From Straminergon stramineum (taxonomy: Eukaryota > Streptophyta > Bryopsida > Hypnales > Calliergonaceae): a stretch of DNA of 64,000 nt. A model generated the notes under the pieces. It saw nothing but the letters and a program-made list of their open reading frames with translations. It ran no database searches and had not been told where the DNA came from. Positions 1 to 64,000 of the stretch are shown here, piece after piece; within the stretch, counting starts at the first letter, position 1, and each line of letters begins with the position of its first letter. Where the stretch lies: positions 6,081,001 to 6,145,000 of the forward strand of contig OY987266.1 of NCBI GenBank assembly GCA_963920665.1. Direction: 5' to 3'. A program made the translations under genes and the position numbers.

Positions 1-649
1 TTCTATCATATTTAAGCCTTGAATGTCCAATGTGACCTTCGATGACATTTGGGGGCCAACAAATCAATATTTGTAAAGATATTAGAAGCATTCAAAATAA
101 TGGTGTAATTGATGGTGATTTCATTTAACCCAATTTGGGACAAAAAGCACCCAATGGGATTGAATTCATTTTCTAAGTGTTTAAATTTGGCTCCTTTTCA
201 AGACTTGGAGTTGCAACAAAGGTAGGGCCAATGCTCCAATTTAGATAAGGAGCCAAGTACATTGTATGCACATATGAGTTGTTGCTATTCAAAATTCGAC
301 AATGTAGATTTGGTAGAATATTGCTATAAATTTAGTTTCTACTTGAATAGACTATGAAAACGATCTATTTTGCTTCTAGAATTTAGATTCTACTTTCTTT
401 GCTTTAGAGTTTAGATTCTACTTTGGTAGAACACTAAGAATTCTTTATGAAATGAGTATTCTATAATACTTTGGAGTTGGAAGTTTCGAAATTTGTAATG
501 ATGCTAAAGTTCAGCATACACTACAATTTTTAACACTATAGTAAACAAGTTTAGTTTGGGGATACAATTGGAAAAAGGAACAATTCTTGGTATGTGTACC
601 TATAGATAAAATTTGAAAGTATGACAAGAGTACTATAATCAATGATAGT
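1..649. other. AT-rich non-coding stretch
   Basis: I see no coding frame of useful length, RNA gene or clear repeat here. A short phrase (TTTAGATTCTACTTT) recurs around 380-425. Low confidence that anything functional is present. Confidence 0.4.
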
Positions 650-852
650 GTATCCACTTTTTTTCCTATCTTAGAGCAAGAGTATGAAATATTCTAGGAT
701 ACCATTTTATTGAAGGTCAATAGAAAGAGGTTAGAATGTGCGAGCTCATTATATCCACTTTTTTTCTTATCTTAGAGGAACAATATGAAATATTCTAGGA
801 TGCCATTTCATTGAAGGTTAATATAAAGAGTTTAGAGTGTGGGAGCTCATTT
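650..852. repeat. Tandem duplication, about 101 bp x 2
   Basis: Two adjacent diverged copies (650-750 and 751-852) run from TATCCACTTTTTTTC to GAGCTCATT. They differ by scattered substitutions and share internal words such as GAAATATTCTAGGAT. No coding function is visible. Confidence 0.8.
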
Positions 853-1584
853 TCAGGAAGGATTTGCCAAGTGTAGATGTTTACTAAGTTTTTCCTCACA
901 CTATTGACCCTCCTTGGTGTCTACTGATGAGGAAGAGTCTGACTGCCATTCTGATACTTGAATGTTCTAACTTCTGCCATCAAATGTTTTGTCTCAAGCA
1001 ATGTGACTGTCCATTTATGTCCACTTTAGTTGGTCTAAGGGCTGACTATGAAGAGAAGGCGAAGGATTATGCAATACAAGGAGTGACACAGTTGCTTCAA
1101 AAATTGGACTTGGCATTACGGATATGATTGTGTTTCTACCAATTCTGTCGCCTGCCACTGCTCCAAATGCGCGAAATGATATGAGGCGGCAATTGAACTT
1201 CACAGGTAATCAATCCACTGCAATGTGGGGTACTAATAAAACTTACTATCTGCTTAGAATTTCACAAAATAAAAAAGACCACTGGCAATTTTCGAATTCC
1301 AGTTGCTCTTGAAAGTAGCTAGCTCCACCAGTCATTCCTGTATTCAGAATCATGGTTCACTTTTGTTTATAAGGGATTACCATCTCCACTCAGAACCTGC
1401 CACCTGTATTTTGGGGGTCACCAACGAGCAGCAAAATCTTACAGTGAGTTGTGGAAGTGAACTTTTAATGAGGTAATTCTTGAAAATAGAAGCTTCAAAT
1501 CAGTTTTAGAGGTCCAAACCTACTATGAGCAATGATTATTCATCGAAATAAGCAGACTGATAGCTGCTGTTTGTCCTTCAAGAT
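853..1584. other. Probable 3' flank/UTR of the minus-strand coiled-coil gene
   Basis: This lies downstream of the predicted stop (1585-1587) of the minus-strand gene. Short open frames exist on both strands (927-1127 plus, 1015-1203 minus). Neither looks like a known protein nor joins the neighbouring gene with good splice sites, so I do not call a gene. Confidence 0.35.
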
Positions 1585-4500
1585 TCATGACTGGTGACCC
1601 TGCACCAGAAGAATAGTCCTCAATAAAGAGGATTATTTATGGCATATGGTTTATAAATGACTGCAGGTAACAAAACAATAATAGAGCTATTTTGGAACTT
1701 CGATAAAACTTCAACAATATCAACAAGAATACCTCGGTCCTCTCTTGATGCGTAGGAAATGGTAGTGTAGATCGTCTAGCAACCACATCTCTTAAGGTTT
1801 GTTGTTTCGAGATTTCCAGCTTCCGTTTAGCTTGCTCTTGGGATTGCTTCAATAGAACTTGATTCAAATTTGGTGGCGTGTGAATCTATCAAATGATACA
1901 AGTTTATTAAATGGGATGCTGACCATCTATGTTTATCATACAAATATGACATATTGAGTATAGATGATGACTCTTGAGCCAATTCGACCATAGATGTGAG
2001 CTTGGAATAGACTCAATTAATATGTCATCTGCTATTTCACGGAAATCACTTAATGTATTTTCTCTATCCATTCCAGACCTTTGTTTGCATACACTACGTC
2101 AACCAATCTATACTTCTGTGTGTTTTCTCATTTTTTTTACTACCAAAAAATGATGGATACAGAAATTCAAGTTACCAGGCATGCATGGAATCAATCGGAC
2201 TTTTAATGATTGCATTCACAGTATGCATTTCGTACCTGCTGAGTGGGAGCATCAGCTGAGACTGATGCTTCAATGCCGGAAATGCAGTGTCTTTTAACTG
2301 GAGTCTTTTGTCGATCCTGATTACAATGAGGCTTATCAAATTCTAAATTTTCCCCATTGTTCTCTTCATCTGAAATGCTCCTCAGATTTGTCTGGGAAGC
2401 TAGGGATTCCAACAAATTCTTCTCGGCTTCACTGAGCTCATTCCTCTGCTGCGTAGCCATCCCCTCGAGTTGCACCATTCTCTCGGGCACCTGTTGGACA
2501 ACATAATTCCAACAGATGATGCAAATGTGCTTCACTTTCGATACTGACGACCTGCTGAAATATCAATATAACGTTCGGGACCTATAAGTGCATAATAATC
2601 AGTGGGCAACATGACGGATAGCCTACGGTTTCAGAACCTTCCTGTGTTTTGCTATCCGTTCATGCACCATAGCCTTGGCTAATGAGAGTAGTTGTCAGTC
2701 ATTGAGAGTGACGGAATCGAGAATCCTTGGAGATGGGGTCTACGACAAAGTTATTATGTAAGACAGATTTATGATAGGGCGTAAGATACCGGACTAAGTA
2801 TATAACCGAATAAGATCATCCTCAACTGCCATAAGCGGTTCAGAACTAGTGCAACATTCGGTCATTGTCTAAAAATTACCACTGCCCGTATATGCGAGCC
2901 GATCCAAAACAGTGCAATGAATTCTCTACTCATCTTCACTACCTAAGAGGCTCAGACATTCTGCGACATGCAATAATAAAACTTGACTGTACTATCTTGA
3001 AATCACTTATCCTTCGCAATGAGCATTAATTTCATATATGCACGGCTGACGGAGTGTTGAACCTGATGGCTAGTATTCAGCATCTTAGTCCTTCCAGAGT
3101 CAACCAGTTCTAAAGCCTTCTGAATTGTTTTTCCACAAAAGTGCTCCATTTTCGCCAAATGCTGCAGAGAATCTGCAGAGCTTTGCTGCATGGCGGATCT
3201 TGCAATACAGATCAAGCGTAGAATCTCCTGCTCCGCAGCGATGCTTCTCAGAACTCCAGTATGAACATTCTGGAGATCCTCCATTTTCTTCACTTTGAGC
3301 TTCAGACTCTGTAATTTCTGATCTGATTCTGTCTGTTTTCCCAAATAATAAGTATAATTTATCAGTTCCACAAAACAGAATATCCACCTATATGTGCGCC
3401 AGAATGATATTTTCCCCGGTCAGAAAAAAGTTGTTTGCCGGGTTGGACGGTTCTCCAGGAATGGCGGCAAACAAAGCACCGGGTATGCTGTGAAAGCCGC
3501 AAGCGACTGGTCAGGGGCTCGAGGCCCCTTTTTATAAAACAAAAGCAAAGAAAAACATTTTACAGTAAACCTCCGGGCAGGTTAAAGTTCCAGAAGTTAA
3601 GTCCCGGGTGGCCGAACACCGGGGACCAGAGACATTTGAACTGCTGGTTAACGCACCGGGTATGCTACTGTATCATTCTCGTGAATGTGGGGATAGTGAT
3701 ATTTCTCAGGTTTGACCAGCATTTTGGACTAGAGTCAAAGCCTTCCAAAATAGCGAATTATATGATTCTCTGAAACGGATACTCTGAAAGAGGAAGGAAC
3801 TCTTTTACAAGGACATAACACAAGATCCTTCAAATATTGGCCAGTGAAGCTTACTTGATACCTTCGCATATCAGCTGTCAGAGATTGCAAGCTGTGGAAA
3901 GCCTCTACCTTGAAAGCCTCCGTTGTAGTTAGAACAGCCTCCACCTCTGCCTTCAATCCCTCAAATGCGGAGTTCAGGACTCCTTGCTGTTCTCTTTCAG
4001 TATTTTTCTCTTCCTACAAAATGGATAGACCGGTTATGAACAATCACGGATGTGAAGGATAATGTATGAGTTGCCAAAACAAGGATACTTGTGACACATT
4101 TAGATTGTAATCTATTTCGTATTTTATGCATGACTATTTGACAATATATGCCTAATATGAACAGACCACTGGAATGAGGATCGATCCTTCGCAGCTTTCG
4201 CATTCCCTTACAGCCACTAAGCAAATCAATAATCTGAATGGCTTCGTATGAACGTAAAATCGTTAGTCAACGCAGAATTCTAACAAATCTGAGAGCCAAG
4301 CCTAGAACTTCAAAAAGGATCACTATGAAGGAGTCACAATTGCCACAGCTTACCTCAAGCTTCACGTTAAGTTTGAGGGCTTCTTGTAAGAAAGCTTCCG
4401 TTGCATTCAGCTTTGACTTCAAATCTTTCATCTCGTTCAAAATTCTTTCCGAAGGTTCTGAAGGAGGCCGAATCGCCTGATCTATTTCCGAAATCTTTAT

Positions 4501-4623
4501 TCGGTTTTTCAGTAACTGAATCTCCCTATCCTTGTGCGCGATCTCTTTCTCAAGGCCTTTCAGACTTGATAGTGCTTTTAAGAACATTTCTTTCCATGAG
4601 TTTGCTGCTTCGCTCTCTTCCAT
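1585..4623 (-). CDS. Unrecognised coiled-coil protein, 412 aa, six coding exons
   Basis: I do not recognise this protein. Coding exons on the minus strand: 4354-4623, 3855-4013, 3007-3332, 2236-2551, 1733-1885 and 1585-1599; all junctions are GT-AG and keep one frame. The ATG at 4623 opens MEESEAANSWKEMF and is the first in-frame Met of the exon. Residues 1-143 are charged heptad-rich helix, and 144-250 are a further helical stretch (KLQSLKLKVKKMEDLQN). Residues 252-270 contain a C-x2-C (HICIIC), 270-300 more helix, 300-357 an acidic/polar linker, and 358-408 a basic segment (QEQAKRKLEISKQQ) ending in RRSTLPFP. There is no membrane segment or signal peptide. The last exon codes only four residues and is the least certain part. 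It is transcribed away from the bilin reductase gene across 1.25 kb. A cytoskeletal, kinetochore or meiotic scaffold is possible, but nothing proves it. Confidence 0.75.
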
Positions 4624-5870
4624 TTTTCCTTATTCCAGTTTCAACTTAACTTCACATCTTCTACTGTGAGAACCACACCGTCGTGAACAACTAATGAGAA
4701 GGAAAATTTATATCAGGTTATAAACACTAATTTCAAGAGAATTCAATAATCGAAGGAATATGATTCAAGAGAAGGACCTCATCTCACGACAAAAACGAGG
4801 CGCATAATCCTTGGAAAAAATTCTCTTCATTAAAAGAACTGAAAGCTATAAACTGGAGATTCGACAGCCATCAGTTTACTGAACATAGACATGGAAGAAG
4901 TTCTCAAACATTCGAAAAGATCATGAAGCTCGATTACAAGCACGGATCACAGGCCAGGAGGAAAGCACACCCTCGGATTTTTCACGTGCATATGAAGCCA
5001 AAGCAGGAATTTCCCGTAAAAGCAGCATCACACTCACTTCTCCAAGAAATCCGATGAGCGAGTGCGAGTGAACACCGCCAGAAAAAATGCGGTCTCATCA
5101 CAGCACTAAAAGTTCAATTCCCTTCAATTCAAGTACAGCAAATACGACCCAGACATGCGTTTTCGTAAAATATATTGAAAATCGTCTCCCGTTTCATCAA
5201 AGACTTGAGACCAAAGAATCGGGAAGCACCAGTCCGTTTCCTTCCAAGCCTAAAGCTGACAATCAATGGCAGTCCAATCTTAGAATAGAACATATCCGCG
5301 CTCGCCATAAACCAGAATTTCAACTTCAGCCGAGGCAGCTTGGAATTTGAAACGCCTAAAATCCAAATGCCTTCTCGTAGTTTCAGCAACAACAAGAACA
5401 TGAGCGTTTCTCAAGAAGGAAGGAAGGCCAAGAAGCAGCAGACGGTCATAGGAGAGGATCACGGTTGTAGATTTTGTGCGGTGATACGCGCTAGTCCCTA
5501 GCAGCCGTGAGGTCGACTCCAGCACAAACGGTCATAGGTGAGAACCTCAGATTTCCGCGGTCGTAGATCCTCTCTAACCGACGAACCTCATCCTTACAAT
5601 GGACATCGTCCTCAGGATGAAAGTATCTTCAGTCCCGGGTGCAGGCTCTCCCAACCCAGCCGCTTTAGCTTTGGAAGGCAACAGGCAACTCCGCCGATTG
5701 CATAAATTGTGGAAATTGCTTTTCAGTTTTGAGATTTGTTGACGATGTGTGCGTTTGCGGTCGAAGATTTTGCCGAGATTTTTCTTGTTTGGAAGCGTCT
5801 TATCTGGAGAAAGTTAGCTTGAGAAACTCATCTCTCTCATGCGCACGGAGTTGAAGCAGCAGCCGCAGCA
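4624..5870. promoter_or_regulatory. Divergent intergenic promoter region
   Basis: The start codons of the minus-strand coiled-coil gene (4623) and the plus-strand bilin reductase (5871) face away from each other across this 1.25 kb. It must hold both promoters and 5' UTRs. It is less AT-rich than the distal intergenic DNA, particularly 5400-5870. I can point to no convincing TATA box. Short open frames at 5087-5525 occur on both strands and look incidental. Confidence 0.55.
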
Positions 5871-8800
5871 ATGGCTCTGGTGAGCTCGCATTGGGGGCGC
5901 ATTATGTGTCACCTCCAAACCGGTGTGGAGAAGAATCTCGACGTTCACCAGCAGAACACATCCGGGACGACGGTTTGGGGCTGGGATGGCATTAGCTCGT
6001 GTAGTGGAGGGGCTTTGTTTGCAGCGACAGAGGAGCGCGGGAGGTTAGGCGGATGTGGGAGAGCGTGGTTTCAGAGGCGGGAGCGGTGTCCAGGAATTCA
6101 GTATCAACGTCGGGTGCGAACTAGGGCTAGAAGTGTTGTCGTGCGCAGCGCTGCCTTGGACGGGAAGGATGCTGAGTGTGCTGGAAACGAGGGATTGTTT
6201 GATAAGTTTCTGGAGTACGCTGTTCAGGCGGTGTCGCAGCGCGTAGATATATCTCCGCTTCCTTGTCAGGTACATCTTTTTTTCTAATTTTCCGCCTCTT
6301 GGTCGAGGCGTTCAGGATGTGCTTTTAGAGTTTAACTTTCAAGATAAGGAGCTGAAGCTACACCCTGTCGTAACATGTTCGTGCGGTGGGCATTCGGACG
6401 GGCCATCTGACTGAATATTTAAAGAATTTTTCTCTGTGCCTCTCAAATATCTGTCAACCCTGCGCTGAGTGACAAGAAATGGAAACAGAGCGTGCAGGAA
6501 ATCCATTCTTATTTGAGCATACAAGTTCATGGCATGTGAGATCGATTCGGTTAAGTTTCAGGCTTCAGGCTTCAGCTCAGCCACAAATCCCTCGGAATAT
6601 TCTTGGTGATTTGAACTAGAAGAAGATTTGAATTCTACACGAGAATGCAGCAAGGGATGTTCGAAGGATGATCTGTTGGCTGATCATCTCGTACAATCTG
6701 AAAAGTGACGATGGTTAATATAAGGTTAGGATAGAATGACAAACGCGGGATTCTGTGATTGCGTTCAAGCTTGTGATAGATTCGTGAGAACGAAGACTAC
6801 AACTTAGCAAGGCGTAAATTTTCCTAGTCAGAAATCTTCGGTTGTCTTTACTGCCTGGGATGTCAAGCTTGATTGTTTCTGTATCTAGAGCTTATGAATT
6901 TTGACATTTTGCCAGCATGTTGCATCCTGTCACTGTTGCCCTACTTCCCGGCTAGGGTTTATGGGTCTACTTTATCTTGCATCGTTGCGGAAGTGCATCT
7001 ACAGCTTGGAATGGTTATAAGTTTGAACAGTTCAAGGAATGTTCTGCAGAAAGTGTCCTCGGATATATTTTTTAGCTTATCTCTTCGGGGAGATGATTCT
7101 CACCCGAACTCGCTTTTTGGATATCGTGGCAGGACCAATTTCGAGACATGGTGGCTATCGATGGACAGTCTATGATCAAGAATGTGGCTTTTGAGTCCTC
7201 AAAACTGCGTCTTTTTCGATGTGCAACTATAAATGGTGGAGAAAACATGCAGGTCATCTATGAGTTCCTCACTCTCTAGTCGGTTTGAATGGAAGCTTAC
7301 ATCACGTTTAGCAGCGTAATATATCCGTCGCTTTATGGATATGAAACATTTTGCTCCAGAATAGTTCTCTTATAGACATGTTTTAGTGGATCGTGTCCTG
7401 TTTTATGTTGAAAATTAGACCCTGTGGATGCGATGTCGGCAATGATCAGTGTATTACATAGATCGATTCCATCGTAACTTCCAGTCTTCTGTCAAGATCA
7501 ATCTCCTTGAAATGACAAGTCATCCCCATTTGAGCAATTTCATCCTCTGGACTCTTCGTTTGTTCCCTTTGTGTCAAGATTTGCAGTGCTATATCTCTAG
7601 ATCACGGTGATAGAACCGCCTGGTTGTAGCTGACGAGGTTCGATAGTGTGCAGGTGTTGAATGTGGCGATATGTGCTCGTCCTGAGTATGACCTTCCAAT
7701 CTTCTGTGCTGATTTTTTCTCGACTCCCAGGATGAGCATAGTGGTTCTGTAAGTATACAGTACTGCTAAATGGAGGAAAACGTGCAGTACCTTGATGGTT
7801 TTAGAGTTGTGTTTGACAATGAGATTTCCCTATCATTTTACTGTCTTAATGTGGTTTTACGCAATGTCCGGGCTTCTAATAAGTGCACTACATGTGTAGC
7901 TATTGTTGACGGTTGATTTACTCAGTTCCAATTGCTAGTCGTTTAACTCGGTGCTCTACTTGTTTGTGTGTGTAGAGATTTGAATCCCTTGTACAATACT
8001 GAGCAAAGACCAGATTACAAAGCAAAGTATTTTTCTCGCTTATTCCCACTCGGTAATAAATATGCAGAGGTAACAACCTGACAGTAGTGAAAATTGAAAC
8101 AATGAGTATGTATAAGGAGATGTATGTACTTTTTCGAGGCAAAGCTTTTGAAGAAAATAACCCAAAAGAAACTGAGTTTTATTCAATGATGCTTGGCTTT
8201 GACTATTGGTAATAATAAATCTTTTCTATAATCAAAGCTCTGCATTTTCTAAAAGGGTATACGGAAAAATGCAGTCGAGAACAGTATGATCGGCATTTTA
8301 TACGAGTCGACCCTGGCTCATTTTATAAGTAGTTCACTTTGCTAGAAGGCATGTATACGTTGAGGTGTAATTAAATTGATGTTTTTTTCTGCTGTGAATG
8401 CAGTTGCTACCGTGGGGTGACAAACTTACGGCAGAGTCGATCCAATTTTTTTCACCGATTGTGGTATGGACAAGGCCTGGAAGTCGTGAAGACATCCAAG
8501 GGACTGTGTTCTCTGCTTTTAAGGAATACCTTGAGGTACACCTTCACACACTGAAGTTGGACTTTAAATTAGAAACTATTTGTTCATACAAGGCCTGATT
8601 GTAATGATATAGCTAACATAGAAGACAGGACGCAAGGAACACGAGGCTAAAATTTTGTGATAAATCACAATATTATGTTGAAATTGTGAAGGTTTAGAGA
8701 ACTCTAGTTTGTGGTCATTCATTGTCTTGATCATGAACTGGCTGTGATCGCATCAGAAGAACGATTTTATATTCGGTATGGGATCTAAACTATGGTCAAA

Positions 8801-10533
8801 TCTTTATTAGTTACTGAAGGCTCCAATACTCCTGTCTCCATTCTGGACGAATGGAAAGAAGGTTTTAGGACTTACGGCATATTGAAATATGTAAGGAACT
8901 GACTATTATGGAACTTTTTGAAGGTGATTTTCGTTACTACGGTTAATCACAGTAGATATTGAAGTCATTGAATTCTAAACTTCATCCCTATTCCTTTGGA
9001 CTTCATCCCAATTTCATAACACAAAAATGCCAAGCTCTAATGTATTCTCCATGCGAACTTCGTTGTCTCCCATTTGGTCAATGCATTGGCTTTCAACGAG
9101 TTAGTTGAAGCCGCTAAGTGGAGGACTCTGCCGAGGCCAAGTTATGTCGAGATAGGAGAATGGGGAATGGAGAGAGCGCACGACTGCGACCTTATTTGAT
9201 AAGTTTATTCATTTTGAACACGTAAAATATCTGTCTATTGGATGTGTACAGGCTTGGCTAGACATGGCAGAGAAAGCAGAACCATCCGACGATGCAGTGG
9301 AAATTGCTGAGAACCGAGAGTCGCATCATCGCTACTTGACGTGGCGTGCTACTAAGGTACCCTCATCAAGCTCAAGCAAATAATTTTGAGGCGTTAAAGA
9401 TACCTGCAAACTAAATTGACAAATCTTCTGTTGTGTTTAGCGTCACTGTATTGCTCCTGAATGTGTACTGAATAATTTCCGTGTGCAGGATCCTGGAAGG
9501 TATATCTTGATGCGTCTATATGGGGAGGAACTGTGTGAGGTAAACTCCCTTGCAATAGTGTCATGGCATTCGAGTTTGTTGGAATTCTTTGTGGGACAAG
9601 TGCAAAATACAGGTATTTGTTTACTTCTGAGAAAATCCCACTGAAGCATCATGTGTCTGGCATTGGAAAATGGTCTAAATTAGTGCCGTAAATGGACAAA
9701 CTGTAGGCCTGCCCATCATTCTGGAACGAAACTCTAAATAGATTCTAGATCTCTCATGTCTTGAATGAATAATTAATTAGATATACGAAGCTCCTTCGAT
9801 TTTCCTCTAAAGTGTATCTGCTATTTCTACTTCAACCTCATCCAGATTGTCATGTAGACTTAAGGATCGAAGGAGAACCCAAGTTTATCAGTCTCCTAAT
9901 TTTAACATCCTGAAATCTTGGAGATCTCAGTCCTGGATTATGAGAATTTTCACCACTTAACCTTCACATTTGTGTCGATTAAAAAATCTTCCAACCTTCG
10001 TAGCTTTTGCACGCAGTAATCAAGTTATACTTGGGTGTGTTGGCTCCTTTCAATATCTAAGGAAAATGAATGAATATATCATCAGTCTAATAGTAGGATC
10101 TGTGCTCCTTGCAAAGCATCGGTTTGGGATTCTCTTGCCTTAAGGTAAGACCGTTTAATTGTGACGCTAACCTAATTGCGACATAGAAGACGATGGCACC
10201 AAAAATTTAAAATCAGAATGAAAAATCTCTTCTATAGGTCGGCAAACCTAAGCTATTGATAATGTCAGTAATAGACATCGTTACCTTACTTCAGCATGCA
10301 ATGTGTGCAGAATTTCTGACTTGTATACGTTTCTGTGGTGCATTTTGCAGAAATACATATCTGAGTTCCTGTTTAATGGGGTAAATACTCTTGGGAGAAA
10401 GGAGTTTTTAGACTACTTCCCTGAATATAGAGGAGCTGATGGGGGTATTGTTAAGCAGCGTAGCGTGGCTGGAAAGGCTTTCGGAGAACGCCCTTGGACT
10501 AAGGACGGGATATTCACCCCTTCTCTAATCTGA
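5871..10533 (+). CDS. HY2: Ferredoxin-dependent bilin reductase, HY2/PUBS family (plastid)
   Basis: This enzyme reduces biliverdin IXalpha with ferredoxin to a phytochrome-type or related bilin in plastids. Eight GT-AG exons: 5871-6269, 7133-7252, 7654-7748, 7976-8069, 8404-8535, 9252-9356, 9489-9539 and 10351-10533, giving 392 aa. About 95 N-terminal residues are Arg/Ser/Gly-rich and acidic-poor like a chloroplast transit peptide; Arabidopsis HY2 is about 329 aa, so this leader is long. Family signatures in order: SSKLRLFR near 155, QVLN 173-176, RPEYDLPIFCADFF 182-195, DLNPL, LPWGDKLTAESIQFFSP near 237, HHRYLTWRA, EFLFNGVNTLG 337-347, DYFPEY 353-358 and the RPW near the C-terminus. At the two active-site positions equivalent to PcyA His88/Asp105, spaced 17 residues, it has Asn176 and Asp193. 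Arabidopsis HY2, as I recall it, has Asp and Asn there. The Asn/Asp pair recalls PebS-type enzymes, so phycourobilin synthase (PUBS) is a real alternative to HY2. Confidence 0.92.
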
Positions 10534-11012
10534 GTACATGGCGTGACTAGGCAGAGTGTAAAGTAAGAATTTCGGATCATACAGAACGCAATACAGTACT
10601 TCCAGTGGTTCATATTTAGCTGTACATAACATATTGAGGTTTTCAGGAACAGTTTTAGATCATCTGGAAAATACAGAAATTTGATCCAGATCTTGTTTTT
10701 TGCACTTTGAATATCCTCAAAAAGCTGCAGCTTGCAGTACTGCTCCATCTGGCTATCTGTTAATGGGGCATTACATGAGAGCATCGCCACTGGTCCCGAG
10801 AATGCTACCCGACATGAGGACCTCGAGGACAGGATGGAGGACGGAGCCTATGACTGTGTAGTCAAAGTTGAAAATCCCTCACTCTATATCCTCCATTTCT
10901 TGTCTATTAACTACTGATTTCTCTTTTAGACGTGAAATCACATGTCTAGTACTTGTCATGAAAAATTTCAAATTACCATGAATTTCTGAAAAAAAAATGA
11001 AGAAAATTCATA
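10534..11012. other. 3' flank of the bilin reductase gene
   Basis: This holds the presumed 3' UTR and downstream DNA. Small open frames on both strands (10413-10790 minus, 10732-10917 plus) resemble nothing known. GC content falls sharply from about 10920. Confidence 0.4.
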
Positions 11013-11646
11013 TTAACCCCTGAATGCCCAAGGCATGTTTGGAGCTTCTTGAAATTTGCTCTATATTGAAAAAAAAGTCAACATTTTCATAATTTGTACC
11101 TATTGTAACTATACAAATTCAAACTAGACATGTTAGATATCACATAGGAAAAGAAAACATAACAATATCACTTACAAATTGAAAGATTATAAGGTTTAAT
11201 CATGAGGGTGTTAAAAGTAAGAAAATTTTTCATTTCTCTTTTTGCATGTCAACTCTAAAAAGTTGGTCACTAAAAACATATGAGGTTATAGGGCCTAGCA
11301 TGAACAACCTCAATCAAATTATAGTTTTTCAAAATCTTTTGTACAATTCTTTTAAATGAATTTTTGAAGTGCTTTTTCATCCAAGATCTAGTGTATTTGA
11401 GGCTCATTTCCAAGAGCTCTCAACACTACAAGAAGTCAAGATTGCAATGGGCATCCTTGCACAAAATCTTGAATAGAAAAATCATAATCCTTCATTTTTA
11501 AGATCATCTTTTTGATCCCAAAACTAGACTTCAAAAAGAGTTCTCCAAAAATATAAACTAATAATAATAGCAATTTGGTTGGGTTTTACTTAACTTCAAA
11601 GTTTTCGAAACACCAAAATTTGGTGCCTCGGGCATTTAGGGGTTAA
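11013..11646. mobile_element. TTAA-flanked inverted-repeat element, copy A (626 bp)
   Basis: The interior 11017-11642 is bounded on both sides by TTAA (11013-11016 and 11643-11646). The left end reads CCCCTGAATGCCCAAGGCA. The right end, read inwards on the minus strand, is CCCCTAAATGCCCGAGGCA, 17 of 19 bases identical. No coding capacity is visible. TTAA target duplication with CCC-starting ends is the piggyBac pattern, so a non-autonomous piggyBac-type element is the likeliest class. Related copies are at 19844, 55514 and 58227. Confidence 0.78.
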
Positions 11647-13084
11647 ATATGAATCATGTTCAAAAATCTAAAATTTTCAAAATAGAAATACATTATAGTG
11701 TAGGACATTGTGGTGTAAGGAAAATTTTCCATGTCACTCAATATTTTGAAATATGATTATAGATCTTCAACTTCAAACTTCACTCAAATGTTGTTTTTTT
11801 AGAAATTTTTCAAAATTTCAAGTGGAGTAGAAACTTGTCGTCATAAAGATTTGTTATTAGGTTCAAAATAGCAGAGGGACTTTGTTGTAGAAGTACTTTG
11901 TATTTAATCTAAAATATCCTAAAGAATAATAGACCTACCTTCAAAAGTCCCTTTCTCCTAAATCCCTATCCTATAACTCCCACTATGCCTTAGAAATTGC
12001 CTCACCTAACTTTGACCTAGCATAACTAATGGATAGATTCTACAAACAACTTGAAACTTTGTCACATTGTAAATCAACTATCCAACTAATTGCATACCAA
12101 TTTTCATACCAATCTAAGATACTGCTCAACTTTCATGGACATTTATCAACTATTGACTTTTTGCCCTTCTTGAAATACCCTAAACTAGCATAGATGACTT
12201 CGACATGGCATATCTTTTGGAGAGTTTTTCCAAATGCTTTGAAATTTTTCTTCAAAGTATATCAACTTTTCACATACCAAATTTCACCCTAATCTAAGAT
12301 ATTGTTCAACTTTGGTGGACATTCCCCAACATGACTTGCTTAGTCATGTTTTTTCTACAACCAGTTGTAATTTTGTGCATTGCTCATAGATCTTACATTC
12401 ATAGAAGTCAAGATTTTGATATAAAGTAAAGTGTGAGTCATGAAAGATACCCTCCAAGTTTCATAGCCATAACACAAACACTCAATAAGATCCAAGTTCC
12501 TCAATACACCCTCCTTGGCTACCTTAGATTTCAAACACCTCTACTTTCTAGCCTCACATCTCCTTCTCTATAATAGATTTAGATCTCAAATTTGGCATCA
12601 TAGTAAATCAACTTCTCAAAAACTAAGATCCAAAAGCTTACCTTGATCCAACTCTTTATCAAAACACAATACAAAACCCTTCACATAAATGCTTCCTTCA
12701 ATATAAAATCCAATAGTAAAACACAGTTTACACTTCTAAGTGCACACCTCTCAACCACCAAAAACACTAGAGAGAAACAAGGGACTAGCCCTTACCTCTA
12801 AGTAGCCACCACAACCTAAGATGGCTAGCCATCGGCTAATCCTAACTCCACTAACCCTAATATTAATCACTAACCAACTAGTTATCTACACATAACTAAC
12901 AAGGTAAACCAACAATCAAGCTCCCAACACTAAACAATTTCCAGTACTAACTACTCCTTTCTAACAATGAAAAATTCCCATTTCAACTATTAGACAATCC
13001 ACATCATAATATAGCACTTCAAAAGCTTTATTTTGTTAGTTTTTGCTCACAAGAAAAATAAATTATTATGAAAGTTAAAATTAA
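11647..13084. repeat. AT-rich intergenic DNA with a diverged internal duplication
   Basis: No gene is visible. Segments around 12010-12180 and 12181-12345 are diverged tandem copies of about 170 bp. Compare CAATCTAAGATACTGCTCAAC near 12112 with CTAATCTAAGATATTGTTCAAC near 12290, each followed by TTTC/GATGGACATT-like text. Function unknown. Confidence 0.55.
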
Positions 13085-13092
13085 ACTTTTAG
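13085..13092. repeat. Left target-site duplication of the hAT element (ACTTTTAG)
   Basis: Eight bases identical to those at 26816-26823, immediately outside the left terminus. Confidence 0.85.
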
Positions 13093-13290
13093 TAGGGTTG
13101 TCATATCGGACAGGTCAGGGTGATCGGATGGGACGGACGGATGGGCAAACCGGACCAGATGGACAAACAGTTTGGACAATCCGGACACCTTTCATTTTTT
13201 GAAATTTTCGAATTGGCAAGTCGCTTCCACGCTGGAATCAGGGCGTGGACGTTAGGGCACGGACATCATCATCAAGGTGGGGACTATACT
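13093..13290 (+). promoter_or_regulatory. hAT left terminus and GGAC-rich subterminal region
   Basis: It begins with the terminal repeat TAGGGTTGTCATA. GGAC words follow densely (CGGACAGG, GGGACGGACGG, CGGACCAG, TTTGGACAATCCGGACACC), then GGGCGTGGAC, GGGCACGGAC and GGTGGGGAC. hAT transposases are known to bind short subterminal repeats, so these are candidate binding sites; that role is inferred. The same motif type recurs at 18050-18290, 23830-23945 and, inverted, at 26610-26790. Confidence 0.65.
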
Positions 13291-13379
13291 AGGCGCAGAT
13301 AGATTTGAAAGGGTAGGGATGTTGCAATTTATTTCGAATGAAGTAGTTCTACTTTTCTAGGTTCATGTTTAAGGCTTTA

Positions 13380-13805
13380 TTTTGGAAAATAGTGGCTACA
13401 AGTGTTTCAAATTCATATCCAATACAAAGAGACTTCTTTGTTGTCATCTTCAAAAGGGTTGGTTTACGAATTTGAGGGTACAATTGTACAAGGGTTTGGA
13501 AATCAAATCATATACAAGTTATGTCATTTTCGGTTTCAAGTTCAATGAGTTTGTTTCCATTGTTGGATACTAGAATGGTTTGGATTGAAATTCAGGTACG
13601 TTTTTGGAGGTTGTACTTGAAGTGTTCATTTCTGTAAATAGAAGCTCAAACGGTTTGGAGTTCACATCAAATGCGTTTGATATTTGTTGTCCATCTACAT
13701 AAAAGATTTTTTTTGGAAATGGGCACTACATTGCTAGTTTGCTAGAAGGGTTTGGATTTAAATCTAAATATCTAATACAGATTTTTTTTCTTGGTTTCCT
13801 TCGAA
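13380..13805 (+). repeat. Degenerate tandem array, about 85-90 bp unit (left)
   Basis: Loosely repeated text of the form TGGCTACAAG-TTTGGAAATCAAATC-ATACAAGTTATG recurs near 13388, 13480, 13560, 13640 and 13720. It matches the array at 18600-19290 in the same orientation. Open frames here are short and not convincing. Confidence 0.6.
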
Positions 13806-13817
13806 GGGTTTAGGGTT

Positions 13818-13990
13818 TTCAACCCTTTGGTGCCCAAGGCACCAAAACTTGGTTTTCATAAAACTTTGAAGTTCAATACATCCTAACCAAGTTGCTATTT
13901 GGAGTGGTTAATATTTTTGAAAAGTTCTTGAAGTCTAGTTTTACCACCAAAAGTCTGTTTTATTAAAAAGAAATATAGTGATTTTTCCAT
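13818..13990. mobile_element. Fragment of a TTAA-type inverted-repeat element
   Basis: From TTCAACCCTTTGGTGCCCAAGGCACC onward this resembles the right end of copy A (11646 reading downwards on the minus strand), including a CTTTGAAGTT block and GAAGTCTAGTTTT. The TTAA has become TCAA, and no matching second end is seen. Confidence 0.55.
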
Positions 13991-14565
13991 TCTAGATTCT
14001 ATTGTTCAACATAACTACATTCACGAATGTCATCTACATGCATGGCAAATGCAATAATTTTGCAAATACAATTGGAGACTTCATTATTTCAAATAACCAA
14101 CAACATTTTGAAATTTCAAGCATTGTTCAATACAATAACAAGTTCACAACACAATGAATCTATACTTTCAAGATACACCTCTTCTTCCATTGGTTATCTT
14201 AGACCCTACTTCTTGTTCTTGTAGATCTTCATTACTTCATGTTTCAATTGGTGCAATTGTCTTGAACTCATGATGAATGAAGATCTACAGATGGTGTTGG
14301 GTGCCCTTCAATTGTTGAAACGACTTGATCTGTAGACTTTTTGTATACCTGGATCCCCTAATGCAGCATTTCGAATGACCTCATCATCATCTATTGGTGC
14401 CTCATCACAATCAGAGTCGTCTTCATCATCACCGCCTTCACCAGTTCCACTTTCATCTTCTCCATTGTCACCGTATATGGTCCATTGGCCCTCTACTTCC
14501 GAGTTCTCATTTCAAAGCTCCAGAGTTATTTCACCATGCCTACAATTGCGTTTAAACCTCTTGTG

Positions 14566-17500
14566 TCATTGAGCTCTAGGGTCCTCTGCATCAGAATTTA
14601 TAGTGGGGCCTCCTTGTACTTGAGGAACGACATACGCTGGAGTGGACAAAGTTTGGCCTAGAACATACGTATTCAAGAATGGCTCTATCACCACGTTCGA
14701 TTCTCTGACCCCAATTCCTAAGAGAGGGCGTTTAGAAGGCCTAGAGGATGATGCTTCGTTGTTGTTTCGTCCACCTCTAATACCATGGCCTCCAATCCCT
14801 GCACGACCCCTTATTCCTCCACAGACAGCAGTCCTTCCACGTCCTTGTTGATATTCACCCATGGTGTAGTGAACTATGGGTCGAAAGGCAGTAGGGGGTC
14901 TACCACCCATTGTAATATTTGAAATGCTTTGAGGCATCAATTCAACATTTCCCACTAAGCCTAGCCCTTTTTGGAAAGGTCGACGGTTTACACTCAAAGT
15001 TGCAGGAGAAGAAGGGTTAAGGGAATGCTGCACCGGTGTATTCCGGTTAGTAAGAACAGTACACATTGCAACCGATGGGGGTATACGGGCTTCGTCTTCA
15101 AGCGGGTCAGTAAACCCCAAAACATCATTGGGATTTAAACGTTCAGGGTCAAAATGCCTTACTCCCACTACAGGAACCCCCATGACATTTCTTGCGATCG
15201 ATCGTGCCATTCTTGTATTTCCAATGTTTTGGCCATGGCGTCCTTCAACAACCTTGTTGCTATTGTGGCCACCCACTCCTCTAGGCCCCCTACTGCCATC
15301 ACGATGGCAAACAGATCCTTCAATATTCTAAGTTGCATTGTTCCTCAGATTCCCACCGCCATTTCCATTTCCCCCTTCGTTTTCCAGAAGGAAGTCGTTG
15401 TCGTTGTTGAAGGGAACATTATCATCATCAATGTCCACTACGTTTGGGTCATCACTCTCCAATGATGATGACAAAGGCTGCACTTCCGGGATGACTGGAT
15501 TTTGAGGGCCAAGGGGGGGGAGGACTTTGGCTAGGATTGACTCCCTAAGGGCCCTAGTGACTAGGGAGGACTTCCTCTTCCACTTCATCATCATCTCCAT
15601 AGTAATTTCTAGCTTCCTCGAGGTGATTGGCCCCCGCCCTCTACAAATGTAGATTTGGTTAGTACCCTTGGGGTACTCAGTTTGCTTCCGCATCAGCCTC
15701 TTCCTCTTCTTCAGCTACCAACACGTCAAATTCATGATTGTGTTCAGCTACTGGAATGGGGCCAAGGGCATCTAGATCAGAATCCTCCAATAAGATATTA
15801 GCATCGTACCAACAAATTGGATCAGCCCCTGGTCTCTGCTAAAGTACATGGCTATTGGTATAAATATATATGAATGAATCAGCCTTCTTGGGGGCTAATC
15901 GATTCCGAACCTTGTTGTGGACAAAAGAATACATACTCCAATTCCTTTCACATGAGCATACTAAACACATCAATGATAGAATACGCACGGCAATCTTAGA
16001 TAGTGCTCAATCTCCAACCCTATGCCACCATTGGTGGAGAAGCATCTGTGTTGCTCTGATGTCGGGCATCTCAGCAGCACTATATGGCCCCGTGCCCTCC
16101 TCGAATTCTGTTAATTCCACTAGCACGTCGTTAAACTCTACACCCACTACATTTTCCATTTTGCGGATGACCCAATACAATGCATGGAGGGCAATTCCAT
16201 CAGCCCTAAGCATAGCATTATCCAAGAGATACAGATTCAAAAGGGCCCCGGCGTAGTGAACATCCGTAAAAACCATGTCCCACCTTGTTTTGAAAGACTC
16301 CTCCATGGTGGTGGCTATGTCATTTCGTAGATTGAAGGGTGGCTTTCTTAAAGAAAACACATGGGCCCTCAAATTGTGCATTACGAGCCATGCCCAAACC
16401 ATAGTTAGTTCTTGGCCATCAAAAGTGCGCAATGCCTTCAACACGTCTTCAGTCATGTGCACATAATTCACACATCGTTGTCAAAAGCCCACATCTTCGA
16501 TAGTTGACACCACATTACATGCAGCTGTAGTTGCTTGCTTTTCATTTTGTTTGTTTCGCAAACCATCAAAGTAATTCTGAACGCGCGCATGGTCTTTTAA
16601 CCGCAATAGTACTCCTCGAAGTTTCTTCAGTCGATGCAACATGAAGAAATTACAAGCAAAGCAGTTTTTGTTTGGCACTATGAGTAGAAGGGTCGGACTT
16701 AACTCCTGGAAAACTAATATGGTCATGTGTTGGTTTTGAATATACTGGCACAATCTTCTTGCCCTTTGAATTAAATCTTTAAATTCTACTACTTTAGCCC
16801 AATCTTCCAATATGAGATCCAAGGCATGTGCCATACAGCCCTACTTGAAAATGTGCGGATACGTGCGAACAATATTGTCCAATGCCCCAAGCATATTCGC
16901 TGCATTATCCATACAAACTTGCATGACATGTTTCAAACCCACTTTCTCAATGAATACTTTCATCTGGTCTGTTATATAGCGCATGGACTTCCTTTGTCCA
17001 CTAGTGTCAATGGCCCCCAAGAATACATAACCGGTAGGGCACGACATCATCACATTCATTAGGGGCCTCCGGTTCACGTCATCCCAGCCATCAGTGCATA
17101 TTGTCACCTTGTAATGCTTCACTACAAAACCAACTTTGGTTACTATTTGTTTCTCGATTTGCAACCTCTTAGGTTCAATCAACTTAGTCCTGAATTGATA
17201 ATAAGAAGGTGGACTGTATTCAAACCTTGCCACTGAGGTTGCCCTCACAGCCTCAATGAAGGCTGGATTTCTTGCCACATTAAATGGCACGTTTGCCTCG
17301 TAGAAAAACGATGCCCACTTGTCATCCAACTCTTTCTTCTTTGCAATGTTAAAAGTATCCTTCATGCGTTGTTGAAGTAATGTCCTAGATCTCATGGAAT
17401 TTGATCCAGCGAGACTTTGGAACCTCTGTATTGGGTCATTCCCTTCAGGGAGAGCAACCCCTTCAGCCTGGTTCCCACTAGGGCCCCCTCCCGTCACTTC

Positions 17501-17821
17501 GTTAAGAGTAGATTTGCTTGAACTTGCAATTGGAGTTGCTCTCGATGGACCACTCGGAATTGATTCTCCTTCATACATGTCCTCGGGGCTCAAACGCTAT
17601 AGAACAAAGTTTGCACAATTTGCAAATCGGTGGCGCACAATTCGCTGTGCACTACGACAAATTGACCTCTCCAACTTCATGCCATATCCAAAGTGAGCAA
17701 AAGCGCACTCACGTTTATAGTTGAATGTTGCATTGTAGAAAACATAGCTCGCTTTACTCCCGTTCTCAAAGAAATTATACCACGGTTCCCATTCTTTTGT
17801 TTTCTTTCATTGACCTCCCAT
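14566..17821 (-). pseudogene. hAT transposase, DUF659 type, with dimerisation domain (decayed)
   Basis: One minus-strand frame runs from the ATG at 17821 to about 15690, broken by stops. The N-terminus (KEWEPWYNFFENG...) may be a degenerate BED-finger region. DUF659 lies at about 17250-16770: ICTDGWDDVNRRPLMNV, then GYVFLGAIDTSG and QVCMDNAANMLGALDNI. The C-terminal hAT dimerisation signature is near 15990-15850 (CERNWSMYSFVHNKVRNRL). In-frame stops are TGA near 17809, TAG near 17596, TAG at 16838, TGA near 16478, TGA near 16004 and TAG near 15840; none is TAA. After about 15700 the frame shifts into an acidic then Arg/Gly-rich tail (15693 to 14566). A transposase of this class would cut and paste the element. 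This copy should be inactive unless the stops are bypassed. Confidence 0.9.
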
Positions 17822-18049
17822 TGCATTCACGATGAATGCAAACATGTTCTTGTATGAAGTAGAAGAGGCTATCACACCAAATGAAAAGGACAAAATAATA
17901 GTTAGCACCAATCCACTACTTGAACTGATTTTTACATCACCTCAACAGCAAACCAAGGCCATTTGCCACCAACGTAGACTCACAAGGAGCTCAAAGTGAA
18001 TTGCAATCCAAAATGATGAGGCCAAGATGACAAATGTAGGGAATTCACA

Positions 18050-18290
18050 ATAGTAGGGTTGGCTTTATACCCTGGGAGTGTAGGGGCGCGGACCTATTGT
18101 GAAGGGGCAGGGACGTCAAAAAAAGGAAGGTTTTGTAAAATCCATCATGCTTCCTTCTATCAGGGTGCGGACTTAGGGGGTGCGTAGACGTAGGAGGCGC
18201 GGACTTCTCGTCAGGGCATGGACGTAGGCGGCATGGACTTCCCATGGGGACACGGACATGGAGGTGCGGACGTCCCACTCCTAAGCCATA
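18050..18290 (-). promoter_or_regulatory. GGAC-motif cluster and probable transposase promoter
   Basis: Upstream of the transposase start (minus strand) lie repeated motifs, read on plus: GGGGCGCGGAC, GGGTGCGGAC, GGCGCGGAC, GGGCATGGACG, GGACACGGACATGG and GGTGCGGACGTCCC. On the minus strand a TATA-like GGGTATAAAGCC lies at about 18062-18073, between the cluster and the gene. The plus strand also reads TAGGGTTGGC at 18054, resembling the element's left terminus. Confidence 0.55.
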
Positions 18291-18599
18291 GTGGGGGGGA
18301 AGTCAAATTCGCATTGAACTTGGTCATGGGATTCTTCTTTCCCATGGAGAAGGGAAAGCCATTAATGCAGTCAACCCTTAATTTGAGCTCGGGGAATATC
18401 TACAAGTCAATGGTTGCATCAAGAGGTCCAACCACTTTATGAGTTCAAAGACAATGTATGGAAGCATGTCTCTCCCTTCTTGGGGCTGGACTTCTCCTTC
18501 TTGCCTTCATCAAGCACTTGAGAACTAGGACCCACCCCCCAAAAAGAAGATTTCAGAAAATGAAAATTCACTTGCACACTTCAAGAAAAAAAATCGAAA

Positions 18600-19290
18600 T
18601 TAGATGCTAGAAGTTTTTGGATTTATAACAAAAGACAAGGTACACATTTTCTTAAGTTCAAGTTCAAGGTCGCATTTTCCCAAATAGAAACTAAAAGGGT
18701 TCAAATTATAGAGTTCTAATTGAATGGGTTTATTTTTGGTAATGGGGGCTACAAGGTTTCGGAAATTGGAATTCATATCATTAACGTATTACAATGTATT
18801 CAAATGTAGTTCAAGGATTTATTTTTTTAAATGGAGGCTACAAGGATTTGGAAAAGAAACAAAATGCAAGTTCTAGTGGTTTTGAAGCAAGTTCAAGGCT
18901 TTTGTCTTGTTATTGGATGCTACAAGGGTTTTGATTTCAAATAGAAGTTATGTTTTGTTTAGTTATAGTTGAAGGCTTTATGGTGTTTATAATATTTGTT
19001 CCAAGTATTTAAATTTGAAAATTCAAATCATATACAAGTTAGATGTTATGTGCTTGTACTTCAAGGGCTTCAACTCCTTCAAGTTGAAGTACAGGTTATA
19101 AGGGTTTGGAGATCCCTTCAAATACAAGTTAATATTTCTGGGTTCTATTTCAAGGGTTCATTTGTGTTAATGGAAGATACAAGGATTAGGATTTGGGAAT
19201 TCAAACCAGATACAAGTTATTTTATTTTTGGTTAGGATTAAAGGGTTTACTTCTATAAGTACTACGTAGAGGCTACAGGATTTTGGATAT
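18600..19290 (+). repeat. Degenerate tandem array, about 85-90 bp unit (right)
   Basis: Units marked by GGGGGCTACAAGG, GGAGGCTACAAGG, GGATGCTACAAGGG, AGGTTATAAGGG, GGAAGATACAAGG and AGAGGCTACAGG start near 18745, 18834, 18925, 19093, 19171 and 19269. Each is followed by a TTTGGAAATTCAAATC-like phrase and ATACAAGTTA. It is the same family as 13380-13805. A TTAA-type end fragment (TTCAACCCCTAAAAGCC) follows at 19298. Confidence 0.62.
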
Positions 19291-19843
19291 AGTTATGTTC
19301 AACCCCTAAAAGCCTAACAATGTTTTGGCAATGAAATTTTCCAATGAATCTTCCTATTTTGATATTTTTTTATTTTTTGGAGGTATGGGACTATGGGATA
19401 TATTTGAAATTTTTAATGGAAGCATACAAAAAAGAAGACTACTATGTCTAGGATATTAGGATGTGTGGAATTAATTATAAAAAATATTGACCGTTGGATT
19501 TTTAGATTATAACAATTTTGAATGATCAATTGTGTAGGCAAAAAATGAAGCTTCTACCTTTTGAAGAAGAAGAATTATAAGAAGATGAATAGTGCTTTTT
19601 TCCCGTTGGAAAAAAACTATTTTGGAATCTAAGGCAAATGCAGTACTTTTTAATTTTTAAGAATGAGAAATAAAAATTCTCTCAAATTAACCAAATTGGA
19701 TCCTAATCCAAAATTTTAAATTTATATATCAACATATGCATTTCTTTTAAAATTTAATAATTTATAGCATAATATTTAGAACATTAGCATAATGTTTGGA
19801 AGATTCCAAAAAATTTGGAATCAGTCCAATTATTTTTGTGTTC

Positions 19844-20767
19844 TTAACCCCTAAAGGCCCATGACTATTTTTTCACCAAAAAAGCTCCCAAACTACCATT
19901 TCTAGTACAAGAACCAAATTTTAGAAAAAAAACATTTTTGGACATATATAACTGTAGGATCTTGTAGTACTCTAGTTTGAGAACATGTGGAAAAAATTTC
20001 AGAAATTTCCACCGTGTAGATTGCAAGAAATTAGCATTTGAATTGACAAAAATCCCTTTGGGGGGCCTACAAAAAACCGGGTAGCTGCTCTTCTCAAGGT
20101 CACATTTGTATGAAGAAATTTCCAAAATGGATGTGCGTCTTTAAATTATTTCTTCAAGGCAAATTGGCTACATGCTCAAAAAAATTCAAATTATTTGGAA
20201 TTGTACAATATATAGGGAAAAAATAGTAAGTAGAAAGTAGAGAAGGATTCAAAATACTAAATTGTTAACAATTTTGTTATGGACTTGAAAAATGAAAATC
20301 CCAATGGTAGTAATGTTGCAACAAACAATATACATCCTATGATTTTATTTTTTTCAAAAAATATTGAAAATTGAGTTAAATGAAGGACTTCAAAGTTTAT
20401 TTTAGAGTAGAGAATCCATAACTACCTGCAAACTAAAACATCTCATAACTTTCACCTCATTAATCAAAGTTGAATGATTTAAAGCTTTTTACATACATAT
20501 AAATCTCCCTTAATCAATTTCAAATTTTTATTTTTGAAAAAAGTGATTTTTTTATCTATCCAAGCTGCCCAACTTGGCAAAGAAACCACATATTATATAA
20601 TAACCCTAAACCATATAGTCAAAAGTTATGAAAATTGTTGGGCCTTAAAGCTACTCCTTGACCACATGTGTGAAAATTACAACGCAAAAAATTGGAAATT
20701 TTGCTCGTAGTGAGTTGCCCAAAATATCTATAATGCTAGAAAAACATGTTTGGCCTTTAAGGGTTAA
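19844..20767. mobile_element. TTAA-flanked inverted-repeat element, copy B (916 bp)
   Basis: TTAA at 19844-19847 and 20764-20767 bounds it. The left end is CCCCTAAAGGCCC and the right, read inwards, CCCTTAAAGGCC. The interior closely resembles copy C (55514-56445). Shared phrases include CATTTCTAGTACAAG/CATTTCTAGAACAAG, AAAAAAACATTTTTGGAC and TATTTTAGAGTAGAGAATCC. The only open frame, 19865-20125 minus, is not a recognisable protein. It sits inside the hAT element, so it inserted later. Confidence 0.75.
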
Positions 20768-21549
20768 TGACTTAATCACACCAAATTAAAATTTTAATTC
20801 ATGAACTTCCTCAAAATCCAAATTCCAATTATTTTTTTTTGTGGAACCACTTTTTTTGTGAGAAGTAATGATTAGGGATGTCCAAGAATATCTGTTTGTG
20901 CTAAGTAATGAGTAGGGATGTCCAAGAATATATAGTTTCCATCCCTACTATTTCGTTCATTTTAAAAAAAATTTGTTTGTTCCCATTTTTCTATTACACT
21001 ACATACTAACATACCCTAAATTTTTATTTAAATCTTGGTAATCGGAAAGTATAATAAGCTGATAAACTTATTACTCAACAAGTTCTTAGTTAAGGAATTA
21101 TACATGCATCATGCAAAGGAATTTAACAATTGAATATATGTATTTCATATGCATCGTGTAGTAAAAAATTGGAAAAGTATATAGCATGTTTTCCATGATA
21201 AAATATGCATATCCACAAGTCTTTGTCCAATGCTATTTGTAGTACCGAACTACCGAAGTAGCAATTCTATAAGCATTGGTAATGATAAGTGCCTATTGTA
21301 AGTGTACACACAAAATATGCTTTGCTAATTAGTAATTACCAAACTAGGAAATGCACTCGAATCAATGTTCATTGGACTATTTGCAATGCCACTCGATCCA
21401 ACCTCATTGTTGTGTCTGGCGTGCTAGATGGGAAAATCTTTGCCGCAGCCTAGTTGAAGTCTATGAACCATAGACCGAGTTCTCCTCGTTGGTTTGTCTT
21501 TTTCCAAAATGGCCCTCATAATTTGTGATTGCTTGAGGCTCTCTAGAGC
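20768..21549. other. AT-rich DNA without genes
   Basis: A 28-bp near-perfect direct repeat (AGTAATGATTAGGGATGTCC-type) sits at about 20863 and 20903. From 21360 onward base composition rises as the RING pseudogene is approached. No coding call. Confidence 0.4.
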
Positions 21550-23769
21550 TCAGCATGTATCTAGGCTATGTTGTTCAAGTAGGAAATCTAGCCCTTCGTT
21601 TCTAAAAGTTTCCCTCCACTCAGATTTCGATGATTGAGCAAGCTCCTCGAGGTTGGACATGTCTGGGTCTTCCCCAATACAAACCCCGTTGTCATCGGTG
21701 ACACCAACTCCATCAACGCCCCACAACCATTGTCTAAGGTGAGGTCCAAATTGAAACTTTTTTCCGACCTTGTCCCAATGTCCATTGAAGCATTGGAAGA
21801 AAAAATTCCATTGTCCTTGGCTATGCTTGTCTTTCATCGGAATCAAGTGCTAGCAGACTTAGACAATTTGATCTGTATCAGTCTCCCAACCACATTCAGC
21901 AGCAATCTGTGTCTTGTCCAACAACGTTATTTGCAATTTCCAACTCCACACCAAGTCTGTTCCCCACATTTTAGAGTGATCAGGGGCATTTGTGGAATTG
22001 AATTTCCAATGTGGTGGCATGTATGGGACCAAGCCAAACAACTCATATAAGCGCTCATGGAAAGGAGCCTTGCACAATGCGCATCGACGACAGAGAATCA
22101 TAGAACTGATGAGGCAAAATGGATGGTACAAGTGGTTGCACGTGCCCAAGTGCATTCCACCTTCAGGGCCAAATGGATTCATACAAATGGGACATATGGT
22201 CCCGTCGTGCACAAAACTTGAAGGATTTGGCCACTCCAACAACAACTTCCCTTTGTAGTCGACCTTCAATCCAAACTGGTTTTTGTAATCCCAATTGTGT
22301 TGGGACCGATCAATGATTGTTTTTCCACTATCAAGCTCAATGGTTGCCATGTTGGGATTGAAAAGATCATCCACAAGGGCCTAGGAAGTCAAGCCAAACA
22401 CCCTTTCTTGATTGTGTTGATTGTAGCAGTGGTCCATTTTCTTGAACTTTGCTACTAGTTGTTGGGTTTTGTCGACAATGAACACACATGCCAACTTCCA
22501 TTGGTAGTATTGCTCCACCAAGGCATGCAAACAACTATGTAATTTTTGTTTCTCGACTCACAAGTCGTTGAGCTCAAAGTTGTTGTCCATAACCATGGCC
22601 CCAACTTCAATTTGCATTGGTACGTTGGTGGTGGCGAGTAATTCGCCAAAGGACAATGAATCCTCTTCTATAGACATGGCAGCACCACCGTGCACATCTT
22701 GCACCAGAATCTACGAATCGTGAGGAGGTCCTTGTGCATGTCCTCGTGGATCCTAACCTTCATTCATCATTTGTGTTGCTTGTAGAGCTCGTCGAAGCTC
22801 TCCTATGTCACATGCTTGCTAAACAATTATTTCGTCCTTGCGCTTGATTTCTTCCCTAAACTAGCCCACATCTTCATACACAGAATGCATTTCATCATCT
22901 CTGTCTTGTAACTGCACCCTCAAGCTCTATATGGTGTCTGCAACAGCCATGACATCAACAACTCCAATAGTTGGTTCATTAGGTGCTTGGAACTGCACCC
23001 TAACAACTCCAACCACTGGTTCCTCAGAGCCATGGAACTGCACATGAGCATCTTGCTCTAGAAGTTGTCCAAGAAGTGCACACTAAGCCTTCTACTTTTG
23101 TGCACATTGTTGTCCTCTGTGGTTTAATACCACTGGTGTATGAGCGCCATCAAAGTCATCATCCATAGAAGAGTTTGGTGTCTCACATGTGTCGGGCGGC
23201 TCAATACATGTACTGATCCTACCGAGCCCTCCTTCGGGATAACTCATAACCTCCCTTGCAATTATACCATTAGCTGGTGTTGGTACTTTGATACTAGATG
23301 GTGTGCCCTTCAAGGTGGACCAATCCACCCGCTTGTTCAATCTCACTTGTGCATGTACACCTCATGCAATGAAAAGGTGGACTTCATTCCTTTTTATGGT
23401 GGGCATGTCATACAACACTTGATATACTTCGATACATAGTTGTTTGAAGGCCTCATCGATGCAGTATTTCAAGTTGGCTTTATGGAACTGGCAGTGGTAG
23501 TTGTGCCGGTCTTCCGGGAAGGCCTTGTCAATGTGGCACCATTTGATGTAATTGGCACAAGTCTCAAAACTCCACGAGTCAGGCACTTCATTCCAACCCC
23601 TAAATGCAAGTTTGTGGGGGTTTTGAAGTATGTGTAATCTCTTTCGATGTTTGTTTCTTGGCCTTTGTCGGGTATGGTTTCTTTCTTTTTTGTTAGTTCT
23701 CGGTGGTGTCTCCATGGTAGAAAAATCGGGCGGAAATTCAGTATGTAAATATGAACGACTTTGCATGAT
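21550..23769 (-). pseudogene. RING-H2 finger protein, hAT cargo gene (decayed by stops)
   Basis: A single minus-strand frame can be followed without a frameshift from about 23769 (MQSRSYL) or the internal Met in METPPRTNKK down to 21550, about 740 codons. A RING-H2 finger lies at about 22194-22071: CPIC, then C-x-H-x2-H-x2-C (CNHLYHPFC) and CALC. Upstream is a helical stretch (FREEIKRKDEII, LRRALQATQMM) that could be a coiled coil. RING proteins usually act as E3 ubiquitin ligases; here that is only family inference. Twelve in-frame stops break it: 9 TAG, 2 TGA and 1 TAA by my reading. It is divergent from the kinase across a shared motif-rich spacer. I do not recognise a close named homologue. 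Confidence 0.72.
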
Positions 23770-23829
23770 GCCAACGATCAGCTCAATGAAGAGGTGGAGG
23801 ATTTGGAATATGCAAGGTGGGGACGAATG

Positions 23830-23945
23830 GGGCGGGGATGGCCTTATATGGGGTCGGAGTGCCCTTGTTGGGGTGCGGACGTGAATCGTTAGGGTAGGGA
23901 CAAGCCAGGGCGAGGACGTGGGAGGGGCAGGGACTATAAAACCCA
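23830..23945. promoter_or_regulatory. Bidirectional GGAC-motif promoter between RING and kinase genes
   Basis: Repeated motifs GGGGTGCGGACGTG, GGGTAGGGACAAG, GGGCGAGGACGTGG and GGGGCAGGGAC end in TATAAA at 23935-23940, about 175 bp upstream of the kinase ATG (24114). The minus-strand RING gene starts on the other side. This matches the clusters at 13093-13290, 18050-18290 and 26610-26790. A shared control or transposase-binding module is inferred. Confidence 0.55.
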
Positions 23946-24113
23946 CCTAAAGCCCTCACTTTTCCTTGCCAAGTCTACACCCTATGCCTCACACCTTTGT
24001 TTGCGCAAGCGACCTTTGGACGTGAGTTTGGTGGGTGATCAGGCTTGGCTCACATATAGCACCCGGTTTTTTTTATTTTCTCCAAAGCTTTGGTGGTTCA
24101 AAAATATTGTACA

Positions 24114-25552
24114 ATGGCAAGAGAAGGGAGTGGGTCATTAGGTCAATACCTGGTGTTTGTAGACTTGGATGCAATTCGTAAGGTGGTACCTCCAGCCACA
24201 AACATGTTAGTGGCTTCAAGGTCATCCAATCCCTCATCATCATCTAGCAAGTCAAAGTGCAAAAATCAACCCAATCCTGATATGCCCCCCCCCCCCCCCC
24301 TATGAATATGTGCTCGAGGCTAGAGCAATAGGGGTAAATTTTTACACAAAACAAAGCTCTAGAATGATGTCCAAAGAATATGTGAACTACAACGAAGAAG
24401 GATACCACAAGTTGACTGCTGAAGTGCGGTGAGAATTGGAGACCAGATTTAGAGCATCCGAGCAATTCAACAATTATCAAGATTATTGGTTGCACTCTGA
24501 GTGGTTGGATAAACAATTGTTGCAGCTGACCACCAATATTGTGGGGAATTGGTGTTATCACACAAAGAAATAGGAGGATGATAGTGATTGGGACACGCAT
24601 GATAAGGAGTTTGCTTCGAGATTGATCGAGATTCAGAAGTTCTCCCAACATTATTCTTCCTCGCGTAGAAAGAAACAAGCACCATGGAAAGCGATGCTTG
24701 AAGACCAAATACGAGTTCATTGCATGAGCGGAACATTCAAGTGGCTGGAAAGTTGCGTGAAAGTGAATCCCATGCCGAACCAAACCATGACTGGATCATA
24801 TGGGACTGTGAAGAAGCTGGTGCTCACGAGACTACAAAGCATTCCCAGTTGGATTTGCTTCACCAGGAAGACTTTGAAGACCTCAAATGAGAAGGAGAAG
24901 CACCAAGCTATTGTGAGTGAGGCAAGGGGGTGTCCAGTGATACATCCTCGTATCATAAGACTTGCGTACATCCATCCCAAAACAATGGAAGGCTACACGC
25001 TATGGTGGAATGGAGGGTCTTTAATTTCTTTCTTGGCCAAGTGCAACTCAAAAGTGAGCGAATCATTGGATGTGGATGACATCACGAGACAACATAATAC
25101 GGGGTTGACGCAAGAAAAACTCAATTGGGTTGCAACTTATCGTAGAAAACGTGTGAACGTGGCTCTATCATTGCTTGTCATAGTGGAAAAATGCCATGAA
25201 GCACAATATTTACACAATGACATTATTCCATCCAACGTTTTGCTCCATTTTGATGAATGGAAAGAGAACACAATGTACATAGGGATTTGTGATTGGGGGC
25301 TTTCTAGCCGAGTTGTAGAGAAGGAGCCATCAAGGTATGGTTATCTAACCATGGAGTCAAATTTGGAAAGAAGAATGGGATTCCAAATATTTTACGAACA
25401 AAAATCCAGAGCAATATCAGAATTTGAGGACTAAGCTGTTGAGCCTCTAGAAAGTAGATGTAGGCAAGAGGGCATCTATGCTTGATGTTCTAGACACTTT
25501 GAGGAAGGCACCTCACCGTTGGACTATGCTTGATTGTTGTTATCGTACATAG
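24114..25552 (+). pseudogene. Protein-kinase-like cargo gene (decayed)
   Basis: From ATG 24114 (MAREGSGSLGQYL) the frame enters a run of 16 C at 24285-24300, which shifts it. It then continues through a TGA near 24431 and a TAG at 24571. Kinase features follow: glycine loop GSYGTV (about 24796), a candidate lysine in FTRKTLK, a catalytic loop HNDIIPSN (usual form HRDxxxxN) and DWG in place of DFG (ICDWGLSSR, about 25290). A later frame carries KRASMLDVLDTL, like the last kinase subdomain, ending at a TAG at 25550-25552. The activation segment through subdomain X appears deleted near 25370-25400, with a frame change. The intact ancestor was probably a soluble Ser/Thr- or Tyr-type kinase; substrate unknown. 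It is divergent from the RING gene within the hAT element. Confidence 0.83.
24285..24300 (+). repeat. Poly-C tract (16 C) inside the kinase reading frame
   Basis: The run encodes a proline stretch and puts the downstream kinase frame out of register with the upstream ATG. Homopolymers of this length are prone to slippage and sequencing error. Confidence 0.9.
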
Positions 25553-26164
25553 TATATTGTTTGTACTTTTTGAGGTTTAGTATGTGCCTATGTGGCAATT
25601 TTATAGGAAGACCACACTTTTGTGCTTAGAAGAGCATCAAGCATGTGTATTTCGCGGTTGCTGCACATTTCATACATAAAGACAAGGACGTATGGTAAAA
25701 ATATTGTAATACAGAATTTGGTCTTTCTTCCATCATGGCAATTGTATGACTTTTGTGAATTTATGAATATTGAGTAAGCAAACAATTTTGAATGTGAAGG
25801 AGCATGAGCATATGGTAGATGTTGTCGGCACCTTAAAATTTTGAAAGAATTGTAGACCGTAGCCCGTAGGGTGCACGAAGGAATGACTTTGAAATAAATA
25901 ATATTCTTCAAATCTTCAATATAAAAATGAATTGGAAAGAAATCGTATCGTAATTACAAAATAAGAGATGATCCTGAGAAATGTAAAGATTTTGCATCAT
26001 TGTGTGATTTCAATGTTCTGAACAATACATCTAGCTTGTATATTAGAACATTGTATTCTACTGTACTAATTGATTCGAAGAATATGGATTCTTTATCAAG
26101 TGAATTCCAAAGTGTTTTAATTCACCAAGCTCTTGATAGAAAACAGGTTTGAGTGAGGCAGTGA
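25553..26164. other. Non-coding interior of the hAT element
   Basis: I see no gene. An open frame on the minus strand (25588-25911) has no recognisable features. Confidence 0.4.
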
Positions 26165-26610
26165 GCAAGTCAACAAGGGCCCCCCCTCCTTAACTTTGAA
26201 ATTGAACAAGGCCCCCTTTCATTCTCCAAAAAATTACTTGAATTTGGGTCCAATTTAAAAAAATGTGGTTCACGTGAACAAGGGTCCCCCCTTATTGGAA
26301 GTTATTGCTTATAAATTCAAAAGGAATTAGTATTTTTTTGCCTACAATGCAAAAAAATATGGTTCAATTGAACGAGGGCCCCTTTATTGCTTCTTAATTG
26401 CGAATGAATTAAATTCATTCGCCTTCAAGGGAAAAAAATACGAGTCCATGGAGCATGGTTGATGGTTCTTTTCCTTCACTTTTAAATTCACAAGGAATTA
26501 GTTCTACTTGGCCCCAATGAAAAAAAAATATGGTTCGGTTGTACAAGGACCCACTTCATTCAAAAATTAATTAATTCAATTTGGCTCCAATTTTTTTTTA
26601 AAATGGTCTG
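26165..26610. repeat. Degenerate tandem array near the right end of the hAT element
   Basis: A phrase of the form GGTTCAATTGAACAAGGGCCCC followed by an A-rich linker and AAAGGAATTAGT recurs near 26170, 26205, 26275, 26365 and 26535. Spacing is irregular, roughly 35-170 bp. It occupies the position that the 85-90 bp array has at the left end but is a different sequence. Confidence 0.5.
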
Positions 26611-26815
26611 CACCCCAACTACTTCCGTCCGCGCCCCAACTCAATTCTGTCCCCACCTTGACCAAAGTCCACGCCCTGGATCCTCCTTGGTAGCCACATG
26701 GCATCAAAGTGGCAGCCAAATCACCTATTTTTTCAATTAAAGAAATTCAACTTAGTGTTGACCACATCAGACGGGCAAGACCTCTATTGGACGGACAGCT
26801 AGTATGACAACTGTG
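26611..26815 (-). promoter_or_regulatory. hAT right terminus and inverted GGAC-rich subterminal region
   Basis: Read inwards on the minus strand it begins CACAGTTGTCATA and continues through GCTGTCCGTCC. Then come CAGGGCGTGGAC, TCAAGGTGGGGAC, GGGGCGCGGACGG and GGGGTGCAGACC. The middle two are exact inverted counterparts of left-end motifs at nearly the same distance from the terminus (136 versus 146 bp for the first). Confidence 0.7.
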
Positions 26816-26823
26816 ACTTTTAG
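26816..26823. repeat. Right target-site duplication of the hAT element (ACTTTTAG)
   Basis: Identical to 13085-13092. Confidence 0.85.
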
Positions 26824-27512
26824 GAAATAAAACTCAAGGTATTGACATAAATTGGATGGTGTGCCATTTTTGGATAAATTACATCATATATATTCAAACA
26901 ACTCAAAATGTCTTGAACTTAAGTCAATGACGTGGATACAACATTAATAAAGTTGCACACAATTAATCAAATGAAAATCATCCATTCTTCAATATGCACA
27001 AAGCCTTGGTTGACTATCGAAAGGATAAAGTTAACCCGTTAACCTTAGAAGGACATACCCTCATTGACCAAGGTAGTCACCAAAATACTATAATTATTAG
27101 ACCATTGATAGATTCATTTATGTTTTTGCAATTGAGTCATCTATCTTGCCTTTTAGATCTATAGCATCTTCATAAACATTTGGTTAAAAAATGAATAATT
27201 TAGTAAACATTATGAGAGTGGTAATGAATTTGGTTTAAAACCATCAAGACTAGTTTTGTGGATGTGAATTATACTTCCAATGAAAAAAGTACAACATAAT
27301 TAGGATAAAAAAACTGAAGAGCTAGGAAACTAAATTAGCCACATCCAAAACCACTATCTTTTTTGGTTCTACCATCTCCTATGGTCATATTCCAAAAAGA
27401 TAAAATTTAATGAATTTATTAATTACCTCAAGAGAATTTTGATCCAAGTTTTTTGTAATTTTTCAACACTCAAGTATTACTTTGTGAATTTTCAAAGTTT
27501 AAAGTTTAAAGT
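26824..27512. other. AT-rich intergenic DNA
   Basis: No coding frame, RNA gene or element boundary is visible. Confidence 0.4.
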
Positions 27513-27792
27513 ACCTACTTATACCATTAGACTCACCCTTAAAAGGCCACTCCATCTCGAAGCAAGGATGCTTCAATTTCCATTGGTTGTTTCAAAGAAC
27601 TCTTCTACTTCTATTGGTAGGTAGTTTGGGATCTCATTGACCCAAATATGACAACATTTACTCAAATTCAACACTACTTTTCTAAAGGAACCAATGGAAA
27701 TTGAAAAGTTATTTGAAACAACTAATGAAAGTTGAAGCATCCTTTACTTCAAGGATGTCCAATTAAGGATAGTCTAGTGTCACTAGTAGGTG
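27513..27792. mobile_element. Foldback element, about 280 bp with arms of about 105 bp
   Basis: The left arm (27513-27620) and the complement of the right arm (about 27685-27792) match from ACCTACT inward through ATTAGACT/ACTAGACT. A strong core lies at 27568-27596 against 27712-27740, with 26 of 29 bases pairing. No protein is encoded. Target duplication not identified. Confidence 0.6.
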
Positions 27793-30330
27793 TTTCCATA
27801 ACCTCAAATCCATAATTCATAGTATATTCACACAATCTCTAAAAAATTTCAAACCAATTACATTCAATTTCACTTTTCTAACATCATGATCTGATTATTC
27901 CCAAATTGTGTTTAGAATTTCTCATTTGAAAAAAAGTGTTTGTTTTAGGTGTAGATATTTTAGTGTCTCTTTTATCACCTTTCAATGATCCTTTTAGGAC
28001 ATCCCATAGGTGGCAGTGAACCAAAGGTGTGAGTTTGGGTGCCTTTATATACAGATTTCTATACAAATCCAATAAAAAAAATTTAATGATTATAGTAAAA
28101 GATACAAGGCTTAGATTATGAGAATGTCACTCAAAATTTGCTTGTAAAGACTTCATAGTTTGTGGATAACACCATCATTCATATACAATTATTTGGAAAG
28201 AATGCCAACTTCCTATACAAAAAAACATTAAGAGTATCTAGTGGTCAAAGTAGAATTTGATATATAAAAGACTCAAAATATATTTTTTTGATCATTTTTA
28301 AATGCATGTAAGCTTTTCATAGTTTTGGTTGTGACCTAGAATGATCTATACACTAAGGACTCAACTAATAGGACAAATCTTCCAAATTCACCATTGCTCA
28401 TCATTGGTCTCGAAGGGATAAACCTTGTTAGGATGCTAGGAACTAATAGTTTCTTGGAAAAGGTCAAATAATCTTTTTTCATATTGAAAAATAGATGATT
28501 CTTATTTTTACATCATTGATTTAATTTCAAGTCATATTAGTTAATTTCTTCATTTTATATGGGATATTTTTATCAAAAAAATTGATTAAATTCAAGTCAT
28601 ATTAGTTTTTGTTTCATATTATGTAGCCTAGTTTATCAAAAGATCGGTTTAATTATATTGAATACTTTGAGGGGTTCTTCCTTAAAACTTGATTTTGACA
28701 TTCAAAATGATTTCTTTTGTTTTTGAGCATAACTAGTAAAATGAATCTTTTGAAATGGAGTTTCTATTCTACTTCAAAATTTTGGAAATTTTCAAGAACT
28801 GAGCAGTTCATCACTATGCCTATAACCACTTCTGTAAAAATGTAGTGACATGTAATTTTTTGTACACCATAATGTACTCCTTTTGTGAAATTTTCAGATT
28901 TTTCTAATTGTTGTTTGTATTTGATATGAATTTTTATCACTTTTTCTTCAAAATTTCATAGTGATTTGATATTTTCACAAAAAATTGAAACTTTTATAAC
29001 ATGTTAGATATGTGATTTCATCTTTGATAAAAAGAAATCTGAAAATTTCACTCATACAGATAAAGTTGTATATGTTATCAATATATCATTTGTGTGTAAT
29101 CATCTATTATAGAAGGCTCATTATGTTTGGTGCTTTGGGTATTTGTCAATTGTCAAGCCCTTTATTCACCCTTGTATTGTTGTACATAAATGAAGGAATT
29201 TTATTCAAATTCCAAATGTAGTGTATTCCTATTGGTGTATATTGGGCACTATTTGGGGGAGGAAAACCCTTCTTCAAAACTTTATTTTCATTATGCAAAC
29301 TAGGTTATGCAAACCTTAGTCAAGTTGTCTTTCTATTTTTAAATTTGAAACTAAGGTCATTATTGTCAAAAGTTTTTTGTAAAGCAAAAATATAGCAAAG
29401 TATGCAATATTTTACAAAAATGTTGATGTATTCATCACATAATGGTTAACATTTTTTTACAAATCCATTGAATTTGCAATTTTGGCCAATCAAAGAAATT
29501 TTCAAAGGCTATAAATAAATAAATAAATTGGGTGAATTTTTAAAGTTAAATCATCTATATTCATTTGAGACAAAATTATGATATTTATTCTTAATTTGAC
29601 AATATGGATAATTTCAATTCTTTTTCTCAACATTATCTCTTTATAGCAAACTTCTAAAAAGTTACAGAAATTATTTTAGTATAAAAAATCCTCACATTTT
29701 TAGGGATTATCTATTTGGTGAAGATATCAAAAATTGTTTGTGAGACCATTAAAATTGGAATGTGAATGGGATCTAAATTATCCTATGAGCAAAGATGGTT
29801 TGATATAATGTTCAAGTCTTTACAAGATTATTCATAAATATTAAAATGATTTTATAAATGGCTTTGAATTAGTAGTCTATCTATATGAATCACTCAAATG
29901 CCCCTTGGGCCAATTACTTAGATCTACTTTTACAATGAGCTAGACCTTCAATAATTTGTAATGCTTTTCATCATCAGTGTTTTTGTTTCTACACATCACA
30001 CTAATTTAAAATATATAATACAATAAAAAAATTCTTATTTTCATAACGCAATTCTAAAAATTCACTCATATACAATTGGAAAAAAATAGATTTTTTTCTC
30101 AATTCGGTTTTTTTAATCAATTAATTTTTAACATTAATTTTTTTACAGGTATGTAATGTATGAATAAGGAATTCAAGATATAGGTAATGCGTGCATTTGT
30201 TTTCTTATTTTGCGTATTGCATTATATTTTATTTTTTATCCAATAAAATCAATAATATAAAATATAAAATATAGAAAAATTAGTACAATTTCTTTTAAAT
30301 GAAGAAAAATTTTCATCCCTACATTACAAA
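27793..30330. other. AT-rich intergenic DNA
   Basis: I see no gene. The largest frames (27884-28072 minus, 29012-29221 plus) lack features. Some text near 28850-29000 (ATTTGATATGAATTTT...) recurs loosely near 57170, suggesting old repeat DNA. Confidence 0.4.
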
Positions 30331-30840
30331 ACATTCAAGGCTAAAAAGGCCCTTGAGTTCCCTAGAGTTCCCAAATTGTGGGAACTCGCCACATCAACGA
30401 TCTAATGTGGTCAAAAGAGGGCCACATCAGATAATATTAATTATTTAATTATTTTTATAAAAAAAAATTAGTCTTCAAATTTTTAACACTTTTTTAAAAT
30501 TTTCAATTATTTTTTTCAATGAATTTTTTTGGCAGCAATGGCTACTCAAAGTTCCCAAACATCAAGGGGAACAGCTAGGGGAACAACCCTCAAACGCATT
30601 AGAAGAAATTCACTTAGTCAACAAGCATGGGAGTTCCCCCAAGCTCTCAAATTGTGGGAGCTTAGCCACAGTGGCAAACTAATGTGGCTAGGCAACGACC
30701 ACGTCATATAATAATAATAGTAAAATTTGAAAAATAAATTAAAAATATATATTTTTATAGTATTTAAGATTTTTGATAATTTTTTTAATAATTTCAGCCA
30801 ACAATGGTTGGTTCCTAGCATGGGGAACCACCCTAAAACA
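30331..30840. repeat. Diverged repeat pair with CAAATTGTGGGA core
   Basis: Compare 30355-30440 (GTTCCCAAATTGTGGGAACT, then GCCACATC and CTAATGTGG) with 30630-30710 (CTCTCAAATTGTGGGAGCTT, then GCCACAGTGG and CTAATGTGG). Each is followed by an A/T run and a GCAGCAATGG- or GCCAACAATGG-type phrase. The unit is about 280 bp in two copies. The core is itself palindromic. Confidence 0.55.
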
Positions 30841-33185
30841 ATCTTCTAATGACCTTGAATTTCATCTAATGGCCTTCCCTTGCCCCCAAATCTCTTCTAA
30901 TGAGTATGAAATATTTTATAAAGTGCATCCATTTTATTTTATGCATACGAGGTCCTTTTATAGTACCAAGCCAAATGTAACACTTTGTTTAGGGATGAGT
31001 AGAATTGGACGGAAGAAAATTGGTTTTAGGCTTATTTTGAGCCTTCTTGTAATAGAATTAGTTTATCTTTTTTAAAACTAAGATGTTTCAATTTGGTGAT
31101 AATTTATCTTAAGGAAAAACAATGTTTGGTCATAACTACAGTGTACTCTAGCAAATGACTTATATACATGCCTTGAAATTTGATTGAAAAAGAGAAATAT
31201 AAGCCTTGAATATTACTTAAACTATTTAGTGGGTTGAAATCATGAATTCCATATGCATACTCTCGATCTTCTTAAATGACATTGCTTTGGGAGTTTGGGG
31301 TATAAATGCACTTTTAATTGCACACATGCATTTGCAATTTGACATGCAAAAGTTGTCCAACTAGATACATGTGATGTAAATATGACAAATTTTTAATTAA
31401 ATTTGAATTAAGTATTGGGATATTTCAACCAATTTTTTTAGTATTCTTGAAAAATTATGATATTCAATTGGAAAATATTAAATGGAATCCTTGAACTTCA
31501 GAACTAATGTTTTATCAATAGAATTCTTAAATTCTTAATTTTTTGGCACATATTTCTTTATATGATTTCTATTCTTTCTACTAAGTGCATAGAACATTGT
31601 TCATAGGTTAAAAATGTACTAAAAAATGTGTCAATCTTTTGTTCAAAAAAATCTTGAAAATTGCAGTTTTAAAAATTTTTTAAATAAAAAAAGAAGAAAG
31701 TCTTTTTATTGTTGTATTCAAAACTAAATAAAGTATGAAGTGTATCTTGGAATGCACTATAACCTTTGAAATTTTGCACAAATATTCTAATTTTCCATTT
31801 TATAACAAAAATCCAAATTTATAACATTTGTAGAATGATGGACTATTAAATTTTCTATAAGTTCCTCCTTTGTTTTGTTGAATAGTTTGATGACATTGGA
31901 ATCTCCTAGACAGACAACCTTCCTAGAAATTAATGTTTAAATATGATGATCTAAAATATAAAATAGTTACAACCCCTATAAATAATATGTACTCTAAAAA
32001 TTAATTGCAATTCAAAGTGGAATCTTTGATTTTTGGAGCTAAGAAAATTTCTAAAATTAAATTTTTTTTTCATTATGATCTATAGTTTTGATTAAATATA
32101 ATGTTATAAAGTGTTTTTTTGTGATTCATATAATTTTCCTTATAAAAATGGTTTTTTATATCACAAATTTTCTTCTAAATGTAACTATTATATATGCAAA
32201 AATGAGTTTATGTTTATTCTTGTGTTTTTCAAATATGTAATTTCAACCCCTAAATGCTCAAGGCACCTAATCGTGGTAAAATGTCTAATTCGAGGTTATT
32301 TGTTTTTTTGTAATCAATTAATCATGGAGAGTTGGTTTTCTAATTTTAAGATGATATGGTCAGAATATTGCACAATGATGTTCCACATTGTGATATAAAT
32401 CGATTGACAAGTTTTTAGATTTTTGAGCATTTATTGCATTTGCTATGAAAGTCTTTACTTTTCTAAAAAATAAATACAAATAATTGTATTCATAGATATT
32501 GTAGCTGCAAATGAAGTTTGGAAAAATGATCATAGGGTCATTTTTTTTAGGTTTAAAGTCTATAGTCTTCAATTGATATAGAAATCTTGGCAACTATAAA
32601 CTCTTTATGTTGAACTTTGTAGGTGAATGTTGACCAATTGCCAATGTTGGACCTTGTCTTTACTAATATAGAAACCCCAAAAATCTGGCCAAACTCCATT
32701 GGTTGCCTCAAAAACCTTTTAATTCTTTCAATCTATTTTTAAATTCTAAATTGTTTTGGGAATTGATTGAATTGCAAAGGCTTCCATTGGTTTCCACAAA
32801 TTTTCAAAAAAATGTCTCTAGATTGAGAAGACAATATTATGTTCAAGTTTTAGTTTTGTGACTTTGAAATTCCATTATTTTTGTCGTGGGTTCTATTCTA
32901 CTATTTTTATCTTGGCATCAAAATTATGTTATTGTAGTTTGGACTTCATTCCATAAGTTCAAGTCCTGGCTTCAATTTGATCATGGCTTCATACACACCT
33001 AGAGGTTGCAAATTGAATCTATTTGGAAATATATAAACACCAAAGGTCACTCCAAAAATCAGCTAAATTAATTCTGACCTAAAAATCATTACTAATAGAA
33101 TAAATTCTGAATCTTTATCAAATTGAAAATACTGAAGTTTATTAATTAATTTTTAAATTTACCTAAATAATCTAAAATCTAAGTA
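30841..33185. other. AT-rich intergenic DNA
   Basis: No gene is supported. One degenerate TTAA-type end (TCAACCCCTAAATGCTCAAGGCACC) lies at about 32244, without a visible partner. Confidence 0.4.
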
Positions 33186-33190
33186 AAAAT

Positions 33191-33435
33191 TATTGAGTTT
33201 TGAATGGAGAAAGGCTTTACTTAGATGGTAGAAGATACCAAGGCCCATGAATGGGCTGAACATAAGCATAAAGCCTTTCACTAGTTATCCACAAACCATG
33301 TGGGATAACTAGCAACCTTGGGCTGCCTTTGACTACAAGCAACACCCAATACACTCTAAGTCGAACTATGAGTCTAATCCTACTCCTAGGGCTGAATGTA
33401 CACTATCTACACTAATATGTACATGATCTTCAACA
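33191..33435 (-). repeat. Copia 3' LTR
   Basis: 245 bp, identical to 38531-38775. The gag-pol stop codon (33366) lies inside it. Confidence 0.97.
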
Positions 33436-36400
33436 CTCCCACTTTGTGAGTGGTCAAAGGCACGAAGGCCCATCTTCTCAATCAAGGTAAGGTGTTGGGG
33501 CTTCCCAAGAGCCTTGGTCAGCACATCAGCAACCATAGATTGAGTAGGCACATACTTGAGCTCAATCACCTCAGCCTCCACTCTTTCACGAATGAAATGG
33601 TGTTGCACATCAATGTGCTTGGTCCTTGAGTGGTGGGTGGGATTCTTGGCCAAAGCAATGGCACCTTGGTTGTCACACAAAATTTGTGTGCTCCCCCCTT
33701 GCACAAGCCCAACATCAGCCAAGAGCTGCCTTAGCCAAATGGCCTCCTTGGTGCAATGGCTCATGGCCATGTACTCCGCTTCCGTTGTAGAAAGAGCTAT
33801 GGTGGGCTGCCTCTTGGAATTCCATGAAATGGCACCCACTCCAAGCATAAACACATAGCCGGTGGTGGATCTTCTATCCCCCTCATCACCCGCCCAATCC
33901 GCATCACAATACCCATGCAAACTCACTTCAGCACCTCCTAGTTGCAACTCCAAGCCAAGTGTGCCTTGAAGGTACCTCATCACCCTCTTGACCGCAGCCC
34001 AATGCTTAGGGCCATACTTGGACATGTGTTGACTCACAACACTCACCGGGAAGGCCAAATCAGGCCTTGTAGCCACCATGGCATACATCAAACAACCAAC
34101 CGCTGCCTTGTAAGGCACACCTTGCATTTCAGCCCTCACCTCCTCAAAATCAGCATCCGTGAGCTTGGGCAACTTCTCATGAGTGTCAAGGGGTGTACCT
34201 ATGGCTTTGCACTCCTCCATGTTGAACCTCTTCAAGATCTCCTCAAGGTACTTGTGTTGGCTCATGGTGATGGTGCGGGCAGCCCTATCCCTCTTGAACT
34301 CCACTCCAAGGCAATACCTCAACTCTCCAAGATCCGTCATCTCATACTCCTTGTGAAGCATAGCCTTCACTTCAAGCATCTTGGTCATGTCACTTGCAAG
34401 GAGGATCAAATCATCCACATAGAGGATCACAATCACCAAATGCTCACTACTTTGCATGGTGTACAAAGAGTGATCAGCATTTCCTCTTTGGAAGCCCTTC
34501 CTTGCAAACATGCCATCAATATCTCTATACCACGCCCTCCCGGATTGCTTCAGCCCGGGGAGGGCCTTCTTCAACTTGCATTTGAGATGCTCTTGCCCTT
34601 CTTGCAGAAAGCCTTGGGGCTGATCCATGTAGATGACCTCCTCAAGCTTGGGGTTGAGAAAAGCCGTCTTGACGTCCATTTGGTGCATCTCCAAGTCCAT
34701 GGCTGCCCCTAGAGCCACAATGCACCTAATGGTGCTGAACTTAGCAACGGGGGCAAAGGTCTCATTGAAGTCCACCCCCTCCACTTGGGAGAACCCCTTG
34801 GCAACCAGCCTTGCCTTGTACCTCACAATGTGCCCCAAAGCATCCCTCTTGGTGGAGAAAACCCACTTGCAACCCACACTTGACCTCTTGGGAGGGAGGG
34901 CAGCAAGTTCCCATGTGCCCTTGGCAATGAGGGCCTTGTACTCCTCTTGCATGGCCGCCTCCCACTTGCTTGCATCCTCACAACGCAACACCTCTCCAAG
35001 TGTGGATGGATCTCCAAGGAAAGCCACATTGGCTTGTTCTTCTTGTTGTGGGGGAAGAATGTGATTCAGCCACCAATCTCCAAGCGGCTTGCGGGTCCTT
35101 GTTGGATAACGAGGCTCCTCTTGCTCTTCCAAGGGCTGATCATGCTCTTGCACCTTGGGTGAAGTGCTTGGAGAAGGGGCAGCTGGTTTCTTCACCTTGG
35201 GTGTGGCCACCTTCTTCTTGGGCTCCACCAAGTCTCCATCTTCCTCCTCTTCCTCTCCTTCCTCTTCCATGTCCACTCTTGGAGTTGTGCCCACCATTTG
35301 GGCTGGTCCTCCACTACTCCCACTTGGGCTCATCTCCAAGAGCTTGGGATCAGCTCCTTCCTCCTCCAAGAAGGTCACATCACGACACTTGATGATGGCC
35401 TTGGTCTCCACACACATCAGCCTATAAGCCTTGGTTCCCTCACAATAGCCAAGGAAAAGACACTTGGTGCCCTTGGCATCCAACTTGGTCCTCTTGGCAC
35501 TTGGCACCAAGGCATAGGCAATGCACCCAAAGGTGCGCATGTGAGACACATGAGGTCTGATTCCACTCCAAGCTTCTTGGGGTGTCTTGCTTGTCAAAGC
35601 TTGTGTAGGGCACCGGTTCCTTGTATACACCGCATTGGACACGGCCTCCCCCCAAAGCTCATACTTCAGCCCTTGGCCATGAATCATGGACCTAGCCATC
35701 TCCACAATGGTTCGATTCGCACGCTCCGCTACGCCGTTTTGTTGAGGAGTGTAAGGTGCTGATGTGTGGTGCTCAATGCCATGAGCCTTCAAGAAGGCCT
35801 CAAAGGCCTTGGACACATACTCTCCTCCATTATCCGATCGCAGCACCTTCACCTTGCAATCAGATTGGGCCTCCACAAGGGCCTTCCAAGTCTCAAAACG
35901 CCCAAACACTTCACTCTTGCACTTCAGCATGTACACCCAAATCTTGCGTGAGAAATCATCAATGAAAGTCACAAAATACCTTGCTCCTCCTATGGATGGT
36001 GTCTTCATTGGCCCACACACATCTGAATGGACAAGCTCCAAGGGCTTGCTGGCCCTTGTGGCCCCATCCTTGGGGAAGGGCTGCCTTGCTTGTTTCCCCT
36101 CTATGCACCCCTTGCACACCAACGAACTCCAATCATGCTTGCAAGAAGAGAGGTTCAGCCCCTTCACAATGTGTTGGAGGCTCTTCATGCTCTTCACATT
36201 CAAGTGCCCAAGCCTCCTATGCCAAAGCCCCACAAGGTCTTCATGAGCTGATCCTTGGGCCACACAAGCCATGGAAGTGCCATTCACCTTGGTGAAGTGG
36301 AGGTGGTACAAATTGCCCTCACGGGGGGCTGATGCAATCAAAACACCACTAGGAGACCTCACCACACACCCCACCATGTTGAAGTGCACCTTCAAACCTC

Positions 36401-37472
36401 CCAAAGACAATTGGCTCACGGAAATCAGATTTGCATGCAACCTAGGGACATGGAGGGCCTTTTGGATCTGAATCCTCTTGGTCTTCCCCTCCACTTGCAC
36501 CTCCACAAGAATCTCCCCCATGCCAAGGGCCTCCACCATGCCATTGTCTCCCAAATGAATCCTCTTCCCCACAATGGGCTGATAGGTGTGGAAGGCATCT
36601 CTATGGCTAGTCATGTGTTGAGTGGCCCCCGAATCCACAATCCAAGTGAACATGTTGGCCTTCTCCCCTCCTCCATAGGTGGCAAAGGCAAAGTCCTCTT
36701 CATCCTCCACTTGGCAAGCTTGGTGTGCACTCCCCTTGTCTTTGGCTTGGCTGCCCTTGCAATGCTTAGCAATGTGGCCTGATTTGCCACAATTGAAGCA
36801 CGTCCTTGTCTCCTTGAACGCCTTGGTGTTGCCTCCCTTGCCATGTCTTGATACAAGGGCTGATCCCTCCCCTTGGGCCTCATTTTCCTTACGCTTGGTC
36901 ATCTCATGCATCAAGCGTGCCGTCACAAACTCCATGGTCAGCTCCTTGGTGGGTCTTGTCTCCAAGGCGGTGATGAGGTACTCATAGGAGGGTGGCAAAC
37001 TCTCCAACAAGGTCATCACCACATCTCCATCCGTGACGGGGGCCTCCAAGCAAGCAAGCTGATCCGCAAGGGCCTTGATCTTGTTGACATGATCCAAGAT
37101 GTCATCCTCCTCTTGCATCTTCATAGTGAAGAACTTGCGCCTTAGAAAGAGAATGTTTGAGAGGCTCTTGGTCTCATGGATGTTGCAAAGGGTGGTCCAT
37201 GCTTGGGCTGGTCCTTTGCAATGGCGGATGTGAGCAATTTGCCGGTCCACAAGATTGATGGCTATGAGAGCAAAGGCCTTCTTCTCCTTCCTCTCAAACG
37301 CCTTCTTGGTCTTCAAATCCGCATCTTCACTTGGAGGCTCCTCACTCCCATCCACCACCTCCCACAAATCCTTCTCCGCAAGAATCATCTCCATCTTGAA
37401 CTTCCACATCCCAAAATTCTCCCCATTGAACTTGTCAATGATCCGGACGCCCTCTCCTCCACTTGAGGCCAT
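33366..37472 (-). CDS. Copia gag-pol polyprotein, 1,368 aa, intact
   Basis: One uninterrupted frame encodes everything needed for copy-and-paste transposition. Gag comprises residues 1-220, with a CCHC zinc knuckle at 225-238 (CFNCGKSGHIAKHC). The protease active site is D280-S-G. Integrase has a His/Cys zinc-binding region near 418-456 and catalytic D484, D547 and E583. An acidic/Pro-Lys linker lies at 710-790. Reverse transcriptase spans about 850-1100 with YVDD at 1018-1021. RNase H includes D1190 and E1231 (STTEAEY). All catalytic residues I can check are present. The frame is markedly more GC-rich than the surrounding DNA. It runs 70 bp into the 3' LTR. It is probably expressed from the 5' LTR at 38531-38775. 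Confidence 0.97.
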   Translation of the reverse strand: MASSGGEGVRIIDKFNGENFGMWKFKMEMILAEKDLWEVVDGSEEPPSEDADLKTKKAFERKEKKAFALIAINLVDRQIAHIRHCKGPAQAWTTLCNIHETKSLSNILFLRRKFFTMKMQEEDDILDHVNKIKALADQLACLEAPVTDGDVVMTLLESLPPSYEYLITALETRPTKELTMEFVTARLMHEMTKRKENEAQGEGSALVSRHGKGGNTKAFKETRTCFNCGKSGHIAKHCKGSQAKDKGSAHQACQVEDEEDFAFATYGGGEKANMFTWIVDSGATQHMTSHRDAFHTYQPIVGKRIHLGDNGMVEALGMGEILVEVQVEGKTKRIQIQKALHVPRLHANLISVSQLSLGGLKVHFNMVGCVVRSPSGVLIASAPREGNLYHLHFTKVNGTSMACVAQGSAHEDLVGLWHRRLGHLNVKSMKSLQHIVKGLNLSSCKHDWSSLVCKGCIEGKQARQPFPKDGATRASKPLELVHSDVCGPMKTPSIGGARYFVTFIDDFSRKIWVYMLKCKSEVFGRFETWKALVEAQSDCKVKVLRSDNGGEYVSKAFEAFLKAHGIEHHTSAPYTPQQNGVAERANRTIVEMARSMIHGQGLKYELWGEAVSNAVYTRNRCPTQALTSKTPQEAWSGIRPHVSHMRTFGCIAYALVPSAKRTKLDAKGTKCLFLGYCEGTKAYRLMCVETKAIIKCRDVTFLEEEGADPKLLEMSPSGSSGGPAQMVGTTPRVDMEEEGEEEEEDGDLVEPKKKVATPKVKKPAAPSPSTSPKVQEHDQPLEEQEEPRYPTRTRKPLGDWWLNHILPPQQEEQANVAFLGDPSTLGEVLRCEDASKWEAAMQEEYKALIAKGTWELAALPPKRSSVGCKWVFSTKRDALGHIVRYKARLVAKGFSQVEGVDFNETFAPVAKFSTIRCIVALGAAMDLEMHQMDVKTAFLNPKLEEVIYMDQPQGFLQEGQEHLKCKLKKALPGLKQSGRAWYRDIDGMFARKGFQRGNADHSLYTMQSSEHLVIVILYVDDLILLASDMTKMLEVKAMLHKEYEMTDLGELRYCLGVEFKRDRAARTITMSQHKYLEEILKRFNMEECKAIGTPLDTHEKLPKLTDADFEEVRAEMQGVPYKAAVGCLMYAMVATRPDLAFPVSVVSQHMSKYGPKHWAAVKRVMRYLQGTLGLELQLGGAEVSLHGYCDADWAGDEGDRRSTTGYVFMLGVGAISWNSKRQPTIALSTTEAEYMAMSHCTKEAIWLRQLLADVGLVQGGSTQILCDNQGAIALAKNPTHHSRTKHIDVQHHFIRERVEAEVIELKYVPTQSMVADVLTKALGKPQHLTLIEKMGLRAFDHSQSGSVEDHVHISVDSVHSALGVGLDS

Positions 37473-38530
37473 GTTGAATCAGCTCCCACTTGTTGGCAGC
37501 ACCCACAAGGTCTCCAATCTGAATTCAGCCCCCCCAAAACTCCCTTGGGGCGAATTGGGCTGAAATGGGACCAATCAGCCCTCACAAGCACCTTGCAACC
37601 CTAAGAACGCCACACCACACCTCACAAGCACAAGACTTCCTCTCCACACCAAATCAGACCCTAATGAAGCTCACAACCACCACATGCTCGTCATGGGCTG
37701 GTTCTACTTCAAAATCACAATTCTCCTCACAATTCTCCTCACAAATTGGATCCTCCACACTCCAAAGATCTCAAAGCTTGCAATCAGCCCTAGATTGAAG
37801 CTCCCACTCACAATGAGCACCTCATGGACTACAATGGGCTCAACCAGCCCTACTTGGCTCACCAAGTCACTCAAGAACCCCAATTGGGTGTCACTCTCTC
37901 TCAATGACACAAATCAGCCCTCTTGAGTTCACAATGTCCACTATTAGGTCTCACACACTCACAAGGGCACAAACCAGCCCTTTGGCTTCACAAAGTCCTC
38001 TACTTGGTCTCACACACTCACAAGGGCACAAATCAGCCCTCTTAGAATCACAATTTCGTCTCACTCACTCACAAGGACACCACTCAACCCTCAATGCATG
38101 GAAACGCCTAATGCAACCCACAAATGCTCCCAAGCCTCACCAAGGACTCTCACAAGATTGCAATTGCCAAAATGACAATCACCAATGTACCCAAGTGCAC
38201 AATCAGCCCCAATGGGCTGCCAATGTACACTTGCAAGCACAAACTCAAACAAGGAGCATGAAACCAGCCCTAACAAGGTCTGATTTCAATCATGAGCAAT
38301 CTCACACTCAAAAATGAACTCCAAACCTCACAAACCAGCCCACAAAAGCTCAAAACAAAAGATGGAATTCAAAGACTTTTTTTTCTTTGTTTTGAAAATT
38401 TTACTCACACCATATGGTTTGTAGGTGACCAAGAGCCCAAATTCAGTATGCTCCTCCAAGCTCCAAGAACTTCTCCAAATGACTTGAATTTCTCCCTCAT
38501 GTGCAACGCCAAGTGCGTGGGCCCATAACC
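37473..38530 (-). other. Copia 5' leader with short tandem repeats
   Basis: This is the untranslated leader between the 5' LTR and gag, about 1.06 kb. A 60-bp unit containing CTCACACACTCACAAGGGCAC is repeated about three times at 37912-38100 (plus-strand coordinates). The word CAGCCC recurs throughout. Open frames on the plus strand are antisense shadows. Confidence 0.8.
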
Positions 38531-38775
38531 TATTGAGTTTTGAATGGAGAAAGGCTTTACTTAGATGGTAGAAGATACCAAGGCCCATGAATGGGCTGAA
38601 CATAAGCATAAAGCCTTTCACTAGTTATCCACAAACCATGTGGGATAACTAGCAACCTTGGGCTGCCTTTGACTACAAGCAACACCCAATACACTCTAAG
38701 TCGAACTATGAGTCTAATCCTACTCCTAGGGCTGAATGTACACTATCTACACTAATATGTACATGATCTTCAACA
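38531..38775 (-). repeat. Copia 5' LTR
   Basis: 245 bp, identical to 33191-33435. It presumably carries the promoter. Confidence 0.97.
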
Positions 38776-38780
38776 AAAAT

Positions 38781-41742
38781 AAAGATTGAAAAGACTCCAA
38801 TTTAGTAGATCTTTGGACGGCAAAATGTTTTTGAAGAAAATCATAAATTTAATAAGCAATAATAGTTTAGAAATTTTGGTGAATTCAGAATTTTATTTTT
38901 TGAAATGAATAAATTAAATATTCATAAATTATAAGTTGTATATTTTAGATATGAAATTTAGAAAAAACAAGTTTCAAATTTTATAATTTACAAATTTGTA
39001 GATTTTATTAAGAACTAAAAAGGTTGAAAGTTCTACTCCACAAAATTCCAAAATCTTCAATCAATCGTCATTGATAACAGGGAGAGCGACAAAGATATGA
39101 ATATAGCTAGAAGATATTATTATGGTTGAAAACAAACTTCTTTGTCTTTCTACAATTTGAAAATCAATAGACTAGGTCTTAGGACCAAAGTTCAAATGGC
39201 AAGAAATTGTTTAACTTTAAAAATTTATGAACTTTTGAATTGAAATAGGAACTACACTTAATCATCTTCATTAAAGCATTTGGATTCAAATTTTAAAATA
39301 TCTTTTTATATATTTTATATGGTTGAATTTGTAAATCAGAATAAAAGTGAGCTATTATTTTCAAGAATACTTTCAAAAAAACATCTCTTTTGATCCATAG
39401 ATTAAGCATCTTCTTCTAACTTCTATACTAAAATCAAAAATATTTTCTTTTATTGAGGGAATTTCCATCACCATCCAATGCAAACAAACTCAAAGAACTT
39501 TCAAAAATTGAATGACAAATTACAATCTTTCATCTAGGATTATTCATTTAAAATCATATATAAGACACTTTTCATCTTTAACAATAGCTAGAGTTTATTG
39601 GAGTATAAAAATGGTTAATATTGAATTGATTTTTTAATAAACTTGCTACAAATATGCTAATCATCTATACAATAATATCAACAATTGATAATATGATACT
39701 ATAATGGTAGTTACGTACATGTGTGAGCATTTGTCAATGTATCATATATAATGTGGTCTTTAAAAAAATTTATACTTCATACAATTCAATGAATTTCACT
39801 TCATTAAAATAATACATATTTTGAAAATATTTATTTCAGTAATTTTTATTGATCTATATCAAGTATTAATGTCAATCCCATATGTTGATTTTATAGGGCT
39901 TTGGGTTTTAAAATAACCTTGAAATATTAGACCTTCTATTTTTAGGTCTTGTTTTCATCTTTGAATCAAGGAAGTGGAATTAATTATTTGATTGAAAGTT
40001 TAATTTACAAAATTTATATATAAATGGGAGGTCATTATTTCATTTTCTATTCTTTGTATAGTATACACTTGTTTTTTCCTTAAATTGGAAACATGTGATT
40101 CTTTTAACACATTTCTTGTAGTTTTGATACCTTGAGTTCCTACCAAGTTAGTGAATCGATTGTTCTCAAATATGGTTGGAGAATACATTGAAATGAAGAC
40201 TTGGATAGACAAATAAAAAGGTAAAAAAATATATTTCTATTTTTCAATTAGAAATGAAATATTATTTGTGCATATCTTATAATTGTTAATTTTATATTAA
40301 TTAAACAATTTTTTTTTATAATATATTTGAAGATATCTAAGAAAATAAATTTGAGATTAGTTGAACATTATAACTTCTAGAGATGCAATAGATAATACTT
40401 TGTATGATATGTATATGAAATATTTGAAGTCACATCATTGTGAAAATCTGAAAAGAAATACTCAAATAAATGAGTACAATTTGGCTAAAGAACCCTATGA
40501 ATTTAAATAGTTAGTATGCATTGTTGAATAATATAAATGGATGTTATTTATTCTTTAATGATCAAATAAAATATTAAATCTACTTAGATATGAAGTTATA
40601 ATTCCAAAGTATTTTAAAAGAACTAAAATTTTTAAACATTCTTTTTTAATATTAGATAAATTCAATAAGTTGTGAAATATTAATCTTCTTTAAATTAAAT
40701 TGCATTTGATTTTTATTCAAATTGTTTTTTTTAATTTGGAGTGATAGTGCAATATAATTTCTTTATCTTCATGTAGTTTAATCAAATTGATTTGCATAAT
40801 CTATAGATTTGAATTTAGATTTCACCAATGCAATCTTTAACTAAAAAAGCCTTAGATGTTGTTTTGCATGTTAATTAATATAAAATTTGCAAGTATTAAT
40901 ATTTAAAGAAAGCTCAAATTCAAATATCAAGGACCTATCACAATTAAGTTTTTGAATATGAACAATAAACTATAGAAATATCTACAATGATGAAAATAAA
41001 TTTGATAATACGTCAATTGTAAGAATTTTAATGTATAATATGTCATTATATTAATTTTTTAATGTATTTCTATTTTTATAAATTAAAAATGGTATTTTTT
41101 ATTTAATTAAAAAATAAATGGAATCTTTTATTTATAAAAATAATAAATAAAATTCCTAGATTTCTTGCATCAAATTAAAAATTTCAACTTGTTTTAGTTT
41201 TAAATTTTGATTCAATGAATTTATCACCCTTCACTAATGGATTTTAATTTCAAAATGATTTTATACTCTTAAAAAAATAGTACTTTTGTATTGAATATTT
41301 ATGGCATAATAGAATATTACATTTTCCATCAAATTTTTGTAGTTATTAAAAAATTATATCTTACTTCAATGTAAACACTTGATTTTTTTTATATTACATT
41401 TAAAAAATAATATTACATATTTATGCACTATTGGTTTGGCCATAGATTTAGTTGTTCTACAAAAACTATTTATATTGTCTTTTAATTAAAAACTTAAATC
41501 TTAAAATGAGATAATTTTGAATTTATATTTTGAATTATAATTAAGATAATATAATACTATAATTTTGTAGTTGATGTAGCAAAGAATTATAGATTTGACA
41601 AATGTAAATGATTGCATTGTTGTTTGTAGAAAAAAGACAAAAAGAGAGACAAAGAACTCTAGTCTTATGACTACCATGAATGAAGAATATGTTGGAGATA
41701 GTTCTACTATTTAAATCTTAAATTGTTTGTAGATTTCATAAA
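38781..41742. other. AT-rich intergenic DNA upstream of the giant coiled-coil gene
   Basis: No coding frame of note. An acceptor-like TTTGTAG at 41726-41732 just before the ATG suggests an upstream 5' UTR exon, perhaps around 41630-41700. That stretch contains a short upstream open frame beginning ATGACTACCATG. Confidence 0.4.
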
Positions 41743-42207
41743 ATGGAAGAGGAAAGTCCTTCATTCATGGAAGAAAATGAATTGATATCATTTCCTTCCT
41801 CTAAAGTTGCAGATGAAGAAGAATGTTTGACTTGGGAACAAAAAAATTTCAATACCAATAATACCAAGAATCCTAAAAAAAGACGTCTTATTATTACAAC
41901 AATGTTAGAAGAACCTGTAAGTATAAGAAGATTGAAATTCTCATGTTTCAATACTAACAGATATAGTAATTATTATTATGAAGTCTAAAAATAATGTTAT
42001 ATGTACTCCATATTTAAATCCTGAAATTTTTGGAATCAAGAGGTCACTCTTTTGTAAAGGAAGGGAACACTTCATAATGTATGGTAATTTATGGAGGGAT
42101 AGAAATAATACATATTATCTATAGAATACATAAAATATTGAATAATTGAATAATTTATCTAGTTACATTTTAAAATATTTTTGATAGTACTATTGTGTTA
42201 CTATTTA

Positions 42208-42247
<40 letters not shown>

Positions 42248-45200
42248 TTTCATCCAAAGCAATAATACAAAAATTTATACTTTTCCCATATATTTTTTAA
42301 GAACATGAAAGTGACCTAGAAGCTCTTCAATAAATCTCTTTATTAAGTTTATTTATTTATCTTTATCCTTATATATTAAATTTGACTCTACAGATTTTGA
42401 TTGAAATACGACCTAATTTAGTAGAATCATTGGCTCATCCACTAGTGAGTAATTCCACTCAATGTAATGTTATTGAAAATAGGGGTCATGAGAAAAAAAC
42501 ATGTTTAAAACATATGAATTTGTGGAACAAACTTTATCAAGTTATACATGATGCAAATACTTTAAATTTTTGTGAAGATGATTGGTTTGAAAAACAAAGT
42601 GAGGTTGAAAATTCACTAATTGGTATGGATAAGCAAGGTGAGGTTGAAGATTCACTAATTGATATAGAAAAGAAAGGTGATGTTGAAGATTTACTAATTG
42701 GTGTAGATAAGAAAGGTGAGGTTGAAGAGTTAGTAATTGGCATAGAAAAGAAAGGTGAGGTTGAAGAGACAATAATTGGTATAGAAAAGAAAGGTGAGGT
42801 TGAAGAGTTAGTAATCAGCATGGAAAAGAAAGGTGAGGTTGAAGATTCACAAATTGGTATACAAAAGGAAATAAATTGTAGTGAATTATGGCCTAAAATT
42901 TGTACTCAAGCTTTAGATAAGATAATATTTTTGAAACAAAACATTAAAAAAGTAATGGAAGAAAAGGAAGAAGAAAAGGAAAGATGTAATATGCTTTTAA
43001 CAAATCAAAATGATTTGGAAAAGCAAATTGAATTAGAAAAAGATATGCATAGTCAAGATTGTAAAAAGCTTGAAGCCATCATTTTCGAATTGAAAAATCA
43101 AGTTACAAGTCAAGCAGAAGAAATTAGAAGATTATGGATAGAGAATATTGCAAATGAAAGTGATGAATTGATTACAAAATCCAATGATATCATACATGAA
43201 GAAGAGACACCAAAAACAGAACAACGCATCATAGAATTGGAACATCAATTAGCGAAGTCACTAGAACAACATAAAGTCATATCTAAAGATCAAGAAATTC
43301 AATGTGAATTTCACAAGTTAAATGATAATGAATATTCAAATAATCATGAGGTAATGCTCCTTAAGAACTTTGAATATGATAATCTTAGATTGAAAATTGA
43401 AGAACTAGAAAAAAAAAATACAAGATTGCATAGTAGTAGAATTTCAATATTTGATTCAATTTCAATCTATCAAAAAAATTATTAAAATACATAGTGAGAA
43501 ATCATTTATATTAAAGTTGTATATATGTGATTATAAATAAATACCAGTTTTGACTCATGAATAAATTGCAAAGATTTCATAAAATTGTAAAACTATGAAA
43601 GCTTGAAAACAAACTATCCTTTCAAATTATCCAATATAATAAGATTGTTATTATTAATACTATTATAATTTATAATGATTGGAATGTGATTCCAGTTACA
43701 ACATCAAGAGAAGATTACATCATCTTCAAGTATTAATAAGAATAACAATGACCAAATAATTGATTATGAATCTTTGGTCAAAGAACGTGATAATTTAAAG
43801 AAAAAGCTTGAAAAAGTTAATCATGATTTCAATCGAACAACAAGCAAGCTTCATGAAAATGTAGCAAAAAGACGCAGGTTAGAGGTGAGAAATTCTAAAG
43901 TCTCAACAATATTTAATTATTAAATTTTTATTAGGTTAGATTTTTTGTTTTATTCTAACATTGATATTTAATGTTAAAATTGAAATCTTACAATCATTTG
44001 AAATAATAAATTTTTCAAGAAATTTAATCAAAAATCATTATTTAATTCTAGTATTTCAGGCAGAAAGTGAAGGTGAAAAAGAACAACGTTCTAATCTGGC
44101 TGCAGCATTATATGAATTAGAAGGTGAAGTAGAAGTAACCATATCAACAATCAATTCATTACAATCTACTACTTTTGAAAGTATGGCTACATTAACAAAT
44201 GATTTACAAGACTTTGAGGTTGAAAATTAAAACCATCCAAAAATAATTTGAATGATATTCTATTCTATTCTATTATATTATATACTCCACTTTTCTCAAA
44301 ACAAATTTGTGGTTTTAGTTGAAAACTATGGAGCACCATGAATTTATTTTGAGATGGAGGGAATACTACATTAGAAATAATGAATTAATTTAAAATTGAG
44401 ATTTTTCAATAAATTTAAATCTTGAATAATGTGATTAGTATTTTGAATTGTTTTCATTAGGAAGCATTGGAGAAGTGTTTAATTTCCAATAATTTAGAAT
44501 CTAACTTTTCCATTGAGAATGACAATGAAATAATCAAATCATTAGATAATGATATTAAACAAAATTCTATTCAAAATCTTGAAAGAACAAGTTCAAACAT
44601 ATTTAAAGGTATCCCAGATACCAAATCTATTATTTCAAAGCTAACTGAAGGACATGAAAATCTATTGGCTGAAATTAGCAATGTAAGAAAAGCTATTTAT
44701 CGAGTATTAAAAAGTCATAAATGTCAAATGCACATAGTAGGAAAAGAAATGACATCCAAGTTAGAAAATATAGAATCTGAAAAAGAAACACTTCATTGGA
44801 AAATAAAAGTTTTTGAAGAAGAAAACAAAAATCTTCAAGAAGATAATTCAAGATTACAACAAGAAGTGTCTTCCTTAAAACATGCAAAATCTACATTGAA
44901 TTTGAAACTAAAAGATTTAGAAAAAGAGATGGAAGATTTTCAAGAAAGCTTAAAAAATCTTCGTGAAGAAAATAGAAGGCTTTTAAAGGAGGCTAAGTGG
45001 AAATTAGTTGGCAAACAAGGAGGGTACCAAGAATCTCTATTTGTTCATGAATGGGAAAAGAAATTACAAAAATTAGAAGGCGATTATGAATTAATACGAC
45101 ATGCTAAAAAAGTATTTATCTTTGATTTTGATTTTTTTACTATTACAATCAAATTAAAACTAATGAAAAAAAGAAATGAAATTCAAAATTTACAATGTCA

Positions 45201-48200
45201 TGAATTTTAATTTGTTTAAATTAAAAACTCCTAATTAAAGATGAGAAAGTATTAGCATCATTCAAAAAATAAAACTTTGATGCAATAAATTATTACCTTT
45301 AGGATTTGATAAAAGAAAAACATCGCCTCGAAGATGAATTGGACAAGGCAATGGAAAAAGGTTACAAGGGATTGGGAGGAAGTGAGGATCGAAATCTTGG
45401 AGAAGAATTGTCAAATATGACTCAAGAAAGGAATAAACTACGAAAAATCAAGATTACTTTGGCTATTGAGAATGTATCATTAAAGGAATCACAAACAGAG
45501 TTGAGAATACAAGTGGATGCGCTTGAAAATGAGTGTATGGCCTTATTAGAATGGAAAGAAAAGGCACAAAAATTGGAAGAAGAGTGTGAAGATTTGCGAG
45601 ATTGGAAAAAAAAGGCAGAAGCACTTGAAGTAGAATGCAAAGATTTGCACAACCGCCAAATGAAGATTGAAGCTCATAAATTTGAATGCCAAACTAAGAC
45701 CTCTAAAACAAAAGAATTTGAAGAAAAATATCAAAGCCTTCATGAAAGCATTGAGAGTGTTGACAAAGAATGTCAAGCTATATGCTACAATAACAATTGT
45801 TATGAAGAAGAGTGCAAAAGCTTACGTGAATGTAAAGCCAATCTTGAAAAAGAATGTGAAAGACTTTGCCAAAGGATTAGTTGTTTGGAAAAAGATCAAA
45901 ACACTTTTTGCAAGTTTAAAGAAAAGTTTGAAAAATGTATTGAAAATAATGAGTTCCATGATGTAGATAAATTGAAGATGGATATTCTTGAATGTGGGTT
46001 TGAGAATCTTAGTGAAACTGGAAACAAAGTAGAAGAACAAAACAACACCTCACACCAAGTAGGCTCAATGAATATTGAGTATTGCAATGTTAAAGAATAC
46101 TTAGAAAAGATTGCTAGTTTAGAGCAAGAAAACATGAAACTGTGCCAAAATCATCAAATTGCACTTGATAAGCAATGGGATGCACTTCAAGGAGATCTAA
46201 AAGCTTTTGAGATAAAAATAGAAGAACTAGAAAATGAATGTGAAAGTGTTCGAAGAGATCATCTATCAAGCATGGTTGAAAATGCGGAGCTAGTCCGAGA
46301 GAAGGAAAGGTTGTTGACATTGTATAATGATCAAAAGTATAATTATGAAATATTAGAAACATCAAATGAATGCTTGCAAAAGGATCAAGAGCAAAAAGAG
46401 GCCAAACGAATGAAAGAGCGAAATGACTACCAATCATCCATCGATAATTTGAATCGACAAATAGTAGAATTGGAATCATCATTTTCTGAGAAGTTGCATC
46501 AACAAGCTTCTAACTATGAAATTTGCTTGGGTCCTACGATAAAAGCTAATGGTCAAGAGACTATAACTTTGTCTCGCCAAGAATATAAAATTCTTTTGGC
46601 AGAAAAAGCAGTGATGTTGCAAGAACGTGATAGCGCCCACAAGAAATTGTGTAGTGCCGAGGTTCAAAATCTTCAACTTAGTGCAAGTATTGAGTGTTTG
46701 AGAAAAGAAATTCCATGCTCAAATCAAGGTTACAAGGAGAATGCAAATGATGCTGAAGTATTGCTTGCTCAAGATATTGTGAATCTTCGATCCATGGTTA
46801 GTTCACTAGAAGAAGAATTAGAAAGTGAAACTTGTGAAAGAAATAAACTGCTTGAAATGAATAAATCTTTGAGAGGAGAACTAAATCAACTCAATGAAGC
46901 ACTTTCACGATGTCAACATGAAAATCAAAATTTAAATATCACACTTGATGAGTTGAAAAGAAGATCTTCACTTGAACAAATTCACTCTGCTGCTTCTTCA
47001 TTAAAAGAGCAACTTGGCAAGGTATCTAAAGAAAAAGATTTAATCAAAGAACAACTCACTAAAGCAATCAAAGAGAGAGAGCAACTTACAAATGTTGCAA
47101 ATGAAAGGGATAAAGTCATTAATTCATTGAAGGAAAAAATGACAAAGTTAGAAAAAGGAGAAGAGTATTCTTTCAAAACTCAATTACAAGATGGAAATGA
47201 CAAGATGGCTATACCATCCAAAGTAAATGACCAATCATTGAAAGTCATGGAAGAAAGTGGAAATGTAAAAGAAGTGGAAACTCTCAAACATGAATTACTA
47301 CTTTTGAATAATGATTTGATAAAGAAAACAAAATTGTGGCAAAAAGAGCGTAGTAGTTTTGAAGAAAAATGTAGAAGACTTGAAGTTGAGCTAATGAATA
47401 CAAGAGAAGCACAAGACATGATAAAAAAGAAAATGGAAGATGATCTCCAAGAAGCAATGCAAACAAAAAATAATCTAGAATTGATAGCAAAAAATGGAAT
47501 AAAAGATATACATGTACAAGTATTAGAGCTTAAAGATGAGTTGTCTAAAGCAAAGAATTTTTTTCATAAGAAATTTGAACTTGCCACTAAAGAAATGGAG
47601 TACATTATGGTAGAAATAAATTTACTTTTACAAGAAATGATGGAGCTAAAGGAAAAAAAGATTTTGGTGAAATATGAAAAAGAAAATATGAGTAATGATA
47701 TAGTAAAATACAATGGGCACACAAAGGATTCAAAAATTTCAAGTTGGACAGTTGAGGATGCAAATCAATCTAATCTTTTTATTCCAAAACCCCTCTTTGA
47801 ACAAGGAATACAAGTAATGCTACAAGAAGATCTTAAACTTGAAACTAAGAAAATAAATTATCATGAAAAAGATAGAATTCCAATAATGGACAAAAATAAT
47901 GATGAATTGATGGCTATAACAAAAGAAAGAGATTTCCTATTGTTGATTGTTTCACAACTCAAAATGGAGAAGAATGCTCCAAATCACCACAAAGATGCAT
48001 GCTCTTGCAATGGTAGTTTGATTCAAGTAGAAAAATATGAAGACAAACTAGGTAGATTCAACAAATAATATATATTTTTTAAATTATTAATTCATATTTG
48101 AAGCAAATAAATTTAAAAGAAGATTTGATTATATTCTAAAATGTATGATTTTTAAAGATGATTGTAATATTAAAATACATATATTATTTTAAGTGCAGAT

Positions 48201-51079
48201 CTTGAGAAATGACAAAAATAATTGGTTTGATTTTTATGTAGAATGTTCTTTTACATTAAAAGAAAACCAAAATATCCAAATAAGTGAGAAGAAGGAAAAA
48301 TCTTGTATTGAAGTGACCACTTCCAATGAAAACCTTCATGATTTTGAAATAAAAGTGAAAATTTTGAACAAACAATTGCTTGATTTAATTAGTGAAAAAG
48401 ACCAACTCACATTTGCAAACCAATCACTCTTGCACGAGCAAGAGAGCCTAATTGATGCAATTGGAAAACTCAAGGCAGAGAAGGAGACTATGTTTACAAA
48501 ATTTGAGCAATTTGAGCAAGACTTAAACTTAGAAACTTCTTCTCTAAAAGCATTGCTTGCAAAAGAAAAAGAACAACTTGCCATTTCTGAAGAATCCTTG
48601 CACAAAAAGTTTGAAGATCACTCTATCACTATACAATCACTAAATGAACAATTGGAGTCTTTATCCTATGAAAAAGATTGTATTGTACAAGCAAAAGAAT
48701 TTGTTACCCTTGAAAGGAATAACCTATTAGATAAAAATTCAACACTTGAGAAGCAACTACAAACGATTGTTAAGATTGAAAAAATTGATAGTTTTCAAAA
48801 AGACACTAATGATACATTTTCTTCAACGTATGAAAAAATACTACTCTTAAAAGACCATGAAAATCTCATTGCAGAAATTGTATTATTAAAAAAAGAAAAA
48901 AAAGATATTGAAAATAAACTTGAATTAATTATTGGACAAAATTGTACTTCATTAAACAATTATAGAAATGCTCTTGATAAGGCTCAATGTGATTTAGACA
49001 TGAAAAATGAACAACATGAAAATTTAATCAAAAAAAGCACACAATTGAAAGAGGATAATGTGGTTCTAGTCCAAACTAAAAACCATTTTGTTCATGAGTG
49101 CAAGAATCTTTTGATACAAATAACATTATTAAAAAAAGATAATAAAGAAATGAAAAAGATATTTAGAGAGGAAATGGTTCAATTGACCTCACTTAAAAAC
49201 GAGTCATTGGAAGCAATTAGAAAGAAAATTCAAATAGACAGTGACAAAGATTCTTTGATTCGACAACCCCATTTGCTTAGAAATGAAAAGTTACATATTG
49301 ATTTGCAAGCCTCTATATTTAAAAATGCAAACATATCAATAAATGAAGAACAACAAATGTGTGTGCCTAATACCATTGAAATTGGAATACTTTGCAATAT
49401 GGAACCCACACATAAGTTCCAAGGAGAATTTATTAAAGAAAATGAATATTCAAGTACAAATTTTTTGGATGTTGACTTGGAGTCACCAAATAAGGAGCTA
49501 AAATTCTTCAAACAAAAAAAAGATGAGCTTAGAAATCAAAGAGATAATCTTGTAACATTATTAAAAAAACCCGAACAAGCTCATTTTGATACTTTTAGTG
49601 TTGAAATAGAAACACTAAAGCAAAAATTAGTGCTTTTGGATACAAAGTATAATCAACTTGTTTTAGATAGAGATGATGTGATACAAGAAAATAAATTCAT
49701 GAAGCACACATTAGAGTCACTCATAAAAGAATGTGACAATCTTTTCACAACCATTAAATCACTAAAAGATGTGAAACTATCTACAAATTCAAATATTGAG
49801 CATCAACCACATTCAAAGGTAGATCAATCAATGGATGAAAAAGAAAAAGACTCAATTAAAATAGAAAAATTTCCAAAAGAAAAATTTAACAAATTTGCCC
49901 AAAAAATTGCTATTTTAATAAAGGAATTCATTGCAAGTACAAAAGAAAGGGAGAAATTAGTTTTAGAGATGACTTCTCTTAAACGAGAATGTCAAAAACT
50001 TCATACAACTCTTATTGCGGCTGAAAGAGATAAAGATAATTTGATGACAAGTGTTGTAGAATCACGTTCAACAATTGATCATGTAGTAGTCGAAATTAGC
50101 CGATTGCAAAGGGAATTAGTGGAAACAGAGTTGAAACTAACACACCTTACAATTGAGCGGGATAATGCTATTCTTCAAATTGCAGACTTGCAAAGGCTCT
50201 TAAATAACCACAATAGGATGCAACACTTGCAAGGATCTTATTCTTTGAACAAATTTGAAAACTTAGAAGCACAAAAGAGGTGTTCAAGAATAGAAAAGGT
50301 AATTGTTCAAATTTGCTAATGTATGAAATTATATGTGTTACACATGTTTTAATATTTTGTAAAAATAATTTGTAAATTGTATATACTTTTAAATAGTAAT
50401 CACTACTAACAATATTTTTGATGGATCTCAAATTTTGGATGAAATTTGATTCAATAAAATTTATTAATATTCTTGAAATTCTAACCTTACAAGTTGCAAA
50501 TAACTTCAAAAATTTTGAATCTCAAAATTTCTATCATGAACTTTCTCAAAGAGTTGAAAAAATAACTCTTCCATTGATTTTTGTAATAGGATGTAATGAA
50601 GGACCACTTACAAAAATGTTCTATGGATCTTGAAGTAAGGGATTGTTATTTCAAAATCTTTATATGCAATTGATTTAATACTACAAAACTAACAAAGGCC
50701 AAAGCATTTGTTTTATATAGTTCAATTTGAAATCTTTATTGCTTATATGAGATATTTAAGTAACTTTTTTTGACATGTAGGGAAATTATCAATTTAAACA
50801 ACCATTGCAATCAATGGCAAATTTCAAGATTCAAAAAATAGATTCACATCCTCTTGCTAATCCATCCTTTCACAATTCCTCGGTATGATGCTTTTAAACT
50901 ATTTTTTGATACCAACTTAATAGACAAAAGAAAAAGAAATGCATTGATTAAAATCACTATATAAAAAATATATTAGACTAATTATATGTATATATTGTAT
51001 TGTAACAGGTGTTTCTCTCTGGAGTTGATTCAATTGGAAGGCCTCGACCACCCCCTCCTCCTTTGCTCCACCAACAATA
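41743..51079 (+). CDS. Giant coiled-coil protein, about 2,375 aa, about nine exons
   Basis: I do not recognise this protein. Exons that keep one frame: 41743-41916, 42394-43350, 43696-43884, 44060-44218, 44461-45111, 45303-48026, 48199-50298, 50781-50882 and 51009-51079. The second exon could instead end at 43432 and join 43709, adding about 23 residues. Nearly all of it is Lys/Glu/Leu/Asn-rich heptad helix. Exon 2 carries about seven copies of a 13-residue unit (IGIEKKGEVEELV type). The C-terminus is non-helical, ending in a proline-rich SIGRPRPPPPPLL and then HQQ. There is no motor, membrane or enzymatic domain. Long open exons in very AT-rich DNA argue that selection keeps it functional. 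A structural role (cytoskeleton, basal body, nuclear or Golgi tether) is plausible; none is shown. Confidence 0.82.
42211..42243. repeat. (TTA)n microsatellite in intron 1 of the giant gene
   Basis: Eleven near-perfect ATT/TTA units between exons 1 and 2. Confidence 0.9.
42592..42870 (+). repeat. 39-bp coding minisatellite, about seven copies
   Basis: Units of 39 bp encode the 13-residue consensus I-G-I-E-K-K-G-E-V-E-E-L-V within exon 2 of the giant coiled-coil gene. Copies differ by a few substitutions, and spacing is exactly 39 bp, so all stay in frame. Confidence 0.88.
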
Positions 51080-54000
51080 GCCAATAAAAAATCAATAGTG
51101 TATTACTTATAATAATTTGGATCATTGATTTTGAAGCCATCCTTAGTTTCTTACAAACAATTGGGATAATTCATTGACTTTGATATATGCACTAATATTA
51201 GAAAATCAACAAATTATTTGTTATGCATACTCAATATCAAAGTCTCACCAACCATATATTTGAAGTTGTATCCAAGAATACGATCATATCTTTTAAGATG
51301 TAAAGAATTTTTGCAACTAGATTTAAAGTTTAACTTCATTTGATATATCATAGCAATTAATAATAATTTTTTGTATTGCAATTGTTGAAAGTTGAAACTA
51401 ATTCACAATTAGAGTTGGAAATTTTATGTGTCATTTTCAACAATATTAATTTAAAGTGATAATACAGGAATTTATGAATTTATTGCAAATTTCAATCCAT
51501 CATTCAAAGATCTTTGTCAAGGTATTTATATAGCTTTCATGCATCACCATATTTAGAATGTATCTATTAAGAGATATTTCTATTTGATATCAAATATTTT
51601 CAATCAATTATTTAATATTCAACATTTTAATACAAATGATTTTTTTGTCTACTAGGTACTTCAAGTTTTCTATGGATGAAATTACCTTCATTTGTGAAAA
51701 TTTAGCATTAATACCATACATGAAAGAATTCAAAATCTACTTTTCATCATACTCATTTTCAACTTGTGAAATTGTTTTGAAGGTAAAATTCAAATATTAA
51801 TTGATAGTGAAAAATACTTTTTTGAAACTTGTTGCAAAAAAATACAATTTTGTTCTTGGTTATACTCTTTATTGTTGCTAGCATATTATAATTAGCTATA
51901 AGATTAGAAATTGTTTTCAGAGGCTCCAAGACATATTTTGAATTGGAATTTTGTAAATAACATTGAAATGAATTGTAATTCCTTACAATAATTATTGAAA
52001 AATTCAATATTGTAGTATAATGAAGATTCTAAGACTTTAGGTTCCATCATTTGCCCAATTAAATTACTTCTGAATATTCTTAGGTGGAATTTTGAAAGAA
52101 TCATTTTAGGACTACAAGTTATACTATTAATGTATAATACCTTATTTTATTGAATATTAAAATAAAAAATACCTGAATTTTTCACAAATTTCATGTACTG
52201 TAAACAATTCCAATAAGTTTTAGATTATTTTTGGAAGAAAGATCCAAGCTTGATGTTTGGAAAATAAAATTAATTTTAGATATTTTGTTCAAGAAACTTT
52301 CATTTTATAACTATTGGACAACATCATTATTTACTATTATTAATATCATTTTTTGGTAATTAATTTTAATATTTTATTTTACATTATGGTAAAACAAATT
52401 TAGACACAAGTCTAGTTTTAAAATATTATAACTTAAGAAAGCTAAACTTTCTTCTATTTATATTTTCTCTTAACAATTGGAAATTCATATTTTTGCTTGA
52501 AAGAGTTTATTTTTTGACTTATTTCAATTTTTTCTTATATATAAAAAAGTTTTACAATAAAAATATTTAGTAACTGAATAAAACATCAACTAAGTTTTAA
52601 AAGGGATAATTAACCATTAAAATTTTAAACCTAAACCATCAAAATTGTCCATAAACTATTACAATATTATTTTTGAATTTAAATTCATAATTTATTTGTA
52701 TACATTCATTTTATCATTATAATATTTATCAATAATTTTCAATTCAACCTCACTAATAGTAAAATTAACATTACTCAATATTTCAATAGAATACTACCTT
52801 GTACTTCAACAAATTTGATTTGTTCAAAATTACTAATACATTATTATGTGGATCAAAATACAAATTTGCAACAATAAATGAACTTTAGAATAGCCTTATA
52901 AACCTCCAAGGTTAATAAAGCTCTTACAAGAAAGTATTTTAGAGAAGAAAATTTGCATTTTTGTCTCTAATAATTCTTGAAGTCCAAAAGTTTCCTTGGA
53001 AAACACTTGGGATTTTAGATTGGCTTGTGTGACCTCAATTTTTGACATTATTTTCCTAAAATGCTTTTTAAGATAAAAAAAATACATTAGTTTTTGAAGA
53101 ATATGACTTTATTTCAATTGGTGCATGGAAGCAAAAGTTATGCCACTTTAAGTTCCAAAAGCTATTTGCCAAGTAGAAACACAAAAAATTGATAAAAAAA
53201 TAATAATAATTTGATTCTTGCATGTAGATTACATTTTTTTTATGGAAAACTTTGATTCATTCCTTTTGGATTAGTGATGTGAAAGATATGGATCTTCTTT
53301 TCTTGTGGGCAATCATTGTATTCTTTTGATAAAATACTATATAGTATTGCTTTTGAGGTCAATTTCACATTTTTCAAAAAAATGATTGTACAAGGTTAAC
53401 TTTGCATGCTAGAAAAATCTCACACATAGGATTAGTATGTTTCAATTCTATCTTTAAGCAATTAATGATTTAGTTTTTCTTACTATCTTATGCTTGCTTC
53501 TACTTAACAATTTTTTAATAATGAAAATAAATATTTTTTATTTTTTTCTAAATTTTGTCCTTTTAGATTTCAATTCAATTCTTCACCATAAAGATATTGC
53601 ACCTCAAAACTTGGTATTGCAATACTCAAAGTTAAGAGGATCCAAAGACTTATATTCTAGGGTTACAAGTTACAAAAAAAATATTTTCTTCACTTTAAAT
53701 ATAAAAATCTTGCAATCTATGGAATCGATTTTAAAATAATCTTCCACACATATTTTACATTAGTTTAGTATGGGATCCTATGGTTAGATATGCAAAAATT
53801 CAAAGTTTTTAGCAATAAATGACAATATTAACCGTATTTTTTATGAAAAAATGGTGTTGGGACTGGAGAGGATAATTGTCCACATTGCATATTAGTAGTA
53901 CAAATTATCACTATGTTTCCATTGTGTTAATCACTAATTTTTATTTTGTAAGAGGATGAAATCATTTCAGAAATATGTATTTATGCCTAAAATATTTGTT

Positions 54001-55513
54001 CATTTGAAAGGTTTCTAATAATTGATTGGCCTCATTTTTTAATATAGAATATGAAATGCATTAAATACTTACTATTACTTTCTCTCTTTTTCTCTATCTA
54101 TAAATTTCAATTGAATTTCATTTGGCATTTAATTTCAATTAGATATACAATAAGAATTTTAGACATATTTTGTATTGATTGAATGATTTTTAATATTAAA
54201 AATCATGCATTTTTTTATATATAACTAAAAGAAAATATTCACTGAAACTAGAATGTAGAGATACGTGGATTTGAAGTCCATTCTATACTTGATTAATCTA
54301 TTGGATTTTTCGTTTTAAAATTTTTTTTCGACCTATTTATCAATATGGAGTTTTTGAATAGCCACAAAGATTATATATGTACATTATCAAAGGTTCATCA
54401 ATGTATGATTCACCAATATTGCTAGTTCATTTACAAATAATATATATACAATATGAAGTTAGATCACAATTGAAATTGGTGATTTAGATTGGTAATGTAG
54501 CCCTAGTGTCATTGCAAACAAATGACTTTATATATAATATATTGAAGATGAGAATAAAGCCAAGGGAATAGAAAATGTATTCCAAAACATGGATTTGTAT
54601 TGGCTTCTTTTTAATTTTATTGATGAAGGTACCTCCAAAAGGTTTAACAAGAAAAATATTGGAAAAGCTATTATTGCCAATGTTGTCTCTTGCACAAAAC
54701 TTAAAGATTTGTAGAACTAGGGTATTTGCTCTCAATTTAAAGTTTTTGGTTTGCATTGGGATGGTAATTGGGATGGTCAGAGTTGTTGCGGAGGCTTTCA
54801 AGAAACAACTCAATATGGCAATTCTAACCTTGACGAAGTCCATATCGAAACATAGATGCAATTTTGTAGAGTTTTATTTGGAGTATTGCAAGCAACCATA
54901 TTTTATGTTGGACTTGGAGGTTGGTAGCACTAGTTCTTCAGAGCGTTGTAGAAAATCATGACAAATATCTTTTCTTCAACCAATCATCATTATTATGACA
55001 AGGATGAACAAAGAAGGTTAAGTTGTTATCATTGAGCATGCTTGCACTTGAATAAATGCTCAAGAACTGCCAATTATTAATCTCAATACTTTGAATGATG
55101 AAGTTTTCTTAGGCTATCAATTTATACTAAATGTTGGGTGGAGATTGAGGCCTATAATAAACTAGACAAGCTTCAAAGTTGAACCATACAAGTGATATAA
55201 TGATCTTCAACCAATGTTATTCTTGTTTGTTTACATCTCAATTAATGCCAAATTTGCATTAAAGTAATACATGGAATATATTTGTTGATTCAAGCTTATT
55301 GGCCCATTTCCCTAACCTCCTTCCCAATCCCGAGCCCTACTTTTGGATCCATCCACAACTTGTTTATAATCCAATTAAACTAAAGTCTACTCACCTTTTG
55401 AGATATTGATAGACTCTCATCCCTTGGAATCCTATTTTTTGAAGAATAGTTTTGAACAAGTTTAGAGACACTAATAGGTGCCTACTACCCTTTTAATTCA
55501 AATATTTATAAAA
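51080..55513. other. AT-rich gene-poor DNA
   Basis: No gene is supported. The frame at 54575-54961 (128 codons) is hydrophobic and features-poor; I could not link it to any family. No element boundaries were found. Confidence 0.4.
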
Positions 55514-56445
55514 TTAACCCCTAAATGTTTTCGACTATGTTTTCACCAAAACCACTCCAAAACTGTCATTTCTAGAACAAGTACTAAATTTTAGGAAAAA
55601 AACATTTTTGGACACATGTAACCATAATTCTTGTACTAAATTTATTTGAGAAGACGTGGAAAAAAATTCAAAAATTTCCGCCTTGTAGATTGTAAGATAT
55701 TAGCATTTGAATTGGCAAAAATCCTTTTTTTGGCCCTGTGAAAAAATGGGCAGCTGCACTTCACAAGGCCACATTTGTATGAAAAAAATTCCAAAATGGT
55801 GGTTACTCTTTGGATTCTTCCTTCGAGGCAAGTGGCTACATGCTTGAAAAAATTCAGATCATTTGAAATTGTACAACATGCAAGGAAAAGAAAGTAAGTA
55901 CAAAGAAGTAGAGAATGATTCAAAATACTAAATTGTGAAGAATTTTGTTATAGAATAGAAAAATTTCAATCCCAATGGTTGTAATGTTGTAATAAATAAT
56001 CTACATCCTATGATTTTATTTTTTTTCAAAAAATATTGAAAATTGAGTTAAATAAAGGACTTCAAAGTTTATTTTAGAGTAGAGAATCCAAAATTGCCTG
56101 CACACTAAAACTCCTCATAACTTTCATCACATAAATTAGAATGGAATGATTCAAAGCTTTCCATGTAAATATAAATCTAAAAAAACAATTTCAAATTTTT
56201 ATTTCTTAAGAAAGTATTTTTTTAAGAATTTTTTGGATTGCTCAAAGATCAATGAAAATTACATATCATGCAATAACTTTTTAACTATGTAGTCAAAAGT
56301 TATGAAAATTGTTGGGCCTTAAAGATATTCCTTGGGTAGACGTTGTGTGAAAATTTCAAAGTAAAGAAGGAAAAACTCCATTCGTAGTGAGCTACCCCAA
56401 ATCGCTCTGTTGCCAAAAAATGCAATTTGGGCATTTAGGGGTTAA
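55514..56445. mobile_element. TTAA-flanked inverted-repeat element, copy C (924 bp)
   Basis: TTAA at 55514-55517 and 56442-56445. The left end is CCCCTAAATG, and the right end read inwards is CCCCTAAATGCCCAAATTGC. The interior is collinear with copy B at 19844-20767, about the same length. No coding capacity. Confidence 0.78.
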
Positions 56446-56458
56446 AAAACAATTAAAA

Positions 56459-56462
<4 letters not shown>

Positions 56463-56496
<34 letters not shown>
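56463..56496. repeat. (AC)17 microsatellite
   Basis: Seventeen perfect AC units, 17 bp outside the right TTAA of copy C. Confidence 0.95.
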
Positions 56497-56497
<1 letters not shown>

Positions 56498-57289
56498 ATT
56501 TCCTTTGCAAAAGGCCAACCAACACAAATTAATCAATTATGACTCTTGATAGTAAAAAAGGGACAATTTGTTCAAGGGACAATGGGTCTAGTTACCTTAG
56601 TGGGAGTCCTTAGTGGGAGTACATTTTAGGCAAGAATTTATAGGAATTAGTTCAAGAAGGGGTCACAATTAGGTGTGGTTACCTTAAATATTGCTAAGGA
56701 TACCAAACGTCCTTTGGATGACTTCATGTAAGATTGTAGGATGAAAAAAACATTTCAACCAATTTCTGTTTGGAAAGTTGCTTGAAGACATTTTCACTAA
56801 ATAGTATTCAAATTTTTTATTGGCTTTCTAAAGAAGAAGATGTTTAATCCACGGATTCTCCTTATAGTATATTTTGACCATTTCTTGCCATTCACTCTTG
56901 ATGTGAATTTTAGCCCTAAAAATGATAATTTTTGAATTGGACTCCAATTAATGAAATGAAGCTTATCAAGTGTGGTTTCTACTCCAATTATAAATTTTGT
57001 AAAATTCAATATTTTATAGCAATATGAACTTTAGGTCTATAACCATGGTCTATTGATTTTCTAATTTTAGAATATCATATTAATTTTGTTTTATACCGTG
57101 ATGTTATTCATTATAATATACATGTATGGTAAAGTTTTTAGATTTTTTGAGTATATTTTGCATTTGATATGAATTTTCTTCATTTAAAATTAAATCACAA
57201 CAATTTCAAAATTTGACCCAAAAATTTGAAACTTTGTTAATTATAGTAAACACTCGGACGTATTATTTCAATAAAAATTAATAATAAAG
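56497..57289. other. AT-rich intergenic DNA
   Basis: Nothing recognisable beyond a duplicated phrase, TTAGTGGGAGT, near 56600-56620. Confidence 0.4.
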
Positions 57290-57977
57290 TGTACCTTGTG
57301 TCGTTGCTATAGTCAAAATGAAAATAAAAGATTTTTTTATCATTTTTTTCATTAAAAAATAACTCCAAAATTCATAACTTTTACACTATAAGTTAGAACA
57401 CCATGAAATAAAGCCTATGCACTCCTCCTCACCGAGGGCTATCCGACAGTACCTAACTGAAGGTATAAACTAGTGTGAGTTGTGCTGTTGCCACAATCAA
57501 AATTAAAAAAAAGTATTTTTCTAATTTTTTTATTCATAAAAACTTCAAATTTTGATAACTTTCACATTGTAGGTTGGAACACCACGAAGCAAAGCCCATG
57601 CACCCCTCCCCACCAAGGGCTTTCCAATGATACAAAGCACATGGTCGAGGGATGCATAGTCTGGGAGATCTCAACATAACAAAACAAACAACAAACAACC
57701 TAATTTAAGGTATGGATTAGTGTGCCTTGTGCCGTTGCCACAATCACTGGGATGTCTAAAGTGATGAATAAGCCCTCTTTAATCTCCTAAAATTAAAAAA
57801 TTAAAAACTTTGAAATTCAATAACTTTCACACCTTAGGTCTAAACCCTATGGAACAAAGCCCATGCACCCCTCCTTGCCAAGGGCTTTTTGATGGTAACA
57901 AGCACCCAACTAGGGGATGCATGGTCTAGGAGATCTCAATGTAGCAAACAAAACAAACAAACAAACAAACAAAACCT
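57290..57977 (+). repeat. Three diverged tandem units of about 180-260 bp
   Basis: Units begin at 57290, 57473 and 57720. They share a TTGTGCCGTTGCCACAATCA-type start, ATAACTTTCACA, then AAAGCCCATGCACCCCTCC and an AAGGGCTTT phrase. The second and third also share GGGAGATCTCAA/AGGAGATCTCAA and end in AAAC/AAAACAAAC repeats (57945-57973). Non-coding. Confidence 0.75.
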
Positions 57978-58226
57978 GTGAGCATCACAGAGAAAACAAC
58001 ATAAATGATGAGCTTTTTTTTGATGGATCTAGAAAATCCAAAATAATTTGAGAACTACTAAGTTACCGAAAGTTTCATGGTTGAGATTTGAAGCCAACTT
58101 ACTAGCAAGTACCAATCTACAATTTATAAGAGAATCCATTTTGAGATTATAATACTTGATGAACTTGATATTCCACAAATCCTATTTTTTTAGCATCCAA
58201 ACAATGTCCCCTCATACACACAGGGG

Positions 58227-58606
58227 TTAACCCCTAAACGCAGGGCTGGACACCGTGGGGGAGAGCGGGTAGTGAACAGTAACAACTTCTGTGTTGACTG
58301 CAGAAAAAAGGCATTGTTCTTGCGTTGTTCAATGGCAAGCAAGTGCAATAGTGAGGTTGCCCGGTCGGAAATTGAAGAAAGGGCAGCATGCAACCTATCA
58401 TCGTCCTCAACTATCTTCACACAATTTGGCATACCGAAAAATAAGAAAGCATTCAATGAATCTGATTCTGGGTTTTCATGACAACTTCTTTTTGCACGAT
58501 CGCAATTAAAGAAAGAACGGATGAAAAACAGCTTGTTTACATCCTCGAAATCGCTTTTCTGACATCCATCGAACACAAAATGTCCGCCATGTCGTTTAGG
58601 GATTAA
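58227..58606. mobile_element. TTAA-flanked inverted-repeat element, short copy (372 bp)
   Basis: TTAA at 58227-58230 and 58603-58606. The left end is CCCCTAAACGCAGGGCTGGACA, shown here only to its family core. The right end, read inwards, is TCCCTAAACGACATGGCGGA, so the first ten bases match at nine positions and GGACA recurs. A 151-codon minus-strand frame covering the element has no recognisable features and is probably incidental. Confidence 0.62.
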
Positions 58607-58744
58607 GGTATGAATGTAACATATGCAATTGCAAAATGACAGCAACTAGAGTGGTGGACATTGAAGCTTGAAATCAGTGATCATCGGCCCATCCTTCCAG
58701 GGTCAACGGTGCTAGTATGTGAGCCCAAGAATGCGAGCTTGTGA
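58607..58744. other. Spacer
   Basis: No features seen. Confidence 0.4.
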
Positions 58745-58930
58745 GCATTGAGCCTACATAATAGGTACCTATAATATAGATACCACACACTATAGAAGGT
58801 GTATGTATCATAAACACCTATAATATGGGTCTTTGTAACATATATACCCTATAATCATAGACGATTTCTATGGTACATACACCTATAACATAGATGTGTA
58901 ATATTATAGGCTCATAGGCTCACACTCCTA
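58745..58930. repeat. Palindrome-like AT-rich block (GAGCC/CACCTATAA words)
   Basis: The words CACCTATAATAT, ACCTATAATATAG, CACCTATAACATAG and their complements recur on both strands. The block starts GAGCCTACATAAT and ends with ATTATAGGCTCATAGGCTC, so its ends can pair. It is perhaps a degenerate foldback element. Confidence 0.45.
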
Positions 58931-59422
58931 TGCTCACATAATAGCAACCCTCCTTCCACGGTTAAGAAGATAAACCTCCACCACTCCTCTGAGCCCCAAA
59001 GATCCCCACCCCGCCGGCAGTTTCGTGGTGGCGTCCCCCCCGCTGGGCGCGACGTCCCTTGGCGTCACAGCCGCACTCCCAGGCCTCGAAACTCCCGAAG
59101 CGGAATCTGCGAGGGCACCTGCAGCCGCTGCCCGGCACCGCCCCCACGCAATGCCAACGAAGAAGACGAAACCGGGAGTGTGCCTGCAGTGCGGAAGCTC
59201 AAACTGCCGATCCACCAGCACTGATAAGAACGGTTGGCCCCCCGTCCAGATACATCCTCCACGGACAAAAATAGGAATCGCTTCTCTGGCTTGCGCTTCC
59301 ACTTCACTTGCTTGGGAACACACTCTCAGCTGAGCTCTTCACACTCACTTCAGAGGCTGTGGCCGTTGCGTGTGTCCATTCTTTAGGTTTTAGGAACTCG
59401 GTGTGCTCTGCATTGGAGAAAC
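58931..59422 (+). promoter_or_regulatory. GC-rich promoter/5' UTR of the APS reductase gene
   Basis: A CpG-rich island in AT-rich surroundings directly upstream of the APR start codon. Frames are open on both strands because stops are rare in GC-rich DNA. The plus frame at 59025-59333 contains a Cys cluster (CLQCGSSNCRS) that could be chance or an upstream reading frame. No clear TATA box. Confidence 0.5.
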
Positions 59423-62375
59423 ATGGCTCAGGTGGCGTCCATGGAGGTCGTGGTCGCGGCTCGTGCGCCCTCCTCTGCGGCGGTGGCGTCCACTTCGACT
59501 CGGCAATCGGTAGCTTTGGGTGCGCTCTCATTCGTTTTCAATTTGTTGGTTTTTTTGATTTGATGGAATTAGGTGAAGTTTCGGAGACTGATTGGTGTTG
59601 GATGGTGCGCTCTCATTCATTTTTGTTGGAATTTTTGATTCGATGGAATTTGGTGAAGTTTCGGAGACTGAATGATGTTGGATGGTGCGCTCTCATTCAT
59701 TTTTGTTGGAATTTTTGATTCGACGGAATTTGGTGAAGTTTCGGAGGCTGAGTGGAATTGGATTTTTCAGGGTTGAGAGGGCAGAATGGGGGTCGTCTCG
59801 GGGGATTGTCGTCTGTTGGAGGGGCGTCGCGGAGCTTAGGTTTGACGACGAGTGGTGAGAGGTTGCAGAGGCGAAGAGTGCGGGTCGCTTCCCCGACTAC
59901 TGCGACTCCTGGTATGTGAACTTGGTTATGACCTCCGCCAAAATATGAATTTGTATCAAGACCGATTTCGATCAGTGGGTTGAGCTCATGTTTGATGGAA
60001 ACTTTGTGTACAGAGCTTGTGGAAAGTTCTGTGGACATCCCGAAGCTGGCGGAAGACTTAGACTCCGCATCTCCGTTGGAAATTATGGACAAAGCCCTGT
60101 CTATGTTTGGTGACGATATTGCAATCGCTTTCAGGTACGAATCAAGCGCAATTGACCAATTACCTCAACCAGATTGACAAGTAGAGAAATTCATCCAGTA
60201 CTCGTTGAGTGATTAGGGAGTTTTTGTAGTCATATCCAATCAGGGTTTTTCTTTTTCGATAGTTTAGGTCTAAATGGCGTTGGGAGATTTCTGATATCTC
60301 AGTAGACGGGTGCTCTAAAATTTTCTTGGTTATTTCGATCATGTTCTAAGAATATGCTTGCGTTACCGACTAGAGGTTCTTGTTGACGCTTTGTCGGAAC
60401 ACCCTAGACGTTGTGTTCCTCTGTTTGAAATGACGAAATAGCTTCCACTTTGGGCTGGAGCTTGCGCTCCTCGACTTCAGCTGATTGTTGTGGCTTGGTG
60501 GTTGCAGTGGAGCTGAGGACGTGGCCTTGATCGAGTACGCGCATCTGACAGGCCGTCCATTCCGGGTGTTCAGCTTGGAGACTGGAAGGCTGAACCCTGA
60601 GACTTACCGCTTGTTTGCCGAAGTGGAGAAACGGTACAACATTCACATTCAGTACATGTTTCCTGACGCGACCGAGGTGGAGGAGCTTGTGCGTGCCAAA
60701 GGCTTGTTCTCCTTCTATGAAGACGGGCATCAAGAGTGTTGCAGGGTGCGGAAAGTGCGACCTCTGCGTCGGGCGCTCAAAGGATTGAAAGCCTGGATTA
60801 CGGGACAGCGTAAAGATCAATCGCCTGGAACACGTGCCAATGTCCCAATTGTTCAGGTTCTATTGCTACTTCACAACTAGCACAATTGACGTTGACTATG
60901 GAACTGAAATTCTTGAAAACTCTTCCAAGTCGTGAAACTTTTTCGTGTCAGGAACTTTAAAAAGTAGCCAAAAATCAGATTCCTTTTGGCGAATTATGTT
61001 GCCCTATCCGTGCCCAGCTTATTAGAAATCTGTATGATATCTTTTTCCTTACAGTTTTACTGTATTGTGACCAGGTGGATCCTGCTTTTGAGGGCTTGGA
61101 CGGGGGTCCTGGAAGTTTGATTAAGTGGAACCCATTGTCAAACGTTTCGGGAACCGCTGTATGGTCCTTCCTTCGCACTATGGACGTACCTGTCAATGAG
61201 CTGCACTTCAAGGTTTGTCTACTCTTTCGTTTTGGAAGATAGTGTACCCTTCCTTGCATTCACCATGAACACAAGTTGAATGGGTGCAATCAGTCAAGTT
61301 CTATGGTTGGGATGAATATTCTGTACTGATTTGCATCCTTTGTTGCAGGGTTACGTGTCAATTGGGTGCGAGCCATGCACAAGGGCTGTACTGCCAGGCC
61401 AACACGAGAGGGAAGGTAGATGGTGGTGGGAAGATGCCAAGGCTAAGGAGTGTGGTCTCCACAAGGTATGGAAATTAAAATTAAGTGTTGTTTCTGGACC
61501 TTCTTGCATGTCCAACAACAAAGTCGCTTGAAAAATTGTACGGCTTTCAAATGGACTTGGCTTCAGCCGGATATGGCAAAGTAGAACCTACAAAATTTTC
61601 AGGAGCTATTCTTTCTATGTGTAACTGAAACTATTTTCCCGTTTTTATGTGCAGGGTAACCTTGATGCTCTGACAGAGCCCTCCAGTGCTCTAGGAGAGA
61701 AAGTTGAATTCGCTGATCTTTTCACTGGTGAGAATGTGACCACGTTGACTCGTGAAGATATGGAAGCGTTGGCAAAGGGAGAGAAGCGCGAAAAGTCATC
61801 CCTAGTTGTGTTATACGCATCCTGGTGCCCCTTCTCTCAGGCTATGAACGATTCCTACAATGCTGTTGCAGACAAGTTGGCGGGCTCAAATGTTGTGGTA
61901 AGTGGCAATATCATTCATGGCTGCTCGATATTGTGTCGAAGATGTGAAAGCCTTTTCAAAGCGTTGATAAGAACCGCTAGGGCCTAGTATAGAGGACTCT
62001 AGTTCTAATACACTACTATTTCTTTAATAGTTCCTCTATACTGCTCTTTCTTCGCATTGAGTTATCACGTTACTTTACGTTACTTTACATTTAGGCTCTC
62101 GTAATTGCTATAAACTGGAAGTTTAGTAGTAGCGGCAGAGTTGCACTGCTTTTGTGAGGGGATTTTGTGCCAAATGTTGACTTTGTTATTGAATGGAGCA
62201 GGTTGGCAAGTTCAATGCTGATGGTGATCAGAAATCATACGCTAAGGAGAATCTTCAGCTTCAAAGCTATCCGACTGTCCTCTTTTTCCCCAAGAACAGT
62301 AGCCAAATTATTAAGTATCCCTCGGAGAACCGCGAAGTGAACGCTTTGCTTGGGTTTGTGGAGGCATTGCAATAA
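59423..62375 (+). CDS. APR: 5'-adenylylsulfate (APS) reductase, plant type, chloroplast
   Basis: It reduces APS to sulfite in plastid sulfate assimilation. Eight GT-AG exons: 59423-59519, 59771-59911, 60014-60134, 60508-60856, 61075-61212, 61349-61465, 61655-61897 and 62202-62375; 459 aa, the usual plant APR length (about 460). Residues 1-75 are Ser/Ala/Arg-rich, fitting a transit peptide. The reductase domain has [12 protein letters not shown] at 120-131, SLETGR near 142-147, and Fe-S cluster cysteines CC 197-198 and CEPC 289-292. It also has [11 protein letters not shown] and the catalytic Cys317 in KECGLHKGN. The C-terminal thioredoxin-like domain (from about 335) has WCPFS, Cys379 and Ser382, where plant APRs normally have WCPFC. 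That domain normally acts as a glutaredoxin-like glutathione-dependent reductase, so loss of the second Cys should change its chemistry toward a monothiol mode (inference). Start and exon 1 donor (GTGCGC) were chosen to keep the frame. Confidence 0.96.
59520..59770 (+). repeat. Intron 1 of APR made of three tandem 80-86 bp units
   Basis: Units start at 59520, 59605 and 59685, each with GTGCGCTCTCATTC. They continue through TTTTTGATTYGAYGGAATT and GGTGAAGTTTCGGAG. The whole 251-bp intron is these units, and the last ends in the acceptor TTTTTCAG. Each unit start is the same sequence as the real 5' splice donor. Confidence 0.88.
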
Positions 62376-62773
62376 TTTTTTGTTTTGTTTCTGAGAGTTG
62401 TGTACACTATTAAGGAACGGTGGATTCCAAATTGAAGGTGCTGTTGCACTTCGATTGTTGAGTGTTCCACTATTGACAATTTTGGACTTTTAGAGGATCC
62501 TTTCCGGGATGTATAAAAGGCAAATGCTGGGTTGATTTATATTTATATCATTTGCAAACTATTTTTTGGCAACTGGTAATTGTATTACGGTATGTTATCT
62601 CCAGTCGATGTGGAACTGCGGGGCCGGAGCTTTAGGTGTAGATTTGAACCTAGTCCTTGATGTTGTGTGAAAAAAGTACCTACAATTACCTCACTCCTCG
62701 TCTCAGGATAGCCAAATAATGCATAATAAAAACAATCTTCAGTTGCTCTGTCCAACACAATCTTAATTGTATC
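62376..62773 (+). other. 3' UTR and downstream flank of APR
   Basis: Follows the stop codon at 62373-62375. AT-rich; no further gene seen. Confidence 0.5.
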
Positions 62774-63000
62774 TTAACCTTTGAGCGCTGGGCTGGTCAC
62801 TGGAAATCATCCTCTTGGGTATCCTGTGAATCATTTGCTTAAAAGAACCCGAAAGCACTTATTGGAGGTCCAATTTTTTTGCAAGACTTCCCTTTTTCTC
62901 ACAAAATTCCAAGAATGAACATTTGCACTTGTGTCTTACATAGAAGGATTCTTTATCACCTATTGGACACTTTTAGGCTATTGCATTGTTATAGGGTTAA
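62774..63000. mobile_element. Possible degenerate TTAA-type element
   Basis: TTAA at 62774-62777 is followed by CCTTTGAGCGCTGGGCTGG, like the left end of the element at 58227 (CCCCTAAACGCAGGGCTGG). A TTAA at 62997-63000 is preceded by ATAGGG. The right end matches poorly, so this is tentative. Confidence 0.35.
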
Positions 63001-63498
63001 CCTTATAATGCCATAGAGAATTGAAAAGTGTATAATGAATGATTGTTGAAAACTAAGAATCTAGATATTCATCTTGATAGATGAAATTTTGGTGGTTTGT
63101 GATCATGGTGTTGGGTTAAGATATACCATCCTATTTGCGTTACAATTCAATTTTGGACTATTTGTGCCAATACACTGACAAACAAAATTGTGTATGGATT
63201 TGAAACTTTTTCATTTAAACAACCATACCATAAGCATTAATGGGCAAAGTCCATAATTAGATTTAAAAAAGTTGTAGGATGCAAAATGTAACACACTACT
63301 TTAGAAGTTTGAAGAAAAAATTAGTTGTGATGTGAAAGAAAAGGAATTTCAAAGTTAGCCTTGTTAGAACTCGGTTTTGCACACCATAATTTGGGATTAC
63401 TTTATATTTTTTCAATTTTTTTAGAACTTCAACACGAAATTGTACCTTAGCAAGCTGGTATACATCATTTCAGATTGTTATACACAAAATTGAAGGAA
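63001..63498. other. AT-rich intergenic DNA
   Basis: No gene or repeat supported. Confidence 0.4.
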
Positions 63499-63752
63499 CA
63501 TTACAAAAAATTTGGACCCTGAAAGAGGTCGTTTCGTAGTGCAGCGAGGTGCTAGTACAGAAAATATTTTTCGAAAAAAAAAACACTGGAAAAAAAAGTT
63601 TTTTTGAAAATCATCATATCTGACGTGGTCACACTAGTGCCCCATCATTTTGGGAAAGAATATTAATTTTTTAATTAATTTGTTTTTTCCCTAATTGCAC
63701 CACTGCGGCAACAAAGTCGTGGCCTCTTTCAGGGTCCAAATTTTTTGTAATG
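63499..63752. mobile_element. 254-bp element with 30-bp perfect inverted ends
   Basis: 63499-63528 is the exact reverse complement of 63723-63752 (core TTTGGACCCTGAAAGAGG), with weaker pairing continuing inward (GTGCAGCGAGGTG against CACCACTGCGGC). Too short to code; a MITE-type non-autonomous element. The sequence immediately outside does not give a clear target duplication, though AAATTT flanks the GGACCC cores on both sides. Confidence 0.78.
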
Positions 63753-64000
63753 ATTGACATTTATAGAATTTTAAATATTCACAATTTGACAAATATGCAA
63801 ATGTTGTTGGTTCTCATGATATTTGAATATTTTATTGGAATGGAGAGCATGGAATTGAATTAGCCATAGTAGAAAGAATATAGGTTGCAACATGAACCAT
63901 TGTTACATCTTGATGTTCTTGCAATTGAAATATTTTTTGAGTAGGACAATGCATTCAATTAATATGTTAGAGTAGTATGATGCGTTTTTTGGTTTAGATT
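63753..64000. other. AT-rich window end
   Basis: No feature seen. Confidence 0.4.

Follow-up and report, generated by a model that had tools for sequence, protein, structure and literature searches.

A 13,723-bp hAT insertion (positions 13093-26815) lies in the window, the term used here for the whole 64,000-nucleotide stretch of Straminergon stramineum DNA that was analysed (C4:6081001-6145000 of a 326-Mb genome), and it is very probably the decayed remnant of an element from a large, autonomous hAT lineage with three core genes: a DUF659/hAT transposase gene and genes for a RING-H2 protein and a divergent kinase. hAT elements usually encode little beyond transposase and are generally viewed as simple transposons. 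In this family the RING/kinase pair recurs with the transposase throughout, and "cargo", the word used for it in the initial annotation, is too weak. As relatives usually retain the three genes together with a shared motif, the RING and kinase genes look like working transposon parts rather than accidental cargo; they are probably core accessory genes of the autonomous lineage, co-regulated via the motif GGGCGCGGAC. The features of the window copy are as follows.

13085..13092, no strand: target-site duplication, left copy ACTTTTAG (exact repeat; empty-site search)
13093..13107, plus strand: left terminal inverted repeat (same ends on six other elements)
13241..13284, plus strand: three clustered motif sites, left end (motif scan)
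14569..17596, minus strand: remains of the hAT/DUF659 transposase gene, stop codons inside (profile match and relative L045)
18084..18223, plus strand: four clustered motif sites ahead of the transposase gene (motif scan; 33-bp array in L045)
21550..23778, minus strand: remains of the RING-H2 gene, RING domain 21859-22380 (single frame interrupted by stops)
23816..23934, plus strand: five clustered motif sites in the interval separating RING and kinase, which lie head-to-head, then TATAAAA (motif scan)
24114..25552, plus strand: remains of the divergent kinase gene (boundaries estimated by eye; 24574-25434 open)
26627..26676, minus strand: three clustered motif sites, right end, inverted (motif scan)
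26801..26815, minus strand: right terminal inverted repeat (end comparison)
26816..26823, no strand: target-site duplication, right copy ACTTTTAG (exact repeat)

The two flanking copies of the 8-bp ACTTTTAG are exact, and the element terminates in TAGGGTTGTCATA on the left and, when reverse-complemented, in CACAGTTGTCATA on the right, the two ends having the 9-bp core GTTGTCATA in common. Further in, GGGCGTGGAC occurs inverted at 13241 (+) and 26667 (-), some 148 and 139 bp inside the element ends, and AGGTGGGGAC at 13275 (+) and 26649 (-). A perfect 8-bp duplication, terminal repeats with a 9-bp core and an inverted pair of subterminal motifs had all been claimed in the initial annotation, and they were found as described and where it had placed them. 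A query made of the joined flanks with one ACTTTTAG was scored against 40 of 234 candidates; the window's own two flanks were also recovered, and all 38 of the other scored places aligned across the junction at 73-79% identity, indicating that the target of the window element was a dispersed repeat. Short terminal inverted repeats are present in other copies as well, with ends near YARGGTTGTCATACC, and in six other elements for which both ends were read the duplication matched at 8/8 positions in three and at 7/8, 6/8 and 2/8 in one each.

A genome search with the left end, a check that the initial annotation had called for, gave 42 rows, reduced to 40 places when two second pieces of already counted places were removed (one such row was likewise removed from another end search before counting). 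Transposase follows at 20 of the 40 and RING and kinase both at 21, and at 19 of the 20 transposase-bearing places RING and kinase stand in the same order; at the twentieth, C1:45189897, the nearest RING and kinase matches are about 31-36 kb off, beyond the distance limits used. Ten left-end loci were examined over 20 kb each. Two of them, C5:21117532 and C11:11136738 (hereafter the C5 and C11 copies), align along the window element at approximately 84-92% identity with the same RING/kinase order; the C5 copy is 14,914 bp long with an 8/8 duplication, and the C11 copy lacks part of the transposase, its outermost left end not being found. Five others, with both ends read and 4.3-9.9 kb long, matched none of the three genes, and at three no right end was seen within 20 kb. 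The gene-free copies were considered as a refutation of the three-gene set and dropped, because they are without transposase too and do not speak against RING/kinase membership.

The initial annotation had recognised a hAT/DUF659 transposase, a RING-H2 frame and a divergent kinase frame between the ends, and all three identifications hold. DUF659 at 16841-17596 (-) was the sole hAT domain to reach the Pfam cut-off in the window (1.8e-25); in L045, a subfamily B relative with a transposase open frame of 741 aa, DUF659 (4.8e-36) is joined by the C-terminal hAT dimerisation domain Dimer_Tnp_hAT (1.2e-8). The Pfam BED zinc finger gave no match in the L045 frame, and a CxxC...H...C pattern at the transposase N-terminus was spotted by eye only. 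The RING frame runs from 23778 to 21550 (-) with 13 stops, including the final stop that ends that stretch, and the eight zinc-ligand positions of a C3H2C3 RING-H2 domain are present in the window, the C5 copy and L042, though the Pfam RING models on 21859-22380 (-) all remained under their cut-offs (best E 1.6e-4), as they did in the relatives scanned; a PDB search returned RING finger protein 24 at 9.9e-5. The open part of the kinase (24574-25434, +; 286 aa) barely exceeds the Pkinase cut-off, at 33.2 bits against 31.7, and the window gene is about 156 bp shorter, at 25356/25357, than two other copies. It retains, as does L049, the HNDxxPSN motif with the catalytic-loop Asp and Asn and the DWG motif with the metal-binding Asp, the usual lysine of the loop being replaced; DWG is lost from the C11 copy, and the C5 copy gave no match to the HNDxxPSN/DWG pattern. 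A PDB search found weak similarity of the kinase to VRK1 (E 0.004), and a single-sequence fold of the window frame had a mean pLDDT of 34. A viral kinase relative was also sought; five stretches fitted a search pattern and none was confirmed.

Genome-wide frame searches, in which 150 of 708 RING, 150 of 695 DUF659 and 136 of 679 kinase candidates were scored, divided the RING matches by identity into subfamily A (82-100%, n = 6 including the window), B (69-77%, n = 77), an intermediate class (50-63%, n = 18) and C (46-48%, n = 49), these cut-offs and the limits of place used below, for gene order as for motif sites, having been chosen after the tables were inspected. A kinase lay within 30 kb of the scored RING in 6/6 A, 75/77 B, 14/18 intermediate and 10/49 C cases, and a transposase in 4/6, 75/77, 7/18 and 23/49, respectively. 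All six A-type kinases, the window's included, are on the strand opposite to RING, and four of these loci have a scored transposase too; both partners accompany 73 of the 77 B-type RING matches. The counts bear out the proposal of the initial annotation that RING and kinase belong to the element as conserved components of a larger family. The head-to-head arrangement of kinase and RING is common to A and B, with a median separation of approximately 3 kb, and the transposase lies downstream on the RING strand (medians 5.5 and 7.6 kb). The canonical place, that is the order, strand and spacing of the window, is occupied in B by the kinase in 70/77 copies, by the transposase in 70/77 and by both in 63/77, compared with a mean of 0.06 and a maximum of 1 in 77 when kinase positions were rotated in 1000 trials.

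C-type elements are known here from their genes, which are 46-48% (RING), 33-36% (kinase) and about 45% (transposase) identical to those of the window. Their layout is reordered, the kinase lying on the opposite side of RING; eight of ten RING-kinase pairs are 4.1-5.1 kb apart, the other two at -28 and 16 kb, and nine of the ten are on opposite strands, whilst the C transposase has a median distance of 14.7 kb from RING and shares its strand in 22/23 cases. Starting from 31 C-type kinase rows, a scored RING or transposase was within 20 kb in 15 instances, one of which adjoins B-type genes, and six had both. The low C pairing (10/49) is due in part to the fact that only 150, 150 and 136 of roughly 700 candidates each were scored, so that C is under-counted. 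Uninterrupted kinase frames of 552 aa occur in 11 B rows, and for RING six B rows have frames of 777 aa and 11 C rows frames of 903 aa; the matched part is free of stops in 58 of the 77 RING rows of B. Over 81 loci the identities of the three genes correlate with r of 0.85-0.89, which is mostly a subfamily effect.

Two quite different accounts of the extra genes have to be set against the reading of a core gene set. If RING and kinase were a second transposon that had landed in a hAT element, the motif clusters on both sides of the RING/kinase segment, and of the element as a whole, would find an explanation, but this is very improbable: separate element ends around the pair, which the initial annotation had named as the mark of nesting, were not seen inside the element, two other copies align straight through the region with short gaps only, the three genes keep a fixed spacing in the 63 B copies mentioned above, and the B left ends lie 3.1-3.9 kb from the DUF659 matches. 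The pair might instead be host genes captured once and carried as functionless passengers, much as in Pack-hAT elements except that the transposase is retained. Such passengers would have decayed or disappeared, and decay is indeed what subfamily A displays, since the A copies inspected are broken and their dN/dS values mostly fall within simulated decay. The set nevertheless recurs in A, B, the intermediate class and C, down to 33-48% identity and with long open frames, and C keeps it in another order, all of which makes the passenger account improbable.

Decay of the window copy itself is plain. Fifty stop-bearing codons were compared across three copies, or two where part of the transposase was concerned; 30 of these are CAG, CAA or CGA in another copy, seven are TGG, 11 are other codons and two are stops throughout. 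Non-coding differences at C/G amount to 17-42% in CG, 22-31% in CHG and 8-10% in CHH contexts, a CG/CHG bias that points to decay of methylated DNA, its CHG component suggesting a plant. The window copy is dead. For the RING and kinase stretches in subfamily A, dN/dS ranged from 0.2 to 0.64, and simulations of decay with the observed CG/CHG bias averaged 0.57-0.62 for these genes; seven of ten comparisons inside A were no different from simulated decay, and within-A dN/dS is consequently not claimed as proof of selection. The three that stood out were RING against the C11 copy, the longer kinase stretch against the C5 copy and the middle transposase stretch against the C5 copy, with 5, 3 and 3 of 400 simulations, respectively, at or under the observed value. 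Between A and B (L045) the transposase gave dN/dS of 0.18-0.29 at dS of 0.76-0.94 over stretches of 119-251 codons; dN/dS between subfamilies covers the transposase alone, and the A-B protein identity of RING and kinase is about equal to that of the transposase.

The feature common to ends and genes is GGGCGCGGAC, a CpG-containing 10-bp motif that forms arrays at the ends, ahead of the transposase gene and in the interval from RING to kinase. Of 19 sites for a loose form of the motif in the window, 17 are inside the element, 15 of them clustered as 3+4+5+3 and two single, whereas 200 Markov simulations of the element averaged 0.92 sites with a maximum of three; this count is partly built in, because the loose motif was derived from the window itself, and the independent test lies in relatives and in genome-wide double sites. 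In L045 a 33-bp array of about nine motif copies stands ahead of the transposase. The double site GGGCGCGGACN{3,12}GGGYGYGGAC occurs 457 times in the genome and its reversed control not at all, for which reason chance GC-richness was rejected as an explanation of the motif. Among the 100 double sites listed of the 457, 90 are near scored family genes (61 before transposase, 15 in the RING-kinase interval, 12 at the left end and two past the kinase), and one of the remaining ten adjoins a family right end. The C5 copy had no exact motif site at its left end, and copy C4:23314493 had none anywhere.

A putative element-coded factor would bind these arrays, the simplest candidate being the transposase with its zinc-finger-like N-terminus, a suggestion prompted by the action of BED fingers at the ends of Hermes. 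The sites that mark the ends would then double as a joint switch for the transposase, RING and kinase genes, and this we consider somewhat the likelier arrangement. RING, as a ubiquitin ligase, and the kinase may in turn target either host silencing or the element's own transposase, helping the element to stay expressed and mobile, a role that is put forward tentatively. It is quite conceivable, if short of an even chance, that with the same gene set a host factor binds the arrays and that RING and kinase merely tune how much transposase there is or how active it is, for instance against over-transposition, with no part in silencing. Arrays at gene starts besides the ends would suit a host factor, and nothing observed connects RING or kinase to silencing; on the other hand, the confinement of most listed double sites to the family is easier to reconcile with an element-coded binder, without being decisive.

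With members of the hAT superfamily such as Ac/Ds, Hermes and Tol2 the present elements share the 8-bp duplication, short terminal repeats and DUF659 with a hAT dimerisation domain, but they are approximately 14-15 kb long, have two extra conserved genes and repeat the end motifs at internal gene starts. Hermes is also alike in its repeated motifs within the ends, subterminal repeats and BED fingers being described there (PMC10368747). Pack-TYPE hAT elements likewise have hAT ends enclosing non-transposase genes (PMC8903248). They are non-autonomous and hold captured gene fragments, whereas here one set stays with the transposase across a deep family, and assignment to the Pack-hAT class was rejected on finding the transposase retained beside conserved genes (the check for source genes being limited to scored matches). 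None of the titles and abstract openings returned by a word-based search of the open-access literature describes an element of this kind, which is not proof of novelty.

VANDAL elements are MULE-type transposons. Their non-coding regions, among them the stretch ahead of the transposase gene VANA21, contain tandem arrays of short motifs that are targeted by an element-coded anti-silencing protein, VANC, with DUF1985/DUF287 domains (PMC5735166). The likeness is that of a DNA transposon with further genes and motif arrays, including before the transposase; the differences are the transposon type and the proteins, here a RING protein and a kinase known from sequence alone, and the ten window frames and four relatives' frames scanned had no Pfam match to DUF1985 or DUF287. 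A hAT lineage equipped with a counter-silencing or licensing system of its own, in which the motif would switch a RING ligase and a kinase along with the transposase, would be an independent counterpart of VANDAL/VANC in a different superfamily; this is a speculative and rather doubtful proposition. A high-copy hAT lineage in which RING and kinase have stayed next to the transposase through deep divergence, and in which one motif is found both at the ends and where genes start, opens transposon self-regulation or resistance to host silencing to direct testing. Subfamily B has moved recently, as indicated by a synonymous difference of only 2.8% over 333 codons between L045 and L046.

Old copies of the family persist on contig C11, as is indicated by the distribution of the 150 RING copies scored of 708 candidates: 12 of the 18 intermediate copies (50-63% identity to the window RING), many of them interrupted by stop codons, lie on this contig, compared with 4 of the 77 copies of subfamily B. 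C11 is 17.4 Mb long, about 5% of the genome, and such retention resembles that on a sex chromosome or on one with little recombination.

Five gene-free deletion derivatives constitute a non-autonomous family of their own, because they have in common a rebuilt interior, in which two pieces match 18.2-19.2 kb of the window and two match 26.2-26.7 kb. Their loci are:

C1:20122618
C1:37075512
C4:23314493
C4:26333157
C8:16420882

The insertion site of the window element lies within a different dispersed repeat, which has at least 38 other copies in the genome and to which the element's flanks belong:

12943-13092, flank
26824-26973, flank

Upstream of the subfamily B transposase gene, at 2880-3172 of the relative L045, motif spacing alternates between 14 and 19 bp, whereas at many B left-end and RING/kinase sites it is about 21 bp.

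The genome-wide RING, DUF659 and kinase searches also yielded pairs of equal-scoring matches, which may be recent duplications, palindromes or assembly effects. Three are in opposite orientation and 22-41 kb apart (C11:17.319 and 17.360 Mb; C8:22.798 and 22.831 Mb; C10:19.317 and 19.339 Mb); another, at C10:1.93 and 7.57 Mb, is on the same strand, 5.6 Mb apart.
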